From NCBI GenBank assembly GCA_029194465.1, contig JARFXS010000005.1:1-64000 (forward strand): 64,000 nt of DNA, written 5' to 3'. The notes below the pieces were generated by a model. It was not told where the DNA came from. It saw nothing but the letters and a program-made list of their open reading frames with translations, and did no database searches. The DNA comes from Candidatus Nitrosocosmicus sp. (GTDB lineage Archaea > Thermoproteota > Nitrososphaeria > Nitrososphaerales > Nitrososphaeraceae). The translations under genes and the position numbers were made by a program. This document shows positions 1 through 64,000 of this stretch, in pieces. How positions within the stretch are numbered: the first letter of the stretch is position 1; every line of letters starts with the position of its first letter.

Positions 1-7
1 CCTATAG

Positions 8-238
8 TTAATAACGAGGTGCTCTAACGAATTTGTAACCTGAATTTCCTAAACTTTCTTTTATTTCTTTAATATTTGTTAAAGTGGGATCAAATTCAAT
101 AACCACACTATCTGTCATATAGTTTATATCAATTTTTTTAATTCCATTATTGTTTTTTAGTTGTTTTTCTACAATGGGTTTGCAGGTTGTACAATACATT
201 CCGACAACTTTAAAATGAATCTTTTCATAAGATGGCAA
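8..238 (-). CDS. HMA-domain copper chaperone (CopZ-like)
   Basis: A 76-residue single-domain heavy-metal-associated (HMA) protein. The metal-binding loop is the GMYCTTC stretch at about residues 13-19, with the paired cysteines at 16 and 19, and the length matches a free-standing ferredoxin-like HMA fold. Such chaperones carry Cu(I) in the cytosol and pass it to P1B ATPases. It is transcribed divergently from the copper ATPase starting at 442, whose own N terminus has a YHS domain instead of an HMA domain, so a donor-acceptor pairing is a reasonable inference. The stop lies close to the window edge and the gene is complete. Metal identity is inferred from family and context. Confidence 0.85.
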   Translation of the reverse strand: MPSYEKIHFKVVGMYCTTCKPIVEKQLKNNNGIKKIDINYMTDSVVIEFDPTLTNIKEIKESLGNSGYKFVRAPRY

Positions 239-410
239 TATCCATTATCTCTCCCTCTTAGTTTAATATTTTAATTTCAAATTTCAAAATAGAGAAAAGA
301 TTATCTAGGATCTATAGACTTGGAATACCTCTATACTAACTTGACATATTTCTACATTCTTTGGATTTATTAATTTTGATTATTAGTATTTTACACTTGT
401 AAAGTCCAGT

Positions 411-420
411 TATTATATAT
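411..420 (+). promoter_or_regulatory. TATA box of the copper ATPase gene
   Basis: The run TATTATATAT is centred about 27 bases before the ATG at 442, the usual archaeal TATA-to-start spacing, so the transcript would be almost leaderless. No Shine-Dalgarno-like sequence precedes the ATG, which agrees. Assigned by eye only. Confidence 0.5.
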
Positions 421-441
421 GTTCTAATTGCTATTAATGAT

Positions 442-2679
442 ATGGCAAAAGACCCTATATGCGGTATGTTTGTAGAAGAACAGGAAAGCTCAATTCATCA
501 TACAAAAGATGGAATTACTTATTATTTTTGCTCATCTCAATGTTTAAATGAATTTCTCGAGCCTGAGAAGGCTTTAAAAAAGTTAAAGAAGCATGTTGCA
601 ATAAGCATAGCACTAACTATACCCATAGTTTTACTCAGTCTACCGCATATGATTCCACAACTAGGCCATCTTCTACCTATGGAGATGATGGAATATACTA
701 ATTACATACTTTTGGCCTTGGCTTCTCCCATCCAATTTTGGATTGGATGGCGTTTTTACAGAGGATTTTGGGATGGCATTAAAGCTAAAGCATCAAATAT
801 GGATACCTTAATTGCTATAGGCACTACTGCTGCTTATGTTTATAGTGCTATAGTTACCATTATTCCGGGATACTTTCCATTTACTGCTGTATACTTTGAA
901 ACGGCTGCAATAATAATTACACTTATTTTGATAGGAAGACTGCTTGAAACAAAGACAAAAGAAAAGGCATCCGATGCAGTTAGAAAGTTACTAGATTTAA
1001 AACCACGGACTGCACGGGTATTAAGACCTGAAATAAGGGAAAAAAATAATGAAAATCAAAGTGGCATAGACATTCAAGATAGTAATACTTCTTCAGATGT
1101 TTCTAGACTAAAATTAGTTTCAAAGGAATTTAAAGAGGTAGAAATTCCTGTCGAAGAGGTTTTGGAAGGCGACTTGATGATCATACGACCCGGTGAAAGA
1201 GTTCCTACAGACGGAATGATAATGGATGGCTTGTCTTCCATAGATGAATCTGCAATAACAGGCGAAAGCATACCTGTAGACAAAGTAAAGGGAGATGAAG
1301 TAATAGGAGCTACAATTAACAAAAACGGCTTACTAAAAGTAAGAGCAACTAAAATTGGTCAGGATACTGTCTTATCTCAGATAATAACTCTTGTGGAAGA
1401 AGCTAAAACAGGGAAAGCAAAGTTGGAAAAAATGGTTGACCAAGTTGCCAAGTATTTTGTTCCCGCCATCATAATAATAGCAATTGGAGTGTTTCTTGGA
1501 TGGTACTTTATTGGAAATGCGGGATTAACCTACTCTATACTGGCGTTTGTTTCTGTAATGATAATCGCATGTCCTTGCGCTTTGGGACTAGCCACACCTG
1601 CAGCTTTGATGATGGGTGCTGGAAAAGGTGCTGAAAATGGGATATTGTACAAGGGCGGCGAACACATAGAGATAGCAGGCAAAGTAAATACTATAGTATT
1701 TGATAAGACTGGAACCTTAACAGAAGGAAAACCGTCTGTTACTGACATAATAGCATTTGATCAAATGGATAACCTTGAACTTTTAAGACTAGCTGCTATA
1801 GCAGAATTCGGATCTGAACATCCATTGGCTCAAAACATCATAGCTAAAGCAAAAAAAGAAGGAGTTGAAGTAATAGCCTCTCCTGATTCGTTTGAAGCAG
1901 TAGCAGGACATGGTCTTCAGGCTGTATATTCAAACCAAAACATAATGATAGGAAATAGAAAAATGATGTATGACAATAAGCTAGCTATTGACATGAATAT
2001 AGAAACTACACTTTCGCAACTAGAACAAGAAGGTAAGACTGCCGTCTTGGTTTCTATAAATAATCGCTTGTCTGGAATAATTGCAATAGCTGATACCATC
2101 AAAGAGGGAGCAAGAGAAGTGATAGAGATGTTAAAAGATCAAAGAATCGAACCAATAATGCTTACTGGAGATAATGATAGAACTGCAAAGGCTGTTGCCT
2201 CCAAAATTGGAATTGATAGAGTAATAGCAGAGGTATTACCACATCAAAAGGAAGAGATTGTTGCTAATTTAAAGACAAAAGAAAATAAAGTTGTTGCAAT
2301 GGTCGGAGACGGAATTAATGATGCACCTGCTTTAGCTAGAGCTGATTTGGGAATTGCAATAGGTTCGGGAACAGATGTTGCAAAAGAAACTGGCGGTATT
2401 ATTTTAATTAAGAACGATATTCGAGACGTAATAACTGCACTCGACCTGGGAAAAAAAACGGTTGCAAAGATAAAGCAGAACTTGTTCTGGGCTTTTGCTT
2501 ATACTACTGGATTCATCCCGGTCGCAGCTGGTGCCCTGGTTCCTGTTTTTGGGCTTTCAGTATTTGGTTGGCTTCCTATTCTTGCGGGTGTGGCAATGGC
2601 TATGAGCTCTGTTACCGTTGTTACAAACTCTTTGTTATTGGGAAGATATAAACCAAAACTCTTAAAAAAACATACCTAA
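442..2679 (+). CDS. P1B-type copper-translocating ATPase with N-terminal YHS domain
   Basis: A 745-residue heavy-metal P-type ATPase that should export Cu(I). An N-terminal YHS/TRASH-like metal domain (DPICGM at residues 4-9, FCSSQC near 29-34) replaces the usual HMA domain. Membrane helices begin around residue 50. The actuator TGES motif is at 273-276, the ion site CPC at 377-379, the phosphorylated aspartate at D421 in DKTGTLT, the SEHP motif at 458-461 and GDGIND at 622-627. CPC is the P1B-1 signature for monovalent copper. A polar insertion at roughly 198-225 splits the region before the actuator domain. All catalytic motifs are intact, unlike the related gene at 6936-9159. It faces away from the HMA chaperone at 8-238. 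Confidence 0.93.
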   Translation: MAKDPICGMFVEEQESSIHHTKDGITYYFCSSQCLNEFLEPEKALKKLKKHVAISIALTIPIVLLSLPHMIPQLGHLLPMEMMEYTNYILLALASPIQFWIGWRFYRGFWDGIKAKASNMDTLIAIGTTAAYVYSAIVTIIPGYFPFTAVYFETAAIIITLILIGRLLETKTKEKASDAVRKLLDLKPRTARVLRPEIREKNNENQSGIDIQDSNTSSDVSRLKLVSKEFKEVEIPVEEVLEGDLMIIRPGERVPTDGMIMDGLSSIDESAITGESIPVDKVKGDEVIGATINKNGLLKVRATKIGQDTVLSQIITLVEEAKTGKAKLEKMVDQVAKYFVPAIIIIAIGVFLGWYFIGNAGLTYSILAFVSVMIIACPCALGLATPAALMMGAGKGAENGILYKGGEHIEIAGKVNTIVFDKTGTLTEGKPSVTDIIAFDQMDNLELLRLAAIAEFGSEHPLAQNIIAKAKKEGVEVIASPDSFEAVAGHGLQAVYSNQNIMIGNRKMMYDNKLAIDMNIETTLSQLEQEGKTAVLVSINNRLSGIIAIADTIKEGAREVIEMLKDQRIEPIMLTGDNDRTAKAVASKIGIDRVIAEVLPHQKEEIVANLKTKENKVVAMVGDGINDAPALARADLGIAIGSGTDVAKETGGIILIKNDIRDVITALDLGKKTVAKIKQNLFWAFAYTTGFIPVAAGALVPVFGLSVFGWLPILAGVAMAMSSVTVVTNSLLLGRYKPKLLKKHT

Positions 2680-2683
2680 TTTA

Positions 2684-2691
2684 TTTTTTTT
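2684..2691 (+). terminator. Poly-T terminator after the copper ATPase
   Basis: A run of eight T begins a few bases after the TAA stop. Archaeal RNA polymerase terminates at such T-runs without needing a hairpin, and no gene continues for 145 bases. Supported by position and composition only. Confidence 0.45.
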
Positions 2692-2836
2692 AAATACATT
2701 CTACAACAATTAAAAAAAGCAACCTAATAACCGGATTTACGAATGATAAGCCACCACTTTATCATTATTGTTCATTATCTATTTATCAAAGTAATATTGA
2801 GGAATAAATTTATGTGTTAGACTATTATATGAATAA

Positions 2837-3598
2837 ATGGATAAGTTTTATTCGCGGTCAAATAATAAAATATCGATTATATCTATTTTAATTATATTAT
2901 CTGTCACGGTAGTTGGAGTATCCTCTTCCACAAGTTATACACACGAAAAATCCTTTTCACTAATGGTATTTGCACAAGAATTTCCAAACTTATTCACAAA
3001 TTCTTCAAATATTTCTTCATCTACTTCTGATGACAGTAGTAATAATACCTCTGAAGAACAAAATGAGTCAAAAACTGTGATGGCGTCAGGACATTTTGCC
3101 AATAATCAGATGGAAGATGGCACTGTAACGTGGATTCAAGGCGGTTTATGGAATTTGGAAATTGATAACTCTAGTAATAAAAACATAGAAAATCCTAATA
3201 TGAGTGCAACTTTTGATGCCAATTTTACAATGATTAGACCAGATGGAAGCCTTAATCATAACCATATCATAAGTAATTTAACCTCTGATAACGTCATTTT
3301 TGCTGGCAATGATATAGTGGTTACTGGAGGCACGGATATCTATACAGATAATGGGACCGAATATGAACAGGTTCCTATAACTATCCATCTTATGGGTAAA
3401 CAGGTATTAGGCCTGATGATTGATGTCAATAAAACTCGTGGTCACTTTTCAAGTTCTAATGAAATGTATGGAACTTTAATTAGCGGAATAGGTTTGGATA
3501 ATTCTAGTAATAACAACAACACTACATCTAATGGTCGCACACCCGAGGAGTCAAATAATTCATCTATTACAAATTCAATGGCTCAAATGATGCATTAA
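2837..3598 (+). CDS. Secreted or membrane-anchored Asn/Ser-rich protein, MIRPDG family
   Basis: A 253-residue protein of unknown function. A hydrophobic stretch at about residues 14-30 suggests export. The mature part is rich in Ser, Asn and Thr with low-complexity ends. The core contains a Trp-x5-Trp pattern (W-IQGGL-W), then FTMIRPDG followed by an HNH pair, and a late HF pair. The same ordered landmarks (DWVLAGVW, EMIRPDG, HTH, HHF) occur in the 195-residue protein at 29040-29627, so the two are paralogs. Both lie near an NHL-propeller gene (5757-6754 here, 28006-28965 there). Probably extracellular. The histidines could bind metal, but that is speculation. Confidence 0.7.
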   Translation: MDKFYSRSNNKISIISILIILSVTVVGVSSSTSYTHEKSFSLMVFAQEFPNLFTNSSNISSSTSDDSSNNTSEEQNESKTVMASGHFANNQMEDGTVTWIQGGLWNLEIDNSSNKNIENPNMSATFDANFTMIRPDGSLNHNHIISNLTSDNVIFAGNDIVVTGGTDIYTDNGTEYEQVPITIHLMGKQVLGLMIDVNKTRGHFSSSNEMYGTLISGIGLDNSSNNNNTTSNGRTPEESNNSSITNSMAQMMH

Positions 3599-3729
3599 AT
3601 TTATTGTTTCAAATTAGAAGGAATTACATGAACTTTGAGTCAGAATAATATTAAATAAATAACAACCAAGAATGAATAAGAGACAATTAATTTTTATTAT
3701 TGCTTTGATTGTGGTGGTGGTTATACTAA

Positions 3730-3746
3730 GAGCCTATCCCAAAATT
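3730..3746 (+). repeat. Left terminal inverted repeat of the IS
   Basis: GAGCCTATCCCAAAATT, an exact inverted match to 4714-4730. It contains the transposase stop codon (minus strand, 3734-3736). Confidence 0.92.
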
Positions 3747-4676
3747 AACTTTCTATAGATTATCATACAACAAGAGAACTGTACCAACCCAAGATAGTTT
3801 TCATCCTTCTTTTCATATCTTGTAAACAGTTTTCTAAATCTGTTATGCCATGAATTAGTTCTTTCTACAACCCATCTTTTTGCTGAATATTTTTACGGTT
3901 TGGTATCGGTTTTTCATCCATCTTTTCTTCACTATCTTCTCCTCCTCTCTTCTTCTTCTTCTTCTCCTTCTTCTTGATTGGTATATGCAAGATATAGCCT
4001 CGTTTGATTAGTTTCTTTTCTTCTTCTGCAGATTTATATCCTTTATCTAGACACAGATGTTGCAATCGTCTTCTTATTCTTCTTCTTGATTTGGGTTTGG
4101 ATCTGGATAATGATTTCGATCTTTTGATGACTGCTTTATCAACTACATCTGTTACCAGATTGATGTCATGAGTATTGGCAGGCGATATCACAACCGATAG
4201 TGGAATACCTTTCTTCTCTGTTAAAATATGTCTTTTTGTACCTAGTTTGCTCCTATCAGTAGGATTGTTTCCTGTTTCGGCCCCCCTAAAGGTGACTTTA
4301 CGGATATGGAATCAAGAGACTGCCATGTCCAGTTGATGCCTATCTCTTTGTCATAGATTTTCAATAGTTTAATCCACGCCTTTTTGAAAATAACAAGGTT
4401 ATTCCACTCCTGAAATCTCCTATGACAGACAGAACCTGAGCCATATTCTCTGGGTAACATTTTCCACTGGCATCCTGTTCTTAGTACATAAAGGATTCCA
4501 TCAAGTACTTTTCTAAATGGTATAATTGGTCTACCAACAGTCTTTGGTGGCTTTTCTTTAGGTAGTATCTTCTTAAACTCATCCCATAATTTGTCTGGAA
4601 TGGTTATGATAGTAGGATGAGAGTTATTGTCTTTGTCATTTCTTACTTCCACCTCTTTCTTCTGAACACAAGCCAC
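3734..4676 (-). pseudogene. IS5-like DDE transposase in three frames
   Basis: Three consecutive frames together read as one IS5-type transposase. The first part (GTG at 4676, about 144 codons) has the N-terminal helix-turn-helix region and the first catalytic aspartate in SLDSIS. It loses frame at a G6 run (C6 on the plus strand, 4281-4286), where a -1 shift continues into GAETG...DRSKLG and the second aspartate in CLDKGY. A second shift at an A5 run (T5 at 3890-3894) is needed to reach WVVERTNSWHNR, which carries the catalytic glutamate. The G-run shift could be programmed, as known for IS5/IS427 relatives. The second shift is more likely a mutation or sequence error. As read, no single frame holds the whole catalytic triad. 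Confidence 0.85.
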
Positions 4677-4713
4677 AGTTTAACAAGATAAGAAAGGAGC
4701 TATAATCCTATCG

Positions 4714-4730
4714 AATTTTGGGATAGGCTC
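4714..4730 (+). repeat. Right terminal inverted repeat of the IS
   Basis: AATTTTGGGATAGGCTC, an exact inverted match to 3730-3746, followed directly by the TAA target duplicate at 4731-4733. Confidence 0.92.
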
Positions 4731-4961
4731 TAAGTGTATATATTGAATTAGCTATAAAACCTCAGAATACTAGTCTGACCTCAAAAAATGCAAATCCTTC
4801 TACTGTTTATTTTCATTCTAACTTGAGTATCATACTTGACAATAAACCATTGGTAATACCTAGCCAAATAGGTATAAACGAATCATTATGGAAAGATCAT
4901 TTTTTATCTAATAAAATATCTAAAGATATATTATAACTTGCCATAATACTCTTATTAGTAA

Positions 4962-5651
4962 ATGAAATTTACAAGTTTTGTTTCTTTTCTTGTATCTATT
5001 ATTATGTTATTTTCTGTTTTTACATCCCCATTGAATTTTAATAAAGCATATGCACATATTTTTATATCTGATGACGATGTATCCTCCTTCCTTACTTTGT
5101 TAGAAAGGGTAAGAGTTGAAGCATTAATGGCAAATAATACTCTTTCACAAAATATAACAAATTCACAAGAGCATTACTCTAGATTAATTGATAGTATAGA
5201 TGATATTAGCGATAGTGAAAATGATTTTGAAATCTCTAGCAAACAGTTTGATAATTCTACGGTTAATGCGTTATTATTTGCTAACCTAATCGATGAAGTA
5301 TTAAGAAATTATGGGATGTCTTATGGAATTGTACCTAGCGTTATGACAAATATGTCCTATATGTCTTCAAACCTAATGAATACTGTTAATAAAAGTGGAT
5401 CTTTAATTGATATTGATAAATATATGATTTCAAAAGAATATGCCAAAAGAGCTTTAGAGATTTATGACTCTACGTTGAGAATTTTTGAAAATAAAAATAA
5501 TAAAAATTCTCTAAATAATATCGGCGAGGATTTAATGGATCTAAGCTATTCAATAAAAAACAGAACTGACCCGTTTGAAATCATGAGTATCGTGCATACA
5601 AAGTTACATCCGAGTTTACAAGCAGCGTTTAATTTAACATTAAACCCTTGA
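4962..5651 (+). CDS. Secreted protein of unknown function
   Basis: A 229-residue protein with a clear export signal: a hydrophobic stretch at about residues 5-22, then NKAYAH, a plausible cleavage region near 30. The mature part is mostly predicted helical, rich in Asn and Ser with several NxS/T sequons, and contains no cysteine. I recognise no catalytic motif. It sits between the IS-interrupted gene and the NHL gene, on the same strand, with its own 100-base upstream gaps. Probably a lineage-specific extracellular or surface protein. Confidence 0.65.
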   Translation: MKFTSFVSFLVSIIMLFSVFTSPLNFNKAYAHIFISDDDVSSFLTLLERVRVEALMANNTLSQNITNSQEHYSRLIDSIDDISDSENDFEISSKQFDNSTVNALLFANLIDEVLRNYGMSYGIVPSVMTNMSYMSSNLMNTVNKSGSLIDIDKYMISKEYAKRALEIYDSTLRIFENKNNKNSLNNIGEDLMDLSYSIKNRTDPFEIMSIVHTKLHPSLQAAFNLTLNP

Positions 5652-5756
5652 CACTGTCTAGATTATTATTTAATTCGAATGGGTGATCTACTAGTAAATT
5701 TCACTATAAATATCATAAATAAAATTTATAATATGTATTAGTGGAGTCAAAGGAGT

Positions 5757-6754
5757 ATGAAAGGGTCAGAAAATTATTTTACCAGTAAGATTATTTTGTC
5801 TTCATCTGTAATAGTGATATTTTTTATTTTTGTAATTACTTTTAATTTAAATAATACAAGTATTAGTAATTTAGCGCTTGCTCAAACCGAAAGTTATTCT
5901 TTTCTTACTACTTGGGGATCCCAAGGAAGTGGTGACGGGCAGTTTGAGGCTAAACGATGTTCATGAAAAGAATGGCTTTGTATATATGCCCAGATTATGA
6001 CAATAATCGCATTCAAAAATTCACATCAGATGGTGAATTCATAACTGCATGGGGTACTGAAGGAGAAGAGGATGGTCAACTGAATCATCCTCATAGTGTT
6101 GCATTGGATTCTGAGGAGAATATTTACGTTACTGATAGAGGTAATCTTAGAATTTTAAAATTCACATCAGATGGTGAATTCCTGACAAAGTGGGGTACTG
6201 AAGGAGAAGGGGATGGTCAATTTCTACATCCACATGGTATAGCTGTTGATGCTAAGAGAGGTTTTGTATATGCTGATGACGCAGCAAACATGAATATACA
6301 AAAATTTGATCTCAACGGTACGTTTATCACAAAGTGGGGATCAGAAGGTTCTGCCCCAGGACAACTTTCAAACCCCGAGAGTTTAGACGTAGACTCGCAA
6401 GGAAATGTATATGTTTCAGACTTGGACAATAATCGTATACAAAAATTCACAGCAGATGGTGAATTCATAACTGCATGGGGTACTGAAGGAGAAGGGGATG
6501 GTCAATTCGACGCACCTGCTGGTCTTTCTATTGATGAATTAGATAGAGTGTTTGTGACAGACAGAGGAAACGCACGAATGCAGGTATTTGATAGCAACGG
6601 TGCATTTATCACAAAGTGGGGATCACCCGGAACAGAGGATGGTCAATTTGCAAGACCTGAAGGGATAAATGTTGATCCATCTGGTAATGTATACGTCGCA
6701 GATACGAATAATAATCGTGTACAAAAGTTCTCCCCTACTAATTCGCAACAATAA
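5757..6754 (+). pseudogene. NHL-repeat beta-propeller protein, frameshifted
   Basis: The first frame (5757-5966) encodes a signal peptide and the opening strand (TTWGSQGSGDGQF). After two indels, around 5943-5950 and at the C-run near 5989-5991, the remaining propeller is read from about 5957 to 6754. The middle stretch (HEKNGFVYM) is in the third frame. The repeats are about 47 codons each with the landmarks W-G, DGQ, P, D, YV-D, N-R-QKF, and roughly five to six blades are visible. Blades at 6020, 6161 and 6446 share a near-identical stretch of about 50 bases, implying recent internal duplication. NHL propellers are secreted binding scaffolds. The gene is broken as written, but the downstream frame is clean, so a sequence error is possible. 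Compare the intact protein at 28006-28965. Confidence 0.8.
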
Positions 6755-6935
6755 GTCTAATTGGAAACTTCGCGTATTTACTTCTATCCCATCTTTTGGG
6801 AACCTTTTAATTTTTGCCAGATGAAAACATATCAATAATTTGTTAAAGTTTAATATAATTCTAGATTGTATGTATTAAAATGACATGGACATAATGACTC
6901 TGATTCAATATGTTTTTCCAATGTAGAAATGAATT

Positions 6936-9159
6936 CTAATTTTTAGGTTTAAATCTCCTTAATAGTAAAGAATTACCAAAAACAAGTGAATCACTTATTA
7001 CCCATCCTAAAGCTGCCAAAGCAGGTGTCAATATTAAAGAATTTGTAAAGCCGAATAATAACCCAGCAGCTATAGGAATAGTTATAGAATTATAAGCAAA
7101 AGATATTGCTAGATTCTGTTTTATTTTTTTTAACGAGTATATAGATAACTGTAGTGTGAATAAGATATCAGATAAATTATTTTTTATCAAAATAATGTGT
7201 CCTGCTTCCTTTGCAACATCTGTTCCTGATCCAATTGCTATCCCAATGTCGGCTTGAGTTAAAGCTGGCGCGTCATTAATACCATCTCCAATCATTGCTA
7301 CAATGCGATTTTCTTTCTGTTGTAGGTCCTTGATTTTTTCTAACTTTTGCTGCGGTAGCATTTCTGAAAAAACGTTTTCTATACCTATTTGTTTGGCAAT
7401 TGCACTGCTAGTTCTTTGATTATCTCCACTTAGAAGAATTACTTCCTTTCCCATTGATCTAATTTTTTTAACTAGAGATATGGCATCTTCTCTTATTGTA
7501 TCGGCTACTGCTATTAGACCAATTAACTTCTCTTCTACAAAGATTGTTACTACTGTTTTACCTTCCAACTCTAAATCAGTTATTTTCGATTCCATATCTT
7601 TAGGAATCATAGATTGAATTCGAGATAAGGAATTTTCATTGTTTGATTTTAACATGTTTTTGTTTGAACGTGGATTAGTAACCAATATCCTTTTTTGGTT
7701 ATATTTAGCCATAATTCCATGACCAATCATTGCATCAAATTCACTTACTTCTAGCAAGGCTATTTTTTCTTCTCTTGCCTTTTTTACAATAGCTTGTGCT
7801 ATTGGATGTTCTGATTTTATTTCAGAAGAAGCTGCCATTTGCAATAAATAATATTGATCATATCTGTTATTTGGAATAAGATCAGTTACTTTTGGTTTAC
7901 CTTTAGTCAACGTTCCGGTTTTATCAAATACGATGGTATCCACGGAGGCTAGTTTCTCAAGATACCTACCCCCTTTAATTATTACACCTTGTTTAGCGGC
8001 CAAACCAATTGCCAGTGATACAACCATAGGAGTTGCAATACCTAAAGCACATGGACATGACACTACCAAGACAGTTGCAAACACTGTTATAGCAAATTCA
8101 ATTGGAGCTTGTGCTACTATTAACCAGTAGAAAGCAGAAATAATTGCTATAGAAAATACAATTGGAATAAAATATTTAGCATTTATCTGCAATTCTTTGA
8201 ATCGAAGGTTTGTTGTTTTGCCTTTAGAAACTAATTCTACAATATTTGCTAATACTGTTTGGCTTCCAACGCTAGTTGCTTTAACACGAATGTAGCCAGT
8301 CTTATTTATAGTTCCACCAATGACCTTATCCTTCAAACTTTTTCAACTGGAATTGATTCACCAGTAATTGCAGATTCATCAATAGTATCTCCATAAATAA
8401 TAATACCATCAGTTGCGATATTTTCACCAGGTTTTACGACAAAAATGTCATCAACTCTTAGATTATCAACTTCTATTTCTTCCTGTTTTCCATCGTCTCT
8501 GATTGTGATTGTCTTTAGGTTTTTAAAGCAATAAGATTCCTAATAGAATCAAGTAGTCTTTAATGTTTTACTTTCGAGGTATTCTCCAATTGTAAATATT
8601 GTTAATACAGATGGAGACGCTTCAAAAACTTACGCCTTGATTGGTAAAGAGAGCAATTACACTATATACATACGCTACGGATGTGCTTAATGCGACTAGA
8701 TATCAACTGTGAAACTTTTTCTTTTCCTAATAGAATTGTAAAGCGTTTGTAAAACGGTCTACCTAATAAAATTGGATAGGAGTTGCTAAAATCAGAAAAA
8801 GGTAACCAAAAAGAAAGCTATCTCCAACTAGATTATAAAATTTTAGTAATTCTAGAATTACTAGAGGAATAGTTAGTGTCAATCCTATGAGGATGAGTAT
8901 TTTTGCTTTTTGTCTTCTTTTCTTGCTCTTTCCTTTTTGCATTTTGCTGTTTTTCAAAAGAGTTTTCCATCATAGTTTCTATAGACGATAATGATGATGA
9001 CGGTGTTTGTAATTCCGAATCACCACAAGAACAATTACAACCACAATTGTCCTCTGCAACTTCTTTCAAAATCTCGATATTGTTTTCATCCTTGTGATTT
9101 GAACCATCTTTTTTAATTCCATTTGGAATGTCAGCCGACAATGTAAATTTCTTTTTCAA
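6936..9159 (-). pseudogene. Decayed copper P1B-type ATPase
   Basis: The open C-terminal part (6936-8336) has CPCALG, DKTGTLT, SEHP and GDGIND, so the ATP-binding half looks intact. It is cut off by a one-base loss in an A-run (T5 at 8339-8343). Restoring one base reads IPVEKSLKDKVIGG and continues into ITGES and the actuator domain. Further upstream, through 8520-8760, matches to the first membrane helices are in several frames with stops, and another shift lies near 8890-8910. The N terminus (TTG at 9159) has a Cys-rich CGCNCSCG segment and a charged linker. At least four lesions make this a real pseudogene rather than one sequencing slip. It follows the ArsR gene with overlapping stop and start. 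Confidence 0.85.
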
Positions 9160-9534
9160 TTTTTGCTTTTCTTCTTATCCTGGACGTCTACCAAGGATTC
9201 ATTATTGTAATTTACACAATTATACAATCCATTAACTATTTCTGTTAGAACGGAATCACTTTCTTCAATAATCGTGTGATCCTTTCATTATTTAGATCGT
9301 AAAAGACATTCTTTCCTTCTCTTCTATTTCTAACTAGTCCGCAATCTAGCAGGCAAGATAAATGATTTGAAATATTTGATTGATTTTGATTAGTCTCCTT
9401 CACTATTTCTGAAGTAGTTTCTCTCCTCTTCGTAAAGATTCAAGAATAGAAAGTCTAGTAGTATCAGCCAAGCCTCTAAAAAGCTTGGCTTTCAAAGATA
9501 GTTTCTGTATATTGATTGATATATTATTACTCAA
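9156..9534 (-). pseudogene. ArsR/SmtB-family metal-sensing repressor, frameshifted
   Basis: Reading from a TTG at 9534, the first frame gives KLFRGLADTTRLSILESL, the winged-helix start of ArsR regulators. A one-base loss near 9420 shifts into ETNQNQSNISNHLSCL and LVRNRREGKNVFYDLNN, the recognition helix and wing. Another shift near 9283 leads to a tail containing LYNCVNY. The reconstructed length of about 125 residues is normal for the family. It ends at 9156, overlapping the TTG start of the copper ATPase pseudogene at 9159, so the two formed an operon in which this repressor probably sensed metal. Both members are damaged. Confidence 0.78.
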
Positions 9535-9732
9535 TGATATGTTAATATGTTAATGTTAGATACTAAAACTTTTAGTTTGATTGTTTCCTATCGTCGACAA
9601 GAGAAGAAAGAATATAAGGTTAAAACAAACAGCAAATTTTTCATATTACATGATAGTATGCTAAATCATGATTTTACAAATGTAAACCTCTGGTATTTAA
9701 TATGTGTACGACTACATCATCCCTGTAAGCTA

Positions 9733-10827
9733 TTGGGAGTAAAGAAAACTAGAAGTAATAATAATGCGAACAAAAATAAAAAATTAATCAGAAATAATCA
9801 AAAATCGAAACGAATTGCGTTGGTTGCAACTATCGCTCTTGTGGCAGCTATAAGTATAGGATTAATAGGCTTTATGACAACCTCTGCCAGTCAGAATAAT
9901 GATTCCGTGAGTCAAAATCTAACTGGTAATTGGATGGATGTTCACGGAGTAGGAATTTACTCCTCAGATAAAGCCGATAATAATGATGCATTATATTTAG
10001 CCACTCATATTGGCTTGTTTCAAAAAGATGTAAGTAATAACACTTCTAATAGTAGTGGCTGGACTGAAGTTGGAAACGATAAATCAGATTTTATGGGCTT
10101 TACAATTAACCCTGCCATACAAGGAGTTATGTATTCAAGCGGTCATCCTCCAACAGGCGGCAATTTGGGCTTTAGAATAAGTGAGGATAATGGAGAAACA
10201 TGGCAGAAAGTATCAGATGTAACGACTCCATCCCCTATTGATTTTCATACAATGACCGTTGGAAATAATCCTGAAATTATCTATGCAGCTAGTGGCAGGG
10301 GGGATAACATCTTTATCTCTACTGATGAAGGTAAGAATTGGACTATCGCTAGTCCTCCTGGTGGACAGCAAGTTATAACCCTAGCTGCCAATCAATCTAA
10401 TCCTGATAATGTTTATGCAGGTACAACTAATGGATTATTCTCGAGTATCGATCAAGGTAAGAATTGGCAAAAAATTAACGATGAATTAATGAGCGGAAAT
10501 GAAACAATGGTAACAGGTATAGGAATAGCTCCAGATGGCAAAACCGCCTATGCTTTTGTAGCTCCTAATCAACCTGGTGGAACGGGTAATGGATATATCA
10601 TAAAATCAACAGATGGCGCAAAATTATGGACCAAGACTGATGGACAAATTCCAGGAGCTCAATTTGTAAGTAAATTTGCATTTGATAATAAAGGAGTGGT
10701 TTATACCGCTCTTATTCAAGATAGTACAGAAACCGGTGTAGCATCAAGTGCATATAGTAGCAATGATGATGGAAAAACCTGGAAACTTGAAGGAACTAAC
10801 AACAACAAATTATTGACTGGCGGGTAA
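9733..10827 (+). CDS. Membrane-anchored Asp-box (BNR/sialidase-like) propeller protein
   Basis: The frame is open from an ATG at 9547, but that start would lie 12 bases from the divergent ArsR gene and add 62 hydrophilic residues before the export signal. I prefer TTG at 9733; start uncertain. A hydrophobic helix (IALVATIALVAA) lies about 28 residues from that start. The rest has at least five Asp-box-like turns: DNGETW, DEGKNW, DQGKNW, DGAKLW and DDGKTW. These mark a beta-propeller of the Ycf48/sialidase/VPS10 kind. Sialidase catalytic arginines are not evident, so a binding role is more likely than hydrolysis. It precedes another small membrane-protein gene on the same strand. Confidence 0.8.
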   Translation: MGVKKTRSNNNANKNKKLIRNNQKSKRIALVATIALVAAISIGLIGFMTTSASQNNDSVSQNLTGNWMDVHGVGIYSSDKADNNDALYLATHIGLFQKDVSNNTSNSSGWTEVGNDKSDFMGFTINPAIQGVMYSSGHPPTGGNLGFRISEDNGETWQKVSDVTTPSPIDFHTMTVGNNPEIIYAASGRGDNIFISTDEGKNWTIASPPGGQQVITLAANQSNPDNVYAGTTNGLFSSIDQGKNWQKINDELMSGNETMVTGIGIAPDGKTAYAFVAPNQPGGTGNGYIIKSTDGAKLWTKTDGQIPGAQFVSKFAFDNKGVVYTALIQDSTETGVASSAYSSNDDGKTWKLEGTNNNKLLTGG

Positions 10828-10939
10828 TCAAACAAATTAAGGTGTAAATTGAAGAATTGCTACGTCAATTACCTATGTCGTTTACTTCAAGTAAAAATGG
10901 CGTACGATTGAGTCTCTTCTATATAGTCAAGAAAGGTTG

Positions 10940-11401
10940 ATGTGTGAGATGAACAAAAGGCAAATCATTGTTCTGAGTATTGTAATAATTGCAATTGCTT
11001 CAATAACCATTTACATAGAATTGGTTATGAAACCTTCTCACATACAGATAAACTCGAATAAAGAAAGTCCTTTTGCCATATACATACACCCTAACATGAA
11101 CATTACAATGGATAATAGACCGGTTGTTATCCCCAGTCAGATAGGAATAAACGAAACGTTATGGAAGAACCATTCACTGGACAAATTCGGAGTACCGGGA
11201 ATGCCCATGGATGAAGAAGGAAAGACTACCATGCCAGGGATGGCTCCACTATATACTACCAATAATGATGGTAGAATTACCGTGGGCTCCATAGTAGAGA
11301 GAAATTATACTTTGTTAGATTTTTTGAATATATGGGGAGGAATAGACTTTAGTGATAAAAAGGTGAATGCAACGGTTGATGGTAAGCCAGTAACTGACTA
11401 G
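10940..11401 (+). CDS. Small membrane-anchored extracellular protein
   Basis: About 153 residues from ATG 10940. A second ATG at 10949 gives MNKRQIIV, matching the paralog start at 3672 and perhaps the true one. GAAAGG just upstream could serve as a ribosome binding site. One N-terminal membrane helix is followed by an extracellular domain with YIHPNMNI, VVIPSQIGINETLW, a Met-rich segment (GVPGMPM, TTMPGM), then DGRITVGSIVERNYTLLDFLNIWGG. The last part resembles small membrane proteins with an LHTH/IHVE plus YTLxxFFxxWG pattern, here with the His residues replaced. Met-rich and His residues would suit copper handling, but that is inference. Its paralog at 3672 is disrupted by the IS. Confidence 0.72.
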   Translation: MCEMNKRQIIVLSIVIIAIASITIYIELVMKPSHIQINSNKESPFAIYIHPNMNITMDNRPVVIPSQIGINETLWKNHSLDKFGVPGMPMDEEGKTTMPGMAPLYTTNNDGRITVGSIVERNYTLLDFLNIWGGIDFSDKKVNATVDGKPVTD

Positions 11402-11855
11402 AGTAGCATAATCTTGAAAGATAAAGAGCAGATTAAACTTGATATTTATTCAGATCAATAGATAACTGAAATAGTCATGAAACAAGATGTATTTACGGAA
11501 TAGCGGATTTTTCCATTTAGTTTAATCATGTTATACAAAATTTGGTTTAGTTTAAACTCATGGCTACATAATATGTGAACAATCCTAACTCATTCTTCTA
11601 AAATTAGATTCCCTGTTTTTATAACAGGGCTTCGAGTCCCACTCCCGGCGCTATAATCGTGGATTCATCAGAAGATCTTAACAATCAGAAAAGAGACAAA
11701 AGTAATGATAATTTGCAAGTCTTCACAGTCACAAAACATTTCAATTGATTATGATAAAGAAACAATTCAGGAGTTAATTATTTCGATTTGCAAATGAGTC
11801 AGAAAATCAAACTATCAGGAGCAACTCGGTCTATGTAAGTTCAGTATTAATTGTA
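11402..11855. other. Intergenic stretch with a tRNA-like remnant
   Basis: No coding frame is convincing here. The stretch holds the tRNA 3'-end-like sequence at 11611-11651. Otherwise it is AT-rich, without clear repeats. It separates the accessory genes on the left from the minus-strand membrane gene on the right. Confidence 0.5.
11611..11651 (+). other. tRNA 3'-half-like remnant (possible attachment site)
   Basis: The sequence has a stem CCCTG/CAGGG around a T-rich loop, followed directly by TTCGAGTCCCAC, a canonical T-loop and 3' T-stem, and CCCGGCGC, resembling an acceptor 3' strand. The matching D-arm and 5' acceptor strand are absent, and the 5' T-stem does not pair. It is therefore not a functional tRNA. 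Partial tRNA 3' ends often remain where elements integrate into tRNA genes. No integrase is seen nearby, so the att interpretation is inference. Confidence 0.45.
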
Positions 11856-13428
11856 TTATTTGACATCATTGTTCTTCGAATCAGATACAGTTCGAATCAA
11901 ATGTAAGGAATATTCTTCTATTACTCTCAGAAAAGATCGATCGTAACCCAATTGAAGTTCATTACTAATCTTATTCATATAAAATGAAATTTGAAATAAA
12001 AGATTAAAAGCTCTTGTGAGTACGGTAACTTGTGAACTCAAATGACTGATCAAGACTAAATCCAAAATCCTTCTCGGTATAGAATCAATTAGGAAATCTT
12101 TCATGTCTTTATGAATGGAATAACTAACTATCCATTCATACATGAGTATCATATTTTCTAAATAGATTTTCCAGTATAAATCCAACTCCAAGGAATTAGA
12201 TGGATCTTCAATCTTTCTTCTCACAACTATTTCTCTAAATCTCGCGGATAATGCAGATACATTGTTCTTTCCATTCGTAAATTCATCGATAACAGAACTG
12301 AAAAGAGACTGATCTAATCCGAGTTGAATTAATTGAAGAATAGATGTCTTCAGAGATTCAATTGAACTAGAAATTAAATAGATATACCTTTCATGAGTTA
12401 ATATCGAATTAACATTTATTCGTTCATTGAGCAAATTAAGCTGTATAGAAATCAATCCAAGGAACAAGGAAAGGTTTCCTTCTGTTATTTTTTTTCGAGA
12501 AATCTTTTAACACATTATTTACCAGTGGAGAGGATGATTCTATTCTTAAACTGACCTTCTCCAATAGATATAAAATATTCAGCACTTCATTAGAGCTATC
12601 TTTTTTTACACGTATGGTCAATAATTCATTAAACTTAATAACTATAATACATAATTCTTTGAATTCAATTGTATTCCGAGCAATATCCGGTTTGAAAAGA
12701 TCTATCTTACCCGACATAATTTTCAGCACCATCGGTACAAGATTGTTACATTCTTCAAACTTAATTGATTTCACAGAACTTTCAAGCAAATGCTCAGTGA
12801 TCTTAAAACCGACCATTTGATTAATGTATGACGTGGATAAAATGTTGGAGATTGCTTTCTCTCCATGCTCCGAAGATTCCATTCTAGATGAATTCCCCTC
12901 CTTCACCAACAGTGTGAGGAGATAATCCATATCTTTATTTACCTCATCGATCATCGTTTCATTTTCTAATGGTGAACTAATATTTGAACTCAAAACCTTT
13001 ACTAATTTTTTTTGAATAATATCGATCAGAGGATTTATTCTTATTAAGTTAGAAATTGAATAGAAGTTATAATAAAGGAGTGGAAATGAGAACAAACAAA
13101 AGAAAAATATCATATTGATGAACTGCATTTCAGGAAGGAAAAAAAGTAGTGCAAAGGTCAATAACACCATCAGAGTTAACAAAGTGTAAGACATTATGAT
13201 ATCCGGATTTGCGAATATATATTGATGAAATTTTGGGTTATAATTAGGAATAAAATGTTGAAGCCCCAAGACAATGAAAGAAAACGCGACAGTTAATATT
13301 GTGGAAATTATTGTGCCAATGGTTACTACAATATTTCTGTAATCTTCTCTATTTTTCAATTCAAGGGATATGAACTCCTGTGTGAGCAACAAACAGGTAA
13401 TAAAAGTAAATGTCATCAAAATAGCCAT
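11856..13428 (-). pseudogene. Multi-helix membrane protein, frameshifted in an A8 run
   Basis: Two overlapping frames (start 13428; continuation to 11856) join into one protein of about 523 residues if one A is removed from the A8 run (T8 at 12488-12495). The junction then reads FSKKITEGNLSLFLGLIS, which flows naturally. The N-terminal 130 residues carry about four membrane helices (near 1-17, 32-55, 75-95 and 100-125). The remaining 390 residues are soluble, helical and rich in Leu, Ile, Glu and Lys, with no cysteine clusters or motifs I recognise. The layout resembles uncharacterised archaeal membrane proteins with a DUF2254-like arrangement, but I cannot assign a family. A single homopolymer indel may well be a sequencing error. 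Confidence 0.65.
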
Positions 13429-14172
13429 CCTAATATAATTTCTTTTTGTATTACTTTTCTCTCAAAGATTATAGCAAATATTGATGCTATTAACATAAAA
13501 CCGGCTGAATATGACATAAAAAGGAAAAATCCATCCACTGGTCAGGGTTGCTCATTCTGCTATAAATTCTTAATATGACTTCAACTCACGCTGATCTATT
13601 TCATGGTGCGACATTTTATTTGCAGGGTTTAGGCTATAACATCCTTAAAAAGTTCTGCAAATATTAACCTCAATGAGGCGGTCATTTACTATAATAGCTA
13701 AAAGATATTTGAAATGACACGAAATATTAGAGGAATGGAACAAGTTGAAGTTGTACTCGGGTCAGAAATATTGAAAAACGATTATAATATATTCTTCTAA
13801 AATAGTCTAGAGAATCATTATCAAGATCTATTCACTACTATCTGAAGTTTGAGAAATCTTTTCATTAAAGTAAAAATATAGACGAGAGGGAAATTTAAAT
13901 TTCATATAGCCATTATGCAAATAATTATACGATAGAAAAACATTGTTTTAAATAAAAAAGGATATACCCCCATAAATAAGATAGGTATATTGAACTATAC
14001 CGCTAATTACACAAATCTAAAAAAAATCGGCAAGATCATAGTGTTAAAGTGCATGGTTTATTTATGTCTTGGAAATCAGAAAGTCTTTACACACTATTCT
14101 AAAGAGAAAGAAGAAATTAATGCAGCAATAGGCCCGTCAAAAAATCATTTGATTGTATATATAGATTCTCAA
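13429..14172. other. Long intergenic region
   Basis: About 740 bases without a convincing gene. A 30-codon plus-strand frame near 13575 and the frame opening at 13990, which runs antisense into aIF1, have no support. The sequence is AT-rich and includes several TATA-like stretches near 13920-13990. Confidence 0.5.
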
Positions 14173-14565
14173 TCAAATTACTTCGATAGATTCTCTAGGA
14201 TAACCCTTGGTCAACAAGAATTCAGTTACCTTCGATCTATGATCCCCTTGCAACACGATCATCCCATTTTTGGCGGTTCCACCTGTACCTATAGTCTTTT
14301 TTAATTCATGAGCAATTGATTCCATTTTTTCTTGATCGGTAAACCCCTTGATGTTTGTTACCCGTTTACCTCGTTTAATTACATATAGTTGAACAATTAT
14401 TTTAATCTCGTCTTCATCGAGTTTCTTTAGTAAATCGTCAAAAGAATTCTCGTCTGCCACTGCAAATGGTTCTATTCTATTTTTCTTAGAACTTACCGGT
14501 TTCTCTTTTTTTATCTCTGATATACTGATTACTATCTGGTGATGATATTTATTTTTTGTTATCAA
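14173..14565 (-). CDS. Translation initiation factor aIF1 (SUI1 family)
   Basis: A 130-residue SUI1/eIF1 protein that helps the small ribosomal subunit select start codons. The C-terminal 95 residues match the fold well: LDEDEIKIIVQLYVIKRGK, VTNIKGF, then GTGGTAKNG and LQGDHR followed by LTKGYPRESIEVI. The GGT-K-x(n)-LQGDHR segment is the family signature. About 35 extra residues precede the core (SISEIKKEKPVSSKK), so the real start may be internal; I kept the longest frame because no better start codon is evident. It stands alone on its strand. Many genes in this window use TTG or GTG and lack leaders, so start selection by aIF1 is relevant here. Confidence 0.87.
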   Translation of the reverse strand: MITKNKYHHQIVISISEIKKEKPVSSKKNRIEPFAVADENSFDDLLKKLDEDEIKIIVQLYVIKRGKRVTNIKGFTDQEKMESIAHELKKTIGTGGTAKNGMIVLQGDHRSKVTEFLLTKGYPRESIEVI

Positions 14566-14734
14566 TTACGTTTTAATTGGTGATTACTTTTGAATATTGT
14601 AATCAACTATCAATTATAATTTAAGTCCTCTGTCGTAAAAAGATTGAATGATTTTGACATCCGTGATTATCTGTATTATGATTTTTCAAATACCTCCGGA
14701 ACCCAACTTGTGTGATAAAGTCGATAATAAAATA

Positions 14735-15103
14735 TCAAACTTGTACTGCAATTACAACATAATTTCCTTTGTGTATACTAAGTAAGCTTGCCATCTTTGC
14801 TTTGATACCATATTTTTTATCCCTCATCTCAAGAATATTGCTTTTCTCCAGTGATCCAACAAAGTGTGCCGTGCCGGTCACCCACGTTCCCTTTGATACC
14901 CCCCTATAATTGCATGGAGCCACCCTCACAGCATTATTATTTTTTAGACGTTTCACTTTTCCAGTCTTTTCTTTTGTTACTATAAAAATATCATTATCAT
15001 TTAAGATGAACCATACAGGTGTAACTATTGGTTGATTGTTTTTTCTATAAGTTTCAAGATTCAGATAGGATTCATTTTCAAATTGTTGGGTATTTGCAGG
15101 CAT
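14735..15103 (-). CDS. PPOX-class flavin or F420-binding split-barrel protein
   Basis: A 122-residue protein with the pyridoxamine-phosphate-oxidase-like split barrel. Visible landmarks are YLNLETYRKN, PVWFIL with a short acidic turn, IFIVTKEKTGKVKRLKNN and VRVAPC followed by GTWVTGTAHF. This pattern fits the PPOX families that use F420 or flavin (Rv2061-like). The K-x2-R-L-K-x-N segment is typical of phosphate or cofactor contacts. F420 use is plausible since an F420:NADP oxidoreductase gene is at 47021-47700. The C terminus is short for the family but ends cleanly. Substrate unknown. Confidence 0.78.
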   Translation of the reverse strand: MPANTQQFENESYLNLETYRKNNQPIVTPVWFILNDNDIFIVTKEKTGKVKRLKNNNAVRVAPCNYRGVSKGTWVTGTAHFVGSLEKSNILEMRDKKYGIKAKMASLLSIHKGNYVVIAVQV

Positions 15104-15278
15104 GATATTTTTGACTGTCTGCTAGTTATAAAGAATGTCGTTAGCAGGTCCATTTATTGAAAAAGTAGATATTACAATCCGGAAAGGGAATAGAAATAAT
15201 AAAAACCTATTACTAAATTTATTAGAACTAGGATATTTCATAATCTAAATATCTAAACAATTAAGATACAATATCTAA

Positions 15279-16091
15279 TTGCCGAATACGAGATATATTA
15301 TTACCGAACAAAGAGAAAATACTAGAATAATCAAAATTAATAGGCCAGAGGTATATAATGCTATTAATTTCGATTTGGTCACTGAATTAAAGCAGGAGAT
15401 TTCCCTCTGTGAAACCAACGAGAAAATTTGTGCTGTAATCTTAACAGGAGAAGGATTAAACTCTTTCAGTGCTGGAGGGGATTTGAAAAATGTTATTAAG
15501 ATGTCTCCTAATGATGCAATCCAATACGCAAATCATGTTCATGAACTATTAAACCTAATTGAGGGACTAGCCAAGCCTGTACTCGCTGCGATCAATGGTT
15601 TTGCATTGGGCGGTGGATGTCAAATCGCTCTGGCCTGTGATTTGAGAATTGCATCCAGTAATGCAAAAATAGGGCAACCAGAAGTTAAGATAGGAATTTC
15701 ACCGGGATGGGGAGGTACTCAGAGATTATCAAGAATAGTAGGCATCTCAAAAGCAAAAGAATTGATTTATACTGGAAAAATAATTGACGCCAACGAAGCA
15801 TATAATATAAAACTCATTAACAAAATAGTCAGATTAAACGACGATGAAAAACAAAATGATAACCCGATAGCCGAAAACTCGATCTTGTTAAAAGAAAAAC
15901 TACTGCGGGAATGCGTTTCCATCGCAGAATCCATTAATAATGGTTATCCCATGGTGACGAAAACTTGCAAAGTCCTCATAAACAAGGCAAGAGATGCAGA
16001 TAGTGACACCGGCTTACTCCTTGAGTATCTTGCCTTCAGATACTGTTTGAGTGATCTGATAAAAAACCGACAAGATCTAATGGGAAAATAA
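15279..16091 (+). CDS. Enoyl-CoA hydratase/isomerase family protein
   Basis: A 270-residue crotonase-fold protein starting at TTG 15279. The oxyanion-hole segments are present: SAGGDL near residue 66 and ALGGGCQIALACDLR near 110-124. Of the two acids used in hydratases, the distal one is present (E135 in IGQPEVKIG), but the position 20 residues earlier, normally Glu in GGGCEL, is Gln115. Thaumarchaea use a crotonase-type hydratase in the 3-hydroxypropionate/4-hydroxybutyrate carbon fixation cycle, and this gene could be that or a fatty/amino-acid-related paralog. The Gln substitution argues for caution in calling it a hydratase. It is monocistronic as far as visible. Confidence 0.85.
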   Translation: MPNTRYIITEQRENTRIIKINRPEVYNAINFDLVTELKQEISLCETNEKICAVILTGEGLNSFSAGGDLKNVIKMSPNDAIQYANHVHELLNLIEGLAKPVLAAINGFALGGGCQIALACDLRIASSNAKIGQPEVKIGISPGWGGTQRLSRIVGISKAKELIYTGKIIDANEAYNIKLINKIVRLNDDEKQNDNPIAENSILLKEKLLRECVSIAESINNGYPMVTKTCKVLINKARDADSDTGLLLEYLAFRYCLSDLIKNRQDLMGK

Positions 16092-16350
16092 CAATCATCC
16101 ATAACTGAATTTAGGATTCTAACATAACTTCTCTTTAAATGATTTATTGTTTCTGAGCAATCTTATTGAATCTCTAACTCTATCTATTTCAATTAGGTCG
16201 GTTTTTTGTCAACTGATGAATTAATAGGCTTTGAATTGATGACCGTTAAACAGATTTTAGTAATTCATGAATGATGTCTTATCGCCCCCAAAGCCGTATA
16301 ATGATCAAAGTGTGGAAAAAATACATTGAATTTTTCCGTTAACATATATA

Positions 16351-16360
16351 CTTATTTTTA
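16351..16360 (+). promoter_or_regulatory. TATA-like box of the coiled-coil gene
   Basis: CTTATTTTTA is centred about 25 bases before the ATG at 16380, consistent with a leaderless archaeal transcript. By-eye assignment. Confidence 0.4.
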
Positions 16361-16379
16361 TCGAAATTAATATAGATTC

Positions 16380-17714
16380 ATGCCCTCGTTTAATTTTTTT
16401 AAGAAAAGAGATAAAGATATTTCAAAACTAAGTAATAAAAAGAGTGGTGCTGGAGCTGGCACTGCAAATTCAACAGTACCGATAGTTCAGGCCCAAGACA
16501 ATAAAATTACTATTGAGGATGCTATAAAAGAGTTAGAAAAGAGTGAAGGAAGGATCTCGAAGAATCTTTTGATTAATTTGGAGAAGACATTTGAGGACAC
16601 TAATCTAGCCTTTCAACACATTAATATTATTGCAGAGGATTTGGACGCTGAAGTCATTGATACGGAAGAAGAAAAGCTGATGCCCTTGGTGCAGAATACA
16701 AAAAATACCATTGTAAGGGCATTAAAACGCGAATCTTCCAACATTTTACCCATTCCCAAGACCTTTGAAGATTTCATAAAATACAAAGATTCAGTGGATG
16801 CATCAATAAACAGGTTCGGCGAAGTTACAAGCTCGCATAGCAGAATCGTCAATACCTTTATGAAAAAACATGCAAATAGTTTAAGGGGAGAACTAAAAAG
16901 AATAAGTGATAGTTCTGAAAAATTAAACGACGAATATGAACAGATAACTGATGAAAGAAAAATGATAGAACAATGCAGATCTAACCTCTTAGGCATGCAT
17001 TCCAAAATAGATGAGATTAACAGAACTAATAATGCAATAAAAAATCTTGATCAAAAGATTAGACAACTTCATGAAGGAAAAGATAAGAGAGAAAAGGAAA
17101 TTAATTCTATAAAATCCTCTTCAGATTATAGTAAATGTTTAAAATACCTACAAGAAAAGGAAGAAATTGACAAGAGGAGAAAGAAATCTATTAATGAACT
17201 CTACGAAATTTCTAGCCATTTGACAAAAGCAGCAAATAAATATTCTTATGGACTATCAAGAGGAACGGTAGAAAAAATAGATACAATTGTAAATAAACCT
17301 TCAGAAATAGTTTCCAAACCAAATATGTCAGAATACATAACACTACTAAAAGATATCAAAGAATCTGTAAGGAGTAACAAAATTGTATTAAAAGATTCCA
17401 AAAAGGTATTACAATACTTTGACATGCTAATGGACGAATTACCCAAATTTAAATCAGAGATCAAAGAGTTAGATTCAAGAGTAGATCGACTAAAGGATAA
17501 AGACAAAATAACAGTCCTCGACGAATTAAAGAGAAAAGAAGCGGAGAGAAAAGAAGCGGAGAGAATGATCATGTCTGAAAATCAAAGGAAAGATGAGACT
17601 GCTAAGCAAAAAATAGAACTTGAGGAACAAATGATATCTACAACAAAAGACATGGAAGAGCAAATCCATAAACTATGCAGAAAGAGATACAAAATAATTA
17701 TACCATCAGAATAA
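16380..17714 (+). CDS. Coiled-coil protein of unknown function
   Basis: A 444-residue highly charged protein, mostly Lys, Glu, Ile, Ser and Asn, with long heptad-like stretches at about 165-275 and 330-430. No Walker motifs are present, so it is not an SMC ATPase. It begins MPSFNFFKKRDKD, with an amphipathic, possibly membrane-touching N terminus, then a Gly/Ala linker and helical segments containing IPKTFEDFIKYKDS near residue 130. A short in-frame tandem duplication encodes repeated RKEAE units near 17530-17565. No cysteine-rich or catalytic region. This looks like a conserved thaumarchaeal cytoplasmic coiled-coil protein, perhaps structural. Function unassigned. Confidence 0.75.
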   Translation: MPSFNFFKKRDKDISKLSNKKSGAGAGTANSTVPIVQAQDNKITIEDAIKELEKSEGRISKNLLINLEKTFEDTNLAFQHINIIAEDLDAEVIDTEEEKLMPLVQNTKNTIVRALKRESSNILPIPKTFEDFIKYKDSVDASINRFGEVTSSHSRIVNTFMKKHANSLRGELKRISDSSEKLNDEYEQITDERKMIEQCRSNLLGMHSKIDEINRTNNAIKNLDQKIRQLHEGKDKREKEINSIKSSSDYSKCLKYLQEKEEIDKRRKKSINELYEISSHLTKAANKYSYGLSRGTVEKIDTIVNKPSEIVSKPNMSEYITLLKDIKESVRSNKIVLKDSKKVLQYFDMLMDELPKFKSEIKELDSRVDRLKDKDKITVLDELKRKEAERKEAERMIMSENQRKDETAKQKIELEEQMISTTKDMEEQIHKLCRKRYKIIIPSE

Positions 17715-17873
17715 AGGCTATCCATTCAAATCGAATAAACTGTACAAGATTTTGGTAGATCGTCTAATTGATATAATTCCGGTATTGCATTGAGTAACGT
17801 TTACCATGAATAACGCGTATGTTAAGAGCTCATCTTAGGTGCCTAGTAAAAAAATAGAATTTTGATATCGGTT

Positions 17874-18422
17874 TTATTGCTTTGAGAATCTTTCTATGAG
17901 TTCTTGATGTTGAGGATACTGGAGTAGCAATTTATCCTTTTTGCCTAATTCAAAATCTTCAAAATCAAATCCTGGAGAAACGGTACAACCCATCAGTGCA
18001 TAGGATGTCTTGTTGTTTATTTCGGCACAAAACCAAGTATTCTTTGTTACTACGTAATGAATATTTTCTCCTTTTTCAAGATTATTACCAAGTTGAATTA
18101 TTGGACTAATATGATCGTCGTTAATTAAATGAATGGTAACAGGACTACCCAAATAGAAATGCCAAATTTCATCGCTCTTGACCCTATGAATAGCTGAATA
18201 TTGATTTCCAACCAACAAATAATATATTAAAGTTGAAGTAGGACGCATTTTTTGTGGATAAGGTGTCTCTTTAGTGATCTCATGTACATATTTCTTGTTA
18301 TGAAATCCATTATTAGATATCATATCGAGGGAACGATATGATTCTTTAAAATATCCTCCCTCAGAGACATGTATATCTAAGCCTAGTTTTTTGATAATAT
18401 ACTCTGCATCCATCATCATCAA
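17874..18422 (-). CDS. Cupin-superfamily protein (DUF985)
   Basis: A 182-residue single-domain cupin. Landmarks of the DUF985 (YML079w-like) family are present: HVSEGGYFKESYRS near the N terminus, STLIYYLL, then RVKSDEIWHFYLGSPVTIHLI, FCAEI and a late GCTVSPGFDFEDFELG. The family is linked to sugar-binding or epimerase-like folds but lacks an agreed activity. The EIWH segment provides the cupin metal-site-like histidine. The start at four tandem ATG codons is ambiguous by a few residues. It stands alone on the minus strand. Confidence 0.86.
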   Translation of the reverse strand: MMMMDAEYIIKKLGLDIHVSEGGYFKESYRSLDMISNNGFHNKKYVHEITKETPYPQKMRPTSTLIYYLLVGNQYSAIHRVKSDEIWHFYLGSPVTIHLINDDHISPIIQLGNNLEKGENIHYVVTKNTWFCAEINNKTSYALMGCTVSPGFDFEDFELGKKDKLLLQYPQHQELIERFSKQ

Positions 18423-18694
18423 GAAATTAATTTAATTCTATAAATATTAAGAATTACTCTATCATTGGTATTACCTTTAGCAATAACCAACGTATGGTGA
18501 CGGGATTATGAAAAGGTATTATCAGTCTTTAACATCATTGATGAGATAAATCATGTTTAATTTGTCTAAAACCATCTAATCCAATAATTTCGGCTGGTTG
18601 TTTAATGATTCTTGAGAAATGGTTTGCCTTGAGAGCCTAAATCGCAATCAGTGTCCTTACGCATTCATACAACATCGTCCTTTCAAATGTTGTA
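18423..18694. other. Intergenic region
   Basis: Between two minus-strand genes. A few TATA-like runs, but no coding frame, tRNA or repeat seen. Confidence 0.4.
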
Positions 18695-19723
18695 CTACTT
18701 TTCTATGTTTAATATTGCAACATCATGGACACCTTTGGGTATAGATAATTCTATTGAAGTTTTATTGTTGGTGTTTTTCAGATTTGTGGCCGGGTAAGGC
18801 GATCCGTCCATCATGATGGAAATAGGACTATTTTGGATAGGCATCAATTCTACAGATAGTGACCCAGGGTATGGATAGATATTGTTTATCGCAAATTTAA
18901 ACTGTTTACTACTCTCATTATAATTCATCGAATCGATTTGAACTAGTGCTGAAAATTTATATCCTAATATTTTTGTAGCAGATATATTAACAATTTTGAA
19001 TTCATCAATTTTCATATCATCGATGTCACCTCCAACACAACTATAAAAATAAACTCTATCTTTTATAGCAGGGTCTGGTGTAAATGAAAACTGCACTTTT
19101 TCAAAGGGTTTTAAAACAGGTATAGAGGTCCGTGCAGAGTCAATTTGTGTGCTATTTCTGTCGTTTACAATCGCAAACAAGGTGATGTTATTGATTGTTA
19201 CTGGACTAGTGTTAGTTATGTTGCCAAATAATTCCTTATTTTTACCTTTTGGGATCACAGGATAATCCAATTTGATCGTATTTAGTTTAGTGGTAGGTAT
19301 ACTAACGTTTTCACTCTTAAGAATAAACGGCTCTGCTTCTGCTACTAAAGGAAAAATAGTAGAATTTAATTTAAATTTGAAGGGAAATGGTTCATCATTT
19401 TTAGACAATATTGTATTGTAAGGTTTTTCAGCAATGATTTCATTGCTTGCTGTAATATTGTTATATGTTAAGATACCTACTGTAACATTTTGGGGATAAA
19501 TCTGATAATCAGACTTTGCAACCGAACCAATAATTATGGTGTTATTTTCAGCATCAAAATAGGATGAATAATTTTTGACATAGGCCCTAGGATTATCGGT
19601 TGTATTGAGGTCGGGGCGGTCAACGGCATAGGACAAATTGAAAGAGACTAGTAAGAGCATTATACATGCAAGAATGCTGGTCACAGAGTAGGTGATAGAA
19701 ATGTGATTGTAGGTTTTTGACAA
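18695..19723 (-). CDS. Secreted protein with Ig-like/FxLYD-type segments
   Basis: A 342-residue exported protein starting at TTG 19723. A signal peptide at about residues 10-33 ends in NLSYAV. The mature chain consists of beta-rich repeats. One (NTSPVTINNITLFAIVND) resembles FxLYD or NEW3-type Ig-like modules that describe change in a side-chain-rich strand, and another sits around 50-110. A single cysteine-containing patch (YSCVGGD) occurs near 230. There is no C-terminal membrane helix, so it is either secreted or held by partners. No catalytic motif. Likely a surface or cell-envelope protein of this lineage. Confidence 0.7.
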   Translation of the reverse strand: MSKTYNHISITYSVTSILACIMLLLVSFNLSYAVDRPDLNTTDNPRAYVKNYSSYFDAENNTIIIGSVAKSDYQIYPQNVTVGILTYNNITASNEIIAEKPYNTILSKNDEPFPFKFKLNSTIFPLVAEAEPFILKSENVSIPTTKLNTIKLDYPVIPKGKNKELFGNITNTSPVTINNITLFAIVNDRNSTQIDSARTSIPVLKPFEKVQFSFTPDPAIKDRVYFYSCVGGDIDDMKIDEFKIVNISATKILGYKFSALVQIDSMNYNESSKQFKFAINNIYPYPGSLSVELMPIQNSPISIMMDGSPYPATNLKNTNNKTSIELSIPKGVHDVAILNIEK

Positions 19724-19953
19724 TCACAAGATTGTTATTGAAATTCGAATATAAGTCTTATTATCGGGAAAGTGTATTACATAAACCAAGTGTCAAGTAT
19801 AAAATGTAATTAATAAATTCAAAAAGTGTTAAATTATTTTTTTTGAGATTTACCTAACAACCGACTGTTATTTTTGATAAACGAACATCTATTGTCAAAT
19901 ATTGAATCGAGACCATTGAAAAAATAGTTTTATGTTGGAAAATGTTTTCATAG

Positions 19954-20427
19954 ATGAACTTGAATAATAATATATTCAGCAAGATTTTGATCCCTGTAGA
20001 TGGTTCTACAAATTCTATGAAAGCCATTGATTATGCTCTAGACCTAGCGGAAAAATACAAAAGTGAGCTATTAGCGTTGCATGTCTTGTATTCACAATCA
20101 GGATTTGCTTTTCACAAAGAAACAGTAGCTGGGGCTATTACATCAAGTTCTCTAAATGATCTCAACCTTGACGCAAAGCAAGAAGCAGAAAAATGGTTTG
20201 AAGAAATAAACAAGAGAGCTGAGGGAAAAAAGGTAGAAATTAAAACTGAAGTGGTGTTTACTGTAATATCAATAGTAGAAGGTATCCTAACATATGCTGA
20301 GAAGGAAAATATTAATTTAATAATTATTGGATCCAAAGGCAAATCTGGATGGAAAAAACTAATAGTAGGAAGCGTAGCCTCCGGAATTTCTACCTATGCC
20401 CATTGTCCTATCTTGATAGTAAAATAA
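19954..20427 (+). CDS. Universal stress protein (UspA family)
   Basis: A 157-residue Usp-domain protein. It starts with ILIPVDGSTNSMKAIDYAL, the nucleotide-binding strand and loop. It ends with IIIGSKGKSGWKKLIVGSVASGI, matching the G-x2-G-x9-G-S/T ATP-binding signature. CPILIVK closes the fold, so an ATP-binding Usp is expected. A TATA-like TTTTAT lies about 23 bases upstream of the ATG. It is a single-gene unit facing a minus-strand neighbour. The stress it responds to cannot be inferred from the sequence. Confidence 0.92.
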   Translation: MNLNNNIFSKILIPVDGSTNSMKAIDYALDLAEKYKSELLALHVLYSQSGFAFHKETVAGAITSSSLNDLNLDAKQEAEKWFEEINKRAEGKKVEIKTEVVFTVISIVEGILTYAEKENINLIIIGSKGKSGWKKLIVGSVASGISTYAHCPILIVK

Positions 20428-20527
20428 AATTATCATCAAATAAGTAGGAAAGAGGAATTTTGCATGTATTGCTAAATACTAACAAGTAAAGCAACGCAGA
20501 ATTTACAGTTCTAAAGTTTGATGTCAT

Positions 20528-20968
20528 CTAAAATATGATCGCAGAGGTAATGAACATTGATACCATGGCAGCAGTAAGAAAACCGAACATGATATAAGGT
20601 ATAAATCTAGTTAATTTTAACGCTTTATGCAATTTTGATGCCACTGAATTGGGCTTTGATCCAGATAAGACATGATAATAGACTATTAGAGACAAAGAAC
20701 CGCTAAGTAAAATGACGTTACCCTTTGTTGTATGAATCAAGTCTTCAAATTGGAAATTTGAATTGAGACCAAATAAAACAAATCCGCTTATAATAGAAAT
20801 AGTAGAGGTAAATATTACAAGTTTGCGAACACGCGGCAAGATTATGGACAGATTGCCCCCTCCGTTTAAAGGCCTAATAATAGTGACAACAATTAAAGTA
20901 ACACTCCACCATAAAATTGATGAAATCAAATGAATACTTTGAATTAGTATACTGTATTCGCCAATCAA
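20528..20968 (-). CDS. Four-helix membrane protein (CopD/DUF2269-like)
   Basis: A 146-residue integral membrane protein with about four helices (near 8-28, 48-66, 82-100 and 120-144). An early helix carries a His (SIHLISSILWWSV) and another lies in the third (IVYYHVLS). This arrangement is typical of CopD-like and DUF2269-type membrane proteins, some of which bind heme or metal. The assignment is tentative because the conserved motifs are short. It is the last gene before a 440-base gap. Confidence 0.65.
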   Translation of the reverse strand: MIGEYSILIQSIHLISSILWWSVTLIVVTIIRPLNGGGNLSIILPRVRKLVIFTSTISIISGFVLFGLNSNFQFEDLIHTTKGNVILLSGSLSLIVYYHVLSGSKPNSVASKLHKALKLTRFIPYIMFGFLTAAMVSMFITSAIIF

Positions 20969-21408
20969 GACAACACAAACTACCTCTTTTTAATACAAAT
21001 TTCTAGATGTTTCTAATATAATCGATTATAAAATGGTTGCAGAAATCCAAATATAATTCTAATATTTCATCATAGTAAGAAAATTAAGCATTATAATAAG
21101 TGCGCCTTATTTCTATTAATATTCTATCTTTATATGAATCAAAATTATTTCTCACATTCGGATAATTACGAGCAAGTTTATTGGCTGGAATGGGTAGAGC
21201 TCACTATAAGATATGGATAATTTGTTTTTCCCTCGGTAAGCTTCATAGTAAAAATAGACAAATCAGGATCAATGTTAGAAAGATTTTGTTTTAACTTAGA
21301 ATATCCTTAGTTATACAATACCATGGAGAGAACAAAAGGAAATAGCAAATAAGATAACGGGCTTTAGAAATTAATTCTTCCTTCTTAAATATTTGGCTGG
21401 CTATTGAA
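20969..21408. other. Intergenic region
   Basis: 440 bases with no supported gene. It has a few short open frames, no clear hairpin, and is AT-rich. Confidence 0.45.
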
Positions 21409-22185
21409 TCAATTTGCCATTATTTGTTTGTTATTAAAGGTATTATTCAGGTAGGAACTAAATCGAACTATTTCTTCTGGAGATAATTTTATCAGTTTAT
21501 TTTTTCCAAACCCATTATGATCAAAACTGTTTAAATCTCGGGCATAATTCTTTCTAAAATAATTGACTATAAAGGAGGTAGTCTTTTTCCTAAAGGACAA
21601 CAAGAAGTGAATATCCTTAATGACTTTATTTGTTAAGGGTATTGTTTTTGGACTTATCTCGATCAAGACCGAGTCAACTTTTGGCATTGGTGAAAACGAC
21701 GTACGAGGAATGTCGAGTAATTTATTGATTGAGAACCTATACTGAGACAATATAGAAATAGCCCTATAATTCTTCTCTCCAGGCTTTGAGAGAAGTTTCT
21801 CAACAAATTCACGTTGTAACAGGATTATTCCCCTTTTAAAATTTTTTTGACATAGCCATGTTACTGCGTTTCGACTCTCATAATAAGGCAAACTAGAGAA
21901 AAAAATATCAAAGGGAATGGTCAGATTTTCACTAAAACCATCCAAATGATTTAGTGCCAAATTCACATGTTTCAAATTTTTCTTACAATGAGAGTACAGA
22001 GCAGAATCCAGTTCAAATGAATGAACAAATTTCGAGATTTTACATAGCTCTGTAGTAAGTATGCCCTTTCCTGTTCCAACTTCATATATCACATCATCTA
22101 TATTGATTCTAGATTCCTGAATTATTTTTCTTGTTATAGTATGATCTACGAGAAAATTTTGTCCTAATTTGGTCGATTTTTTCAA
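21409..22185 (-). CDS. ksgA: 16S rRNA dimethyladenosine transferase (KsgA/Dim1 family)
   Basis: A 258-residue SAM-dependent enzyme that dimethylates two adjacent adenines near the 3' end of 16S rRNA late in 30S assembly. The N terminus has the family's KLGQNFLVD. Motif I is YEVGTGKG at 34-41, the acidic motif II is HSFELD at 55-60, and motif IV is SSLPYY at 97-102. In most homologs motif IV reads NLPY; here the Asn position is Ser98. The C-terminal helical domain is present though short. The gene ends a minus-strand run (rpl21e, rpoF, DUF655, ksgA), an order well known in archaea, which strongly supports the call. Confidence 0.9.
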   Translation of the reverse strand: MKKSTKLGQNFLVDHTITRKIIQESRINIDDVIYEVGTGKGILTTELCKISKFVHSFELDSALYSHCKKNLKHVNLALNHLDGFSENLTIPFDIFFSSLPYYESRNAVTWLCQKNFKRGIILLQREFVEKLLSKPGEKNYRAISILSQYRFSINKLLDIPRTSFSPMPKVDSVLIEISPKTIPLTNKVIKDIHFLLSFRKKTTSFIVNYFRKNYARDLNSFDHNGFGKNKLIKLSPEEIVRFSSYLNNTFNNKQIMAN

Positions 22186-22258
22186 TGTGAGTCGAGAAAT
22201 GTTGTGACCTTATTTCTTTGAATTAATTATTGTGAAAATTCTGGAATAAAAATTATCC

Positions 22259-22861
22259 CTATTTTCGCACAAAGATATTCATTCGTGTTTCGCCAGAAAT
22301 TTCATCATAGATTCTTTTTGCAATTAATTTTGTTACATCTCGTAATCCAGTCCTATTTTGTAAATCTGAAAATGATTCGAATTTTCGCTTGTCCCTTTCA
22401 TCCAATATCGACTTCATGTATGTTTTACCTATTCCAGGGATAAGCTCAAGGGAATGAACTCTCGGTGTCATTGGCTGAGCAGAATTGAAATAATCTATAA
22501 ATCGTTTTTCATTTACATTCACTATTTTTTCAATTACAATTGGTAATTCATTTTTTGCGGATTGAGAAATATGATTATAATCAAGTCTGCCCAATACGCT
22601 AATAATTTTCTCGCGTCCATCTTTACCGATATAAACACGTTCACCAATACTAAACTTTTCGTTACTAATTCCTAATAATTCTAATAACGTTAAATGCTCC
22701 TCACCTATTGCATGAATAATTACTCCTTCCCTCATTCTCACTATTGAGGATTTTCCATTTTGGATATAGTCTAAAATATAAGCATATTCTTCGAATTTTC
22801 GTGGAGAAAAAGTATCACCATGTCTACTATAATTATCTCTGTTTGAATTATACCTTGACAA
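22259..22861 (-). CDS. DUF655 family RNA-associated protein
   Basis: A 200-residue archaeal protein of the DUF655 family, usually next to ksgA and rpoF as here. The N-terminal half is an OB/S1-like beta-domain (AYILDYIQNGKSS to YIGKDGREKIISVLG). The C-terminal half has helix-hairpin-helix segments, LIPGIGKTYMKSILDERDK at about 140-160 and FSDLQNRTGL after it. Nucleic-acid binding is expected. A role in rRNA processing or ribosome assembly is suggested by its neighbours, not shown. The first residues (MSRYNSNRDNYSRHG) are low-complexity and polar. Confidence 0.85.
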   Translation of the reverse strand: MSRYNSNRDNYSRHGDTFSPRKFEEYAYILDYIQNGKSSIVRMREGVIIHAIGEEHLTLLELLGISNEKFSIGERVYIGKDGREKIISVLGRLDYNHISQSAKNELPIVIEKIVNVNEKRFIDYFNSAQPMTPRVHSLELIPGIGKTYMKSILDERDKRKFESFSDLQNRTGLRDVTKLIAKRIYDEISGETRMNIFVRK

Positions 22862-22904
22862 AATTTGTTTTACCTTTACAAATATATAAGCAATGACTTT
22901 TTAT

Positions 22905-23282
22905 TTAACTTTCAACTTGGGATTGAAGTTGTTCGTCCCCATTATTCTCATTCTTAGAGAGTAAAATGGATTTTATCTTTTCAAGTTTTTCTGTAACTAT
23001 TAATTTTTTCCACCCAAACGTAAAAGCCCTTAATTCTTCTATGGAACGTGGCATTACATTTACCAATTCTACAGACTCTTCATTGGTTAAATCACCCTCA
23101 GCCACAAGCCTATCGACCATTTCTTTAGCTGGCTCGTAATCAACCTTTGAAAACTTCTTAGAGTAATCAAATGTCCAACGTTGAATTTGATCCATTTCAT
23201 CCACAGGAATTGTCTCTAATATTTTTTTCACTTCAGACAAAGTGACGATCTCTCTTTTTATTACTTCGGGCAAATCAAGCAC
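22905..23282 (-). CDS. rpoF: DNA-directed RNA polymerase subunit F (Rpb4-like)
   Basis: A 125-residue Rpo4/RpoF subunit, the partner of Rpo7 in the RNA polymerase stalk. Supporting segments are REIVTLSEVKKIL near the N terminus and the helical EELRAFTFGWKKL near the C-terminal third, the typical HRDC-like end. It lies 15 bases after rpl21e and 43 bases before DUF655, so it is cotranscribed with ribosomal and rRNA-maturation genes, the standard archaeal context. The C-terminal tail is Asn/Glu/Gln-rich and variable. Confidence 0.9.
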   Translation of the reverse strand: MLDLPEVIKREIVTLSEVKKILETIPVDEMDQIQRWTFDYSKKFSKVDYEPAKEMVDRLVAEGDLTNEESVELVNVMPRSIEELRAFTFGWKKLIVTEKLEKIKSILLSKNENNGDEQLQSQVES

Positions 23283-23297
23283 ACACTTTTTAATTAG

Positions 23298-23582
23298 TTA
23301 GACAACTATTGGTCGAATATGATTAAGTTTTGTTTGCAAGTACTTTGGCTTACTTCCGAACACTACAACGACTTTAACGATGCGTCTGCCAACATGCTCG
23401 ATTACTCCAACTTTGCCCTGAAAACGTCTATGAGGCATAGTATTATGCTCACTTGGATCTATATCAATTACAACTTTATCACCTGGTTTATATTCAATAA
23501 GCAAATATGATATACCTGTAATTTTGTTAGATTTTGTTAATATCGATCGAGATTTCCTTCTAGTTCCGTGTGATGAGGGCAT
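23298..23582 (-). CDS. rpl21e: 50S ribosomal protein L21e
   Basis: A 94-residue archaeal/eukaryal ribosomal protein eL21. It begins MPSSHGTRRKSRSILTKS and contains YKPGDKVVIDIDPSEHNTMPH and RFQGKVGVIEHVGRR. These are strong family landmarks of the SH3-like barrel. It is the first gene of the rpl21e-rpoF-DUF655-ksgA unit. A TATA-like ATTTATAAA lies very close to its start and another AT-rich box about 28 bases upstream. Confidence 0.95.
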   Translation of the reverse strand: MPSSHGTRRKSRSILTKSNKITGISYLLIEYKPGDKVVIDIDPSEHNTMPHRRFQGKVGVIEHVGRRIVKVVVVFGSKPKYLQTKLNHIRPIVV

Positions 23583-23647
23583 AACATCTTTTATAAATAC
23601 CCTAATAAAAATTATTTACAATAAAATACAATATCTCTACTTATGTT

Positions 23648-24660
23648 TTATTTTTTAGGATCAGAAATTCCAGATTCTCCTATTGTAAACAAAATTTCTC
23701 TCAGGATGATTTGGTGAATCGACAATTTGGGGTGATCCTATTTCTGTCTGCCTTTCTCAGGAAAATCCGGTATGTACTAGAATGTGCGAAGATATTTCCT
23801 CCCGTTTTCTTAAAGGCATTCCCAGTAAAACCCGACTCTGGTGATGATTGAACCTGATTGGTTAGTAAGACGGCGAGTTGGTGAGTTTGAGCGATCCTCA
23901 TAATAGTGTGAACTAACTTATTCAATCGCTGTTGACGGATTGATAGTGTAGATAATCCCAGAAATTCGGAACGGTATAAAGAAATGGCAGAATCAAATAT
24001 CATTAACTTTATTTCTTGAGATTCAATTATTTTGCTTGACTCAGACAATATTAGTTCCTGATGCGAACTACTGTACGCCTTTGCAACCACAATGTTATCA
24101 AGAACTTTAGTGGGGTTTAGGGCACGGGCTCTCGAAATGGCATCAATTCTTTCCGGTCTAAAAGTATTTTCGGTATCAATATAGAGAGCTCCGCCTTGTA
24201 GCCCACCTTCCGAATGATCAAGTTGCACCATTACACAAGCAGTATGACATAACTGCGTTTTCCCAGTTCCAAATTCCCCATAGACCTCAGTAATAGCATT
24301 AGTTTCAATTCCACCGCCAAGAAGTTTGTCGAAGTTCTTAGAACCAGTAGAAATCCTTCCAATTTTTTTTCGTTTGTGATACAAGGTTGTAGCTGGGGTA
24401 AATCGCTTTTCCATTATTCCTAGATCCTCAAGAAATGTAATAGATTGATTATAAATGAAGATAGAATCATCGACACTGATTCCAACTCTAGCAGAAATTT
24501 CAATCGGTCCCTCTATAACCAGATCCTTTATAGACAAAAAGCCTGACTCTTTTAATAACCTTACCATATCATCTGGTAAATTAGGTAATAAATCTAAAGA
24601 AAAAGGACTTTTATTTGACTTAGTATTAAAAAACGGACTAGAATCTGGACTAAAATTCAA
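23648..24660 (-). CDS. radA: DNA repair and recombination protein RadA, 3' end frameshifted
   Basis: The archaeal RecA/Rad51 recombinase that forms filaments on single-stranded DNA and drives strand exchange. The helix-hairpin-helix-type N-terminal domain spans about 22-80. Walker A is GEFGTGKT at 128-135, and the Walker B-like strand is LMIFDSAISLYRSE. The L2 region includes GNAFKKTGGNIFAHSS. The uninterrupted frame ends at 23701 with an aberrant tail (NCRFTKSS). Reading other frames restores IVDSPNHPE and then ILFTIGESGISDPKK ending at 23648, the expected RadA C terminus. Two indels are needed, at 23726-23732 (T3/G4 run) and near 23685. RadA is expected to be important, so sequence error is more likely than loss. 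Reconstructed length is about 337 residues. Confidence 0.9.
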
Positions 24661-24869
24661 ATATACAATACCTTATCTATTCCAATATTTCAATAATGCT
24701 AATAATTCGGACTAAACAATGTTAAAGGCAATTTAAGAAAATACACAATGGGACTAAGCAAGCAATAAAGAATGGACACATAAATTCTAATTTATTATTT
24801 AGTGTCTGAAATAATCGAGTTTAATAAATAAACTATATTAAATCAAATTGAAAACGATCTGTAATAGAT

Positions 24870-25544
24870 GTGATTGTTGACTTAAACTTGAAAGGCAGGA
24901 ATATCTTGGTAATTGGGGCAGGCATGGAAGGTACAAAGAGGATAAAATCGTTGTCTAATCAAGATTGTAAAATAATAATAGTAAGCGAAACTTTCAATGA
25001 ATCACTATACGAAATAGAGGGAAAAAATACCCCAATCATAATAATAAGGAGAAAAATTGAAGATCCAAATATCATAGACGAATTTAGCGATATTTTTGTA
25101 GTTTTTGCATCCACCAATGATCCATTTTTGAACAAAAAAATTATAGATAGGGCAAAGGAGAAAGGCATACTTTCTTATAGTATTGATGATGCCTCATCAA
25201 GTGATTTCTTTTTCACATCAATAATAAATATTGATGAAACTATTCAGATAGCAATCTCCACATCAGGAAAAAGCCCCTTGATGAGTAAGATTATTAGAGA
25301 CAGAATTGAAAAGGCTATAAAAAATATAATAGGGAAAAAAGATACAGATAATATTAAAATTCAAGAATTTGCCAGAGAACATGTAAGAAACTACATTAAG
25401 AATCAGGATGAAAGAAGGATGTTTTTGTACAGCTTAGTAGACGATCAAGAGATTCAAGAATTAGTAGCAAAAAATAACATGGATAAGGTCAAAGAAAGGA
25501 TTCTTAATACATTAGATAAATGGGAGGATAATAAAGGGAGATGA
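24870..25544 (+). CDS. Precorrin-2 dehydrogenase / sirohydrochlorin ferrochelatase-like
   Basis: A 224-residue protein of the CysG N-terminal/Met8p family, converting precorrin-2 to sirohydrochlorin with NAD and possibly inserting iron. The GTG start at 24870 leads into LKGRNILVIGAGMEGTKRI, a Rossmann glycine loop, then VFASTNDPFLNKKI and ISTSGKSPLMSKIIRDRIE, all typical of the family. Its stop overlaps the hemA ATG by four bases, so the genes are cotranslated. The product feeds siroheme or alternative heme synthesis downstream of the methyltransferase at 33126-33887. Confidence 0.88.
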   Translation: MIVDLNLKGRNILVIGAGMEGTKRIKSLSNQDCKIIIVSETFNESLYEIEGKNTPIIIIRRKIEDPNIIDEFSDIFVVFASTNDPFLNKKIIDRAKEKGILSYSIDDASSSDFFFTSIINIDETIQIAISTSGKSPLMSKIIRDRIEKAIKNIIGKKDTDNIKIQEFAREHVRNYIKNQDERRMFLYSLVDDQEIQELVAKNNMDKVKERILNTLDKWEDNKGR

Positions 25545-26827
25545 CGCTATATCTTGGAGTACAATCATCACAATTTGTCAATATTAGAGTCACATTTAAA
25601 AACTCCCCCATTCACATATTAGAAAAATTTGCTTTTAAAGATGTTTTTGATGCTCATCAGCACCTGCTGAATTTAGCTGATTTGCAAGAATGTATAATTT
25701 TACAAACATGTAATCGTGTTGAAATTTATGGTGTAGGAATAAATCCCGATTATGATAATTTGATCAATGCATGGTCTTCTCTAATAAATTTACCAGCAGA
25801 TCAAGTGAAAAATAACATAATAATAAACGATGGAGAAGAGGCGTTAAAACATCTGGTGAACTTAACATCTGGGCTAGATTCGTTAGTAGTAGGAGAGGAC
25901 CAAATTTTAGGTCAGGTCAAAAGATCCCTAGAGTTTTCAAGAAAAAACGGGTTTGCAGGTCCTAATCTAAACATACTTTTTGACAAGACAATAAAAATAG
26001 GAAGTAGAGTTAGGACTTTAACAGGTATTAACAAAGGAAGCACGTCGGTTGGATCTATGGCAGTAAATTTAGCCTATGAATATTTTGATGACATAAAGGA
26101 AAAAGAGATTCTTCTTATTGGCTCTGGAGAGGGAGCTAGCTTAATCGCGAAAGCTCTTAAACAAAGAAATATGAAATTTTTTGTTACAAGTAGAACTTTT
26201 GAAAGAGCACGATCATTTGCAGATACTGTAGCTGGTTCTCCCATACCTTTTGAAACGGCCTTGGAAAAAATCAATGACAACATAGACATTGTATTCATTT
26301 CTACGGTTGCTCCGTATTATTTACTAACATATGAGAGAATTGCCAATATGATGAAAAACAGAAACAAGGGATTAATGATTTTTGATTTATCAAATCCTAG
26401 AACTGTAGAAGACAAAATTGCTACTCTAAATAATATCAAATTGGTAAATATCGATCAAATTTCAGAAATCGTAGAGAAGAATGTTGGAAGAAGGAAGAAA
26501 GAAATTCAATCGGCAGAAAAAATAATAGATGATGAACTAATAGCAATCAAGGAAATTTTAAAAAGAAAGAGCTCGGAGCCAGCCATAATAACCATATTCA
26601 AGAATGCAGATTCTATAAGGAATAAAGAATTTAAAAAGGCCTTATCATTGATTGGTAATAGAGTTAGTGATGATGATATTAAGATACTGGAACAGTTTTC
26701 ATATGCACTAGTAGAAGGGATACTATCTACACCTATGAATAACTTACGAAAGGAATTTACAAGTAGTAAAAATGAAAATGAATTAATAAATTTGGCCTTA
26801 AAGTTATTTAATTATGAAAAACCGTAA
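25541..26827 (+). CDS. hemA: Glutamyl-tRNA reductase
   Basis: A 428-residue enzyme for the first committed tetrapyrrole step, reducing glutamyl-tRNA to glutamate-1-semialdehyde with NADPH. The catalytic domain has LQTCNRVEIYG with Cys57 as nucleophile, then SGLDSLVVGEDQILGQV. The NADPH domain has LLIGSGEGASLIAKAL, a small variation of the usual G-x-G-x-M-G. The helical dimerisation domain fills the C terminus and contains ARRKK-like charged runs. It overlaps its upstream gene by four bases and hemB by 14, a tight operon. Confidence 0.95.
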   Translation: MTLYLGVQSSQFVNIRVTFKNSPIHILEKFAFKDVFDAHQHLLNLADLQECIILQTCNRVEIYGVGINPDYDNLINAWSSLINLPADQVKNNIIINDGEEALKHLVNLTSGLDSLVVGEDQILGQVKRSLEFSRKNGFAGPNLNILFDKTIKIGSRVRTLTGINKGSTSVGSMAVNLAYEYFDDIKEKEILLIGSGEGASLIAKALKQRNMKFFVTSRTFERARSFADTVAGSPIPFETALEKINDNIDIVFISTVAPYYLLTYERIANMMKNRNKGLMIFDLSNPRTVEDKIATLNNIKLVNIDQISEIVEKNVGRRKKEIQSAEKIIDDELIAIKEILKRKSSEPAIITIFKNADSIRNKEFKKALSLIGNRVSDDDIKILEQFSYALVEGILSTPMNNLRKEFTSSKNENELINLALKLFNYEKP

Positions 26828-27902
26828 CGTGGATAAATTAAGGAACATGGACAAGAACCAAAAAATAGATAGCGATTTTACAGATACCACAACCTTCAAC
26901 TCAAATAATCATTTTAGTTATGAACTTTTTCCAAAAATGCGATTAAGGAGATTAAGAAAAACTGCTGCTATAAGAGAACTCTTTCAAGAGATACGTTTAT
27001 CTCCAAAGGACTTTGTCATGCCCATATTTGTTCAAGAAGGAATAAACAAAAATCTGGAAATAGAATCAATGCCAGGAATATATAGATATTCACCGGATAA
27101 AATTTTAGAAGAAATTGACAGTATTTCAAGTCTCGGAATTAAGGGAATAATTCTCTTTGGGATCCCACGAAAAAAAGATCTGGATGGTAAAAATGCATTC
27201 AATGACAAAGGGATTATACAAAAAACCATCAAATCCATTAAGAAGAACTTTGGGGATAAATTAGTCATTATTACGGATGTATGCCTATGCCAGTATACAT
27301 CACATGGTCATTGCGGAATTTTCCAAGGAAAGGAGATAAATAACGACAAATCTTTGGACATACTGTCAAAGACCGCTTTAAGCCATGCCGTCGCCGGTGC
27401 TGATATAGTAGCACCATCAGCCATGATGGATGGCCAAGTAAAATCTATAAGAGATATTCTTGATGATAATGAATTCAAGGATACACTAATAATGGGATAT
27501 TCTGCCAAACAGGCATCATCTTTTTTTTCACCATTTAGAGACGCAGCACACTCTAAACCTGAATTTGGAAATAGATTGTCATATCAAATGAGCTATAATA
27601 ATTCAAGAGAAGCAAGTAGAGAAATCAAATCAGATGTAAAGGAAGGCGCAGATGTACTAATGATAAAACCAGCGATACCCAATTTAGATTTAATTTATGC
27701 TGCGAAGCAAAATACTCTTCATCCTATAGCAGCATACAGTGTATCTGGAGAATATTCTATGATAAAAGCAGCTGCATCGAATAATTGGATGGATGAAAAT
27801 CTTGCTGTAACGGAATCTCTGACTGCTATCAAGCGAGCAGGTGCAAATATCATAATATCTTATTATGCAAAAAAAATGGCAGAAATTTTAAGGAATAGTT
27901 AG
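26814..27902 (+). CDS. hemB: Delta-aminolevulinic acid dehydratase (porphobilinogen synthase)
   Basis: A 362-residue enzyme that condenses two 5-aminolevulinates to porphobilinogen. Its zinc site is visible as DVCLCQYTSHGHCG with Cys157, Cys159 and Cys167. The Schiff-base lysines are K232 in GYSAKQAS and K285 in MIKPAIPNLDLI. The first 40 residues are a non-conserved extension. A start at a later Met (KMRLRRLRKT begins the conserved part) is possible, but the annotated ATG overlaps hemA in the way operon genes here do. Zinc-dependent type from the cysteines. Confidence 0.95.
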   Translation: MKNRNVDKLRNMDKNQKIDSDFTDTTTFNSNNHFSYELFPKMRLRRLRKTAAIRELFQEIRLSPKDFVMPIFVQEGINKNLEIESMPGIYRYSPDKILEEIDSISSLGIKGIILFGIPRKKDLDGKNAFNDKGIIQKTIKSIKKNFGDKLVIITDVCLCQYTSHGHCGIFQGKEINNDKSLDILSKTALSHAVAGADIVAPSAMMDGQVKSIRDILDDNEFKDTLIMGYSAKQASSFFSPFRDAAHSKPEFGNRLSYQMSYNNSREASREIKSDVKEGADVLMIKPAIPNLDLIYAAKQNTLHPIAAYSVSGEYSMIKAAASNNWMDENLAVTESLTAIKRAGANIIISYYAKKMAEILRNS

Positions 27903-28005
27903 AGAAATGAAAGCACAGTTTAGATTAGTTTAGTAGAATATAGTTTAGTCAAACATTAGATAATCAAGAATAATACTAAAGAAAATTATGAAAAGTTATA
28001 GAAAA

Positions 28006-28965
28006 TTAAGGTATTGGAGAGAACACATGAATGTCTGTGTCTTTCCCATCAGCTACGTATACATTCCCTTGGGAATCCAACGCAATTCCGACTGGATCCT
28101 CGATCCTTTCATGTAATGCACCTGTATTTCCAAATTGAGTGATATAGTTACCATTATTATCAAAAACTTGAATCCTGTTATTGTCACTATCAGACACGTA
28201 GACATTGTTAGCAGGATCTATTGCTAAATCAATAGGTGCTTTAAATTGACCATTGCCTGATCCAAAGGTTCCGAATTTCATCAAGTAGTTTCCATTCTGA
28301 TCGAATTTTTGTACTCTGTTGTTACTAGAATCACTTACAAAAATATTATTATTTGAATCCACGGCTACATCTGCAGGATTATTAAATTGACCATTGCCAG
28401 TACCCGGAGACCCGAAACTCATCACATAATACCCATTCGGATCGAATTTCTGTACGTTATTATTTTCTCCAAAATCTGTTGCATAAAGGTTATCTTCTTT
28501 GTCAACTCCGACTCCACCCGGATTAATAAATAATCCAGGGCCAAGGCCAAATCCACCTATGGATCGAATAAAAGTGCCATTGGAGGTAAATTCTTTTATT
28601 GCATACGTTGGATTCCCAAAGTCAGCAATGTAAACAGAATTATTAGAATTTATTGCGATGCCAGCAGGATTAGTAAAATACTGTGGCCCATTGCCAAAAG
28701 TACCGAAACCTAGGATAAATGTGCCATTAGGAGTAAACTTTTGGATCATTTTGGTTGTATATCCAGCAAAATCAGATACATACACGTTATCTTCAGAGTC
28801 AACACCTATGCCAGAAACCTGGTTAAATTGACCTTGAGCAACTCCTTTTTCTCCCCACATAGTTTTATGTGCAAATTCAAGGGCATATGCGGAGAATTGG
28901 CTCGCTGTTAATAACAGCACACCAATTACAAGTGTGCTTAAAATAGCAAATGGAATAAGCTTCAT
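28006..28965 (-). CDS. Secreted NHL-repeat beta-propeller protein
   Basis: A 319-residue exported protein: signal peptide to about residue 28 (ending SAYALEF), then about six NHL blades of roughly 47 residues. Each blade has a G-F/W-G turn, GQF, NP, a short acidic loop, VYVSD and NNRVQKF. The last blade closes with IEDPVGIALDSQGNVYVADG. NHL propellers act as binding surfaces and can be enzymes; no catalytic residues are evident. It is the intact counterpart of the frameshifted gene at 5757-6754. It lies on the strand opposite to the flanking heme genes, between hemB and hemL, suggesting insertion into the pathway cluster. Confidence 0.88.
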   Translation of the reverse strand: MKLIPFAILSTLVIGVLLLTASQFSAYALEFAHKTMWGEKGVAQGQFNQVSGIGVDSEDNVYVSDFAGYTTKMIQKFTPNGTFILGFGTFGNGPQYFTNPAGIAINSNNSVYIADFGNPTYAIKEFTSNGTFIRSIGGFGLGPGLFINPGGVGVDKEDNLYATDFGENNNVQKFDPNGYYVMSFGSPGTGNGQFNNPADVAVDSNNNIFVSDSSNNRVQKFDQNGNYLMKFGTFGSGNGQFKAPIDLAIDPANNVYVSDSDNNRIQVFDNNGNYITQFGNTGALHERIEDPVGIALDSQGNVYVADGKDTDIHVFSPIP

Positions 28966-29039
28966 CTCGTAATATCAATGATCCATTATTTAAATAGTTT
29001 TTTAAAAGTCAAAAAATAAAAGGAAAAAAAATCATCTAT

Positions 29040-29627
29040 TTAATGATCCAGAGTATTATTGCCGGGTCCGTTATGTAGAGGAGAATTCTTGATGGATTCG
29101 TCAAATTCAGGGCTTGCTACTATTCCAAATATGGTATGTGAATCGCCAAAATGATGATCTACACTTTCAGGATCGAGCCATATGGATATTATACTTTGAT
29201 TTGACAGTGTAACAGAAGTAGGAATGTCAATGGCTGGTCCTTTGGCAAGGCTTACAGTGGAAGTTCCATTGTAGAATGTAGAATTAGTATCAGATTGTGA
29301 TGAATTTAATAGAGTAAAATCAGTTACAGTATGTGTATGTCTACCAGTACCATCAGGTCGAATCATTTCGATTGCTGCATTAAATGAACTACTGTTTGCA
29401 TTAGAGGAGGCATCAGTAGAGTTAGGTAAACTCGCTCTCCATACCCCTGCCAGTACCCAATCAATTGTACCGTTATTATCTTGAGTTAACCCAGTAATGG
29501 GCCCAAAAACATAAGTGTTGTCAAGAAAATCAAGTGGCAGGGCCAAAGTGGTAGTTGCAATCACGCCTATAAAAGCAAAACCACCTATCATCATAACAAC
29601 AAGGATTAATGTTACATAATTTTGCAT
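29040..29627 (-). CDS. Secreted MIRPDG-family protein (paralog of 2837-3598)
   Basis: A 195-residue secreted protein of unknown function. It has a hydrophobic export segment at about residues 5-30, then DWVLAGVW, EMIRPDG, HTHTVTDF, and a final DHHFGDSHTIFGI. The order and spacing of W, W, MIRPDG, H-x-H and HF are shared with the larger protein at 2837-3598, which adds a low-complexity tail. Both genes sit close to an NHL-propeller gene. The repeated His positions make metal binding a possibility, but I have no direct evidence. It is followed 74 bases later by the NHL gene on the same strand, so they may be cotranscribed. Confidence 0.72.
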   Translation of the reverse strand: MQNYVTLILVVMMIGGFAFIGVIATTTLALPLDFLDNTYVFGPITGLTQDNNGTIDWVLAGVWRASLPNSTDASSNANSSSFNAAIEMIRPDGTGRHTHTVTDFTLLNSSQSDTNSTFYNGTSTVSLAKGPAIDIPTSVTLSNQSIISIWLDPESVDHHFGDSHTIFGIVASPEFDESIKNSPLHNGPGNNTLDH

Positions 29628-29854
29628 TAACTCATATGGACATCTGCCTTTATTATCTTTTATGAATTTCTTACTAAAGATAAATTAAGAAGAATTAAAG
29701 TATTTTGAAAAGATCTATCCATAAAGAAATAGTCTGGTAGCTGGCAGGTCTCCTGCCTAACCACTTTTGGTGATCTGAATTTTCTAAAAATAATTATTTA
29801 TTGATGGAATTTTACAACCCATTATTTGTTGTCCAATTAAGAATACATGGCTAA

Positions 29855-30058
29855 ATGATTAGACATATAAGTGTATTAGTTTTTTTAATAGGTATGAGTT
29901 TTTTACAGCATTTAACTTTTATGCTGGCTGTAATACTCGCAACTATTTTCATTATTTCATTAGTTTTTAATCAAACAATGACCTACTACCGGATTCTGGA
30001 GAAGGCAAGAAAATTTGGAAAAAAAACCAAAATCAGGAAACAAACTGCCAGCTTTTGA
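29855..30058 (+). CDS. Small membrane protein
   Basis: A 67-residue protein with two likely membrane helices (about 5-22 and 26-41) and a Lys/Arg-rich C-terminal tail (ARKFGKKTKIRKQT). No recognised family. The positive tail after two helices suggests a small bitopic or hairpin membrane protein oriented with the tail inside. It faces away from the secreted MIRPDG gene and precedes a long gap, so coding status rests on composition only. Confidence 0.5.
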   Translation: MIRHISVLVFLIGMSFLQHLTFMLAVILATIFIISLVFNQTMTYYRILEKARKFGKKTKIRKQTASF

Positions 30059-30869
30059 AATTATGTAGCAAATGATTTAGAATACATTTTTACTCCCTAA
30101 GTGTCAGGTATTTAGATTTAGGAACTAGATGTTGCAGTTTCAGTAAACCAAATTGTTATAAAATAAATCACAATGGGAATCAAAGTATGGTACCACTACA
30201 ACTTGTAATATCATACAAGACTATTGTCCACGTTTTGGTAGAACATACCTTGTATTTGCTAATAGATTGTCCTTAACGACGATATTCTAATAAGGTTACA
30301 AATATCATGTGAATTTAGGTACTGGAACTATTATTACAATAAATGGAGTAATATTTTATTTGATTTCAAGTTTGTTGCCTCCTTGTGCAAATATCATAGC
30401 AAGGATAATAGGAAGTATTCTAGCAATAATTGGAAATAATATTAGCAATATTGGTACCAGCATCGAAATAGCGTTCTTCATAGTTTTCTTTTGATGATAT
30501 TTTTTACTCGTTTTCGCATACAGGTCAAAAGCTCTACTATTTATAAAATATCCCTTTCTTGTTGTTGACAAATAAGGCATGGAATATGGATTTGTAATGT
30601 AACTACTCCTTGTATAATAAATATGACGCTAAACAAATGTAAATATAGAAAAACAGAATCCGTTTCGATTCTTTGAATAGTAGCTACTGAAAATAAGTAT
30701 ATATGTTGAAATGTATCTTTAAGGGAATTCAAAACAATAAATGAATCATCCAAAACTCTAATTAAAAAAAATCGAAGGGATGTCATTTTTTAGACCGAGG
30801 ACCCTAATAAGCAACAATATATAGATAATGTATATCTAGAACATATAACCAACAATATCATTATACCTT
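30059..30869. other. Long intergenic region before hemL
   Basis: About 810 bases. Two overlapping hydrophobic frames on opposite strands (30309-30494 plus; a 41-residue minus frame MKNAISMLVPILL starting near 30478) share the same DNA, so at most one is real and neither is supported by a family match. The last 90 bases before hemL contain several TATA-like runs. Confidence 0.45.
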
Positions 30870-32168
30870 ATGACTGATATAACATTTGACAAATCACGTA
30901 TTCTGTTTGAAAAAGCATCCAAAGTGATTCCAGGAGGGGTTAATAGTCCGGTCAGATATTTTCAACCGTATCCGTTTTTTGTTGAATCTGCCAACGCAAG
31001 TAGGCTATTTACCAATGATGGTAATGTATTAATTGACTATTGCTTAGGTTATGGATCAGTTTTTCTAGGACATGGTAATCAACAAATAGGCTCTGAAATA
31101 AAGAGTCAAATAGACAAAGGCAACTTGTTTTGTACGCCTACGGAAAAGGAAACTCTCCTAGCAGAAATTTGTTCCAAAATAATCCCATGTGCCGAAATGA
31201 TAAGGATTATGAATACTGGAGCAGAGGCAACAATGCATTCTATTCGCTTAGCAAGAGCATTTACAAGAAAAACAAAGATTATAAAATTTGAAGGTGGATA
31301 TCATGGTGCTTATGATTATGTTCTAAATAAAGCTGGTTCAGGAGCAGCTGGTCAAGAATATTCTGATGGCACATTATCAGAGAGTGCCTCAAAAACTATC
31401 ACCGTTCCGTTTAATGATATTGACTCCCTCAAATCGGTGATAGATAATGAACAGAATCACAATGACATTGCTTGCATCATAATTGAACCCGTCATGGCTA
31501 ATACAGGTCTCATTCTTCCTGAAAAAGATTATCTTAATAGTATACGAAACATAACTAAACAAAACAACATTGTTTTGATATTTGATGAAGTGGTAACCGG
31601 ATTTAGATTAGCCTTGGGAGGAGCAAGTGAATTTTTTGGTATAAAACCAGATTTGGCTACATTTGCCAAAACGTTGGGAAATGGATATCCAATATCCCTT
31701 CTCGCAGGCAGCAGAGAAATAATGTCGGGATTAGCTCCCCGTGGATCAGTATATCAAGCAAGTACATTCGCTGGGAACCCAATTTCAGTAACAGCAGCGC
31801 TGAAAACTTTAGAGATTTTAATTGAAGACAAGAACATCATATATCCCATAGTAGCCAGAACTTGTGACAAATTAGTTGAGGCGTTAAGAAATATGGTGCA
31901 AGACAAGAAAATTGATGCTACCATAAATTCTATTGGCTCCATGTTTCAAATTTTTTTTTCTGATAAAATAATAAGAAACTACTATTCAGTAAAATCATCA
32001 AATACAAAGTTCTTTATGGATATGTTTAAAATATTACTCGCAAAAGGTGTATTTATCCCACCCTCCCCATTTGAAACCTGTTTTATTTCAACTCAACATA
32101 ATGAGGAAGATCTTGAAAAAACTTTAGATGCTTATGAAACGGCATTCGCGAAGGTGAAAAAATATTAA
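30870..32168 (+). CDS. hemL: Glutamate-1-semialdehyde 2,1-aminomutase
   Basis: A 432-residue PLP-dependent class III aminotransferase-fold enzyme that converts glutamate-1-semialdehyde to 5-aminolevulinate. It starts with the family signature PGGVNSPVRYFQPYPFF. The motif NTGAEATMHSIRLAR contacts the substrate, and D239 (IFDEVVTG) contacts the pyridine nitrogen. The Schiff-base lysine is K267 in TFAKTLGNGYPISLLAG. The segment around K267 resembles other class III enzymes as much as classical HemL, but the N terminus and heme-gene context support HemL. Its stop overlaps the inferred hemC start. Confidence 0.92.
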   Translation: MTDITFDKSRILFEKASKVIPGGVNSPVRYFQPYPFFVESANASRLFTNDGNVLIDYCLGYGSVFLGHGNQQIGSEIKSQIDKGNLFCTPTEKETLLAEICSKIIPCAEMIRIMNTGAEATMHSIRLARAFTRKTKIIKFEGGYHGAYDYVLNKAGSGAAGQEYSDGTLSESASKTITVPFNDIDSLKSVIDNEQNHNDIACIIIEPVMANTGLILPEKDYLNSIRNITKQNNIVLIFDEVVTGFRLALGGASEFFGIKPDLATFAKTLGNGYPISLLAGSREIMSGLAPRGSVYQASTFAGNPISVTAALKTLEILIEDKNIIYPIVARTCDKLVEALRNMVQDKKIDATINSIGSMFQIFFSDKIIRNYYSVKSSNTKFFMDMFKILLAKGVFIPPSPFETCFISTQHNEEDLEKTLDAYETAFAKVKKY

Positions 32169-33129
32169 GGAAATAGTTGTTGCTACCAGAGCTAGCAAAT
32201 TAGCCACCTATCAAACTAACTTAGTTATTTCAGCTTTGAGAGAAACTGAACCTAACCTAAACATTAGAATGGACAAAGTTACTACTAAAGGTGATAGAGA
32301 TAAAAGGCCATTTTATGTAATCAATCAGGCTGGAGTATTTGAAAAAGAAGTGAATGAAAGATTACTTCAGTATAAGGCTGATTTTGCAGTACACAGTCTT
32401 AAAGATCTTCACGCAGGGATATCGGATCAGTTAGTAATAGCATGTATTCCCAAAAGAGAAAGACCTAATGATGTTTTCATAAACAGTATAAATAACAATA
32501 AGCTTCAGGAGCTAGAAGCAGGTTCTGTAATAGGAACAAGCAGTATAAGGAGAGCTATACAGATTAGAACCAAGTATCCGAAATTAAGGGTAAAGTCAAT
32601 AAGGGGTAATATAGAAACAAGATTAGATAAATCAAAAGAAAATCATTACTCTGGAATAATCCTAGCAGAAGCAGGAATTAAGAGATTGGGCATAAAAAAT
32701 CAGATAACACAAAGACTAAGTATTCAGAGCTTTACACCAGTTCCTGGTCAAGGAGCCTTAGCAATTGTTTGTAGAAAAGATGATAAAGACCTCTTAAAAA
32801 TGCTAAAGCGAATTGAGCACAAGAATTCACAGAAGGAAATCCAGGCTGAAAGATCTCTTACCGAAAGTATTGGGGCAGGTTGCACAGTTCCAATGGGAGC
32901 ATTAGCGACTTTAAAAAATAAGGATAAATTAATGACACTTTTTGCCGTAGTTTATTCGTTAGATGGAAGAAAATCCATCAAAGTAAAGAAACAATATAAT
33001 GCTACTTACCCACGAAAATTGGGTCAGATGGTAGCAGAAGTATTAATTTCAAAAGGTGCCAAAGAAATAACAAAAGAATGGAATAATACAAGCATGAATA
33101 TCGATACATTAGATGAGTTGATAGAATGA
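32164..33129 (+). CDS. hemC: Porphobilinogen deaminase (hydroxymethylbilane synthase)
   Basis: Polymerises four porphobilinogens to hydroxymethylbilane. The conserved N-terminal VVATRASKLATYQTNLV is in frame only from between 32158 and 32175. No ATG, GTG or TTG exists there; the nearest candidates are ATT at 32164, overlapping the hemL stop, and ATA at 32173. The TTG at 32236 would delete 24 conserved residues, so I used ATT. Other marks are HSLKDLHAG, the arginine-rich IGTSSIRRAIQIR and RGNIETRLDK. The dipyrromethane-cofactor cysteine lies in GAGCTVPMG (Cys240 from ATT). It overlaps cobA by four bases. An indel that destroyed a normal start is an alternative. Confidence 0.88.
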   Translation: MKEIVVATRASKLATYQTNLVISALRETEPNLNIRMDKVTTKGDRDKRPFYVINQAGVFEKEVNERLLQYKADFAVHSLKDLHAGISDQLVIACIPKRERPNDVFINSINNNKLQELEAGSVIGTSSIRRAIQIRTKYPKLRVKSIRGNIETRLDKSKENHYSGIILAEAGIKRLGIKNQITQRLSIQSFTPVPGQGALAIVCRKDDKDLLKMLKRIEHKNSQKEIQAERSLTESIGAGCTVPMGALATLKNKDKLMTLFAVVYSLDGRKSIKVKKQYNATYPRKLGQMVAEVLISKGAKEITKEWNNTSMNIDTLDELIE

Positions 33130-33887
33130 AAAACAACGATAGATTGGGCAAAGTTTACATTTGCGGAGCAGGTCCCGGTGATCCGAAATTATTGACAATA
33201 AAAGCGTTTGAATTGATAAAACATGCTGATGTAATTTTGTATGACAGGCTAATAGGGGATGAAATTATTAAACTCTTTCCGGATTCATCAGAGAAAGTAT
33301 ACGTCGGGAGAAATGTTGGGGACCCGACTACCCATCAAAATAGGACAAATGAGTTGATGATAAGGTATGCAAAAATGGGAAGAAGTGTATTAAGACTCAA
33401 AGGCGGTGACCCTTTTATTTTTGGAAGAGGAGGTGAAGAAGCAGAGATTTTGGTTGAGAATAAAATCCCATTTGAAATTATCCCGGGGATTACATCTGGT
33501 ATTGGGGCAGCTAATTATTCGGGGATCCCACTGACGCATAGAAAGTATGGCTCCACTGTTGCATTCGTTACGGGTCATGAGGATCCAGAAAAGAAAACTC
33601 CGGAAGTAAAATGGGATAAATTATCTGAAGCGGTTGATACCGTAGTAATCTACATGGGAACAGAAAAGTTAGAATTGATCATAAATAAAATAAAAGGAGG
33701 AAAAATTGATGATATAACCCCAATAGCAATAATACAAAATAGCACCTTAAACAATCAGAAAATAATTACCGGCAACTTAGGTAACATAGTTAGTTTATCT
33801 AAAGAACATAATGTAAAACCTCCTGCCATCGTTATAATTGGAGATATAGTAAATCTTCACAAGAAGATCAAATGGTACAATCAATAA
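33126..33887 (+). CDS. cobA: Uroporphyrinogen-III C-methyltransferase (SUMT)
   Basis: A 253-residue SAM-dependent methyltransferase that makes precorrin-2 from uroporphyrinogen III. Landmarks are VYICGAGPGDPKLLTIKA, DVILYDRLIGDEII, RLKGGDPFIFGRGGEEAEI, and PGITSGIGAANYSGIPLTHR. This is the CobA/CysG-A fold at its normal length. It overlaps hemC by four bases and is followed by hemD after 50 bases. Its product is the substrate of the dehydrogenase at 24870-25544, linking the two halves of the tetrapyrrole cluster. Confidence 0.95.
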   Translation: MKNNDRLGKVYICGAGPGDPKLLTIKAFELIKHADVILYDRLIGDEIIKLFPDSSEKVYVGRNVGDPTTHQNRTNELMIRYAKMGRSVLRLKGGDPFIFGRGGEEAEILVENKIPFEIIPGITSGIGAANYSGIPLTHRKYGSTVAFVTGHEDPEKKTPEVKWDKLSEAVDTVVIYMGTEKLELIINKIKGGKIDDITPIAIIQNSTLNNQKIITGNLGNIVSLSKEHNVKPPAIVIIGDIVNLHKKIKWYNQ

Positions 33888-33937
33888 TCCACTGTGGAAT
33901 TATGATCCAAATAAAAAGAAAGAGATAATCAAATAAG

Positions 33938-34815
33938 TTGGAAGAGATAATTATTGTGATCACAAATGAAGGAGTTTTGGCAGACGATATTCAAAACCAA
34001 AACATTGACCAAGCTCAATTAGACAAGATTGAATTAATTGCGTTACCCACCGTAACTTTCAACAAAATCGATTCACAAGAAGTAACAGAATCTTTTAAAA
34101 AACTCAGTAGTGGTTTTTATAACTACTGTATTTTTTTGAGCTCAAATGCGGTCAAGATATTTTTTGAAATTGCAAAAAACCAACACAACCATGAAAAAAT
34201 TATTGAGGAGATAAATAAGACAAACATAATAGTAATTGGACCAAAGACCAAAAAAATACTGCAAGGGTATGGATTTAAGTCAAAGGTAGGATCTTCTGCC
34301 AATATCATCGACAAGAAATATTCTTCATCGGAAATAATTGAGTTTTAGAAAACTTGGATAGAGAAGGTAAAACAGAATCTCAAAAAGAAATCCCTAAAAT
34401 CCTGATGCCCCGAAGTGCAGAATCAGTAAAGTCTAGTAATTATATCGATACGAAATTTGAACATCTAATATTGGATCAAGTTTTCTTTTATGAAACAAGA
34501 GAAAACAAAAATGCATCTTATTCAGAGGAGTGGAAGAAGTTATTGGAATTGCCTGACCGCGTTGAAAAAAATTTCTGATTTTTACAAGCCCCTCTACAGT
34601 TAGATCTTTTTTTAAAATAATTTATCATCAATTCTCACAATTTTCGGATGGCAAAAATGAGAGAGGTACTACAAGACTTGAACATAAATAATGTGGTTTC
34701 AATAGGACCAAAAACTTCACTTGAACTAAAGAAAAATAAAATAGATTTTATGGAATCGTCTGAATATACGATTAATGGAGCTGTAGAATCATTACTCAGA
34801 TTGATCAAACAGTGA
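33938..34815 (+). CDS. hemD: Uroporphyrinogen-III synthase, frameshifted
   Basis: Closes hydroxymethylbilane to uroporphyrinogen III with ring inversion. Beginning at TTG 33938, the first frame gives the N-terminal half (YNYCIFLSSNAVKIFFE, VIGPKTKKIL). It is cut at 34346 by loss of one T in a T-run. The next frame (from 34345) carries EGKTESQKEIPKILMPRS. An A7 run at 34565-34571 must shift to read KFLIFTSPSTVRSFFK. A further shift at the A5 run 34653-34657 leads to NNVVSIGPKTSLELK and the end at 34815. All four pieces match the two-domain HemD fold in order. Three homopolymer shifts in a pathway gene point to sequence error or very recent loss. Confidence 0.85.
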
Positions 34816-34881
34816 CTTATTTTGAATATATGATTTAAGAGATGCCTAGAACAAAGACATGAAATGATGCGTCGGTAAAAA

Positions 34882-35205
34882 TTATATCAAAATCAACAAC
34901 TTGTTCTTTTCCTTTTTCATTGGGTAAATTTCAAGTGGCTTTTCTGCAGGCAGGTTCAAAGCGCTACCACTTTTCAGATCAAAAGACGATAAATGTAATG
35001 GACAGGTTACGGTTCTTTCAGATTCATTCAAAATACCCCCGGTGAGGTCAACGTACGCATGAGTACAAATGCGATCTGAGGCACAAAACTCGCCGTTTAG
35101 ATTCAATATCATGATTTTTTTGTCTTCATAATCAAATTCGTCCATTTCTCCTTTCCTTAACTTGAGAAACTGGGAAACATCGATCCAGTTTTGTGTGCCT
35201 GTCAA
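34882..35205 (-). CDS. Rieske-type [2Fe-2S] ferredoxin
   Basis: A 107-residue soluble Rieske-domain protein. The cluster ligands are Cys47 and His49 in CTHAYVDL and Cys68 and His71 in CPLHLSSF, matching C-x-H and C-x2-H spaced by 18. No membrane helix, so it is a ferredoxin rather than a bc-complex subunit. It lies just downstream of sufD and sufB on the same strand with a 70-base gap. It may be matured by, or work with, the Fe-S assembly genes; that link is contextual. Similar ferredoxins serve oxygenases, but none is encoded next to it. Confidence 0.9.
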   Translation of the reverse strand: MTGTQNWIDVSQFLKLRKGEMDEFDYEDKKIMILNLNGEFCASDRICTHAYVDLTGGILNESERTVTCPLHLSSFDLKSGSALNLPAEKPLEIYPMKKEKNKLLILI

Positions 35206-35275
35206 TTCATAACACCTAATTCAAATATTAAAAATAAAAGTAAAGACATAAAGATCATCTTTCGAAAATTTTCCT

Positions 35276-36760
35276 TTACCGGTATTTGTAATGTTTCTCA
35301 AATATATCTGCAGTTTCTTTGTATCGTGATTTTTCTACTTCAAGAATCTGCTCCATGACATCATCGCCCTTTAACATTAGAGGTTTTCCAGTCCACTTGT
35401 TCTCAAACAGATAACTTATCCATGCACGAATAAATGGGCCCATTTTTCGAGATAAAGGTTCTACAAATCCATTTATTATCTCCCGCTTTGCACTTTCTCT
35501 ATCCAACCCTTTACACATCAAGTAGAATATTTGTTCTTCATCAATCTGAGAAACTGAAGCAGAATGCGTAGCTTTGACCTCGTTGGTCTCAATCTCCAAT
35601 CCAGGAATGGCATCTGCTTGAGCACCTTTATTCAATAATATTGCATGTCCGGCCAAATAAGATTCTGAAGCTTGTGCATCCTTTCGAATTTTTATCATTC
35701 CTTTAAATAAGGATTTGGCCGCATCTTTTACAATTGATTTAACAAGCACTTTGCCTCTAGTACTAAATCCAATATGATCAAGATTAGAAGAGATGTCAAA
35801 TGATTGATTATTTGTGCCAAAAACTATTTCTACATCTTCAGCTCGTGCTCCTGAGCCTTTCATGACACTATCGGTTTTGAATCGACAAAGGCGTGCACCA
35901 AACATTCCAGAATACCAAGACATTTTGGCGTCCTTTTCAACAAAGGCCTTTCTATTAACAACACAAACAGTATCAGAATTCATAGATTGCAAAGTAATGA
36001 ACTCAAGTTCCGCAGCTGGTTTGACAATACATTCAAGTACCTCAAAATAGCTTTCTTGTCTATTATCACCTGCTTCATTTCCTTTAGCTTCATTATTTGT
36101 CTTTGATACCTTTGGATTTGAGGATGAAGATGATGAAAATGTAGTAGATGATGAGTATAATTCTTGTACTATTGTTCCTTTTGAGCCTTCATCAGCGATA
36201 ACGATATTCCTACAAATTGATGAAGTGTGATCATCCTTTAAAGAATATACGATTCTAATCGGTTCCTCAATCATCATATTTCTTGGAATGTAAATAAAGA
36301 ATCCAGATTGAAATGCGGAGGAACCTAATGCGAGAAAACGATCTTCTTCGTAATTGATAGAGTTATCTAAAAGGTATTTCTTCACCAGTTCTGAATTGTT
36401 TTTCATGGCGTCTTGAATTGTCGAAATAATTAAACCTTTTTTAGATAAGGCCTTTGGAACAAATATGTGTACAACAGAAGAACCTATTAGAAGTACACTT
36501 GGAGAGGACCTTATTTCCTCTAGTCTCATTTCAAGGTCTTTTGAAATAGAAGACGTATTCTCATTGGAAAAATAAACTTTGTTTGGTTCTAAAACAGTTA
36601 ATCCACTGTATTTAGAATATAATGGTGAAACCTCATTAGGTAAACCAGAAAACTTTGACAAAATCGCCTTTCTAGAAGACATCATCCACTGGGGTTCACT
36701 TTCATTTTTGGACAGTATTTCATGTACATTATTTTCTGACAGCAATGATAATTGGATCAT
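35276..36760 (-). CDS. sufD: Fe-S cluster assembly protein SufD (SUF core)
   Basis: A 494-residue SufBD-family protein. The C-terminal beta-helix domain has NLDHIGFSTRGKVLVKSIVKDAAK, MIKIRKDAQASESYLAGHAILLNKGA and TNEVKATHSASVSQIDEEQIFYLMCKGLD. Scaffold-building SufD usually pairs with SufB and the ATPase SufC. A serine/asparagine-rich insertion (SSSSSSNPKVSKTNNEAKG) at about residues 205-240 is unusual and probably an exposed loop. It follows sufB on the same strand by 56 bases. SufC is not in this window. Confidence 0.9.
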   Translation of the reverse strand: MIQLSLLSENNVHEILSKNESEPQWMMSSRKAILSKFSGLPNEVSPLYSKYSGLTVLEPNKVYFSNENTSSISKDLEMRLEEIRSSPSVLLIGSSVVHIFVPKALSKKGLIISTIQDAMKNNSELVKKYLLDNSINYEEDRFLALGSSAFQSGFFIYIPRNMMIEEPIRIVYSLKDDHTSSICRNIVIADEGSKGTIVQELYSSSTTFSSSSSSNPKVSKTNNEAKGNEAGDNRQESYFEVLECIVKPAAELEFITLQSMNSDTVCVVNRKAFVEKDAKMSWYSGMFGARLCRFKTDSVMKGSGARAEDVEIVFGTNNQSFDISSNLDHIGFSTRGKVLVKSIVKDAAKSLFKGMIKIRKDAQASESYLAGHAILLNKGAQADAIPGLEIETNEVKATHSASVSQIDEEQIFYLMCKGLDRESAKREIINGFVEPLSRKMGPFIRAWISYLFENKWTGKPLMLKGDDVMEQILEVEKSRYKETADIFEKHYKYR

Positions 36761-36816
36761 TATGAATCAATCTTTATGAAAAAACAAAAAGACTAGTGAT
36801 GAAGCTAAATTAACCA

Positions 36817-38217
36817 TTAACCTACTGACCCTTCCATCTCCATTTTTACCAATCTATTTAGTTCTACAGCGTATTCCATTGGGAGTTCTTTGGTAAACGG
36901 CTCCATAAATCCACCTATAATCATACTCAAGGCGTCAGATTCAGAATAGCCCCTACTCATTAAATAAAAAATTTGCTCATCACCAATTTTTCCTACAGTT
37001 GCCTCATGAGTAATGGTTGCGTCCTCTTCATTTACTTCAACATATGGATATGTATCAGTCCTTGAAAATTCATCAAGTAATAATGCATCACATCGAACAT
37101 TTGATTTTACTCCATAGGCTCCTTTTGCTACATGCAATAATCCCCTATAAGTGGTTCTTCCTGTATCCTTACTCACAGATTTACTAGTAATTCGGGATGT
37201 AGTATGGGGTGCGAGATGGACCACTTTTGCACCAGCATCCTGGTGTTGATTCTTTCCTGCAAAGGCCACGGACACAATTTCGGCATGAGCATTCTTACCC
37301 AACATGTAAACGCCAGGATACTTCATCGTTAGTTTGCTACCTAGATTGCCATCTATCCATTCAACGGATGCATTTTCATAAGCGTATGCTCTCTTTGTAA
37401 CCAGGTTGTATACATCTTTGCTCCAATTTTGAATAGTGGTATATCTAATTCGTGCTCCTCTTTTTGCAATTAATTCGACTACAGCAGAATGTAATGACTC
37501 GGTAGAATAGACAGGTGCAGTACATCCTTCAATATAATGAACATCGGCACCCTCATCTGCAATAATCAAAGTTCTTTCAAATTGTCCAATATTTTCAGCA
37601 TTAATTCTAAAATATGCTTGTAATGGTAAATCCACTTTTACATTTGGAGGAATATAAATAAATGAACCGCCTGACCATACAGCGCTATTAAGTGCTGCAA
37701 ATTTATTGTCCTCTGGCGGAATAACTTTTCCAAAATGCTTTCTTAATAAATCAGGAAATTTTTTGACTGCGGTATCAGTATCTAAGAATATTACACCCTG
37801 TTGTTCTAGATCTTCACGCAAATTATGATAAACTGTTTCTGATTCATATTGTGCACCTACCCCAGCTAAGAATTTTCTTTCTGCTTCCGGTATACCTAAC
37901 TTTTCAAAGGTATTTCGAACTGACTCTGGAACATCATCCCAGTTCTTACTTTGCTTTTCAGCAGCCTTAGCGTAATAATAAATATTCTGGAAATCTATGT
38001 GAGACAAGTCTCCTCCCCAGTTTGGCATTGGTTTACTCATAAAAACATCATATGACCTTAATCTAAAATCACGCATCCAATCAGGTTCCCCTTTCATTTT
38101 GCTTATTTCTTCTACCGTACCCCTAGAAAGGCCCTTTTTACTTAAATATACATAAAGTTGGGTGGAATCTTTGAAATCATATTTACTATAATCCATATCT
38201 AGTTCTTTTGAGGTCAT
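36817..38217 (-). CDS. sufB: Fe-S cluster assembly protein SufB
   Basis: Scaffold subunit of the SUF Fe-S assembly complex, 466 residues from the ATG at 38217 ([15 protein letters not shown]). A longer frame from 38286 adds 23 hydrophobic residues with no relation to SufB, so I rejected it. Characteristic segments are [16 protein letters not shown], the [18 protein letters not shown] loop, and [20 protein letters not shown], whose cysteine is conserved in SufB. Near the end come [24 protein letters not shown] and ARRK-like turns. It lies first in the minus-strand unit sufB-sufD-Rieske and faces serA. Confidence 0.95.
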
Positions 38218-38365
38218 ACCGTTAATAACGGCGTTATGTATTATAAGTATTTTTATTATTAATACAATTATTGACCAAAGAAACACATAAGTATGCTAAT
38301 AGATTCGTCGAGTCAGTTAGGTCTACCTAACATTGGAAACATTTTCCTTAAAATAAAAAGGTAAT

Positions 38366-38374
38366 CAATATATT
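38366..38374 (+). promoter_or_regulatory. TATA box of serA
   Basis: CAATATATT is centred about 25 bases before the ATG at 38396, giving an essentially leaderless transcript. By-eye assignment. Confidence 0.42.
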
Positions 38375-38395
38375 CCCATTAAAAAGTTTTCAAAT

Positions 38396-39334
38396 ATGCA
38401 AATTGATGGCAGTGTAATAGTATGTGACTCCATTGACGAAAAGGGAATGGAGATTTTAAAAAAGGCGGGACTCACTGTTGATTATTTACCTGAGATAACA
38501 AATCAAGAATTAATATCTAAAGTGAAAGACTTTGACGTGATTGTTGTACGCAGTAGGACCAAGATAACAAAAGAGGTAATACAAAATGCAAAGAGAGCAA
38601 AAATAATAGCAAGAGTAGGAGTAGGTCTGGATAATATAGACACAAATGAAGCCCAAAATAACAATATCGAAGTAATTAATGCAGGGGAGGCTTCAATCAA
38701 CGCAGTTTCTGAATTAGTATTAGGATTTCTATTCTCACTAAGCAGGAATATACCCATTGCCAATAATGCTACCAAGAATGGTAAATGGATTAAAAAAGAT
38801 CTAATTGGAGTAGAACTAAAAGGTAAATATTTGGGAATTATTGGATTAGGAAAGATTGGAAGAAATGTAGCCAGACTAGCAAGGGGGTTAAGAATGAACC
38901 TGATAGGATATGATGTGGTTCCAATTGATAAGAGCTTTGTTCAAGAAGTTTCCCTCATTACAACAGACCTCAAGACGTTGGTGGAAAGTTCAGATTTTAT
39001 AACTTGTCATGTTCCATATACTGAACAAACAAAGCATCTCATAGACAAAGAAATGTTGTCAAGAATGAAAAATAATGCATTCTTGATCAACACATCAAGA
39101 GGGGAAGTAATAGATGAAGAGGCACTTGTGAATTGTTTAAGAAATAAAAGAATAGGTGGAGCAGCTCTAGACGTTTATGAAGTCGAACCTCCTACAAACA
39201 AAGAGTTACTAGAACTTGATAATATAGTGTGCACTCCACATATTGCAGCCCAAACCAAAGAAGGACAAGAATTAGCATCAGCAGTAATAGGTGAAAAGAT
39301 AATACAAAGATTATTGGAAAAACAAACAGAGTAA
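38396..39334 (+). CDS. serA: D-3-phosphoglycerate dehydrogenase-type 2-hydroxyacid dehydrogenase
   Basis: A 312-residue D-isomer-specific 2-hydroxyacid dehydrogenase, probably catalysing the first step of serine synthesis. The NAD loop is GIIGLGKIGRNVAR, with glycines at 150, 152 and 155. The catalytic triad is Arg235 (NTSRGEV), Glu264 (YEVEPP) and His282 (CTPHIAA). The regulatory ACT domain of long SerA proteins is absent, so feedback control through it is not expected. The short form also occurs as other hydroxyacid dehydrogenases, so substrate is likely but unproven. Preceded by a TATA box. Confidence 0.88.
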   Translation: MQIDGSVIVCDSIDEKGMEILKKAGLTVDYLPEITNQELISKVKDFDVIVVRSRTKITKEVIQNAKRAKIIARVGVGLDNIDTNEAQNNNIEVINAGEASINAVSELVLGFLFSLSRNIPIANNATKNGKWIKKDLIGVELKGKYLGIIGLGKIGRNVARLARGLRMNLIGYDVVPIDKSFVQEVSLITTDLKTLVESSDFITCHVPYTEQTKHLIDKEMLSRMKNNAFLINTSRGEVIDEEALVNCLRNKRIGGAALDVYEVEPPTNKELLELDNIVCTPHIAAQTKEGQELASAVIGEKIIQRLLEKQTE

Positions 39335-39507
39335 CAGACTATTTTATTCTCTATATGCATTGATATATGATCTCTTTTTGATAACAATCACATCACAAAA
39401 GATTTTTAGATATGACACCGATAAATTTTATTAAACAAATTCAAGTCACAGCTTAAAACTTTGACCCATTACCATTCCTAATTAAACAACTTTGGTGAGT
39501 ATAAGAA

Positions 39508-39747
39508 TCAGACGATCTGAATCACCTTATTCTTAGAATATAATCCATGGATTATCTTAATATTTGAAGGTCCTATCTTAAAATGCTTTGAAATGATATT
39601 TATTAGCTCCTTATTTGCCTTCCCTTTAACAGGAACACATCTTAATGAAACTTTGATCTCCATTGTTGCCTCATCAACCACAAATTGACCACTGGGATCA
39701 AACCTGACTTTTACAATATATGTACGAGACAAGTCACATTCCTGCAC
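39508..39747 (-). CDS. DUF167 (UPF0235) family small protein
   Basis: A 79-residue protein of the DUF167/YggU family. Matching segments are YIVKVRFDPSGQF, KVSLRCVPVKGKANKELINIISKHF and IGPSNIKIIHGLYSKNKVIQI. The family is widespread and uncharacterised, with an alpha/beta fold. The conserved KGKANKEL stretch is its usual signature. It stands alone between serA and a long gap. Function not assigned. Confidence 0.88.
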   Translation of the reverse strand: MQECDLSRTYIVKVRFDPSGQFVVDEATMEIKVSLRCVPVKGKANKELINIISKHFKIGPSNIKIIHGLYSKNKVIQIV

Positions 39748-40278
39748 AATTGATATACCAATGATTGTTTATTTCCTTATGGGTTGCGGGGTTTAGGACA
39801 TTTCGAAGTATCCAAAGAAGAGATAATTTGATCGCGGTAACGTGTCAGCAGGTTAAGAAGAAAAACTTCTATTAGTTAAAGGACAAACGGTCTTACATTC
39901 TAGATGATGGTGAAATGATAGTTAGTACGATAGACTAGTTCAGTTCAGTTCACATCATATAATACATATGCTCTAAAACATGAATGTATAAAAATTAGGA
40001 CAGATTTCTTATTCTTAACAGGCAAGTAACACCAATAAAAATACCACTAATAGAAACGAGAACACGATAATTGTGAATTGGCAAACTACAAGATACAAGA
40101 ACAACTATTTGATTGGTATAGATACCTAAGACTTAGAAAACATCAAAATATCTTTCTCTTCAAAGATATGAATCAAAGCCGGAGGAAGACCACCTGTGTA
40201 GTAGAATATTTGAATTTTCTCTATGGGTAATATTTTCCTTTGGGATAATAACCATTCAATCAAAAAATAATTGAATGG
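39748..40278. other. Intergenic region with a strong hairpin at its end
   Basis: About 530 bases with no supported gene. The final bases hold the 14-bp perfect inverted repeat at 40247-40283, adjacent to the stop of the small membrane-protein gene. Confidence 0.5.
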
Positions 40279-40283
40279 TTATT
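40247..40283 (-). terminator. 14-bp perfect inverted repeat, possible terminator or processing hairpin
   Basis: Arms AATAACCATTCAAT (40247-40260) and ATTGAATGGTTATT (40270-40283) enclose a 9-base loop (CAAAAAATA). The right arm overlaps the stop codon of the minus-strand gene 40279-40470, so it forms at that transcript's 3' end. Classical archaeal terminators are T-runs, so this may instead be an RNA stability element. Confidence 0.6.
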
Positions 40284-40470
40284 TCATTGCATCCAACAAA
40301 TCTTTCTTGAATGATTGTCTAGCCCTCTGTAAATACAGATAAAATAAAGCCATCACAAAACTAGCAACTCCACCCACTATAAATAAGGCGTTTAAAGTTA
40401 CTAATGCAAGTAGCGCTATAACAAAGGTACTTAATGTAAAAATTAAAGAGATTTTCTTTAATTTATTCAT
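40279..40470 (-). CDS. Small two-helix membrane protein
   Basis: A 63-residue protein from ATG 40470 (MNKLKKISLIFTL). A longer frame starts at 40506, but the extra 12 residues are uninformative. Two membrane helices span about 8-25 and 30-48, separated by a short turn. The tail is charged (QRARQSFKKDLLDAMK). No family recognised. The 3' end is covered by the hairpin at 40247-40283. Confidence 0.6.
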   Translation of the reverse strand: MNKLKKISLIFTLSTFVIALLALVTLNALFIVGGVASFVMALFYLYLQRARQSFKKDLLDAMK

Positions 40471-40506
40471 AGTAAGAAAAAAAGGCAAACACCAATATAA
40501 ATACAA

Positions 40507-41069
40507 CTAAAACGAATTGATGATTAATATTAAAATAGATATTGACAGCACAACGACGCTGATTTACAACTATTTTGTGATGCTGCTTCCGTCGCCATAA
40601 ATGAAAAGGAAGTAAACAGAGACAAGATGTTTTCTTTTCTGACCTTATCAAATATACCTGCTTACCATAATATTACTCCAAAAGACGTTCGAAAACCCCA
40701 AGCCAAATTTTATCCTTCATGGTAAGGGACTGATTCAAAGTTGGTGGAAAAGTAGTAGATTATAAATGCGAACTGTTGAGAAAAAGAGATCCACCTATAG
40801 GATTGGTTCATAAAGAGTAACTTTTTTTTAATATCCTTTTGAAATAAAATTAACCCTTTGTTTAGTACCCAGGTTATCGTCACAAAGGATTAAAAGATAT
40901 TGTTAATTCCATATAGATTTGGAAACCAGATTCATAGATAACGAATAAATTGTAATCGCTATCACCCTTCACTCAATGATTATCTCCTCAATGTCACATA
41001 ATTAGGTATCCTGTAAAACTCTTGTTACAAACAAATCCGAAAAGATGCTGATTATTAATGAATTCATCT
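40507..41069. other. Intergenic region
   Basis: About 560 bases between two minus-strand genes. Short open frames only; no RNA gene or repeat identified. Confidence 0.45.
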
Positions 41070-41723
41070 TTAGACAGGTTTGGACTTGTTTTTTCTTCTA
41101 CTAACAAAAATCCAGATTAATACGATACCCAAAATAATGATAGCCCCAAAAATTGTACCATATACGGCAATAGTAGAGATTAATCCAAAAGTCTCGGTTA
41201 TAGAAACATTAAATACAGCTCTTTCACAATTGCAGTTTATAGTATCATTCAGGATAGTTCGAGGTGGAGGAATCGGATCAAGTGTTTTGCGACTTGCCAC
41301 GTCTTCATTTAGTATACTCAATACAATTTGATAATTGCCATTTTTTGTAAATACAAATGGAATATTGAAATCTCCTGTTTCGAGTGTGGTCCAGGGGATC
41401 ACTAATACGCGTTCTCTGTTTATAGAATATATTTCAACCAAGACCGTAACATCGTGAACGTCCCTACCGTGTTTATCCTGGATACTAAACATAATTTTTG
41501 ATGGCTCATTAGGTTTTACATATTCTGGTTCTAACTGTTGTATTACATAATATTTATCACCTATTCCCATTCCAGAGGCATTATACGAAGCAAAACGATC
41601 GATATGAGCATCTGCGGAAAAAAAGTGTGTGGGAATCGAGGAATACATCGACAACGCCAAAAAAACCATCATAAAATATGATCTAAGATTTTTTACTGAA
41701 ATCGTTTTTTTTTCTTTCTTCAT
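41070..41723 (-). CDS. Membrane-anchored extracytoplasmic protein of the oxidase cluster
   Basis: A 217-residue protein with an N-terminal signal or anchor at about 12-34, an external domain beginning near HIDRF, and a C-terminal helix at about 180-207 followed by RRKNKSKPV. The external domain is beta-rich (PSKIMFSIQDKHGRDVHDVTVLVEIY; NGNYQIVLSILN), like FixH/YtkA-type Ig-like modules. It contains a single Cys-x-Cys (NCNCE) that could hold metal or a disulfide. It is the last gene of the coxII-coxI-plastocyanin-ctaA cluster on the minus strand. A role in oxidase assembly or copper delivery is inferred from position only. Confidence 0.7.
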   Translation of the reverse strand: MKKEKKTISVKNLRSYFMMVFLALSMYSSIPTHFFSADAHIDRFASYNASGMGIGDKYYVIQQLEPEYVKPNEPSKIMFSIQDKHGRDVHDVTVLVEIYSINRERVLVIPWTTLETGDFNIPFVFTKNGNYQIVLSILNEDVASRKTLDPIPPPRTILNDTINCNCERAVFNVSITETFGLISTIAVYGTIFGAIIILGIVLIWIFVSRRKNKSKPV

Positions 41724-41769
41724 GTTTTTACAGAAAATGATGGCATTCCAGATTACAATTCATCTATTG

Positions 41770-42282
41770 CTAAGTTGGGGAACTTACTTCAGGAGTATTA
41801 CTATTATCACCTGTGGACGACTTAGACGAACTTAGTGAGGATTTTAGTTTAAGATTTGTATAGAATATGTTTATCACAACATATATCATGCTACTATACA
41901 AGACCAAGCCCAAACCCAAGTGGGCAGTTACCAGATCTGCATGCAATTTTTCATTAATAACAATTGCCCCCAATGTTATTTGGCCCACAACGGCAGCTGC
42001 TGCTATGATTGAAAACATCTTGGTCGATTTGAGAGAATGTTTTCCCCGAAGTACAAATATCATGGTCAAAAATACCAAGAGTCCGGTAGAAGCAGCAGTT
42101 GTTCTATGAATATATTCTATCAAAAACTCATAGGAAGGAATCAACCCGTGTGGACATAATGGCCAATTCGGACAAGACAAGCCTACACCTGAAGAACTAA
42201 CGTATCCCCCGAGGGTCATCAATCCAAACAATACGCATAAGGTACCAATTGAAAAAATCTGAAGAAACTTATCGTAATTCAT
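41770..42282 (-). CDS. ctaA: Heme A synthase-like protein (CtaA/COX15, half-size)
   Basis: A membrane protein of about 170 residues from ATG 42282 (MNYDKFLQIF). A longer frame to 42324 adds a charged stretch. Landmarks are GGYVSSSGVGLSCPNWPLCPHG, the conserved early loop with paired cysteines, EYIHRTTAASTG with the heme-ligand His, and HADLVTAHLGLG with another pair. About four helices, so it is the single-domain archaeal type that would act as a dimer. CtaA makes heme A from heme O for the oxidase encoded just upstream. The variable tail is Ser-rich. Confidence 0.87.
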   Translation of the reverse strand: MNYDKFLQIFSIGTLCVLFGLMTLGGYVSSSGVGLSCPNWPLCPHGLIPSYEFLIEYIHRTTAASTGLLVFLTMIFVLRGKHSLKSTKMFSIIAAAAVVGQITLGAIVINEKLHADLVTAHLGLGLVLYSSMIYVVINIFYTNLKLKSSLSSSKSSTGDNSNTPEVSSPT

Positions 42283-42330
42283 GGCTTTGTTTTTTTTTTG
42301 ATCGGTCTTATATCGACTGTACAAAAAAAA

Positions 42331-42897
42331 TTATGTTACTGTAATCGTTCCCTTCATGAATGGATGTACAGTACAATGGTAATCATAGTCCCCTGGTTCC
42401 AAACTATCTGTATTTATTTGTGCTTTATCACCGGCCATGATAATGCTTGTATCAAATAGTTTTGCAGAGTTAGGATCCTCGGGTCCAGCGCCACTTGTTG
42501 CAGTGTGAGGAGCAGTATCATCGTTTGTCACCGTGATTACATCTCCTTTTTTAACTGTTAATGTGTCAGGTGCGTAAGACGGGTTTCCAGGAGTTGCAGC
42601 ACCAGCAGGAATGGAGATTGAAAGACCTGAAGCAGGTGCAGCAGCATTTGATGTAGTTGTCGCACCGGTACTCCCTGTTTCAGATGCCGCCCCTGGGGCG
42701 TTAATTGGAGCAGGTGGTGGTGCAGGTGGTGGTGCAGATACAGGCGGTGGGACGCTGGCGGTCTCTTCCCAAAATACTATAGTAATAGTTCCCAGGAAAC
42801 TGAGGGTGATGACAATAATTATCAACCCCTTCATGAATCGCTTAGGCGACGTTCTAGTGATGTGGTTCTCGTCGTGCGTAGTCATAGTAGTATTCAA
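42331..42897 (-). CDS. Membrane-anchored plastocyanin-like blue copper protein
   Basis: A 188-residue protein with one N-terminal membrane helix (about 21-44), a Pro-rich linker (PPPAPPPAP), and a C-terminal cupredoxin domain. Type-1 copper ligands are His131 (APHTAT), Cys175, His178 and Met181 in HCTVHPFM. It would act on the outside as an electron carrier, the usual substitute for cytochrome c in these archaea. The domain is very close in both protein and DNA to the plastocyanin domain fused to CoxII at 44582-45535. Its 5' end overlaps the coxI 3' end by 44 bases. Confidence 0.93.
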   Translation of the reverse strand: MNTTMTTHDENHITRTSPKRFMKGLIIIVITLSFLGTITIVFWEETASVPPPVSAPPPAPPPAPINAPGAASETGSTGATTTSNAAAPASGLSISIPAGAATPGNPSYAPDTLTVKKGDVITVTNDDTAPHTATSGAGPEDPNSAKLFDTSIIMAGDKAQINTDSLEPGDYDYHCTVHPFMKGTITVT

Positions 42898-44386
42898 CTC
42901 CGGTTCCTAATTCGAATGGGTCCTTTGGATTAGCTGGTTTACCAAACATTGCAGACTTTATCATGTTATACAAGAATAGTGCATAAGATGCGCCTATCGC
43001 CCAACCTCCAAAACTAGCTATTTGGTTCATAATAATTAGCTCTGGTATCGGCAGGTAATCCACAACTCTTCTGGGCAACCCGTATAGTCCCAGAATATGT
43101 TGGATCCCAAATATTACTGCTATTCCGACAAATGTCATTACGAAATGTATTTTCGCCAATTTAGTATCATACATTCTTCCTGTTATCAACGGGAATAGAT
43201 AGTAGATGAACCCGGTAAACGCCAATGATATCGTTCCCATTACGAACAAGTGGAAATGCCCGACTACCCAATAGCTATCATGAGTCAAGAAGTCTAGTGG
43301 CATTGCGGTATTAACAACACCTCCCGCTCCCGCAGAGAAGAATAGCAATATGGCTCCTACCGAAAACAGCATTGGTGCAGCAAATTTGATCCTCCCACCC
43401 CACATGGTAGCTAAAAAGTTAAAGACGTGCATGGCAGACGAGGGTACCGCAGCTAAAGTCCCAACCATGAAAACGGTCTTTTCGGTAAAACTCATTCCGA
43501 CTGCGAACATGTGGTGCGCCCATGAACCAAAGCCAATGATCGAGATAACTATCAACGCCACCACACCGGAATAGTAGCTAAATAGAGGCTTCCTTGAGAA
43601 GGTAGGAATTACCTCATACATCATACCAATTGCAGGAAGCACAAATATGTAGACTTCCGGATGGAATGTGAACCAGAACAAGTGCTGATACGCTATAGGA
43701 TCTCCACCCATTTCCGGATTAAAGAAGCCTGTTACTCCCAACCTATCCGTATAGAGCATTACCAATGATGCTGCAAATGTAGGAATAGCTACAATAATCA
43801 TTAGTGAAGTCGCCAACGTTGCCCAGGCAAAAAGTGACATTTTCATCAACGGCAGGTCGGGATGCTTCATTTTTAATATAGTAACAGTGAAATTAATGGC
43901 TCCTAGTACAGATGACAATCCCAACAACTTTAATCCGACTATCCACATATCCGCGGCAGGGCCTGGAGCTTTTAATATGGAATATGGCGGATAGGCATTC
44001 CAAGTCGTATCAGAGAATCCTCCCCAAACCAAGAACATACATGGAGGAATCATCCAAAATGCGACAGCATTGAGTTTTGGCCATGCCATATCTTTGTATC
44101 TAACCATAATAGGGATTAGATAATTACCAACCCCAGAAGCAAATGGGATCAGCCATAAAAACAATAAAGTTGTCCCATGGACCGTGAAAAATCTTGCAAA
44201 ATCTGCTTGGCCAGAGAATATTTGTATGCCAGGCAAAAATAATTCGGCCCTGATCGCCATAGCTAGACCACCTCCAGCAAATAGTGCCGTCATTGAGGCA
44301 ATAATATACAATAACCCGATATCAGTATGATGGGTAGAAAATATGATCTCCCATATGGGTCGAGGTTTTTTTAATTCTAGAACCAT
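42854..44386 (-). CDS. coxA: Cytochrome c oxidase subunit I (heme-copper oxidase)
   Basis: A 510-residue catalytic subunit reducing oxygen and pumping protons, with 12 or more membrane helices. The low-spin heme ligands are His70 (FTVHGTT) and His379. The copper B ligands are His242 (in HPEVY, with the cross-linking Tyr246) and His291/His292 (WAHHMF). The high-spin heme ligand is His377 in VVGHFHL. This is an A-type sequence with HPEVY. The cluster order is coxII TM piece, coxII-plastocyanin, coxI, plastocyanin, ctaA. No subunit III gene is evident in the window. Confidence 0.96.
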   Translation of the reverse strand: MVLELKKPRPIWEIIFSTHHTDIGLLYIIASMTALFAGGGLAMAIRAELFLPGIQIFSGQADFARFFTVHGTTLLFLWLIPFASGVGNYLIPIMVRYKDMAWPKLNAVAFWMIPPCMFLVWGGFSDTTWNAYPPYSILKAPGPAADMWIVGLKLLGLSSVLGAINFTVTILKMKHPDLPLMKMSLFAWATLATSLMIIVAIPTFAASLVMLYTDRLGVTGFFNPEMGGDPIAYQHLFWFTFHPEVYIFVLPAIGMMYEVIPTFSRKPLFSYYSGVVALIVISIIGFGSWAHHMFAVGMSFTEKTVFMVGTLAAVPSSAMHVFNFLATMWGGRIKFAAPMLFSVGAILLFFSAGAGGVVNTAMPLDFLTHDSYWVVGHFHLFVMGTISLAFTGFIYYLFPLITGRMYDTKLAKIHFVMTFVGIAVIFGIQHILGLYGLPRRVVDYLPIPELIIMNQIASFGGWAIGASYALFLYNMIKSAMFGKPANPKDPFELGTGVEYYYDYARREPHH

Positions 44387-44581
44387 TTTCTTGACAATAA
44401 CACCCCTATATCCAATAAAATTGGAACGAGTCTATAAAAGCATTTGGATCCCTCCTTCTGACAAAATATATTAAAATGTATAAAAAAGTGTCAATAATCA
44501 GAAATATCAAAAATAATTATTGTTTTTATTATAATATCTATATCCATTTGTTTCAAAAAAACAAAAAACGAAAAAAGGCGG

Positions 44582-45535
44582 CTATTGTACCGTCAGTGTT
44601 CCTGTCATAAAGGGATGCACAGTACAATGGAAAGGATGCTCTCCTGCATCCACGGTAGCCGTATCTATTTGTGCTGTTGCTGCAGGCATGATTATGCTAG
44701 TATCGAACAATTTACCAGCATCAGCATCACCAGGACTAGCTCCATTGGTTACAGTGTGAGGAGCAGTATCATCGTTTGATACTGTGATCACATCTCCTTT
44801 TTTAACTGTTAAAGTGTCTGGAGCATAAGCTGGATTTCCAGCAGTTGAAGCACCAGCGGGAATAGACAGTGTCGGACCAGAGGCAGCAGCTGTTGAGGAA
44901 GCATTTCCGGAAGAAGTGCCGTTGCCACTTGTTGCATTATTGCCAGCAGCAGAATCATTGGCAGTCGTCTGAGTCATATTTCCTGGTTCAACTACTCTCA
45001 TAGTCCCACTGCCAGTAGTCCCTACTTCGCCTCCACCCGGTGCAATTACCGTAGCAGTTCCAGTGCCTTGAGATATTGTCGGTTCAGATCCGCTTGTAAC
45101 AGCAGTAGCATTATCAGTATTAGGTTCAACAAATAATCTTGCTCTCATATCCTGATGTAGCATACCGCAATATTCTCTACATTCAATTAGGTATTCACCT
45201 GGTTCATCGAATACATTCCACATTGTATTAACTCTCCCAGGAACTGCGTCCATGAGCATAGCAAAATCAGGCACGCTAAAACTATGAACGACATCATTTG
45301 AAACTATCTCGAATCTGTAAGGTATCCCCTCCTTTACGTGGAGCTCATTTATTTCTTGAGTACCATCAGCATGCTCAAATGACCAAAACCATTGCTGACC
45401 AACTACTCTTACGGTTTCTGAGTTGGGCGGTGCATACTCTAAAGTATGTTCTATATTCCATGATTCTGCCCCCACCCAAATAAGGATCGCGGTAACGGCG
45501 CCTATATACACCCATTCCGGAGTACTGTGCCCCAC
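44582..45535 (-). CDS. Oxidase subunit II CuA domain fused to a plastocyanin domain
   Basis: A 317-residue fusion starting at GTG 45535. One membrane helix (about 8-25) precedes QQWFWSFEH and the CuA site. The ligands are His84 (VVHSFSVPD), Cys119, Cys123, His127 and Met130 in CREYCGMLHQDM, so the binuclear CuA centre is complete. A Gly/Ser/Thr/Asn-rich linker runs to about residue 225. A cupredoxin domain follows with His260, Cys304, His307 and Met310. Electrons could flow within one chain from type-1 copper to CuA. The first subunit II helix is in the preceding gene at 45535-45810, with stop and start overlapping by one base. Confidence 0.93.
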   Translation of the reverse strand: MGHSTPEWVYIGAVTAILIWVGAESWNIEHTLEYAPPNSETVRVVGQQWFWSFEHADGTQEINELHVKEGIPYRFEIVSNDVVHSFSVPDFAMLMDAVPGRVNTMWNVFDEPGEYLIECREYCGMLHQDMRARLFVEPNTDNATAVTSGSEPTISQGTGTATVIAPGGGEVGTTGSGTMRVVEPGNMTQTTANDSAAGNNATSGNGTSSGNASSTAAASGPTLSIPAGASTAGNPAYAPDTLTVKKGDVITVSNDDTAPHTVTNGASPGDADAGKLFDTSIIMPAATAQIDTATVDAGEHPFHCTVHPFMTGTLTVQ

Positions 45536-45810
45536 TAAATTTGACCTCCAGTTTTACCAATATTTTTGAAACGGGGATTAGACTCCCTAAATCTCCAAGA
45601 AATATAAACATTCAAACCCTGAACTATAGCCCCAACTATGAAGGCTGCAACCATCATTCTATAAAATAAACCCCAGATCTCAACTCTACGGATTACAGTC
45701 TCTCCACCCTCTGCAGCATAAACTATTTGCAGTATACTTTGAATACTTATTACGGCCATAGAACTAAATATGAAAATCAACAATACTTTGTTAATAGAGG
45801 AAAAAGCCAT
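45535..45810 (-). CDS. Oxidase subunit II N-terminal transmembrane piece
   Basis: A 91-residue protein with a first hydrophobic segment (about 8-28) that may be a signal. A second helix is preceded by VEIWGLFYRMMVAAFIVGAIVQGL and ends YISWRFRESNP, like the first transmembrane helix of subunit II. It ends in TAG sharing its G with the GTG start of the CuA-plastocyanin gene, so translation may be coupled. This looks like a natural split of subunit II, because both pieces are open and well matched at the junction. A single broken frame is the alternative. Confidence 0.75.
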   Translation of the reverse strand: MAFSSINKVLLIFIFSSMAVISIQSILQIVYAAEGGETVIRRVEIWGLFYRMMVAAFIVGAIVQGLNVYISWRFRESNPRFKNIGKTGGQI

Positions 45811-45938
45811 ACCTCAATCTCCACTCTCTTTGGATTGGTGAATCTTTCTGTCATTTAAGGTTTTTGCTATGCGAATTTGGTAAATTTAAAACGCACAATC
45901 AAAGAAATAACAAATGAAATCAAATTTAAATAATGAAA

Positions 45939-46571
45939 TCAAAATTCAGTGAGATAGCGTTCCATATTTAAAATATTAAGACCACATAATGACAGGTTAT
46001 CTTGATAATTCTTTAATACGTTTATAGAGGCATTAGGGACTTGAACGCTATATACTGATGAAGGCTTTATGTTCATAGCCAGCGAAATCGCAGCTTTGAT
46101 GGGATCCAAATGGGAAATCAAGAGTATATTTTCATTTACATGTTTTTCGACAAATTCGTGTAGTAAATTTCGAATTCTTTCCCTTACAGAGCCAAAGGAT
46201 TCCACTTCAAATTCGAGTAAGGAGTTTTCGTCATCGTTATCCGAATAAAATTTTGCAAACAAGTCACCGTGAGCAGATAAAACATCATCATAATAAAGCC
46301 CAACTAATTTTCCCAATTCGATTTCAAATAATCTTTCATCTAATGCGTAATCCAAACCTAGCGTATCAGATGCAATTTCTGCGGTTTCTACAGTCCTAAT
46401 TACGGGGCTAGAGTAAATTTTGTGAATCGGAATTGTTTTTAATAATTCGCTGCTTTGTTTTACCTGTTTTCGACCTAATTCGGTCAAGTGAGATTCAAGG
46501 TTTCTTCCAACTAACAGTCTTTTGACATTGTTATAGGCTTGACCATGCCTCATGAAAATAATAAGCGACAT
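45939..46571 (-). CDS. Histidine phosphatase (phosphoglycerate mutase-like)
   Basis: A 210-residue protein of the RHG superfamily. The nucleophile is in IIFMRHGQAYNN near residue 9, the second histidine likely in LLISHLDPI near 152-160, and arginine in VGRNLESHLTELGRKQ. The fold includes SSPVIRTVETAEI, a standard RHG segment. Family members are phosphoglycerate mutases, phosphatases and sugar-phosphate phosphatases. The exact substrate is open. It is the gene preceding the oxidase cluster on the same strand but separated by 128 bases. Confidence 0.87.
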   Translation of the reverse strand: MSLIIFMRHGQAYNNVKRLLVGRNLESHLTELGRKQVKQSSELLKTIPIHKIYSSPVIRTVETAEIASDTLGLDYALDERLFEIELGKLVGLYYDDVLSAHGDLFAKFYSDNDDENSLLEFEVESFGSVRERIRNLLHEFVEKHVNENILLISHLDPIKAAISLAMNIKPSSVYSVQVPNASINVLKNYQDNLSLCGLNILNMERYLTEF

Positions 46572-47020
46572 AATTTACTTAAAATATATTAAAAATTATT
46601 TCAATATTAAACTATTCATAAAGATTCCAGTAATTGTAATTGTGTGGTGTGTAAAAAGTCATTATTTATAAGGTTTCTTTGATGTATTCTTAAGTCATAA
46701 ATATCAAAGGACAAGACAGGATTAATCGACAATTTAAACCAGGTCTACAAATCTGATAATTAAGTAATCAAATTGATTCGATGATTGAATAAATAATAAC
46801 CTAACAATGGAGGATGAAAAAGAGGATGAAAAAGCAATACAGAGAATAGTAAAATCAGCTGCGAGATGCTCTAGACTTTAATTCTCACAGGATAAATTTC
46901 TGTTATAATTTAAAAAAAGGGGTTCAATATAGCAACTGATTTAATCTTAGGGTTAGAACTCATCAATTTCTTATCCAAACGTGCTTTAATATATCAGAAC
47001 TTAATATCTAACACATTAAT
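46572..47020. other. Intergenic region with a short frame
   Basis: About 450 bases. A 24-codon frame (ATG at 46807, MEDEKEDEKAIQRIV) is followed in another frame by LRDALDFNSHRINFCYN. They could be a small broken gene, but there is no independent support. A TATA-like TTTAATATAT lies about 30 bases before the next gene. Confidence 0.4.
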
Positions 47021-47700
47021 ATGAAAGTTGGAATCATAGGAGGAACTGGTGGCATGGGCGAAGGGTTTGCTTTAAGATGGTGTGCAAACCATGAAATCAT
47101 ACTGGGCTCAAGAGACAAACAAAAAGCTCAAACAGCCTCAGAAAATCATATGAAAAATATAAAAAATAGCAAATATGCTGATAAAGTCAAAGGAATTATC
47201 AGGGGCAACGATAACCTCTCAGTAGCGAAGGAGAGCGACGTATTGATACTTTCCATCCCTTATGAAAATATCCAAAGCACATGTGGGGAAATAGCAAACA
47301 TTATTGATGACAATTGCATTGTGGTTTCGCCTATAGTTCCTATGAGTAGAAACCAGGATGGATTTTATTATATTCCTTTTCAAGAAGGGAAAAAATCTGC
47401 CGGGACGTTGGTTGCAGAAAATTTACCAAAATGCAATAAAATAATAGTTTCAGCTTTCCATACAATTTCCGAAATAAAACTTAAAAATATAGAAGCCACA
47501 CTTGATGCCGACACTTTATTTGCACTGATAACAAAGAATCTCTAGCAAAGATCTCGGATCTAGTGTCAGAAATAAATGGTCTTAGGTCGATTTATTTGGG
47601 CCCACTCTCATTATCTTATCAAGCGGAAGTCATGACTCCGATGATACTTAATGCTTCGAAGCAAAATAAAATAAAACATCCAGGGATAAAGCTGGTATAA
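47021..47700 (+). CDS. npdG: F420-dependent NADP oxidoreductase (NpdG-like), frameshifted
   Basis: Interconverts reduced F420 and NADPH. The N terminus has the Rossmann loop VGIIGGTGGMGEGFALRW and LGSRDKQKA, then SIPYENI and VSPIVPMSR. The uninterrupted frame stops at 47545 with a wrong tail (FALITKNL). Shifting frame at about 47522-47528 gives DNKESLAKISDLVSEI, GLRSIYLGPLSLSYQAE and the end at 47700, matching family architecture. One missing base explains it. Reconstructed length is about 226 residues, normal for FNO. The gene probably supplies NADPH or F420H2 for biosynthesis. Confidence 0.85.
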
Positions 47701-47729
47701 ACAGTTTTTTTCATATAATAGCTTATAAA

Positions 47730-47993
47730 ATGGACTTTGATAAGATAGATAAGAGAATCAGAGACAGACGTAAAGAATGGATGTTCCCACTTGGGGTACT
47801 ATTCATAATAATGGCAACCATCATATTAATTAGAAACCTTATTCTCATATCAACAGAATTAGGGCCAGAGTTTTTTGTTGATAATTTTTTCAACTCTGAA
47901 ATAACTAATGAAAAATTTACGATAGCAATGTACGCCATAGGTCTAGTGCTTGTTTACTTTGGGAGAAGAAAGAGGCAAGATAAATTTCTATAA
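47730..47993 (+). CDS. Small two-helix membrane protein
   Basis: An 87-residue protein with a charged start (MDFDKIDKRIRDRRKEW), a first helix at about 20-41, a short acidic external segment (FFVDNFFNSE), and a second helix at about 63-77 ending in RRKRQDKFL. No family recognised. Thirty bases after npdG on the same strand, so possibly cotranscribed. Confidence 0.6.
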   Translation: MDFDKIDKRIRDRRKEWMFPLGVLFIIMATIILIRNLILISTELGPEFFVDNFFNSEITNEKFTIAMYAIGLVLVYFGRRKRQDKFL

Positions 47994-48025
47994 ATTGAAA
48001 TACAATGTCATCAACGGCATCAACA

Positions 48026-49213
48026 TCATACCGACTTTTTTTTGATAAATGCTTGGATTTTATCCATAGATTTTTCTAGTATTTCCTCTTGTGGTAGATA
48101 TACAATTCTAAAATGACCCGTTCCCGAGTTTCCGAATCCCGATCCGTGGACCGTTAAAACGCCAGTGGAATTTAGCAAATCAATTACAAATTCTAAATCA
48201 TTTTTCCATCTATTGCTCAATTGTATTTTCGGGAACATATAGAAGGCACCTTTTGGTTTGGTGCATTCCACATCATCGATCTCATTAAGTCTTTTGTAAA
48301 CCAAATCTCTTCTTTTCTTTAATTTCTGTACCATTATGGGCAAATGTTCTTGTGAACCGTGTAAAGCAGCATTTGCAGCAATTTGAACCGGAAAGTTAGA
48401 TGCGATTCTAACCCGCGCAAGTTTAAAAATATTTTGCCTTAGTGGATCGAGTTGTCTGGAATTGTTATTCATGCATACATATCCACATCGCAATCCGGTC
48501 ATCAAATAAGTCTTGGAAAATCCATTGAGAAGTACAACTGGGGCGTCTCCTGAAACACTCCCAATCCCACTAAATTCATCATCAAAAACAATTTCATCGT
48601 AAATTTCATCACAAATAATATACAAGTTATTTTCGGCAGCTATGTCTATCAAAGATTTTAGACTCTTACGACTAAAAACCTCACCTGTAGGGTTATTAGG
48701 GTTAATGATACAAATCGCCTTCGATCTTGATGAAATCTTATTTTTTATGTCATCCAAATTAGGTGTACCATCTTCATGTATCTCAAATTCAGTTATTCTA
48801 CCACCATAAAATTTTGCATAAGAAGAATATGGAGGATAATATGGTCCGGGTAACAAAACCTGGTCGCCATCTTCAACTATAGAACCCATAACCATATCCA
48901 ATCCCTCAGATACTCCATTTGTAACCAAAACATCTTCGGGGGTCAAGTCCAGACCCTTTTTGTCTTTTTCCTTCCCCACAATAGATCGTCTAAGTTCATT
49001 CCAGCCCTCAGAATCAGTATAATAATCATTATCACTAGCAAGTGCATCCACTAGGGCATTCTTAATATGCAACGGAGTTTTAAAATCAAAAGCTACGGGG
49101 TCACCTATGTTTAAATACATAATTTCTTTTCCTGTTTTTTGATATTCTTTTGCATGTAACATAATATCTCGAATTGCATATTCAACTCGACTAATCCTAT
49201 CTGATATTTTCAT
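48026..49213 (-). CDS. Class I PLP aminotransferase (alanine aminotransferase type)
   Basis: A 395-residue fold-type I aminotransferase. The Schiff-base lysine is K234 in GFSKTYLMTGLRCGY. INPNNPTGEVF contains the pyridine-contact Asn174, and CDEIYDEIVF contains Asp202 and Tyr205. The N terminus (ISRVEYAIRDIMLHAKE) and overall spacing fit the AlaT/YfdZ-like group, so alanine or similar amino acids are likely donors. Substrate cannot be fixed from the sequence. It lies alone between longer gaps. Confidence 0.88.
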   Translation of the reverse strand: MKISDRISRVEYAIRDIMLHAKEYQKTGKEIMYLNIGDPVAFDFKTPLHIKNALVDALASDNDYYTDSEGWNELRRSIVGKEKDKKGLDLTPEDVLVTNGVSEGLDMVMGSIVEDGDQVLLPGPYYPPYSSYAKFYGGRITEFEIHEDGTPNLDDIKNKISSRSKAICIINPNNPTGEVFSRKSLKSLIDIAAENNLYIICDEIYDEIVFDDEFSGIGSVSGDAPVVLLNGFSKTYLMTGLRCGYVCMNNNSRQLDPLRQNIFKLARVRIASNFPVQIAANAALHGSQEHLPIMVQKLKKRRDLVYKRLNEIDDVECTKPKGAFYMFPKIQLSNRWKNDLEFVIDLLNSTGVLTVHGSGFGNSGTGHFRIVYLPQEEILEKSMDKIQAFIKKKSV

Positions 49214-49528
49214 TAACGATCTAGTTCCAATTATATCTTTGACTGAATTAATATTTGTATTTTATTAAAATCGATTATATTTCACGATTCAACTTATAAG
49301 GCAGCATAGTTAAAAGAAGGGTCAGGCCGACCAGATCTAATCAGATATCCAAAATAGGCAACCTTATAATTAATGCATTGTTTTCTTCACTAGGCAAAGA
49401 AAATCTAGTAAAAGGTTATAGAAATTTTAATATCCAAAGCACCATTTAAAGAAGAAAGATAAATTCTTGGGCATATGAAGTGGAACGAAATGAATAAGAT
49501 TTGCATCAAAGAATAAAATGTATGACTG
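49214..49528. other. Intergenic region
   Basis: 315 bases without a gene. AT-rich; no hairpin or tRNA found. Confidence 0.45.
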
Positions 49529-49819
49529 CTAGGGATTTAGAAACTTCTTCTTTTCAAATTGAATATAAACCTCAATCAGAAAAGAGTATATTTTTCCTAT
49601 CACAGTAGGATCAAAATTCAATTCTCGTGAATAGTTTGTAACTTTGTCAATAATGTCGTCAACCCTCTTTTTATCCTCAATATTAGAATAATCACTCTTA
49701 AATTTCGCGGCTTGCTGTACATATTTACCTCGTTTAACTAATAGTGAAACAATTTCCATGTCTATTGAATCAATGTTTTTCCTAATTTCACCTAAAGAAG
49801 AACAATCAACCACATCCAA
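49529..49819 (-). CDS. Chorismate mutase (AroQ-type)
   Basis: A 96-residue helical protein of the AroQ fold that rearranges chorismate to prephenate for Phe and Tyr synthesis. The first helix has IRKNIDSIDMEIVSLLVKRGKYV, with the active-site Arg and the Lys in KRGKY. A later segment gives DKKRVDDIIDKV. It is free-standing, not fused to prephenate dehydratase. It lies near an aminotransferase gene, which may act in the same pathway. Confidence 0.85.
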   Translation of the reverse strand: MDVVDCSSLGEIRKNIDSIDMEIVSLLVKRGKYVQQAAKFKSDYSNIEDKKRVDDIIDKVTNYSRELNFDPTVIGKIYSFLIEVYIQFEKKKFLNP

Positions 49820-49920
49820 TTTGATTATTTGTAGACATAACTTAATTTAAAGAATTAAACTCGTCTATCCAAAACTAAGGTAATGGATATGAATATAAAC
49901 ATTGTTATCATTAGTATAGT

Positions 49921-50118
49921 ATGATTAATGTAAATACGGTTAAACGTATGATCATGAAGTGTATTTACGAAGAAAATACAAATGACAAGATTAAATTATT
50001 TATCAAAATAAACAAAATTCTCCCTCGGGATTTAAAGATAGAATCACCTACAATGATAACTAAGGATTTCATAGATAAGAGATTGTATAACCTAGCAGCC
50101 AACCTGAATAGAAAATAA
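49921..50118 (+). CDS. Small hypothetical protein
   Basis: A 65-residue basic protein (MINVNTVKRMIMKC) with no recognised motif and one cysteine. Helical and charged; could be a small DNA-binding protein but nothing specific supports that. Coding status is moderate, based on codon use similar to neighbours. Confidence 0.42.
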   Translation: MINVNTVKRMIMKCIYEENTNDKIKLFIKINKILPRDLKIESPTMITKDFIDKRLYNLAANLNRK

Positions 50119-50276
50119 ATATCAAGATATAAAGACCCAAACAATTTCGCTTAAAATGACGATTTTTTAGCATATAAAAAAATGTTTTCAGCATCAATTC
50201 ATACTTTTTCAGCCTTAGAAAACAGTAAATAGGAAACTTTATGTAGAAGTTACAAGCATGAATTGTTTTCAATGCC

Positions 50277-50522
50277 ATGCTTTTCTCCCAAAAGTTTCAA
50301 AATTACATGGAAAAGACAGATGCTAAAGAATTGGTCAAAAATTATATGAGGAATAGAATAGGCTTCAACGCCATCGTTAATCTAAGATCAAAGGATCCAT
50401 ATTGTATCTCTTTGTATTATTTATCTTACTGTATGAGGCAAAAAGTATTTTTTGTTGCCATATTTTCCAGAACAGATAACCATCAAGTTTCGGATTTACT
50501 TTATTTAAAGAAAGAAAGATGA
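50277..50522 (+). CDS. Small hypothetical protein
   Basis: An 81-residue frame; an internal Met at residue 11 (MEKTDAKELVKNYM) is an equally good start. Contains CISLYYLSYCMRQKVFFVAIF, hydrophobic with two cysteines. No family recognised. It immediately precedes the Kef gene promoter. Confidence 0.42.
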   Translation: MLFSQKFQNYMEKTDAKELVKNYMRNRIGFNAIVNLRSKDPYCISLYYLSYCMRQKVFFVAIFSRTDNHQVSDLLYLKKER

Positions 50523-50574
50523 AATCAACTGTTTGGTATCAATAACTAAATTGGCCAAATTTGGACTAGCGTGA

Positions 50575-50585
50575 TTATTTAAATA
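50575..50585 (+). promoter_or_regulatory. TATA box of the Kef-type antiporter
   Basis: TTATTTAAATA is centred about 27 bases before the GTG at 50607, consistent with a leaderless archaeal promoter. By-eye assignment. Confidence 0.45.
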
Positions 50586-50606
50586 ACGTAAACGACAACT
50601 TTTGTT

Positions 50607-51845
50607 GTGGAAATACCGATTGAACAAATTTTACAAGATTTTGCAGTCATAATGATAATCGCTTCTGTAATGACTTTGATTTTTTACAGACTAAAACAAC
50701 CTGTCGTAATTGGGTTTATTGTTGCAGGTATTATTATCGGTCCTTATACTCCACCCTTTAGCCTTATTCATAATTCAGATGTCCTTAATTTATTTGCCGA
50801 AATGGGTGTAATCTTGTTACTCTTTACAGTAGGTATGGAATTCCCCATACAGAAACTAAGAAGAATAGGCAGGAAAGCCATCATCATAGCAACTAGCGAA
50901 GCCTTCGGAACATTAGCAATAGGATTCTTTACCGCACAGGCATTAGGACTTGGATTCTATGATAGTTTGTTTATAGCATTAGCAATATCAGTAACAAGTA
51001 CAGTCATCGTTATGAGAGTTTTAGGAGAACTCAACATGATGAAAGATGAAGCCGCCACTTTGATACTAGGTACTGCTATCATAGAAGATATTCTTGTTAT
51101 CTCTTTGTTAGCTATATTCCAATCTGCTGGAGTGAGCGGAGATATTTCCGTCAATGAGGTCATTACATCAATAGCAATCACTATGGGATTTATTGCTGGA
51201 GTACTGCTTGTAGGATCAAAGATAGTTCCAAAATTAATAGACATTGTTGCACGAACCAATCAACATGATGTATTAATTGTCGCAGCCGTCGGCGTTGCTT
51301 TTGGATTTGCGTTCATATCTTTTCAGTTGGGAATATCAGTGGCAGCTGGAGCATTCTTTGCCGGCGTCCTAATAGCAGAGTCTAGGTCACATGCTGTAAC
51401 TAGTGTTTTGGCCACACCGGTTAAAGATATTTTTGCAGCATTATTTTTTGTCTCTGTTGGAGCACTGATGGACTTTAGACTTATTCCACAGTTTATAATC
51501 CCAGCATTAGTACTAATTGGGGTTTCAATAGGTGCAAAATTCTTAACAGTCTACCTCGCCTCCAGAATACAAGGTGTGAGTAAGCTATCTTCAACACGTG
51601 CCGCTGTAGGATTGTCTTCATCAGGTGGAGAAATCGCATTGGTGGTAGCAAAGGGTGGAATAGATGTTGGAGCTGCAAGTTCCTTCATATTACCAATGGT
51701 AGGAACTATGACGATCATCACCACGTTCATTTCACCCTATGTTATTAAATATGGTTGGAAATTTACTGAGAGATATAGAAAAGATCGGGACAAGGGTAAA
51801 GGATCGCCACCATCGAACACAGGAAAAAAGACCGATGCTCCTTAA
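50607..51845 (+). CDS. CPA2-family cation:proton antiporter (Kef-type membrane part)
   Basis: A 412-residue transporter starting at GTG 50607, with about 12 membrane helices. Family landmarks are PVVIGFIVAGIIIGP near residue 32, LLFTVGMEFPIQKLRR, and VTSTVIVMRVLGELN. The EIALVVAKGG segment lies close to the end. No C-terminal TrkA-N domain follows; the tail is short and charged (RKDRDKGKGSPPSNTGKK). The protein therefore probably exchanges K+ or Na+ for H+ without a cytosolic nucleotide switch. Ion preference is not decided by sequence. Confidence 0.9.
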   Translation: MEIPIEQILQDFAVIMIIASVMTLIFYRLKQPVVIGFIVAGIIIGPYTPPFSLIHNSDVLNLFAEMGVILLLFTVGMEFPIQKLRRIGRKAIIIATSEAFGTLAIGFFTAQALGLGFYDSLFIALAISVTSTVIVMRVLGELNMMKDEAATLILGTAIIEDILVISLLAIFQSAGVSGDISVNEVITSIAITMGFIAGVLLVGSKIVPKLIDIVARTNQHDVLIVAAVGVAFGFAFISFQLGISVAAGAFFAGVLIAESRSHAVTSVLATPVKDIFAALFFVSVGALMDFRLIPQFIIPALVLIGVSIGAKFLTVYLASRIQGVSKLSSTRAAVGLSSSGGEIALVVAKGGIDVGAASSFILPMVGTMTIITTFISPYVIKYGWKFTERYRKDRDKGKGSPPSNTGKKTDAP

Positions 51846-51858
51846 ATATACGATTTAA

Positions 51859-52191
51859 TCAGCAAATAATTTGATCGTTTCTATCATAGTGTTGTTTAAG
51901 GCATATTGCGAATCCCACATGACCACAGTCATCTGTATCACAAGTAATACACCAAGGCATGCTTTCTCTGTAACAAACTATAACCGAACTAGAAATATTC
52001 TTATCAAACAAAATCACATATTTGTTTTCGAAAAAATCTTTAACTATTATTAGACACTCTTTTGATCCGGTCTCTACTTCCATTAACCATTTCATAAACT
52101 CCATGGTGCCAAAGTCAAGTGTAGACATGGCATGATCATTATCAATTAGTTGGGACTTTCCAGACAATCTTGTTTTATCTTTCCTTTCCAA
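51859..52191 (-). CDS. Cys-rich small hypothetical protein
   Basis: A 110-residue protein with a C-terminal cysteine/histidine cluster: PWCITCDTDDCGHVGFAICLKQH, five potential ligands of a zinc site (C-x2-C-x4-C-x-H and a later C). The N-terminal half is alpha/beta, with an acidic region (EFMKWLMEVETGSKEC). Such small proteins with a single Cys/His cluster recur in this region. Function unknown. It lies just 13 bases from the end of the Kef gene on the other strand. Confidence 0.6.
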   Translation of the reverse strand: MERKDKTRLSGKSQLIDNDHAMSTLDFGTMEFMKWLMEVETGSKECLIIVKDFFENKYVILFDKNISSSVIVCYRESMPWCITCDTDDCGHVGFAICLKQHYDRNDQIIC

Positions 52192-52662
52192 CCAATCTTA
52201 ATCAGAAAAGGTATTAAAGGTATCTATATTTTTCTATATAAAATGTAATTACTCTTATTTAAATAATACTGCCCAAATTCCGTATCCAATACTTTTTATT
52301 CCAATCCATCAAATAACAAATAGTCCAAAGCTCCATTCGGCAGGCTCTCCAAGATATTTGGCTGTGGAGTAGGGAGAAAAATAATTTGATAAAAACCATC
52401 AAAATAAGTTGACACCTTATTAAAGAGTATAGTGTAATCTAAAGCCTTAAAACATTACAAAATCCCTAGAAATGTCTTATGTTGTAAAGTGTGAGGCATC
52501 CATTATTTTTGTAATAAGTGTAAAAATAAACAACATATAGATTAGTAATTTCTACATCAGTCTATCCCATGAGTGGATAACGTGTCTTGACTAAGAAACA
52601 AAATGACAGAGTGATTTAGATTAAAACCGAAATTTTCTTATCATGGATTTATGATAAACAAA
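52192..52662. other. Intergenic region
   Basis: About 470 bases with no supported gene or RNA. Confidence 0.45.
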
Positions 52663-52953
52663 TTAAGAAGGATGTGTGTCCGAATTCAATTCATTGAATT
52701 CTTTACATTCTGGGCACTGTAGTACAATGTTTAATCCTTTACTATTTGTACTTAAAAGTTGGACAATCTGATCTGAATGAATATTTTTTGCAAGAATAAA
52801 GTCGCAATTACCACAGATATAAGAGATCTTTATAGATTGAACGTCTTCATAGTCATCTCCATCAATGTATGGACTCTTTAATGTGGATTGTCTAAATACG
52901 GCTTTTCGATCGCGATGCGGTTCGGGGATAATGTTGCATCTGATATCAGTCAT
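52663..52953 (-). CDS. Small zinc-ribbon-like protein
   Basis: A 96-residue protein from ATG 52953 (MTDIRCNIIPEPHRDRK). A longer frame from 53037 adds hydrophobic residues unlike the rest. Two Cys pairs (ICGNC and QCPEC) separated by about 30 residues suggest a zinc ribbon. Between them is a helical AKNIHSDQIVQLL. Possibly a nucleic-acid or protein-interaction module; no specific family recognised. Confidence 0.55.
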   Translation of the reverse strand: MTDIRCNIIPEPHRDRKAVFRQSTLKSPYIDGDDYEDVQSIKISYICGNCDFILAKNIHSDQIVQLLSTNSKGLNIVLQCPECKEFNELNSDTHPS

Positions 52954-53248
52954 GATAAAGATATGCTTTTCAAACATATAAATTAGAACTACCTTGATTA
53001 TGTTCTTACAAATAATCACTTTAAAGGGTATTTCCATACCCGGTCATAATTTACGTAATATATGATTGACAAAGGGAGCAAGCAGATTTAACTTGAGGAT
53101 ACATAGTTAAAATGAAATACAGGAAATTCTTAAACAATAACATCATATCATTTATGAAGGTTCAGTCTGTAGTGCATAAAAGAGATCGAGAGACGGTCAC
53201 ATAAACCTATAAAAAGGAAATCAAGTGGAAATTTCTTTTTGGAATTAT

Positions 53249-53506
53249 TTATTTATGTTGTATTATTTCTAATGCCAATTTCAATTTGGAAATTTCATCT
53301 GTTAACAAAGCAATCTCACCATCTTCTTTGGCTAATTTCAATAACCTTTCACAAGCTTGGATCTGACCGGAGATCAATTCTACTTTGTTCATACACAAGG
53401 CATGAGACGATTCAATAAAATGATATGAAACACTTTTCCCCCTTTCATTACACCCGCAAGTTCTTGCCTCTACCAGGTATGGTATTTCATTTTCAATGAT
53501 ATTCAT
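53249..53506 (-). CDS. Small Cys-rich protein, paralog of 58273-58671
   Basis: An 85-residue protein. VEARTCGC, KSVSYHFIESSHALCMNKVELISGQIQACERLL and a helical tail closely match residues 12-65 of the larger protein at 58273-58671 (VEAKICGC, KSVSYHYIESGYNLCLDNMEIIFSQLQACEKLL). The shared positions (C-x-C, HxxE, C, C) suggest a common metal or structural site. This copy lacks the larger protein's second Cys/His finger. Function unknown. Confidence 0.65.
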   Translation of the reverse strand: MNIIENEIPYLVEARTCGCNERGKSVSYHFIESSHALCMNKVELISGQIQACERLLKLAKEDGEIALLTDEISKLKLALEIIQHK

Positions 53507-53619
53507 TGTCTATAATATCACAATATGGATAACGATTAATAATTATATAAACATTCAATTGAGTTCAATTTTGAAATATGATACTCTAATTTTCTATATC
53601 AAAAAGTACCATTATCTTA

Positions 53620-53889
53620 TTGGACAAGACAGTAATTGCAGACATGATAAAGGGTATACAATTTGATTTGGACCGAGAGAGTGTTAATCAAAATTGGCTA
53701 GCGGACAACCAATTCACAATTATCGACTTTATCTTCGATTTGGAATATTATTCGTACAGCCATAAATTTGAGCCCCTTTCATTTCTTAAAATGCACCTCT
53801 ATCGCAATAATTATTTAATCTGTTTACCTAGATTATCAGTACTTCTTAATCACCACAAAAAACCAAACCTGCCTACTTGGGCTAAATAA
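53620..53889 (+). CDS. Small hypothetical protein
   Basis: An 89-residue frame starting at TTG 53620, with charged N terminus and hydrophobic C-terminal half (FLKMHLYRNNYLICLP). No family recognised; codon use is similar to neighbours, but evidence is weak. Confidence 0.35.
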   Translation: MDKTVIADMIKGIQFDLDRESVNQNWLADNQFTIIDFIFDLEYYSYSHKFEPLSFLKMHLYRNNYLICLPRLSVLLNHHKKPNLPTWAK

Positions 53890-54742
53890 CAAGAAAGTAA
53901 AAAGTAAGGTAAAATCCACTTGAAGGGATTTGATAAAGGGCTTTTAAGCAAGATGAAGGTAGATCTTAATAAACCAAAGAACCAATGATTCCAAATTGAT
54001 AATGGTTGTGATAAAGATCAGGAGGATATAATTTGTACTCTTGTATTAACCCTGTTGAGTGATAATTTATTAGATATTTGTTACTATAGTAATTTTCATT
54101 TAAAGTAAGTAGATCATCCTAATTATTCCCAATTACAATAATGTTATTTATCAACATCCAATAGGAATCTGAATATTTTATAGAATACTTGCCACCTCCT
54201 ATGGATAAAATATCGTAATTAAAAATGATAAATCAAGTTACCATTAACTATACTAGGCTAGGCTAGGCTATAGGAGCTAAATCAAAAAATGATACAGAAA
54301 TGATATTTTCAATGACAATGACTTATTGATAGAACATAACAAAGATCTAGAAAGATTCAAAGAGGAGACCACCTTTCATCAAACATCATCACCATTATTA
54401 TTATCACTATTACCAATAGGAAAATCGGTATCATTTTCGAGTCACCGCAATCATGACCTTCAAAAACTTTGCTTACGTGGAAGTTTGATTTTAGTTTCTA
54501 GTAATGTCAAAGCCAAGTCAACAGCAAGCAGGAGAAGAATTTATTTAACAAAGATCTCAAGTCAACCAAAATATGGTCGTTGATTGTTACCTATGGAATG
54601 GATTAATGCCTTTAGGTAATCAATCTATGAGACATTTTACGCTTTTAAAAATAAGGGATAAAAATGAGAGGCAGTAAAGACATTAATTCCAAAATATTAA
54701 TGAAATATCACTTCAAGAAACAAAAAAAATATTATCCAAATT
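53890..54742. other. Long intergenic region with a short tandem repeat
   Basis: About 850 bases. TAGGC is repeated three times in TAGGCTAGGCTAGGCTA near 54252-54270. A frame at 54326-54583 has low complexity and no support. No RNA gene seen. Confidence 0.4.
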
Positions 54743-55030
54743 TCAGACTCCGTCAATCAGACTGCTTAACCTATATTTTATTAGTTTAATTGAATTATTG
54801 TTTGGATATTCGATAACTTCCTTTGATTTTAACCATTTTAGGCTATTTTTTAGAATTACCATATTTTTTGACTTGTCTTGAGTGGAATTTGGGTACCGGG
54901 CTTCGTAAATTTCATCTAAACTCCAAGTTTCTTTATCTGGGTTTGACGTACACATTGTATAAAGTTGGACGACAAAACTGTCTACTCCGTTTTTGAATGG
55001 ATCGAACGATACAGTTTTAGTTTTCTGCAT
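54743..55030 (-). CDS. Small hypothetical, winged-helix-like
   Basis: A 95-residue protein with helices alternating with short strands: VDSFVVQLYTMC, SLDEIYEARYP, MVILKNSLKWLKSKEVIEY and a hydrophobic finish. The helix-turn-helix-like arrangement near 45-75 would suit a winged helix. No cysteine cluster. Family not recognised; the DNA-binding suggestion is low confidence. Confidence 0.5.
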   Translation of the reverse strand: MQKTKTVSFDPFKNGVDSFVVQLYTMCTSNPDKETWSLDEIYEARYPNSTQDKSKNMVILKNSLKWLKSKEVIEYPNNNSIKLIKYRLSSLIDGV

Positions 55031-55686
55031 AATTACTAAATAAAATCATACTCACATAAAAAGTTTATAATTTTTTTTATTCTATTATGGAATATTTACA
55101 TATTTTTAGATATTTTGAAAGTTTTTAATAGGCGAAATCTTTTACAGAATTATGTCCGATATCTAGCTACATTCTATTTAGTAATACACATTCTAAGGCA
55201 TATTGCAAAGGCTCCACGATATAGATCATAGGAAGATGCACATCTTAATGCAATTGACTGTTTACAATACAGATAGAAAATGCCATAATTGACAATGATG
55301 AATATAATTTATGGATATAGAAGAAGATTATTTTTCACAACTGTGTAGCGATGACACAAGATGTGGATTTGAATTTGTTTTTGATAGTATCATTGTATGA
55401 GAGGGGTTTATGCGGCTGTGAACGTAAGGAACAAGATTAGGGAAAGACACCCTTTTTGGACCAAACTAAATTAATTTAAAAAATAAATTCTGAAAATATC
55501 CCTCTGAGGTGAATGTGTGGTAAATGCGTGTAAAAGTTAAAGGAAATGTGAGGTTTAGCTGTAGTCCAATATGATTATTTGATTAAAGCAACTTGTTATG
55601 AGTATAGAAAATATTCAAAAAAGGAGAGCATGATTTTTTCTCATTTATGACAAGATAATCGATTTACGAAAACAAAAAAAAGGAAA
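55031..55686. other. Intergenic region
   Basis: About 650 bases with no supported gene; AT-rich with no clear repeats. Confidence 0.45.
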
Positions 55687-56037
55687 TTATGGACAATCAA
55701 CGGCAGATTGATTCGATAATCGCAGACAATCTTCTTGTTTGTTTACTGTTCCAGCGTCAGCTGCTGTAATATTTGGATTGCTTATGTTGGTATCATTGCC
55801 AAATAAGTCTGCATTGCTACCCTCAATAGCTGCAAGTGAATTAATTGTTTCAGGACCGGTATCGTTCAGTGGAGCATAATAATCTTCAGAATTATTTTTA
55901 GTCCCTACTTCACCAGGAGTTCCAGTTACTATTTGAGCCGAGGCTGTACCAGAAAATACTCCAATGAGTGCGGTTGCAGTGAGGACAAAAATTGACGACA
56001 CCATCACAATCATTAAAGTGTTGTTTGTCAGATTCAT
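55687..56037 (-). CDS. Small secreted acidic protein
   Basis: A 116-residue protein with a signal peptide at about residues 5-34 ending ASAQ. The mature part is acidic and Asn/Thr-rich, with two cysteines (DCLRLS and VDCP) near the C terminus that could form a disulfide. No family recognised. It is followed 176 bases away by the Kelch gene on the same strand. Probably secreted. Confidence 0.6.
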   Translation of the reverse strand: MNLTNNTLMIVMVSSIFVLTATALIGVFSGTASAQIVTGTPGEVGTKNNSEDYYAPLNDTGPETINSLAAIEGSNADLFGNDTNISNPNITAADAGTVNKQEDCLRLSNQSAVDCP

Positions 56038-56213
56038 TACATTTGTTAATAAGGGGTCAAATTAAAACATTTTGTCCCAAAAATACTTCATTAGAAGTCA
56101 AATTAAACTTGAATATTCAAACGTTGAATGTGATTCCATGTACTAATGCCAGAAGAAGATAATGCTTAAATTGAAAGTGAATTGGAAGCAAAGTTAGAGG
56201 TATAACCACCTCT

Positions 56214-57206
56214 CTATCCTTTACCAGCATTGAATATCTCATTAAGGTTACTTGATGAGCCCCCAGGTTGTGGCCCCCCACCAATTACATAGATAACGTT
56301 GTCCATTGCAACAGCCACCAATCCATGACGTGCAGTTGGCATATTAATATCAGAGGTCCAGGTTCCGGATATCACATCAAACTTTTCATTATTGCTAAAT
56401 GTGTCAGTGGGTTGTTCTCCTCCAAAGACATAGATTGACCCATTTACGGTTATTGCAGCAGAAGATAAGCCACCTCTTTTTGAAGGCATAGGTTCCAGTG
56501 TAGTCCACTTATCCTTTACTGGATCGTATACCTCATTAACACCAACGTTCGAAGCCATTCCATTAATTCTTCCACCTATAACGTATAGTTTATCGTTAAC
56601 GACTGTTGAGGTTAGATGTTCTCTTGCTGTTGGCATAGGCGTTTTTTCTGTCCACTGGTCTAGAGAAGGATTGTATACCAAAGTACTTGCCAATGTTCTT
56701 TCAGAATCCACGCCTCCGGTCACATATAGCAGCCCATTTATAAAATTGGCAGTTGATGCACCACGTGGGGTTGGAAGATTTGCTCCCTGAGTCCAATTAT
56801 TTGTATTCGAATCATATATGTATAGTTTATCTGATAAGGCATCCCTGTCAAGATATCCCCCTCCAACCACATAGAGTTTCCCATTAAAGGATGCCGCAGC
56901 GGCATGGTCTAGCGGTTTGGGCATTGAAGTCGATTGAATCCACTCTTCAGTTAGAGGGTCATACGTCTCTACGGTAGAAGTACTGTGACCATTGTTGTCA
57001 AATCCACCAATAATGTATATTTTTTCATTTAATACAGATCCAGCAATTTCAGACCGCGCTGTCGGCATAGGCGTTCCTACAGTCCAATATGACTCTATAG
57101 ATGTGGGTGAAGAAAATGCCAATATGGAAAGAGAAGTTGGCAAAATGTTTACTGTGATTAGTAATAAAATTACTATGGAGGCTAATTTCAAATCAAATTT
57201 GGACAA
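56214..57206 (-). CDS. Secreted Kelch-repeat beta-propeller protein
   Basis: A 330-residue protein with a signal peptide (about 8-32) and six Kelch blades of around 47 residues. Each blade has a GG dipeptide (IIGGFDN, VVGGGYL, VTGGVDS, VIGGRIN, VFGGEQP, VIGGGPQ), Y or V following, and a W about six residues after the next E/P (WIQSTSMP, WTQGANLP, WTEKTPMP). The double Gly and spaced Trp mark Kelch. Propellers of this kind bind proteins or sugars, and some are enzymes such as galactose oxidase. The copper-radical Cys/Tyr of galactose oxidase is not evident. It stands alone on the minus strand. Confidence 0.88.
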   Translation of the reverse strand: MSKFDLKLASIVILLLITVNILPTSLSILAFSSPTSIESYWTVGTPMPTARSEIAGSVLNEKIYIIGGFDNNGHSTSTVETYDPLTEEWIQSTSMPKPLDHAAAASFNGKLYVVGGGYLDRDALSDKLYIYDSNTNNWTQGANLPTPRGASTANFINGLLYVTGGVDSERTLASTLVYNPSLDQWTEKTPMPTAREHLTSTVVNDKLYVIGGRINGMASNVGVNEVYDPVKDKWTTLEPMPSKRGGLSSAAITVNGSIYVFGGEQPTDTFSNNEKFDVISGTWTSDINMPTARHGLVAVAMDNVIYVIGGGPQPGGSSSNLNEIFNAGKG

Positions 57207-58151
57207 TCAACAATCAAAACTATATTCCTGCTTTCTCCTAAAATACTTTGTATCGCATACTATGGTGTCAAAAACAATTGGTATAAGATGCTGAAGTTAG
57301 CTAGAATGGTATGAAGATATTAATTGTTACTATGAACTAGTAATAAACAATATAATAACAAGGAGGACAAGGCCAGTGTTGAATGAGATGGTGAAGGAAA
57401 TAAGCAGTAAATCCAAATGTACAATCATTAAAAGTAATGGACGAATATTATAAACTAGAACAACAGATTAATTCAAAAGCCACTCACCTTACTATCGATT
57501 GGGAAGGATACAGAGAATTGTATTGATGGTCATATATCACTCTAGTTACTACCTACTATTGCAAAAAGATAACTTAATAGAATAAATTGTACGCATTTTA
57601 GGACGTAATGCATCTGGGCTGCCAAAATATAGAGAATCCTAATCCCGCATTTCGCATTTCCTTCTTTTCATCTAGAACTAAGAGGTTTGACCCAAAAATG
57701 AACCGACTTCAGTTAATAATTAGATAATTAAATATCGAGGATGTTAGCACAGTGACACCACAGAACCTTGTGTTTGAGAGGGTGGTGACAAACGAACGAT
57801 GGGTGGAAAGCCAGTATCATAGTGTCACAATAATTGTCTTTTATAATAATGAAGGTATACTCGATTCAGGAAACAACAAGACATTAAGGAGAATCTGGTA
57901 ACCATGATCATGCACAATGCGGGCTACAAACACATACCTTGACCACCTAATCTAATGAAGATCTCTAATAGCCAGTATGGTGGGTAGAAATTGACTCCCT
58001 TTTTACAATACTGAGTCTCTTCAAATTTGTTTGTCATTAGGAGTATTATTAATCATTTAGATTAACTATATTATTGGTTTGCAATAAATTAAATCATTTT
58101 GTTGCAACTAATAATCACTTTTTAAATATATTCGAATGTACATATCAATAA
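57207..58151. other. Long intergenic region with a tRNA-like repeat copy
   Basis: About 950 bases with no supported gene. At 57641-57660 lies AATCCCGCATTTCGCATTTC, a 17-of-20 match to 61444-61463. Upstream of 58152 are several TATA-like runs. Confidence 0.45.
57641..57660 (+). repeat. Copy 1 of a 20-nt tRNA-3'-end-like repeat
   Basis: 17 of 20 bases match 61444-61463. The match includes the 3' T-stem-like CCCGC and the following TTCGC. The upstream T-loop-like TTCAAAT present in the other copy is not conserved here. Confidence 0.4.
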
Positions 58152-58292
58152 ATGTATTTGCAACAAGATGTATCGAAAGCGTTAAAACGAAAACTTGTAG
58201 CACGATGCATTGAAGATTTAATATTCTCTGATATCGAATTTCAGTATTCAAAGGAAGATGTTATTTCATTAAATGAATCTAGTAAAATCTGA
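58152..58292 (+). CDS. 46-residue protein overlapping the zinc-finger gene start
   Basis: A small frame from ATG 58152 ending in TGA at 58290-58292, overlapping the ATG of the next gene (58273) by 20 bases. It is helical and charged (ALKRKLVARCIEDLIF, IEFQYSKEDVIS). Because the overlap matches operon-style coupling, it may be a real small protein, but composition is the only evidence. The paralogous locus at 53249 has no equivalent. Confidence 0.4.
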   Translation: MYLQQDVSKALKRKLVARCIEDLIFSDIEFQYSKEDVISLNESSKI

Positions 58293-58671
58293 AAATCCAT
58301 TCATAGTTGAAGCCAAAATCTGCGGTTGTTGCAATAATAAAAAGAGTGTTTCATATCATTACATAGAGTCTGGATACAACTTGTGTCTTGATAATATGGA
58401 AATAATATTTTCACAACTCCAAGCCTGTGAAAAACTATTAGAATTCGTAAAGGATGAAGCAGAAATATCGACCATTAAAAGAGAGATTGTAGATCTGCAT
58501 CTCGGTTTTGTTGCAAATAACATCCCTAAAATCAGAGAAAATGAGTATTGTACCTCATGCGGTTGTAATAAAAAGGCAATAATTTGTTGTACCCTATGTT
58601 CTGATTATCTCTGCTACAATCATTTACAAGGACACGGTCATTCAATGGATAACTTTGAAGTAAGGCCCTAA
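58273..58671 (+). CDS. Cys/His-rich protein with B-box-like zinc finger
   Basis: A 132-residue protein in two parts. Residues 12-65 match the shorter protein at 53249-53506 (CGC, HYIES, C, QACEKLL). A second cluster near 92-128 (CTSCGC, CCTLCSDYLCYNHL, HGHS) has the Cys/Cys/Cys-His-His order of B-box or RING-related zinc fingers and probably holds one or two zinc ions. Such fingers mediate protein or nucleic-acid contacts. The longer version may be a regulator with a finger that the shorter one lacks. Function unknown. Confidence 0.65.
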   Translation: MNLVKSENPFIVEAKICGCCNNKKSVSYHYIESGYNLCLDNMEIIFSQLQACEKLLEFVKDEAEISTIKREIVDLHLGFVANNIPKIRENEYCTSCGCNKKAIICCTLCSDYLCYNHLQGHGHSMDNFEVRP

Positions 58672-59135
58672 TCGGTTTATGTTTTGGCTATCATTGAAAT
58701 AAGATGACTAATCTCTGTAGAATTAACAAATAACATAACTGTTTCTAGTTGTAGATACGTAGAATATCGGGTCTTGCATACAGGTCGTGGAACTAGAGAT
58801 TATGCAAGACCCTTTTGGAATTGCTTTGGAGATTAAACGCTACTAACATGATGAGTTTAAAAATGAATTGTAACATCAGTCAGAGTCGCTTTGGTTACGA
58901 TTTAGTTTTGGACATCTATCTTAATTTTCATAATCTAATAATGGAATGCCCTTTACTTAAACACGATCTTTATTCTTGATAAGCTTTCTAATTCTTGTCT
59001 AGGCTTGGCTTGTTTGGTAGTTCCTTAGCACATTGTGAGGTCAAATCTAAAGAATCACAATAACACCAAAATATGAAATTAATAAAAAGATATGTTCTTG
59101 TCTAAAGAACTGAATTCTTGTTGTTAATCTAAGCT
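58672..59135. other. Intergenic region carrying repeat copy 1
   Basis: About 460 bases. Contains the hairpin element 58769-58812, which is a copy of the one at 60055-60093. No gene supported. Confidence 0.5.
58769..58812 (+). repeat. Structured intergenic element, copy 1
   Basis: Perfect 12-bp inverted repeat: GGGTCTTGCATA (58769-58780) and TATGCAAGACCC (58801-58812), with a 20-base loop containing CGTGGAACTAGA. A second copy at 60055-60093 keeps CATACA, CGTGGAACTAGA and TGCAAGACCCTT. Similarity continues weakly downstream through GTTTAAAAA. Could be a small RNA or a mobile miniature element; sequence alone does not decide. Confidence 0.6.
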
Positions 59136-59852
59136 TTATTGTTTGTTCGATTCAACCTGACCTATACCTTGACTTGCACTGTTTCCACTATTGCTATTGG
59201 TGTTATCATCGTTGTTGTTGTTACTATTGTCATTATTATCAGAAACGATGTTATCTGCAGGTTGAATATCTGTTACACATACAGCTTCTAACTCGTTATT
59301 ATCATTGAATTGCGGCGAAAGTTTGAAAGAAACTACATCGTCAACGTCAGTGCCGGGTGCAATAGTTAAATCATCTTGGCTCAAAGCATCTGTGCCTGAA
59401 AACGAACTAGGAATCTGAGTCAGGTCAGCATTTTCATCCTGTATGCGTATTTGGCCTGGAGATTCAAATGTAATTGATTTTACGGCGGGATCGTCACCAC
59501 AATTTTCAGAATCATCACCCAAGGTTACAAAATGATTGTGCCATACTGGATCATTGGCATTTGATTGTTCTTCGCTATCCAATACACCTGCATGAGTTGT
59601 ACTTACTACCACGGCATCCAAACCTTCAGAAGTTAACAAACCATAGCCAAATGCACCACCGTCACCATTTGTAGGAATATGACCATGTGTCTTTAGAAAT
59701 GCACTCATTTCATCTGAGTCAGCATCTACGGTGGCCTCACGAATGTTAAGGAAATCATCATCTGTTTCAGTGGATGCAAAGGCTAGGGCAAATGGTGAAG
59801 CCATTAATATCAAGAGCAATAATATAGAATATAATACTGTTTGATTTTTCAT
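59136..59852 (-). CDS. Secreted acidic protein of unknown function
   Basis: A 238-residue exported protein. Signal peptide to about residue 26 (LAFASTE). The mature part is acidic, with HxH-containing SEGLDAVVVSTTHAGVLDSEEQ, PVWHNHFVTLGDD, and two cysteines (NCGDD, VCVTDIQ) that may pair. The tail is almost entirely Asn, Asp and Ser. The WHNHF segment recalls the H-x-H segments of the MIRPDG proteins, but the rest differs. It is flanked on both sides by a copy of the structured repeat (58769 and 60055). Confidence 0.65.
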   Translation of the reverse strand: MKNQTVLYSILLLLILMASPFALAFASTETDDDFLNIREATVDADSDEMSAFLKTHGHIPTNGDGGAFGYGLLTSEGLDAVVVSTTHAGVLDSEEQSNANDPVWHNHFVTLGDDSENCGDDPAVKSITFESPGQIRIQDENADLTQIPSSFSGTDALSQDDLTIAPGTDVDDVVSFKLSPQFNDNNELEAVCVTDIQPADNIVSDNNDNSNNNNDDNTNSNSGNSASQGIGQVESNKQ

Positions 59853-60379
59853 AAATTCATGTTCTTATTGGCGTTATTTATGTATTTTGTATATCTATAG
59901 CAATTGTCCTAAATATTGAGGTTTCAGGCAAAATACATAGAAATCAAGGCCAAGATGGTTAGTGACCATGATACTTAAAATCTTAATGCAAGGATGAATA
60001 CAGATCTAACATTCGAGAAATCTTGAATTGGTAGAAGAGAATCACTAGAAAAACGGGGCTTACATACAACACGTGGAACTAGATGCAAGACCCTTCAGAA
60101 ACTATGTCGGGAGTTAATCTCACCGTTCCAATGGGTTTAAAAACATCATATATCGATAGTCATGCTTACTAAGGTTACAATTCTAGTATGAACAAAATTA
60201 ATTAAAATACCAACGTTGAGGATATTTTTGAAAGTAAAATCAGAGTGAACCAGTATGGTGATCGTGGATTCTCCTTATTATTCTTAGGGATTTGAACTAT
60301 CCAAAACAAAGAGCGAGTTCAAATAAATCTATTAAACCTTGATCTGGTGGAAAGATCAATTTAATCAATATCAACAGAC
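59853..60379. other. Intergenic region carrying repeat copy 2
   Basis: About 530 bases with no supported gene. Contains the second copy of the structured element at 60055-60093. Confidence 0.5.
60055..60093 (+). repeat. Structured intergenic element, copy 2
   Basis: GGGGCTTACATACA, then CGTGGAACTAGA and TGCAAGACCC, the diverged second copy of 58769-58812. The loop is shorter by four bases (GATT missing) and two mismatches weaken the stem. GGGAGTTAAT and GTTTAAAAA follow, similar to copy 1. Confidence 0.55.
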
Positions 60380-61360
60380 TTAATTGTGCTTCTGGATATT
60401 AAGACTCTTGACTTCATTCCAATGTTTCTCAAACAATATCTCTTGGAGAAGAATATTATATTTCTCGGTTGAGGTGAATGCAATTAACTGATTATTGATG
60501 TCATACTTTAATTGCAACATATATTTATCATCGCTTATAATTACACATTCCTTAAACTCAATCATTTTGTTTGAATGATTTAATTGGACTTTATTAAGCC
60601 GACTAGTATCGTTTATTATATTAATTTGGTTTAACAAAGTGTTTTCCTCATTATCAATCAGAAGTATGATTTTTACATTGCTTCTTAATAGCGAAGGAAA
60701 ATAATTTGCTACATCATTCCTACTTATGATATTACAGAGAATCTTTGTAGGAGAAAATATGATCAATTTCCTTTTGCATGTGATAATTAAAGAATCAATT
60801 TCATTTTGTAGGGCCTCTAAATCTACTATCATTTTCTTTTGACCAATCCTTTTTTCATACTCTAATTCCATCCTTCTTGTAGATAATGGGATAGCAATGT
60901 TCCACATTTTTTCAAAGAGTATTTTCTGTTTTTCTACCAGCTCTTTTGAATTACTCCATAGTGTTTGGTCGGGTTTATCGCTATCCCTATGAAATATACA
61001 TACCATATATGCCCTATTGTCAAATATTCCAAAGTTCCCCTTTATGTCATCTAGACAGCGTACCTCGTAATATTTTAACAAATCTATAGCATCAATATTT
61101 TCCAGTGTTGCTTCAACTATCAATCTGATTCTGATTCCATTTTGTTTAACTAATTTTTCAACGTATTCCATTCCTTCCTGAAAATACTTTCTAATAAAAT
61201 TGAATATGTTCGCATCCCAAACAGTATCATAGCCACATTCAATTATAGTCATCGAGTGAAAGACCATTTCAAGCATCCTATCATACTCAAACATGACCTC
61301 AGTGAGTATTGGGTAATAATACTTTGACTCTTTTAACTGTCGAAATGTTAAATCATCCAC
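60380..61360 (-). CDS. Orphan sensor-domain protein (kinase-associated type)
   Basis: A 326-residue soluble protein without a kinase or helix-turn-helix domain. The segment LWSNSKELVEKQKILFEKMWNIAIPLSTRRMELE closely resembles, from memory, a linker found in thaumarchaeal histidine kinases between their sensor region and transmitter. The N-terminal part (GIRIRLIVEATLENIDAI, LLKYYEVRCLDDIKGNFGIFDN) has a phospholipase-D-like alpha/beta look. The second half (IIFSPTKILCNII, NVKIILLIDNEEN, FTSTEKYNILLQEILFEKHWNEV) looks like a degenerate repeat of it. It may be a sensor partner acting in trans. No neighbouring kinase is encoded. Confidence 0.62.
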   Translation of the reverse strand: MDDLTFRQLKESKYYYPILTEVMFEYDRMLEMVFHSMTIIECGYDTVWDANIFNFIRKYFQEGMEYVEKLVKQNGIRIRLIVEATLENIDAIDLLKYYEVRCLDDIKGNFGIFDNRAYMVCIFHRDSDKPDQTLWSNSKELVEKQKILFEKMWNIAIPLSTRRMELEYEKRIGQKKMIVDLEALQNEIDSLIITCKRKLIIFSPTKILCNIISRNDVANYFPSLLRSNVKIILLIDNEENTLLNQINIINDTSRLNKVQLNHSNKMIEFKECVIISDDKYMLQLKYDINNQLIAFTSTEKYNILLQEILFEKHWNEVKSLNIQKHN

Positions 61361-61437
61361 TATATTGTATTACTAGTCCATTTATTAAAAAAGTTGTCTT
61401 AATAAGTGTGCACGTGACGAATACCTTTCCGGTTTCG

Positions 61438-61463
61438 GCTTCAAATCCCGCACTTCGCGCTTC
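61438..61463 (+). repeat. tRNA 3'-end-like remnant, copy 2 of the 20-nt repeat
   Basis: GGCTTCAAATCCCGC carries a T-loop (TTCAAAT) and 3' T-stem, followed by ACTTCGCG like an acceptor strand, but no tRNA 5' half lies upstream. The opposite-strand translation RSAGFE is typical of tRNA antisense. Bases 61444-61463 match 57641-57660 at 17 of 20 positions. Interpreted as a remnant of a tRNA or attachment site. Confidence 0.45.
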
Positions 61464-61595
61464 TATTAAGAATGATTTGAACCCGCTAACGATTTGATTA
61501 ATCTTAAATATGAAATGGTTAAGGAAGTTAACACGGTAATCTTTAGAAGTATAATTATTAGTTATTGTTATATTGACAATTCTAACTAGCATTGT

Positions 61596-62141
61596 ATGAA
61601 TAAAACTGACAGAGTAGAAATGATGCAAAAAAGGACTATTCAATTAACGGTTATCTTAGTTGTATTTGTGGGCATGATGGTATTTCTGGTTCCAACTCTG
61701 ATTGAAGAAGCAGAGGCAAAGATTCAGGGTAAAGCGATGGCTGCTGGTGGTGGTGGTAACCTGTTTTCTAATATTGTAGGTAAAATGTCTGAAGGTCGTT
61801 TCTTTGAAGGTCCAGAAGATTTTCGTGGTGTTTTCATCACTTGGACTACGCTACCGATTTACCCCGGTGGCCCTGAGAAAGGCACTATTGAAGCCAATTT
61901 TGGGAATTTAGGCAAGGTGACGTTCTCATTCAATCATCCTTCCTCTGGCCCTAATACCTGCGAAGTCACACATGGTCCCGGCATAATAGCCTCATGTGGT
62001 ATAAGTGATGGTAGTAATGCAAACGTTTCCTTTTTAGTTTACAGAGGCTCTGGAAATAACAATAATAATTTCTGTGATATACTGCCCAAAATAGGTGGAC
62101 TTGACCAATTGAAGATAATTAGGGAGAAACTACACTGCTAA
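61596..62141 (+). CDS. Secreted hypothetical protein
   Basis: A 181-residue protein with a hydrophobic N-terminal export segment at about 15-35 and a Gly-rich stretch after it (MAAGGGGN). The mature domain has two cysteines (NTCEVTH, IASCGIS) that may pair and beta-rich sequences (GVFITWTTLPIYPGG). No family recognised. It is followed by an open frame that overlaps the tRNA gene. Confidence 0.6.
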   Translation: MNKTDRVEMMQKRTIQLTVILVVFVGMMVFLVPTLIEEAEAKIQGKAMAAGGGGNLFSNIVGKMSEGRFFEGPEDFRGVFITWTTLPIYPGGPEKGTIEANFGNLGKVTFSFNHPSSGPNTCEVTHGPGIIASCGISDGSNANVSFLVYRGSGNNNNNFCDILPKIGGLDQLKIIREKLHC

Positions 62142-62215
62142 CGCATGAACAGGATCAAATTCTATTCATTTTTAATAATCAATAATCCTTTTATCTTTGA
62201 CAAATAAGTTAAATC

Positions 62216-62680
62216 ATGTCACTTCTCTCCAAAGCCGAAGTTCAATACTTGCAGGGACAAAAAGTCGTTTCAAGGTCATATGAAAGGAAGTTAAAATGTA
62301 TTAACAGAAGGAAGGTCGAAGGGTTAAAGAGAGACAATCTTCTTGTATCTAAGATAATTCCCATAGAACAAATATTTAGTTTTGAGGATCTGGATGTTGT
62401 CGGGAAGGCGAAAACAGACATAAAGCCAGCTACTAAAATCAGTAATCCCAAGATATCTTTAATTGGCGCTGCTGAATTCAGTAGCGCAAGCGATAACTAC
62501 TATGAAAATATTTCAAGAAATTCAAATAATAATATAAATCCTACAAGATTAAACCATGACAAATTATATAACTGCGCCGATTTTATACATCCCAAGGGGG
62601 TCCGTAGCGTAGTCAGGATATCGCGGCGGTCTTCGGAACCGCAGGTCATGGGATCGAAGCCCACCGGGCCCGCCTTATAA
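62216..62680 (+). CDS. Conserved-looking protein with a frame running through tRNA-Arg
   Basis: A 154-codon frame. The first 45 residues (LLSKAEVQYLQGQKVVSRSYERKLK) look like a conserved thaumarchaeal basic helical protein, recalled from memory and not checked. The last part (about residues 117-154) translates the tRNA promoter and the whole tRNA-Arg gene at 62598-62672. That is implausible as protein sequence. The real C terminus is therefore probably earlier, through an indel or a different end that I cannot locate. The tail from about 62560 should be disregarded. Confidence 0.5.
   Translation: MSLLSKAEVQYLQGQKVVSRSYERKLKCINRRKVEGLKRDNLLVSKIIPIEQIFSFEDLDVVGKAKTDIKPATKISNPKISLIGAAEFSSASDNYYENISRNSNNNINPTRLNHDKLYNCADFIHPKGVRSVVRISRRSSEPQVMGSKPTGPAL
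62563..62570 (+). promoter_or_regulatory. TATA box of tRNA-Arg
   Basis: ATTATATA ends 27 bases before the first tRNA base at 62598, the normal archaeal tRNA promoter spacing. Confidence 0.55.
62598..62672 (+). tRNA. tRNA-Arg (anticodon TCG)
   Basis: A complete cloverleaf of 75 bases. Acceptor GGGTCCG (62598-62604) pairs with CGGGCCC (62665-62671) with one T-G pair, and the discriminator is G62672. The D stem is GCG/CGC at 62607-62609 and 62622-62624. The anticodon stem is GCGGT/ACCGC at 62626-62630 and 62638-62642, with loop CTTCGGA, so the anticodon is TCG at 62633-62635 and reads CGN arginine codons. The T stem is ATGGG/CCCAC with one end mismatch and loop ATCGAAG. There is no intron and no encoded CCA. 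A 16-base copy of its 3' end follows at 62712-62727. Confidence 0.93.
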
Positions 62681-62727
62681 TCAACCTTTATCAAAATGAC
62701 TAAATTAATCCAAGCCCACCGGGCCCG
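62657..62727 (+). repeat. Tandem copy of the tRNA-Arg 3' end (att-like)
   Basis: AAGCCCACCGGGCCCG occurs at 62657-62672, the end of tRNA-Arg, and again at 62712-62727, exactly. The 55-base offset and restriction to the tRNA 3' end are typical of integration scars where an element duplicated the tRNA end. Only about 40 bases now separate the copies and no integrase is nearby, so any element is gone. Confidence 0.7.
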
Positions 62728-63315
62728 TATAAAATTTGACTATATTTTAGGCTTCACTAAATTAACTTAAACAATGGGGCTTTGCATCTTCAAATATACC
62801 ATGTTCGATTTGTAAGTTATTATAAATTACATAAAAGGCAATTGCTAATCCGTGAATTTTTGATAATAGTCAAAACCCTTGAGATCTAATGCGTTATGTG
62901 ACCCTATTTGCCTAAGCATTTAACCAAGTGCAAACCTTAATCAACCTCAAATCGACCAAACCAATTATGATGAATTCTTGTAATTTGAGCACTATATATT
63001 TTATTGTTCTAAAATTAAGTGACTATGTAAAATGAAAAACAATATTAAAAAGTAGTAGTCAAAAAAATATCGTCAAGGTAAAAGCCCCAGGGATTGCTAT
63101 TTTGTTGACAAAAGAATTATATTTCAAAATAATTTTAAAACACATTCTGGGTTCTACATCGAAATCAATGTAGTCATTTTTTGTGTCTGTTAAAATTTAA
63201 CAAAATTCGCTATAAAAGAACAATCTATCGTTCTAATCTAATACAAAAGTTACATAGTTGGTCGTGTTGGGAGGATTAGTAACGATTAAAATAGATAATA
63301 CAAGTCTTTGACAAT
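62728..63315. other. Intergenic region after tRNA-Arg
   Basis: About 590 bases with no supported gene. AT-rich, and the direct repeat of the tRNA end lies just before its left edge. Confidence 0.45.
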
Positions 63316-63678
63316 CTATTTTTTTGAACTTATTTCTCTTAGAACTGTTGCATAGTCTAGACTAGTTCTTTTTCTCAGGTATGGAATTAATTCATAATGG
63401 ATTGAATAATACTTCTTATCCCACACAAGAATATCTTTAACCATCAGAGATATCATACCTCCTGTCATCTTTGATATGGGGATGTTTTTCTCTATCGAAA
63501 CTTTATCTCTTATCTTGTGATAGTCCCTTGGAGTAAAGTAGCTTCTGTCAAGTTCTAATATTAGAGGCCAAATAATATATTCCCACACAATTCTGCGATT
63601 CTCGGTAGAAGTTGCATATTTGCCTTTGTTATTTAAGCCTCTCTTAATTCTAGCAGTACTTTTTACTAGGGTCATCAC
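63316..63678 (-). CDS. Small hypothetical, winged-helix-like
   Basis: A 120-residue basic protein with helices VWEYIIWPLILELD, RDYHKIRDKVSIEK and ISKMTGGMISLMVKD, then ILVWDKKYYSIHYELIPYLRKR. The arrangement suits a winged-helix DNA-binding domain, but no family was recognised. It is rich in Lys and Arg, which fits nucleic-acid contact. It precedes the partial ferredoxin gene on the same strand. Confidence 0.52.
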   Translation of the reverse strand: MMTLVKSTARIKRGLNNKGKYATSTENRRIVWEYIIWPLILELDRSYFTPRDYHKIRDKVSIEKNIPISKMTGGMISLMVKDILVWDKKYYSIHYELIPYLRKRTSLDYATVLREISSKK

Positions 63679-63760
63679 ATTTTCACATCCTAAATATTAT
63701 ACGATATTGGTTACTTTCGCCGAACTCCTACAATACTAAATAGTATTAATAATTTATCTA

Positions 63761-64000
63761 TCATTCATCAACCATAGTTTTTGACATTTCCTCATGAACC
63801 TGTAAATTTGCTTCGTCAACTTTGATAGAATTGGTAGGACATACGGTAACGCAAGCCATACACCAAATGCAATCACGTTCTCTTATTGGGTCTGGTTTAT
63901 CTGTAAAATCTTTTCTACCTTCTCTATTACGATCCTCACCTATTCCTTCACTTGTTGCATTTGTCATCTCTATAGCCTGGACATCTTGTTCAGATCGATA
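63761..64000 (-). CDS. 7Fe-type ferredoxin, C-terminal part (runs off the window)
   Basis: The visible part includes a complete cluster motif CIWCMACVTVCP near its middle and ends VDEANLQVHEEMSKTMVDE. An ATG exists at 63967, but the frame stays open to the window edge (upstream reading YRSEQDVQAIE). Thaumarchaeal ferredoxins of this kind carry a second cluster motif further upstream, so the 5' part is likely outside the window. I therefore treat this as a 5'-truncated gene. It would transfer electrons in the cytosol. Confidence 0.75.
   Translation of the reverse strand, partial: YRSEQDVQAIEMTNATSEGIGEDRNREGRKDFTDKPDPIRERDCIWCMACVTVCPTNSIKVDEANLQVHEEMSKTMVDE

Follow-up and report, generated by a model that had tools for sequence, protein, structure and literature searches.

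A dispersed hairpin-bearing spacer element mainly at gene 3' ends in Nitrosocosmicus that may mark sites of gene-cassette exchange

Known hairpin repeats and the element family

Integron cassette arrays consist of exchangeable genes surrounded by hairpin-forming attC sites in direct orientation. Short, dispersed, non-coding sequences are also known as MITEs. REP/BIME sequences, of which the REPs are palindromic (PMC2817692), and the RU-1 and RU-2 repeats of 127 and 168 bp (PMC2759123) are short and dispersed in bacterial intergenic DNA, and chloroplast genomes, for example those of Lauraceae, contain short stem-loops, located mostly in spacers, with small inversions that flip the loop, for which a role in mRNA stability has been cited (PMC6824564). 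The element described here belongs to an already familiar kind, the dispersed non-coding structured repeat, and nevertheless differs from each of these systems. In contrast to the chloroplast hairpins, it is conserved in sequence, dispersed in multiple copies over archaeal chromosomes and followed by a conserved tail, and its loop is flipped in two of 49 cases. Compared with REP/BIME and RU-1/RU-2 it is low in copy number, tied to particular gene families and located in Nitrososphaeraceae, and an undirected look noticed no associated REP transposase. Unlike MITEs it has no detected terminal inverted repeats or target-site duplications, and unlike attC it has neither a linked integrase nor a fixed crossover point. 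The element family, its tie to the ends of secreted-protein genes and its mosaic junctions appear to be undescribed in the searchable literature.

The window, by which we mean the whole 64,000-nucleotide stretch that was analysed, contains two full units on the + strand, copy 1 at 58758-58928 (covariance model R1, 164.9 bits, E 2.5e-28) and copy 2 at 60044-60208 (134.2 bits, E 1.2e-22). R1 was built from 23 copies found by blastn, including copies 1 and 2, and was used with a match threshold of E <= 0.01. A first-pass annotation, made from the sequence alone, had reported two copies with similarity extending past the hairpin; this holds for both units over their full conserved length, while a third, decayed copy without hairpin (57454-57579, +, 37.1 bits, E 9e-5), which was not part of the training set, had been missed. 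For copy 1, the reported inverted repeat, perfect over 12 bp and enclosing a 20-base loop, is confirmed by 12 of 12 complementary positions (arms 58769-58780 and 58801-58812, loop 58781-58800, +), and the RNA fold reaches -20.9 kcal/mol on the + strand and -19.7 kcal/mol on the - strand, with z values against shuffles of -4.3 and -5.5, respectively. Copy 2 was rightly described as having the same core with a weaker stem: it retains the loop core CGTGGAACTAGA (60072-60083) and the right arm ATGCAAGACCC (60083-60093), and its + strand hairpin (arms 60055-60065 and 60083-60093) is weak because of two substitutions in the left arm, so that the fold is no better than shuffles on the + strand (z -0.4; - strand, z -2.1).

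Alignments define a unit of approximately 165 bp that comprises a hairpin, a conserved tail and a near-invariant TTTAAAA or TTTATAA box. The hairpin reads GGGTCTTGCAT-loop-ATGCAAGACCC, with a loop of variable length, and is followed by a conserved stretch; the box lies about 45 nt 3' of the stem in nearly all full-length copies (TTTAAAA at 58856-58862, +, in copy 1, as placed by alignments A1 and A2; TTTATAA in some others). Blocks such as CTATGGTTAC and TTTTGAACA follow 3' of the box and end near position 157. Over 57 copies, 91.6% of the stem cells are paired. Eight two-sided stem changes were counted against a shuffled mean of 2.9, a number reached in 2 of 500 shuffles; they are confined to three of the ten stem pairs, and that pair count alone is unexceptional. 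As the sequence of the arms is itself conserved, there is only modest covariation of base pairs. Column covariation yielded no second helix, the top pairs being mostly non-complementary and forming no helix. A small conserved ORF running through the tail was ruled out because the TTTATAA copies carry a stop in frame, and a C/D-box guide RNA was rejected since only a single subgroup carries the box C-like ATGATGA.

Copies 1 and 2 are members of a real dispersed and unnamed family, beyond chance. The genome-wide search proposed in the first-pass annotation, started with 231 bp around copy 1, returned 24 copies by blastn in seven genomes, all from a single genus; the genome to which the window belongs has seven copies. 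The covariance model, likewise proposed there, raised this to 61 matches in nine of the 15 Nitrosocosmicus genomes, most of them aligned over the full 169 positions and 13 located in the closed genome G005; the other six genomes gave zero matches. A search of 70 genomes from the family gave matches in a single genus outside Nitrosocosmicus (g11), with two confident copies in G078 and weak matches in two more genomes. The exact hairpin pattern, scanned in 84,980 genomes, also matched bacteria with no relation to the genus, which is the chance expectation for a palindrome with a gap, whereas strong model scores among these pattern matches were limited to Nitrososphaeria; viral contigs contained no exact hairpin match. 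The statement that the core belongs to no named family also stands, as an Rfam search of the window returned tRNA only, with sub-threshold matches at chance level near the elements. The element is nearly restricted to one genus, structured, intergenic and unnamed. Locus L141 (6143-6185), which comes from a MAG of the Nitrososphaeraceae, has the hairpin arms of the element around a loop that contains ATGGTTACAAT; this sequence resembles the element's tail block CTATGGTTACAAT, and the remainder of that locus is not conserved.

Position relative to neighbouring genes

The element sits mainly at gene 3' ends and often between convergent genes. When the flanks were searched with the flanking proteins, coding homology on the right read toward the element in 30 of 35 cases and on the left in 18 of 31, and the left-flank genes nearest the hairpin present mostly their 3' ends, many of them at a distance of about 12 nt. 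A stem-loop immediately behind the stop codon, as looked for in a 3'-end hairpin element, is present in many genes that share a C-terminal domain (..DLIKGIIQNPLDITNSIDSANEIRDILTDN..LVCDLI.SENEYTSNIREILNC*), the hairpin starting about 12 nt after the stop. The element or a truncated or decayed form of it trails most genes whose copy of this domain ends within the analysed loci, the exceptions being loci L154, L165 and L172. On the other side, the right edge often abuts an opposite-strand gene that belongs to either of two small families without characterised members, fam2 (MPKFLFQPDPIDGYEF.., approximately 105 aa) and fam1 (MNIIESEIPYLVEARTCGC.., 84 aa). An equivalent arrangement of genes and element, in decayed form, is present in the other genus. 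Genes of fam1 and fam2 also occur in genomes lacking the element, and the association is therefore not obligatory. A consensus scan of 58600-60400 for intrinsic terminators, with a GC-rich stem ahead of a U-run, gave zero matches, although it allows loops of at most 8 nt and is blind to the hairpin in question.

In the window, the spacers had been called gene-free, but the one beside copy 2 contains a decayed 3' end of a C-terminal-domain gene (about 59991-60034, +, ..DEYRSNIREILNW*; alignment score 74, shuffled maximum 42), whose stop lies about 20 nt before the hairpin of copy 2. To the right of copy 1, the segment 58935-59015 (-) is likely a second remnant, the decayed 3' end of a fam2 gene (MPKFLFQPDPIDGYEF..), judged by similarities of 82% to G000:C62:2114-2200 and of 85% to the fam2 3' end at G013:1062172-1062218; when it was aligned directly with a single fam2 gene, C207, the score did not rise above shuffles. 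With these remnants beside copies 1 and 2, the spacers look like relics of the repeated convergent arrangement. A fam1-like gene with a cysteine-rich C terminus (58273-58671, +, an ORF with 53% to fam1) ends about 98 nt before the hairpin of copy 1, and a fam4 gene (60380-61360, -, ORF) points its 3' end toward copy 2, within a stretch (60286-61480) that is 92% identical to G013:3354214-3355377. The 132-aa product of the fam1-like gene resembles fam1 in its N-terminal part, and its C terminus shows a sub-threshold match to the C-terminal domain of Tc5 transposases.

The secreted-gene cassette and mosaic copies

Copies 1 and 2 lie in direct orientation on either side of a gene for a secreted protein (59136-59852, -, an ORF of 238 aa with a signal-peptide-like start) that has no match in Pfam or NCBIfam; their starts are 1,286 bp apart, in agreement with the approximately 1.29 kb given in the first-pass annotation. 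At 92% identity, the cassette 58802-60195 has a homologue at G013:3363824-3365228, which is also enclosed by two direct copies. The homologue is located at 3.36 Mb of the closed genome G013, 2.2 Mb away from the collinear position near 1.13 Mb, and its flanks differ.

All three copies of the window fall into a variable slot beside a tRNA-Arg gene (57386-62415), the flanks of which are collinear with G013. To the left, 44001-57385 matches G013 as one block at 94%; to the right, 62416-62672, which ends in tRNA-Arg (62598-62674), is 95% identical and comes next in the same place. The slot holds 5.0 kb in the window versus an unrelated 1.8 kb without elements in G013. Within it, 57518-57956 is 80% identical to G013:3368189-3368636, whose start falls within the G013 copy at 3368575. 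The genome of the window is assembled in 263 contigs and is 84% complete, and this fragmentation makes a misjoin at 57385 or elsewhere possible; the contig of G013, however, is closed.

Homology between species breaks inside the element. Copy 1 reaches 93% identity with the corresponding G013 copy only to the right of about +90, and its left part resembles G000:C177 and G013:1061111, while copy 2 matches its counterpart at 90-100% only to the left of about +10 and resembles G000:C52 in its right part (copy 2 is 89% identical to G000:C52:7758-8066 over approximately 308 bp). Mosaic switches of a similar kind occur inside G012 and G013. The breakpoint positions are approximate and the exchange events are few. 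Copies cluster beyond random expectation in the closed genomes G005 (P 0.0009) and G013 (P 0.00015), with six of seven close pairs in closed genomes in the same orientation; the third closed genome, G007, showed no clustering. The spacers appear to be places where flanking DNA has been swapped, and loss or gain of cassettes through recombination of one direct copy with another, such as excision of a circle followed by reintegration, would fit the observations without being proven by them. Ordinary genome plasticity could also mimic exchange at the element.

Loop inversion and competing explanations

According to PMC8604942, template switching between short inverted repeats makes the arms homogeneous and leaves the spacer inverted, and a comparable flip-flop of loops is found in plastid hairpins (PMC6824564). 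In our set of 49 loops, two had a clearly better score when reversed. The copy at G005:436338 has the arms of G005:873975 with a loop that is the exact reverse complement, and the loop of G005:1867585 is inverted relative to G005:634184. Two inverted loops are what template switching at inverted repeats would be expected to leave, and they support a process at the DNA level acting on the inverted repeat. Since template switching homogenises the arms, arm identity alone is no proof of selection on an RNA.

The explanation that we tentatively prefer, at a little under an even chance, is a 3'-end hairpin element that is dispersed by recombination and acts as a junction for cassette exchange. At the RNA level, the hairpin would serve transcript termination or the stability of mRNA ends, possibly for both convergent transcripts. 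At the DNA level, the short inverted repeat would be held near-perfect, and its loop occasionally flipped, by template switching, and recombination among the dispersed copies would swap flanking DNA. By such an exchange, cassettes with a direct copy at either end, of which the secreted-protein gene is one, would be lost, gained or relocated, for which a dedicated recombinase or transposase would not be required. The conservation of the tail and of the TTTAAAA box is unaccounted for by this explanation. The spacers may be markers of gene-cassette exchange sites in soil ammonia-oxidising archaea (Nitrosocosmicus). If so, a major group of soil nitrifiers has a compact non-coding element that marks where secreted-protein genes are exchanged, and the element provides a natural archaeal series for following inverted-repeat homogenisation and loop inversion; with the covariance model, annotators could also put a name to spacers that now carry no label, as many as about a dozen in a genome. 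A more far-reaching version, which we regard as decidedly improbable, holds that direct copies bracket secreted-protein genes as a cassette-exchange system of ammonia-oxidising archaea, in which the hairpin itself actively drives excision and reinsertion at other copies, be it by folding as a single strand, by breakage or with the help of some recombinase, and so diversifies secreted proteins without an integron integrase.

The first-pass annotation had suggested a small-RNA family or a miniature element. The notion of a dispersed unnamed family has held, but in the sense of a MITE, or of an IS200/IS605-like derivative with subterminal hairpins inserting preferentially behind genes, the second suggestion is unlikely. 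Dispersed copies of similar length, their high turnover between species, the hairpin at one edge and the location in a variable slot beside a tRNA gene would all suit such an element. However, the longest exact match between the left and right ends of 48 copies is 3-7 bp, leaving no terminal inverted repeat, and the check for target-site duplications recommended in that annotation found no excess, as match lengths did not exceed those of mismatched flank pairs, a comparison in which uncertain boundaries could hide short duplications. Moreover, copies share flanking gene ends past the element, no longer, transposase-bearing copy was seen, and the flanks of five copies from the window's own genome found no orthologous empty site among the genomes of the genus, the G013 slot differing as a whole. 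No transposase was prominent in the lists of flanking ORFs except a DDE-like ORF near G005:634184. A small-RNA gene family, in which TTTAAAA/TTTATAA would be the TATA box and the transcript would be either the hairpin or the conserved tail, is rather unlikely as well. It would account for the retention of the box in nearly all full-length copies, for the extension of the conserved tail past the stem and for the strong fold of copy 1, but the lack of a covarying second helix and of any Rfam match weighs against it. Furthermore, in 162 upstream regions, a small sample, the enrichment at the promoter position was for TTATA/TATATA and not for TTTAAAA, which weakens the candidacy of the latter as a TATA box.

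We consider it improbable that the spacers are mere relics, by now without function, of a repeatedly duplicated gene module (C-terminal-domain gene, spacer, fam2). The gene remnants beside the window copies and the many decayed copies agree with this view, and arm homogenisation by template switching could preserve a stem without function; yet the stem of copy 1 is perfect and its model score high even with the neighbouring module genes gone or decayed, and the level of stem pairing noted above was reached across divergent copies. Very improbable, finally, is an attC-like recombination site at which a tyrosine recombinase acting in trans shuffles cassettes of secreted-protein genes. Here, the hairpin-forming site, the mostly direct orientation within clusters, the conserved cassette interior between different flanks and an N-terminal integrase remnant near G013:1061111 are opposed by breakpoints that appear spread over approximately 80 bp instead of one point, by a cassette gene that is not co-oriented with the element, and by Pfam Phage_integrase matches that are not consistently near copies in the closed genomes, so that an association with integrases is not systematic. 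An attachment to tRNA genes was likewise dismissed, as elements lie near tRNA-Val in some genomes, inconsistently. In contig G000:C185 (locus L109), a partial duplication of the 5' part of tRNA-Val (~9162-9265 and ~11919-12022) flanks an element-bearing stretch, and the same contig has a weak integrase match at 12505-13056. A second short hairpin repeat, GGGATTTGAAC..GTTCAAATCCC, of approximately 40-50 nt and resembling two inverted tRNA T-arms, was observed at 61436-61487 and 60287-60326 of the window as well as in loci L099, L105, L107 and L115, sometimes close to the element.
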